Below the pieces are notes generated by a model. It did not search any database. It was not told where the DNA came from and was given only the letters and a program-made list of their open reading frames with translations. A DNA stretch of 11,411 nucleotides from Bacteroidota bacterium (lineage in GTDB: Bacteria; Bacteroidota; Bacteroidia; Bacteroidales; JAAYUG01), in assembly GCA_021812865.1 (NCBI GenBank), contig JAKAMP010000027.1, positions 1-11,411 on the forward strand, in the 5' to 3' direction. Position numbers and translations under genes: made by a program. Position 1 is the stretch's first letter. Each line of letters begins with the position of its first letter. This document shows, in pieces, positions 1 to 11,411 of this stretch.

Positions 1-757
1 CCAGGTTGCCATCGAGGGAGGCAGAAGAGGCAATATAGGTACCCAGATTGACCTGGTGCAGCAGCTTTCCCCATATGATATCGAACACATGCAGCTGACC
101 GTCGCATCCACCGAAGACGGTATACTTTCCGTTATTGGCCGGACAGCCGTTGATATAATTCTCTGTTGTATATTTCCATAACCTGCGCCCGTTGGCTGCA
201 TCCAGGCTATATAAGGAACAGTCGTAGCTTGCCACCACGATCCTCCATTTTCCTTTACCCACGGAATAAAAGTTTGCTGCACCCGAAATCTGGCCTTCCG
301 TGGCATATTTCCACCTGAGTTTGCCCGTCCCGGCATCGAGGGCTACCACCAGTCCCTCGAGGTTGCCGGCATATACAGTACCATTCAGGTACAAAGGCGG
401 GGCTTCCACGGCATTCCCGGTGTTATATTTCCAAACCAGTTTCCCGGTTTCGGACAGGCAATAGATGTTCCCGTCGTTAGAACCGATAAATATTTTTCCA
501 TCGCTTAGAATGGGCGACGACTTGGTACCATCGCCCATTTTGTAGGTCCAGAGCAGCTTATAAGAATGAAACAGCGGGGTTGCGGTAACGCCGGTAAGGG
601 AGGCTCCTCCGCGGAACGAGGGCCAGCCGGCGCCTGGCTGCGACATTACAGTGAAACCGGGAACCGATGCCAGGATGAGCGTGATCAGGAGGAAACGTTT
701 TATTATGAAGCCTGGTTTCACTGTTGAATTCTGAATAAATCGTTTTAGATCAATCAT
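1..757 (-). CDS. Secreted PQQ-like (BamB-type) beta-propeller protein, N-terminal part, truncated by window edge
   Basis: About 252 codons are readable from the ATG at 757-755, and the frame is still open at position 1, so the C-terminus is missing. Residues 20-39 form a basic-then-hydrophobic stretch (KRFLLITLILA) like a signal peptide, with a possible cleavage site before QPG at 40-42, so the protein is probably exported. A WPSFRG motif at 45-50 opens the propeller. Blade signatures follow: LSETGKLVWKY (101-111), LDAGTGKLRWKY (140-151) and LDAANGRRLWKY (185-196). The start ATG overlaps the TGA of the upstream flavoprotein gene by four bases (ATGA), which suggests translational coupling and fixes the start. 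PQQ-like repeats of this kind are usually structural or scaffolding (BamB is the model) and do not by themselves show PQQ binding. The substrate or partner is unknown; membership in the electron-transfer operon is inferred from the overlap. Confidence 0.85.
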   Translation of the reverse strand, partial: MIDLKRFIQNSTVKPGFIIKRFLLITLILASVPGFTVMSQPGAGWPSFRGGASLTGVTATPLFHSYKLLWTYKMGDGTKSSPILSDGKIFIGSNDGNIYCLSETGKLVWKYNTGNAVEAPPLYLNGTVYAGNLEGLVVALDAGTGKLRWKYATEGQISGAANFYSVGKGKWRIVVASYDCSLYSLDAANGRRLWKYTTENYINGCPANNGKYTVFGGCDGQLHVFDIIWGKLLHQVNLGTYIASSASLDGNL

Positions 758-2322
758 GTTTTATATTTAAATGACAATGCCCCCGTTGGACAACTTTCCA
801 CGCATTCCTTCACCGATTTGACGAGAGCGGCAGACATGGGCTTGCCGAAGGGCACCTCGATACGTACATCGAAACCACGGCCAATAAAAGTAAGTCCGGT
901 GTATTCATTGTTCTTCACAGTAATGTCGATGCAAAGTCCGCAGCGTATGCACTTTTCAGGTTCATACACCACTTCGGGATGATCGGTGTGTCTGGTCATC
1001 AGCTTTCTTTCGCCTGTGGCATACTTTTTCCTGTCGGCATGATAGGCATCGGCATAATTGCGCAATTTGCATTCGTCGAGCTTCCGGCAATCGCAATGCA
1101 TGCAGCGGGCTGCTTCGCGAATGGCTTCTTCGGGGGTGAAACCTGCCATTTCTCCACCTCCCGGCGCTATTTGTTTTTCACCGGACGCTTCGCGAAGGTA
1201 TTCTGCAAACTCAGGTTCACTGAGCTTATCGAAGCGGGAATTGAATTTCTTCCTTTCCGGGATGGGTTTCATACCCCGGAGGTACTGGTCGGCTGCAAGG
1301 GCCGCAGCTTTTCCCTGCGCCACGGCACGGACAGCCATTTTCTGTGCCCGTAGCACACTTCCGCAGGCAAATACTCCGGCTTCGGAAGTCTCATAAGTCC
1401 CTTCTGTAACGCTGATCCCTGATTTGCTGCTGCTGAAGAGCGACAACAATTCCCCTTCCACTGCAGTATCGCCTGTTGCCAGGATCACTGCATCATATCC
1501 TTTGCTAATCTCCGAAGCGAACAGCTCCCGGGAAACGGCGGTGCCCAGGATGAATCTGGCGCCGTAACGTTCTATTCTGTGAATCTCGGCATCCAGCGCT
1601 GCCCTGGTTAATTTTTCAGCCGGAACAGAATACCGCAGGGCGCCTCCTGCTTCCGCATTTTTATCGTATACCACGCAGCCATGTCCCTTCTGCAACAGGT
1701 AATAGGCTGCAGCCAGGCCGGCAGGACCAGAGCCAAGAATGGCCACTTTCTTGCCGGTTGAAACCTCCACGGGAGGCAGCCATTGTCCTGACTTCTCATC
1801 TTCGGCAGCCACAAAGCGCTTCAACAAGCATATGGAAACAGAATCATCAATTTGCCTTCGACGGCAGGCCTTTTCGCAGGGTGCAGGACATATAAATCCC
1901 AGGATATATGGCAAGGCGATTTCCTCTTTCACCACCTTCAGCGATTCATCAAAACGGTTGGCAGCGATCAGCCGGTTCATGAGCGGGATATTCATGCCGG
2001 CCGGACAAGCCAGGCTGCAGGGCGCCTCACAGTCGCCCACATGATCGCTCAGCAGCAGCTCCAGTGCATCCCTGCGCGCTTCCTTAACCTGTTCATCGTT
2101 GCTGATCAGGTCCATGCCTTCCGTAACTTTGATGGAGCAGGATGGGAAAAGATTACCTGTTTTCCTGTCCCTTACCATGCAAACCATGCAGGATGGATGG
2201 TTGTCGTGGCCCTCTTTATAGCACATGCTTGGAATATCCATTCCCGCAGTACGCGCCGCTTCGAGCACAGAACTACCTTCAGGTACGCTCAGGGAGATAT
2301 GATCGATGGTAAGATGAATCAT
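754..2322 (-). CDS. NuoG-like [2Fe-2S] / GltD-like flavoprotein fusion iron-sulfur oxidoreductase subunit
   Basis: This 522-residue protein is a cytoplasmic electron-transfer subunit. Residues 1-75 are a plant-type [2Fe-2S] domain as in NuoG or HydA (C34, C45, C48, C62). H94 with C98, C102 and C106 resembles the NuoG His-Cys cluster merging into the GltD/dihydropyrimidine dehydrogenase-type iron-sulfur domain, whose second half is CPAPCEKAC at 145-153 plus C165. An FAD-binding Rossmann motif, ILGSGPAGLAAA, lies at 195-206, followed by DAVILATGD (277-285) and GVFACGS (316-322). The NAD(P)H-binding domain that normally sits between the last two motifs in GltD relatives seems absent. The C-terminus has CMHCDC (407-412) with C418, then C458/C461/C464 and C507/C511 for a further [4Fe-4S] cluster. 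There is no signal peptide. One base separates it from the NuoEF fusion upstream, so it probably forms a complex with that protein. The exact reaction is unknown; FAD presence is predicted from the motif. Confidence 0.9.
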   Translation of the reverse strand: MIHLTIDHISLSVPEGSSVLEAARTAGMDIPSMCYKEGHDNHPSCMVCMVRDRKTGNLFPSCSIKVTEGMDLISNDEQVKEARRDALELLLSDHVGDCEAPCSLACPAGMNIPLMNRLIAANRFDESLKVVKEEIALPYILGFICPAPCEKACRRRQIDDSVSICLLKRFVAAEDEKSGQWLPPVEVSTGKKVAILGSGPAGLAAAYYLLQKGHGCVVYDKNAEAGGALRYSVPAEKLTRAALDAEIHRIERYGARFILGTAVSRELFASEISKGYDAVILATGDTAVEGELLSLFSSSKSGISVTEGTYETSEAGVFACGSVLRAQKMAVRAVAQGKAAALAADQYLRGMKPIPERKKFNSRFDKLSEPEFAEYLREASGEKQIAPGGGEMAGFTPEEAIREAARCMHCDCRKLDECKLRNYADAYHADRKKYATGERKLMTRHTDHPEVVYEPEKCIRCGLCIDITVKNNEYTGLTFIGRGFDVRIEVPFGKPMSAALVKSVKECVESCPTGALSFKYKT

Positions 2323-2323
2323 A

Positions 2324-4675
2324 TTATGTAGTTATCACGGCATTGACAGGACAAGCCTGCCTGCAGATGTCACACTGGATACATTTTTCATTGTCCACCA
2401 CGTGAATTTCATAGGGGTTGGCAGTAATTGCGCCCGAGGGGCACTGCTGCGCACACCGCGTACAGCCAATGCAGTCGGTTGTGATGGAATATTTCACCAG
2501 CCCTTTGCATTTGCCGGTAGGACACTTTCCATGAATATGCGCCTCGTATTCTTCCCTGAAATAGCGAAGTGTAGTAAGCACGGGATTGGGCGCCGATTTT
2601 CCCAGTCCGCAGATGCTGCCGCTCTTGGTCTTCAGTGCCAGGCTTTCCAGTTCAGCCAGGTCGCAGTCTGTGCCTTTCCCGTTGCTGATCTTCTCAAGGA
2701 TCTCAAGCATGCGGCGTGTTCCAATGCGGCAGAAGGTGCAACGTCCGCATGACTGGTCCTGGGTGAATGACAGGAAATAGCGGGCTATGTCGACCATGCA
2801 GTCGCTCTCGTCAAGCACTATGAGTCCTCCCGAGCCCATCATCGCGCCGGCAGCCGTAAGGGAGGCGTAATCAATGGGGATATCGGCCATGGAAGCAGGA
2901 ATGCACCCGCCCGAAGGTCCGCCGATCTGAATGGCCTTGAATTTTTTTCCATCGGGAATGCCTCCGCCAATCTCCTCCACGATCTTCCGGATGCTGATGC
3001 CCATGGGTACTTCAATGAGTCCTCCCCGGCTGATCTTTCCGGCCAGGGCAAACACCTTGGTTCCCTTGCTGTTTTCGGTTCCAATGGAATTGAAGGCTTC
3101 CGCGCCGTGCCGGATGATCCAGGAAATGAGCGAAAGGGTTTCTACATTGTTGATCAGGGTTGGCTTTCCATGCAGACCTTTGTTTGCCGGATAGGGGGGC
3201 CTCATGGTTGGCAGACCACGCTTCCCTTCCACCGAGGCAATCAGGGATGTCTCTTCCCCACACACAAAGGCGCCGGCTCCTTCAAAAATGCGAACATCAA
3301 AAGAAAAGCCGCTTCCAAGAACATGATCACCAAGAATCCCTTCGTGGCGGCATATTTCAATGGCTTCGCGTATACGCTTTACGGCCAGTGGATACTCTGC
3401 CCGGATGTAAAATAGTCCATTGTGCGCTCCCACCGCATATGCAGCAATGATCATTCCTTCGAGGATACGGAAAGGATAAGACTCAAGCAGCATCCGGTCC
3501 ATGAAAGCCCCGGGATCGCCCTCATCACCGTTGCAGATCATAAATTTTTCTTCTGAAACAGCTTCCCGTACAAGCTTCCATTTCACACCTGTCGGAAAAC
3601 CTGCTCCTCCCCTGCCCCTCAATCCGCTTTTAGCTATGATATCAATCACATCAGCAGGCGATTTCTCATGCAGGCAGCTATGCAAAGCCTTAAAACCATC
3701 CCTGCTTTTGTATTCATTTATATCCGAAGGTTTCATCTCTCCTCGGTATTCGGTGGCAATACTTACCTGTCCGTGCAAAAATTCAGCCACGGGTGTGTCA
3801 GTCTCGCCGGAGGAATAATGCTTTACCGAATGAGGCATGTCTTTCGTCACTAGCTGGTCGAATACATTGTAAAGGCTGTTTCTCAGCCTGGGCATGGCTT
3901 TCTCCGGCTTAAAATGATGGCGGATCACCTCGTTCACCTCTTCAGGTTTGATCTTTGCATAGAAGGAGGGTGCCTCTCCCGGTTTCTGAATCTCCAGAAT
4001 GGGAACCTGGTTGCAGATTCCCACGCAGCCTACGTGCTTCACGTTCACGTGTATGTTGTTCCGCCTGAGGGTGTTCTCAATTTCCGACTTTACGGCTGCA
4101 CTTCCGCTGGCCACGCAACATGAACCTAATCCGATGCGGATTTCACCCTGCACCCGTTCAACTCCGTCGAGGGTGGGGGCAACGGCCGGGGCCGCCGGAG
4201 ACCTTTTCAGGTGCAGGAAATCATCGAGTATTTCCGGAACCTTGCCGGTTGTGACGTGCCCGTACGTTACATCGTCGATCTGTACCACCGGGGCAAGGGT
4301 GCAGCACCCCAGGCAGGCCACCTGTTCAATGGTAAAAGTTCCACCGGCATCGGTATCCTCATGATTATGAAGCTTCAGCTCACGCCTGAGCGCATCGTGA
4401 ACCAGCATGGCGCCTTTTACGTGACAGGCTGTGCCCACGCATACCTTGATGATGTGCTTGCCTACAGGTCGGAGCCTGAACTGCGAGTAGAAGGTAGCAA
4501 TGCCATATACCGATGAAGGAACAATATCGGTGGTATCGCACACTCTCTGCAAGGCCTCTTCCGGAAGATAATTGAACTCCTGTTGAATGGCCTGCAGCAG
4601 AGGGATCACCTTATCGGTCGTCTTCCCGATCCGCCCAACAATTCTGTCAACTATGCCTGTGATGTTGTCTTTCAT
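2324..4675 (-). CDS. NuoE-NuoF fusion, NADH-dependent FMN/iron-sulfur oxidoreductase subunit (HydBC/HndC-like)
   Basis: This 783-residue protein should oxidise NADH or reduce NAD+ in the cytoplasm. Residues 1-155 are NuoE, with a thioredoxin-like [2Fe-2S] site at C79-x4-C84 and C121-x3-C125. Residues 175-255 form a second thioredoxin-like domain (GLGSCCVASG at 182-191, CVGIC at 217-221). Residues about 300-710 are NuoF: the FMN/NADH motifs GLRGRGGAGFPTG (351-363) and CNGDEGDPGAFMDR (381-394), the CGEETSL loop (472-478) and the SCGRCTFCRIG cluster site (642-652) with C689 as likely fourth ligand. Residues 733-783 carry two ferredoxin motifs (C735/738/741/745 and C765/768/771/775). This layout matches the flavin subunits of NAD-linked and bifurcating [FeFe] hydrogenases and formate dehydrogenases, with NuoE fused in front. 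No hydrogenase or formate dehydrogenase catalytic subunit is visible. The ATG at 4675 is preceded by a weak purine-rich stretch and fits the start of the NuoE domain. Confidence 0.95.
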   Translation of the reverse strand: MKDNITGIVDRIVGRIGKTTDKVIPLLQAIQQEFNYLPEEALQRVCDTTDIVPSSVYGIATFYSQFRLRPVGKHIIKVCVGTACHVKGAMLVHDALRRELKLHNHEDTDAGGTFTIEQVACLGCCTLAPVVQIDDVTYGHVTTGKVPEILDDFLHLKRSPAAPAVAPTLDGVERVQGEIRIGLGSCCVASGSAAVKSEIENTLRRNNIHVNVKHVGCVGICNQVPILEIQKPGEAPSFYAKIKPEEVNEVIRHHFKPEKAMPRLRNSLYNVFDQLVTKDMPHSVKHYSSGETDTPVAEFLHGQVSIATEYRGEMKPSDINEYKSRDGFKALHSCLHEKSPADVIDIIAKSGLRGRGGAGFPTGVKWKLVREAVSEEKFMICNGDEGDPGAFMDRMLLESYPFRILEGMIIAAYAVGAHNGLFYIRAEYPLAVKRIREAIEICRHEGILGDHVLGSGFSFDVRIFEGAGAFVCGEETSLIASVEGKRGLPTMRPPYPANKGLHGKPTLINNVETLSLISWIIRHGAEAFNSIGTENSKGTKVFALAGKISRGGLIEVPMGISIRKIVEEIGGGIPDGKKFKAIQIGGPSGGCIPASMADIPIDYASLTAAGAMMGSGGLIVLDESDCMVDIARYFLSFTQDQSCGRCTFCRIGTRRMLEILEKISNGKGTDCDLAELESLALKTKSGSICGLGKSAPNPVLTTLRYFREEYEAHIHGKCPTGKCKGLVKYSITTDCIGCTRCAQQCPSGAITANPYEIHVVDNEKCIQCDICRQACPVNAVITT

Positions 4676-4719
4676 TTTCCCTTATCCTTCTTTCCCGAAT
4701 AATCCTCGTTCAGCTTGAA

Positions 4720-6579
4720 TCATTTTCCTATACAATACAGGTTCTTCTCCCCCCTGATGAATATGCGTCCGTTGGCAAAGGCAGGGGTGCAGGAAACCGG
4801 TTCGCCCAGTTTAGGTTCACCCAGGGAAACATATTCCTTGTCGACCTTGAAAATATGTGTAATTCCGGTACGATCCACCAGGTACACCTTGCTTTCAGCA
4901 ATTACAGGGGAAGAGAACACTGAATTGTTCAGTTCCTTTTCCCAGAATTTGGTTCCGTTTTGTGCATCGTAGCAGGCAACCACTCCATAGCTGGTAACCA
5001 CGAACAGGTATTTGTCTGTTGCCACCGGGCTGGGGATATCCGAGAGGTACTCATCGCTCTCCCAGAGCTGTACGGGTGGATTGCCCAGCTTTATGGCAGC
5101 CAGCTTGGAATAATCGTTCACCGTAAAAACAATGCCATTGGCATAGGCTGCAGATGGGCCGACCTCTCCGGTAATGGCTTCGAGTTTCCACAGCTCAGCG
5201 CCGGTTTTCACGTCGTAGCCGGCTACATATGGTTCCGCTGCCGCAATGACCTCTTTGGAAGCGCCATTGGGAACCAAAATGGGTGATGACCAGGAGGCTT
5301 TCACCGGCCGGTTGGCGCTCCAGATTGTTTTCCCATTGGAAGTGTTCACTGCAAAAATCTTTGCACTGGTGTGCTGATCGAACTGGATGATAAGCATATT
5401 GTTGTATATCATCGGCGAAGAGGCATGCCCGTAATGGTTATTGGGGAAACCTATACTTTCGACCCAGAGCTGTTTGCCATTATGGTCAAGAGCGATGAGG
5501 TCGCCATTGGCAAACACGGCGTATATCCCCTGTGCATTGACAGCAGCCGTAGGCGCTGCAAAGCCGGTTTCCTTCGAAGCTTTCGGAACCTGGGAGGATG
5601 CGCCCGGGATCTTAGGGACGGTGGCCGTCCACAGTATCTTGCCTGTATTTTTGTCCAGGCAATACACTTCCCTCCTGGTTTCGCTGGCGCCGGTAAGGAA
5701 TATCTTATCGCCCCAGATCACCGGTGAGCTGTTTCCGGGCAGCGGAGTTGCCGTTTTCCAGAGGATGTTTTTACCGGAAGGGCCATCCCAGTCAAGGGGT
5801 ATGTTCTTCTGCACAGCAATACCATTGCCGTTGGGTCCGCGGAAGGTGGGATAAATCTCGCTGGCAGGGAGAGGCTGTCCTGCTTCTGCACTTCCGGCCT
5901 GTGAAAAGGCCGTCTTTTCTGCCACACCTGCCATTAAGGTAGTGGTATTTGATGCAACTGCGGAAGTCGTATCCTCGCCTGAGCCCTGTACAGATGCGGC
6001 AAGTGAATCGACCGGCCGGGTTTGAACGCCGGTACTGTCGGATTGAACAGCTGCAATTTTAGTTGCGTCGGAAGTTTTTTGCCGGAGTTCCCTGTTGGTG
6101 AGGAAGCCAAAAAGCAAAGAAAGAAACAACAGCAATCCTCCACCGGACAATATCAGTATTCTTGCTTTTTTCTGTACCACGAAGATATTCAGGTCCTGTT
6201 CCTCCGAAAGCTGAGGGTTGATCTTTCGTCGCAGCCTGATCCATTGCAGGGCAATCAGCATTACAGCCAGACCGGCAAGCAAAAGGTAACCGCCCATTCT
6301 GACCTGCCACTGGCTGGTGAAATATGCCTTCCTGGCCAGCAGATCGAGGGTACGTATCTGTTCGCGCAGCACGGTATCGCCCGGATTCTGGTTCAGACGG
6401 TCCACCAGGGCAGTGATCACCTGCATATTGGTAGGATCGGCCTTTTTCAGCTGGATGTAATTAGCTACCATGAGGATGCACACGACAAACGAGAAGACTC
6501 CTGCAATCATGGCGATCCGCTGCAGCAGTTTTTCGCCGGGCGCTCCTTCGTTTTCTTTATGACTCGATATTTCGTTCAT
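4720..6579 (-). CDS. PQQ-like beta-propeller protein on a three-helix membrane anchor
   Basis: This 619-residue protein has three predicted membrane helices (about 23-42, 96-115 and 140-160). The segment between helices one and two is polar and probably helical. The basic runs RLRRK (115-119) and KKAR (137-140) lie on the presumed cytoplasmic side, so the C-terminal part should face the periplasm. A Ser/Thr/Ala-rich linker spans about 170-240. The propeller then starts with YPTFRGPNGNG at 243-253 and has repeated blade signatures such as LDKNTGKILW and VNTSNGKTIW. Proteins with this FRGPNGNG start are common, mostly uncharacterised PQQ-like repeat proteins. I see no haem motif and no iron-sulfur motif. 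Its position between the NapH-like membrane protein and the NuoEF fusion suggests a membrane-bound partner of the electron-transfer complex, but the function is not shown by the sequence. Its start has no clear Shine-Dalgarno sequence. Confidence 0.88.
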   Translation of the reverse strand: MNEISSHKENEGAPGEKLLQRIAMIAGVFSFVVCILMVANYIQLKKADPTNMQVITALVDRLNQNPGDTVLREQIRTLDLLARKAYFTSQWQVRMGGYLLLAGLAVMLIALQWIRLRRKINPQLSEEQDLNIFVVQKKARILILSGGGLLLFLSLLFGFLTNRELRQKTSDATKIAAVQSDSTGVQTRPVDSLAASVQGSGEDTTSAVASNTTTLMAGVAEKTAFSQAGSAEAGQPLPASEIYPTFRGPNGNGIAVQKNIPLDWDGPSGKNILWKTATPLPGNSSPVIWGDKIFLTGASETRREVYCLDKNTGKILWTATVPKIPGASSQVPKASKETGFAAPTAAVNAQGIYAVFANGDLIALDHNGKQLWVESIGFPNNHYGHASSPMIYNNMLIIQFDQHTSAKIFAVNTSNGKTIWSANRPVKASWSSPILVPNGASKEVIAAAEPYVAGYDVKTGAELWKLEAITGEVGPSAAYANGIVFTVNDYSKLAAIKLGNPPVQLWESDEYLSDIPSPVATDKYLFVVTSYGVVACYDAQNGTKFWEKELNNSVFSSPVIAESKVYLVDRTGITHIFKVDKEYVSLGEPKLGEPVSCTPAFANGRIFIRGEKNLYCIGK

Positions 6580-6635
6580 AGCTCATTTTGCGTTCATTCC
6601 TGGTGTACTTACGTTTATGTTTTGGCTAATAGATG

Positions 6636-8000
6636 TCATTGTGCGGCCGACTTTTTCAAGGCATTGAGCTGGGCATCGTTCATGTCTGGTTTAACCGGAC
6701 AGTATTCCAGGCAGCGGCCACAGGAAAGGCATTCCCCCTTGCTTGGCCAATAACCTTTGCGATAACGTGGAATGGCCAATCTGGCGAGCGTTAGCCCGAT
6801 CACTAAGCCCACAAATCCTCCCAGGATCCAGCCACCCCAGTAAAACTGGCGCCTGATCGATGCCACTTCCTCATTCAGCTTATCGACAGCCTGTCCGGAT
6901 GATCTGAAGGTAGTTACATCGACCTGCTGAAGGGAGGTGAGCTGATTATCGGGAAGCAGCAGTTCACTGGCCAGACGTACCTTGGGATTCACATTAGCCA
7001 GGTTTCCATGGATCATCGAACCTCCAAAACCGCCAAGCAGCATAAACAGGGGAATGAGTATAGTGAAAAGGATCAGTCGTTTTACCGTTACGTTGCGGCT
7101 TTCCGGCGACTTATGCCCTAAAGGTTTATTGATGGCTCCGAAGGGACAGGAATTTTCGCATAAGCGACAGTCAATGCAAACGGTGGGTGTGATGGACAAA
7201 TGCTTTTTCGACACCCGGCTGACCAGGTTCAGCAGTACGCCATATGGGCAGAAGAACCGGCAGTAAGGCCTGGCGATGAAAACGCCAACCAGCAGGAATA
7301 ACACGCCGATAACGAACATAAAGAAAGGTGCATTGACGCGGAAGAATCCTACAAAAGGATCGTAGCGGCAAATGATGAAGTCGGTGCCGGTAGCGGCGTA
7401 CAGCACGGCCAGTCCCAGGTATATATACGGAACGAGGCCCAGCAACGATTGCACCCATTCGTTCAGCTTCATGGGTTTGATCGCAAAAACATCCTGTATG
7501 GCGCCCAGGGGGCATACGCCGGCGCAAAAGGTCCGGCCGTAAAACAAAGCAAACAGCAGGGGTATGATAAAAAAGGCAATGGCCGTAAGCGGAATATGGT
7601 ACTCCGGGTGAAAAAGGCCCAGTACGACATTCTGAAGGGAACCAACCGCGCAAATGCAGCCCTCGCGGTAAAATCCAAAATAAAGGATCGAAAATACCGT
7701 AACGCCGAAAACACCCATACGTGAACGTTTCTTCAACACGAACCATGTGACGAGCGAGATGCTTGCCAGGAGAACCACCACATCAAGGTATTCCAGAATG
7801 ATTGATCGCGGCATCGGCGCCTGGGTGGCAGGCACAACATATTTGCTCTCGAAGTCAGGTTTTGGGAAGCGCTGAATACCGAAATTATTCAAGGCCAACA
7901 AGGCCAACAATATAACCAGCATGGCTATGGACGCGCCCTTTTTCATGGGGACGCTGATATTTTTTTCTTTATCCGGACGATTAGGCTTGGCAGGGTTCAT
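6636..8000 (-). CDS. NapH/NosR/MauN-like polytopic 4Fe-4S membrane protein
   Basis: This 454-residue integral membrane protein has about eight predicted helices (near 21-38, 68-88, 96-112, 134-154, 184-203, 222-243, 306-327 and 386-408). Basic runs at 90-94 (KKRSR) and 412-415 fit an N-in, C-in topology. It carries the paired CX3CP motifs of the NosR/NapH family at 159-164 (CAGVCP) and 247-252 (CRFFCP). A ferredoxin motif lies at C275/278/281/285, and a second, CLSCGRCLEYCPVKP, at 424-438, after the last helix. Both should be cytoplasmic. Family members pass electrons between the quinone pool or cytoplasmic donors and periplasmic redox proteins. The Tat-exported polyferredoxin gene directly upstream matches the NapG-NapH and MauM-MauN pairing. 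A CxC pair at 115/117 lies on the presumed periplasmic side. Start at 8000; Met19 is a possible alternative. The specific partner is unknown. Confidence 0.9.
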   Translation of the reverse strand: MNPAKPNRPDKEKNISVPMKKGASIAMLVILLALLALNNFGIQRFPKPDFESKYVVPATQAPMPRSIILEYLDVVVLLASISLVTWFVLKKRSRMGVFGVTVFSILYFGFYREGCICAVGSLQNVVLGLFHPEYHIPLTAIAFFIIPLLFALFYGRTFCAGVCPLGAIQDVFAIKPMKLNEWVQSLLGLVPYIYLGLAVLYAATGTDFIICRYDPFVGFFRVNAPFFMFVIGVLFLLVGVFIARPYCRFFCPYGVLLNLVSRVSKKHLSITPTVCIDCRLCENSCPFGAINKPLGHKSPESRNVTVKRLILFTILIPLFMLLGGFGGSMIHGNLANVNPKVRLASELLLPDNQLTSLQQVDVTTFRSSGQAVDKLNEEVASIRRQFYWGGWILGGFVGLVIGLTLARLAIPRYRKGYWPSKGECLSCGRCLEYCPVKPDMNDAQLNALKKSAAQ

Positions 8001-8027
8001 ATTCCGGGATTATCATCAGTTTTAAAT

Positions 8028-8058
8028 CAATTCTATTTTTTTTGTAAGCATAAACAAA
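8028..8058 (-). promoter_or_regulatory. Possible internal promoter of Bacteroidota type ahead of the NapH-like gene
   Basis: Reading the minus strand, TTTG (8058-8055) is followed after 19 bases by TAGAATTG (8035-8028). Bacteroidota promoters typically have a -33 TTTG/TTG element and a -7 TAnnTTTG element about 19-21 bases apart; here the -7 box differs at one defined position. The site lies in the longest (71-base) and most AT-rich gap of the window and would give a leader of about 20 bases. Such AT-rich matches arise easily by chance, so this is tentative. Confidence 0.25.
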
Positions 8059-8071
8059 ACTTTCGCCCTGG

Positions 8072-8644
8072 TCACCCCTTCTTCGGGTTTTCAAAACCTC
8101 TCAGCTGGTATGCTTCCGACAGGGGAACGCGGCTCCATGCCTCTGCCGGACATGCACGTGCGATGGAACATTCGTTGCAGTTCACGCAAATTTTATGCTG
8201 GGCCTGCAACTGAAGCGAACCATTGCCGAATGCATTGCAACCTTTCACACATTTACCGCATCCAATGCAAAGTTTTTCATCGATGGTGTATTCAAAGAAA
8301 GGCTCTTCAACGAATTTGCGTTTGATGGCGCTGGTGGGACACAACTGGCTCTCGGCTGCTGTATTGAATTCCTTCGTTTCCGGCCTGAGATATCCGCCGC
8401 AGAGGTCGCAGTACCCGCACATATCATATACATGGATACACTTCACGGCCGAAGGCGTAAGCACACAGTTCGTTGCGCAGCGCCCGCACTGCACGCACTT
8501 GGAGGGATCGAGCTGCCACACATAATTTCCCGCATTGGTTTTTCGGGCCAGAAAAGCAGCCACCCCCACCAGGCTGAGCCCGATTCCTGTTCTCAGACTT
8601 TTATGCAAAAAATCACGCCGGTTGAATTTGTCCTGGTTTTCCAT
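8072..8644 (-). CDS. Tat-exported polyferredoxin (NapG/MauM-like 4Fe-4S protein)
   Basis: This 190-residue periplasmic electron carrier begins at the ATG at 8644-8642. An in-frame Met further upstream (8710) would extend into the preceding gene and push the Tat signal inward, so it is rejected. The twin-arginine motif NRRDFLHKS (8-16) precedes a hydrophobic stretch (19-32) and a plausible cleavage site after TNA (36-38). Seventeen cysteines follow in the body: C50/53/56/60, C69, C76/79/82, C102, C126/129/132/136 and C153/156/159/165. The spacing allows up to four [4Fe-4S] clusters. The twin-Arg leader, the multi-cluster layout and the NapH-like gene downstream match the NapG/NapH and MauM/MauN pairs, in which the soluble ferredoxin takes electrons from, or gives them to, the membrane partner. 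Sixteen bases separate it from the NHL gene upstream. The exact redox partner on the periplasmic side is not identifiable; one of the propeller proteins is a reasonable guess only. Confidence 0.9.
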   Translation of the reverse strand: MENQDKFNRRDFLHKSLRTGIGLSLVGVAAFLARKTNAGNYVWQLDPSKCVQCGRCATNCVLTPSAVKCIHVYDMCGYCDLCGGYLRPETKEFNTAAESQLCPTSAIKRKFVEEPFFEYTIDEKLCIGCGKCVKGCNAFGNGSLQLQAQHKICVNCNECSIARACPAEAWSRVPLSEAYQLRGFENPKKG

Positions 8645-8660
8645 AGCATCTGAACTTAAG

Positions 8661-9647
8661 TTATTTCCTGGCATATACCCGCACAAGCATAGACTGGCCG
8701 TCAAGTGCATAAATATTTCCGTCCCGGTCTACTGCCAGGTCGTGAATAGGAGCGCTGATGGTACATGTATTCAGGGACTTTTCATTGACTTCGGCAGGTC
8801 CGGTCACTGCGCAAACATATTTACCAACCGGGTCGTATAACTTAATGCGGTCGAGTCCTTTTTCATAGGTTACAAAGTACCCGTTCTGCAAAATGGCAAA
8901 ATGAACCGGATTGCAGCAACCGGCAAAGCCTTCCAGAGACATGGAAGCCATTCCCCAGGAAGAGAGCAGTTCTCCTTCAGGAGAAAAATGTTCCAACTGG
9001 TGCATGCCCGTGTTGGCAGCCCAAAGCTCGTTGTATGGTCCGGCAGCAATGTCGAAATACAGGCTGGGAATGATGAATCCCTTCACCCCTTTTGTGGTGT
9101 CTTTCTTTCCGATGGTATTGATCAGCCTGCCCTGGTCATCGTATCTCAGGATGATGCTGTTCTGGGCGTCGGCCGCGTAAATATCATTACCCATGCTGGC
9201 GAGGGACGTGAAATAGCTGTCTTCGAGATAGGGTTTCCACACAGCCATGCGCTTCCCCTTCATATCGAATACTTCCACATGGTTTGCCAGTCCAAGGTAT
9301 ATGGCTTTGCCCGGATCGAGCGCAATGGAACTGAGGTTTGAATCAACCCGGAAGCTGAAAAGCATCTTCCAGTCTTTGTTGTAAACCTGCACTTCTTTGT
9401 CGCTGCACACATAGGCATTGAGTTCATCATCCAGGACAATGGCCGTAAAATTCTTCAGTGTCGTTTTCAGTTCCCGGATCTCCCTGTAGCATATCTGGCT
9501 TGAATCGATTTGTTTCAGTTTGTCGATGCTGTACATGTCAGGATTGGGCGCTTTCGAGGAGGGCCCCCTGAAAAAATCCAGCACGATCAGTACGATTAAC
9601 GCGATCAGGATCAGGACGGACAATCCGAGGATCAATCTCTGTTTCAT
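8661..9647 (-). CDS. Membrane-anchored NHL-type (six-bladed) beta-propeller protein
   Basis: This 328-residue protein has one N-terminal membrane helix (about 5-24) followed by FFRGPSSK, which suggests either an uncleaved anchor or a signal peptide with the propeller in the periplasm. The rest is built from NHL/SMP-30-like blades with recurring aromatic and Asp-x-x-Gly turns, for example YDDQGRLINTIG (169-180), FSPEGELLSSWG (221-232) and AVDRDGNIYALD (305-316). A GCCNP motif with two adjacent cysteines lies at 243-247. NHL propellers usually mediate binding to proteins or small ligands, and some are enzymes; nothing here fixes a catalytic role. It lies 29 bases downstream of a PQQ-like propeller gene and 16 bases upstream of the polyferredoxin, so it probably works on the same periplasmic complex. 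The assignment to the NHL class is from blade pattern only. Confidence 0.82.
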   Translation of the reverse strand: MKQRLILGLSVLILIALIVLIVLDFFRGPSSKAPNPDMYSIDKLKQIDSSQICYREIRELKTTLKNFTAIVLDDELNAYVCSDKEVQVYNKDWKMLFSFRVDSNLSSIALDPGKAIYLGLANHVEVFDMKGKRMAVWKPYLEDSYFTSLASMGNDIYAADAQNSIILRYDDQGRLINTIGKKDTTKGVKGFIIPSLYFDIAAGPYNELWAANTGMHQLEHFSPEGELLSSWGMASMSLEGFAGCCNPVHFAILQNGYFVTYEKGLDRIKLYDPVGKYVCAVTGPAEVNEKSLNTCTISAPIHDLAVDRDGNIYALDGQSMLVRVYARK

Positions 9648-9676
9648 GGCGCTGTGGTTTTTGACATATGATCAGC

Positions 9677-11104
9677 TCATTTTGTGCGCATATCTAAACA
9701 TACCATTTGTTTGGAATCCCTCAGAAGCAGGTATCCGTCGGCCATGGCCATGGGACCCCAGGCATCCTGACCGTCAAAGAGCTTTGCTTTATCGAGGTAT
9801 TGAAATTCCGATAAATTGGCTTTGGCAATGGACAGTGTACCGTCATCGTTCAGTATGAAGAATTTTCCATCGGCGAGCAGATATGGCCCCAGCCCATAGC
9901 GATCGGTTTTGCTGCTGGTCCAGAGTATCTTTGTTACGTCGTTCTCATCCACGCATACGAACTGGTTGCGGCCTGCTCCGGCATCTTTAGGAAGGATGGC
10001 GAAGATATGGTGACGGTAAAAAATGGGGGTCTGCTGCTCTGATGCCAGCCCGCTGGAAGGTTTGTATTCCTTCAGTATTTTCACAGAGAATCTGTCTCCG
10101 GAAGGCACGAGCTGAATAAGCATGGAACCATAGCCATAACCGGCAGTCAGCAATATTTTTCCGTCATCGAGTACCAGAGGTGAGGGAGCAATTACCGAAG
10201 CCATGAATTTATCGGTCTCCCACAGGATCCTCCCCTTGTCCCTTCCCGAACCCGACACTCCACAAACCCCGCCAATGGCCGAATACACATACATTTTCTT
10301 CCCGTTAAAAGTCATAGGAATAACAGATGAATGGGACATTTTCCATTTACCCGAATTGGGCGTTTTCCAGCACACCTTGCCGGTTTTGCAGTCAACCCCA
10401 ATCATCAGTGATGTGCCTGCAGGGGCAATGATGGCAGTGTCGTGGTCGATGAGCGGGCACTGGCCGGTATACCAGAGCGGGACCTCGGTATTGAATTCGC
10501 GGGCCAGGTCAATACCCCAGAGAAAATTGCCATTGATGGGATCGGTACACATTACCTGGCACCTGGGCCCGATCGTGACCACATATTTGTCCGTCACGGC
10601 GGGAATGGTGCGCGACATACCATGATTCCGTTTCAGGTTCACTGCATACCATCGCCTCCACAACTCCTGCCCTGTTTCAAGGGAAAAACAACGCAGGGCA
10701 TCATCTTTCTTTCGTTCATCATAATCGAGCACATACACCCGTCCGTTATATATGGCCGGTGCGGCATGACCATCGCCCAGTTCGACCTTCCACAGAATTT
10801 TTGGGCCGCTGCTTCCAAATTTATCGATCAGTTTTATCTTTTCCTTATCGATATTATCAATATCCGCTCCCCTGAACCGGGGCCATTTGCCTGTAAGGGT
10901 GGTCTTGATCGTACCGTATTCCTTGAATTTCTCTCCAATGATCACACTGTCCGACATAACCGTTTTCAGCGGACGGTTATCCTGTCCGGGCACATTGGCC
11001 TTCATATCCCTCACCGGATTATGAAAAAACCACCAGAGAAAGGCAACCATCCCGATTCCCGCCACAACCGATAATACGATCCTTTCTTTTGCTTTTTCTT
11101 TCAT
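9677..11104 (-). CDS. Membrane-anchored PQQ-like (BamB-type) beta-propeller protein
   Basis: This 475-residue protein starts with a basic segment and one membrane helix (about 9-27, ending in FLWWFFHNP), so it is probably anchored with the rest in the periplasm. After a linker, WPRFRG at 74-79 opens the propeller. Blade signatures include FSLETGQELWRRW (140-152), TDPINGNFLW (187-196) and VDCKTGKVCW (237-246), and the last blade ends in LDMRTK. The WPxFRG start is shared with two other propeller proteins of this window, and the gene upstream has a similar C-terminal end, so these look like paralogues. I see no CXXCH motif and no vicinal disulfide typical of true PQQ-dependent dehydrogenases; the family name does not prove cofactor binding. 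Its gene follows the frameshifted propeller gene by about 60 bases. Confidence 0.88.
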   Translation of the reverse strand: MKEKAKERIVLSVVAGIGMVAFLWWFFHNPVRDMKANVPGQDNRPLKTVMSDSVIIGEKFKEYGTIKTTLTGKWPRFRGADIDNIDKEKIKLIDKFGSSGPKILWKVELGDGHAAPAIYNGRVYVLDYDERKKDDALRCFSLETGQELWRRWYAVNLKRNHGMSRTIPAVTDKYVVTIGPRCQVMCTDPINGNFLWGIDLAREFNTEVPLWYTGQCPLIDHDTAIIAPAGTSLMIGVDCKTGKVCWKTPNSGKWKMSHSSVIPMTFNGKKMYVYSAIGGVCGVSGSGRDKGRILWETDKFMASVIAPSPLVLDDGKILLTAGYGYGSMLIQLVPSGDRFSVKILKEYKPSSGLASEQQTPIFYRHHIFAILPKDAGAGRNQFVCVDENDVTKILWTSSKTDRYGLGPYLLADGKFFILNDDGTLSIAKANLSEFQYLDKAKLFDGQDAWGPMAMADGYLLLRDSKQMVCLDMRTK

Positions 11105-11161
11105 TGCCTTGTCCCAACTATTCCATTAATCCGGCTGGCAGAGCAAACGCACTGTTGAATA

Positions 11162-11411
11162 CTATTCCTTCTGCCTGATATCGTATGCCAAAAGAGCTTT
11201 GCCGTGTCTTATCCAGAGAATGCCCTGGCTGATTACCGGGTGGCGAAGTATTCCTGGTTGCCTTTATCGATTTTGAATTTCCCGGCAATTTCCATTTTCG
11301 GGCCCCCAGCATTCAGCAAAGTTACTTCACCATTATCGGAATAACAATATAACCGGTCATCGGCATAAACTAAGCTGGCATCCTTGGTTTTCAGTGAATC
11401 CGTGACCTGTC
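11162..11411 (-). CDS. PQQ-like beta-propeller protein, C-terminal part, truncated by window edge and frameshifted
   Basis: Only the last about 80 residues are in the window; the N-terminus lies beyond the right edge. One frame runs from the edge to a TAA at 11235-11233 and ends in the residues DKGNQEYFATR. A second frame, offset by one base, then gives HPVISQGILWIRHGKALLAYDIRQKE and stops with TAG at 11164-11162. Joined, the two give the usual C-terminal blade of PQQ-like proteins (FAHPVISQGILWIRHG is the expected continuation). This implies one missing base between 11244 and 11241, where GCC-CAC would be expected in place of GCC-ACC. The visible blade DNGEVTLLNA fits a BamB-type repeat. The gene is either slightly truncated at its end, broken, or intact with a sequencing or assembly error. 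Function is not known; see the neighbouring paralogue at 11104-9677. Confidence 0.75.

Follow-up and report, generated by a model that had tools for sequence, protein, structure and literature searches.

The window, the whole 11,411-nucleotide stretch of Bacteroidota DNA that was analysed and the entirety of its contig (C550), carries a co-directional set of genes that we read, at about an even chance of being right, as an operon for a Bfu enzyme tied to the membrane, which would link NADH and ferredoxin with electrons in the periplasm via a NapH-like chain. Eight open reading frames (ORFs) were listed in the window, all on the minus strand and spaced by −50 to +71 bases, and a ninth, partial gene was found by eye, in agreement with the nine packed, co-directional genes of the initial annotation. 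Pfam and NCBIfam confirmed the families of all eight ORFs. Both the annotated modules (NuoEF, NuoG/GltD, NapH-like protein, polyferredoxin, NHL and PQQ-like propellers) and their reading as a transmembrane electron-transfer system were supported. The genes are as follows.

11172..11411, minus strand: PQQ0, PQQ-like propeller gene truncated at the contig end, 3′ end only (by-eye comparison with L052|0)
9677..11104, minus strand: PQQa, membrane-anchored PQQ-like (BamB-type) propeller, 475 aa
8661..9647, minus strand: NHL propeller, 328 aa, N-terminal membrane anchor, GCCNP at residues 243-247
8072..8710, minus strand: NapG-like polyferredoxin with an RRxF signal of Tat type and 16 invariant Cys for four [4Fe-4S]
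6636..8000, minus strand: NapH-like membrane iron-sulfur protein, 454-aa ORF, extra C115-x-C117 and C211
4720..6579, minus strand: PQQc, PQQ-like propeller, three N-terminal TM-like segments, 619 aa
2324..4675, minus strand: BfuC-BfuB fusion (NuoE, NuoF and C-terminal dicluster), 783 aa
754..2322, minus strand: BfuA, StnC-like, 522 aa, lacking both the NADP(H) domain and the Fdh-like domain at the C terminus
2..757, minus strand: PQQd, PQQ-like propeller gene open at the contig end, 5′ part only, hydrophobic N-terminal segment

PQQ0 has a single frame break near its 3′ end, and the gene ends at about 11172. The −50 overlap between the NHL and polyferredoxin genes is probably only apparent, since the nearest polyferredoxin homologues are about 190 aa long and place the probable start near 8644; the start of the NapH-like protein may likewise be internal, near 7946.

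The Bfu core and its proposed third partner

The annotated NuoEF and GltD modules held, but that description was incomplete: NuoEF matches the BfuBC core of an electron-bifurcating enzyme, and the GltD-like protein has no NADP(H) domain. By its domain content, the NuoEF fusion is assigned as a complete, fused BfuC-BfuB core of the Bfu family (domain definition from PMC9304861), with Nuo51 FMN, NADH_4Fe-4S, SLBB, C-terminal 4Fe-4S and BfuC thioredoxin-like [2Fe-2S] domains found by Pfam in the one protein, the SLBB match being under the cut-off (21.9 versus 27). Its best solved relatives were bifurcating BfuB subunits. The B2 histidine, which marks bifurcating Bfu members according to Schut et al. 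(PMC9304861), was invariant as H713 in all 68 fused BfuCB sequences and in all 31 of a second draw, as were the cysteines beyond the B1 motif (C718, C723, and C626). A further B2 ligand position, S664, was variable (C 24, R 17, T 10, K 9, S 7; n = 68), and a B1 cysteine, C649, was missing in 1 of the 31 second-draw rows. Because a C-terminal ferredoxin-type dicluster sits on a complete BfuBC core, ferredoxin should be an additional electron pool; the fused core would link both NAD(H) and ferredoxin with a third substrate.

The second cytoplasmic protein, annotated as NuoG/GltD, is best assigned from its alignments as the BfuA that matches this core, and is closest to StnC of the StnABC transhydrogenase. 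It aligned with StnC-type chains on either side of a gap (chain residues 287-424 or 291-425, about 135 residues); in the predicted model, 514 of the 522 residues aligned to 9bov_A and 8oh5_C (3-677) with the NADP(H) domain missing; and all 81 first-draw sequences were 503 to 558 aa long and lacked this domain. On these three grounds, identity with the Stn transhydrogenase was rejected. BfuA keeps its Fe-S motifs, and the residue equivalent to R239 was R in 8, K in 25, and E in 24 of the 81 sequences. In 5 of 31 further BfuA ORFs, within the same operon, the FAD domain was gone as well. Such forms could serve as an Fe-S wire only, and the third partner should therefore be a protein; gene neighbourhood points to the adjacent NapH-like protein as the obvious one. 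In one relative (L153), BfuA and PQQd share a single frame, joined across a hydrophobic segment. The series from StnC (NADP(H) and FAD domains), through the form with the FAD fold only, to the form with no FAD domain offers a natural experiment on the role of BfuA.

The membrane chain and the direction of electron flow

The NapH-like protein is a multi-TM protein with two CX3CP and two [4Fe-4S] motifs, and its match to NCBIfam napH_ was weak but significant (51.2 bits versus a cut-off of 213). The polyferredoxin, predicted to be periplasmic from its Tat-type signal, had a twin-arginine RRx[FL] signal and all 16 cysteines of four [4Fe-4S] motifs in 34 of 34 rows. Sequence searches returned no solved relative of the NapH-like protein at E ≤ 0.01 and none of the polyferredoxin at E ≤ 0.001. 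TatC, with matches in 329 of the 393 genomes surveyed in the order, was too common to discriminate; read by eye, these matches covered 62 of the 66 genomes with strong polyferredoxin matches (not G000, G364, G555, and G624). The NHL protein matched its family weakly but significantly (21.0 bits versus a cut-off of 20), was in structure an ordinary NHL propeller, and carried an invariant GCCNP motif with an adjacent cysteine pair. In three genomes (L136-L138), the NHL, polyferredoxin, and NapH-like genes occur as a trio without Bfu genes and are therefore a module of their own.

In the route that we propose, NADH would deliver electrons at FMN and reduced ferredoxin at the dicluster in the C-terminal part of BfuB; once merged, these electrons would leave via BfuA for the clusters on the cytoplasmic side of the NapH-like protein. 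The CX3CP cysteines of that protein, together with its extra cysteines on the periplasmic side, would carry them through the membrane to the polyferredoxin, which would pass them on to the NHL protein, perhaps at the GCCNP motif. Export rather than import is favoured, by inference. Only tentatively do we put forward a more specific form, a low-potential export pump in which confurcation with ferredoxin would bring NADH electrons to about −400 mV and send them along an Fe-S wire, free of cytochrome and quinone, to a periplasmic reductase built on propellers and having a redox site of adjacent cysteines, as a fermentative electron sink, possibly for Fe(III). Labilibaculum filiforme 59.16B, which carries the operon (L043), passes some of its electrons to Fe(III) during fermentation, according to an excerpt of PMC5760507.

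In a rival reading, flow runs in the opposite sense: a periplasmic donor would be oxidised at the assembly of propellers and NHL protein, and its electrons would travel inward by way of the polyferredoxin and the NapH-like protein, to be bifurcated at BfuA to NAD+ and ferredoxin. Bfu enzymes are described as reversible (PMC9304861), NapH-like systems are reported in an excerpt of PMC8238504 to serve oxidases as well as reductases, and propellers could recognise a periplasmic substrate. However, the donor would need a potential near −400 mV, no periplasmic dehydrogenase was found among the conserved neighbours, and the propellers scored far below PQQ-dehydrogenase cut-offs (NCBIfam TIGR03075: PQQd 67.5 and PQQc 55.1 versus 480; PQQa had no match); we regard inward flow as unlikely. 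Although PQQd and PQQc, two of the three propellers scanned, passed the Pfam PF01011 cut-off, their identity as PQQ quinoproteins is unsupported at these NCBIfam scores. A search for pqqC, as a sign that the host makes PQQ, matched none of 20 genomes, and the control searches were equally silent. The only solved relative of PQQa found by sequence was tetrathionate hydrolase, a weak match. For the PQQ-like propellers, a docking or scaffold role is more likely than one as PQQ enzymes.

If the NapH-like protein exchanged electrons with menaquinone, the Bfu core would act as a confurcating NADH/ferredoxin:quinone enzyme, with a quinol-driven branch formed by the periplasmic proteins. NapH is described as a putative quinone-binding subunit in an excerpt of PMC8238504, and a Nuo-Bfu enzyme with a quinone link has already been proposed (PMC9304861), but C115, C117, and C211, invariant in 55 of 55 and then 38 of 38 rows and without equivalents in E. 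coli NapH, suggest a through-membrane wire, and a quinone link seems improbable.

Conservation, distribution and operon tail

We fetched 80 loci with the GltD-like protein alone and limited the counts to loci long enough to test. NuoEF lay directly upstream of the GltD-like gene in 64 of 67 loci, the NapH-like gene was present in 50 of 55, and each neighbour gene was found in 82 to 96%, which argues against chance grouping. The gene set is thus kept, in order, in Bacteroidota, as the initial annotation would predict, and a hydrogenase or formate dehydrogenase subunit is not the usual neighbour of the NuoEF/GltD pair. No catalytic subunit of either kind occurred among the families present in at least three loci or in the gene orders. 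Where BfuA stood apart from the remaining genes (L007, L071, and L075), no hydrogenase or Fdh gene was recognised among its neighbours by eye. The [FeFe] hydrogenase-type sets of this genome, which include NuoF subunits, lie on other contigs (C53 and C179), and a hydrogenase or formate dehydrogenase module was rejected. No terminal oxidoreductase was recognised. A second locus survey scored BfuA in 25 of 34 loci, an undercount in which the coverage threshold misses split or short forms; among the nine misses, BfuA was listed in L135, L149, L150, L152, and L155 and lay on the opposite strand in L125.

Among the 393 genomes of the order, strong polyferredoxin matches were found in 66, so that the system is not rare, and fused NuoEF in 61, with both in 57 (Fisher P = 6.6e-54, not a clean probability, as the genomes are related). 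In a phylum-wide sample, a polyferredoxin match at E ≤ 1e-30 was found in 1 of 296 genomes and, within the window's own family, in 1 of 3, in both cases the window's own genome; the system is therefore patchy. At E ≤ 1e-20, 5,897 protein clusters matched the polyferredoxin, counted by protein and gene context aside, and many of the named ones carry the label RnfB. Since the operon is present in the cultured genera Marinifilum, Labilibaculum, and Ancylomarina, the system is open to testing.

The operon tail, which the initial annotation could not include, lies on contig C283 of the same genome and consists of a GT4 gene, a LolD-type ATPase, and an FtsX-type permease; the first base of this contig falls at residue 3 of the GT4 match. 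The three families were found downstream in 41, 43, and 34, respectively, of 85 clustered loci, many of which are too short. Isoprenoid and squalene-cyclase-like genes lay near the operon in some relatives. MauM/MauN, suspected of a role in maturation, are the basis for comparing the operon with maturation systems. That exported electrons make or repair a periplasmic product (a cofactor, a disulfide, or a lipid-linked glycan) handled by GT4, LolD, and FtsX would suit this tail and these neighbours, but no product or target was recognised for the operon and LolD was not directly followed by FtsX in four loci of Marinifilum (L042, L049, L050, and L061), and we consider it the most doubtful of the explanations.

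Comparison with known systems

The electron-bifurcating Bfu enzyme is a known part; its joining to a NapH-like wire and periplasmic proteins is apparently undescribed, as initially suspected, no description of the joined set having been found in the open-licence PMC literature. Among the solved Bfu relatives found, those with names are hydrogenases or transhydrogenases, and a NapH-type membrane chain accompanies none of them. StnABC/Nfn-Bfu (8oh5, Sporomusa ovata; 9bov, Caldicellulosiruptor; 9n5u, Thermococcus sibiricus) share the BfuB cofactor ligands and, in BfuA, the N-terminal ferredoxin, GltD-type Fe-S domain, FAD-type fold, and dicluster. In the present system, in contrast, BfuC and BfuB are fused, BfuA has neither the NADP(H) domain nor the Fdh-like half at the C terminus, Arg stands at the position equivalent to R239 in only the 8 of 81 sequences given above, and the genes are grouped with a membrane and periplasmic chain. 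The bifurcating hydrogenases HydABC and NiFe-HydABCSL have the BfuBC core in common with it, whereas the conserved set here has no hydrogenase subunit.

On the membrane side, E. coli K-12 NapG-NapH shares the CX3CP pairs and two [4Fe-4S] of NapH and the RRxF signal and clusters of NapG. The extra C115, C117, and C211 set the present protein apart from NapG-NapH and from the flavinylated NapH-like systems as described in an excerpt of PMC8238504; compared with these, the conserved genes here include neither NapA/B nor an FMN-binding domain, and a Bfu donor would replace the quinol donor. The mini-cluster of L136-L138, on contigs of 5 to 9 kb, has the same three-part chain, GCCNP, and Cys pattern, with a PhnD-like lipoprotein instead of Bfu genes and PQQ-like propellers. 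The predicted membrane-bound Mbh-Bfu and Nuo-Bfu (PMC9304861) likewise join a Bfu core to membrane proteins, but use hydrogenase or complex I membrane subunits where the present operon has NapH-like, polyferredoxin, and propeller proteins. If our reading is true, bifurcation chemistry is here wired through the membrane, delivering electrons more reducing than NADH to the periplasm, and the operon may give anaerobic Bacteroidota a means of expelling strongly reducing electrons from the cytoplasm.

Layout of the operon and its conservation

The window is the complete contig C550 of a genome that is 79% complete. An ORF listing, together with reading of the sequence, placed nine genes on its minus strand, all in the same direction; Pfam and NCBIfam confirmed the families of the eight listed ORFs. 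The order is:

End of a PQQ-like propeller gene, PQQ0 (11172-11411, minus strand)
PQQa, a PQQ-like propeller
NHL propeller
Tat-type polyferredoxin (8072-8710, minus strand)
NapH-like protein
PQQc, a PQQ-like propeller
NuoE-NuoF fusion (NuoEF)
GltD-like protein (BfuA)
Start of PQQd, a PQQ-like propeller

Gaps between ORFs ranged from -50 to +71 bases, the -50 value probably arising from a later true start of the polyferredoxin. The partial PQQ0 gene contained, as read by eye, a single frame break near its 3' end, either genuine or an artefact of assembly. The tail of the operon was located on contig C283 of the same genome, which starts within a GT4 glycosyltransferase gene, followed by genes for a LolD-type ATPase and an FtsX-type permease.

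Conservation was assessed in two sets of loci. The first was drawn with BfuA. The polyferredoxin had matches in 69 genomes, its own included and 66 of them strong, among the 393 of the order. Stretches from 40 of these 69 made up the second set, hand-picked for high scores and long contigs and to include the three weak matches; 5 of the 40 were contigs already in the first set and 35 were new. In both sets, each operon gene recurred at most loci long enough to be tested.

Table. Operon genes found at testable loci. First set, position relative to BfuA, best 80 of 121 loci from one genome-contig scan; second set, presence in the testable ones of 37 strong stretches.
Gene; first set; second set
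NuoEF; upstream, 64/67; 32/35
PQQc; upstream, 53/58; 33/37
NapH; upstream, 50/55; 36/37
Polyferredoxin; upstream, 47/54; query
NHL; upstream, 45/53; 32/35
PQQa; upstream, 44/51; 30/33
PQQd; downstream, 61/74; 26/32
BfuA; query; 25/34 (an underestimate)

Three first-set loci (L007, L071, and L075) lacked the entire upstream set beside BfuA, part of it lying downstream in L075; the remaining misses were partial. Two loci were in MAGs titled Victivallis vadensis and Kiritimatiellae. Fused NuoEF was present in 61 of the 393 genomes; 57 genomes carried both this fusion and a strong polyferredoxin match, 9 the polyferredoxin only, and 4 NuoEF only. In several relatives (L061, 15267-21525; also L022, L042, L049, L135, L147, and L152), the operon was adjoined by genes for a 4Fe-4S protein, a radical SAM protein, a polyprenyl synthase/DUF116 fusion, and squalene-cyclase-like proteins. 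In L153 (1447-4050, minus strand), a single 867-aa frame spanned BfuA and PQQd, with a hydrophobic segment in between.

The putative bifurcating-enzyme core

NuoEF (783 aa) consists of a NuoE domain with C1 ligands (in 66 of 68 rows, with gaps in the other two), a second thioredoxin-like domain with B5 ligands, an FMN/NADH fold, B1 ligands, and a C-terminal dicluster domain. Its closest solved relatives were the BfuB subunits of bifurcating enzymes (9n5u_B, 9bov_B, 8oh5_B, and HydB). According to Schut et al. (PMC9304861), the Bfu family is defined by a BfuBC-type core, and a histidine ligand of the B2 cluster occurs in virtually all BfuB and is absent from non-bifurcating homologues. H713, C718, C723, and C626 of NuoEF were invariant in 68/68 rows, including the window, and in 31/31 second-set rows; the pairing of individual residues with published ligands is our reading of the alignments. 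S664, a further B2 position, was variable (Arg or Lys in 26/68 rows), and one B1 cysteine was missing in one of the 31 second-set rows, both of which count against exact identity of the B2 and B1 clusters. On two other contigs of the same genome, stretches L162 (G000:C53) and L163 (G000:C179), NuoF-type subunits adjoin [FeFe] hydrogenase-domain proteins.

Membrane and periplasmic proteins

In the NapH-like protein, both CX3CP motifs and both [4Fe-4S] motifs of NapH are retained. It carries in addition C115-x-C117 and C211 (55/55 rows in the first alignment, 38/38 in the second), which are missing from E. coli K-12 NapH. Simple hydropathy and the positive-inside rule, applied partly by eye, would place these extra cysteines towards the periplasm and the other motifs towards the cytoplasm. 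The signal RRx[FL] and 16 cysteines of the polyferredoxin were each conserved in 34/34 rows. Many of its named homologues were labelled RnfB in a protein search with window 8072-8710, apparently a widespread annotation error.

The NHL protein is membrane-anchored, and its fold is that of an ordinary six-bladed NHL propeller. Its GCCNP motif was present in 47/47 rows and in 34/35 of the second set (the sole exception being a 210-aa fragment); as a relay or terminal site, this motif is the leading candidate. The PQQ-like propellers scored far under NCBIfam dehydrogenase cut-offs; two passed the Pfam PQQ propeller cut-off.

Three genomes carried a diverged set comprising a PhnD-like lipoprotein, Tat-type polyferredoxin, NapH-like protein, and GCCNP NHL protein:

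L136, 582-4442
L137, 2935-7139
L138, 1220-5358

Bfu genes were not found on these short contigs, so the NHL-polyferredoxin-NapH trio forms a module in its own right, to which Bfu has been added as a partner. The mini-cluster is probably an independent periplasmic redox system.

Direction of electron flow and relation to known Bfu enzymes

The simplest reading of the operon is a Bfu enzyme with a membrane chain as its third partner. In the export direction, the enzyme would merge electrons from NADH and reduced ferredoxin, which would arrive in the periplasm at a lower potential than NADH alone allows. We infer, and favour, export over import, because no periplasmic dehydrogenase was conserved among the operon neighbours, because outward electron flow is helped by the membrane potential, and because hosts of known physiology ferment. 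One such host is Labilibaculum filiforme 59.16B (locus L043), which while fermenting gives some electrons to Fe(III) (PMC5760507). Since its genome also encodes a predicted ferric reductase and cytochromes (PMC5760507), the link between operon and Fe(III) is only a lead.

Searches of open-licence literature found no description of this gene set. Schut et al. (PMC9304861) present 17 BfuB clades without assigned function, of which the BfuB of this operon may be one, and predict two other membrane-bound kinds of Bfu enzyme.
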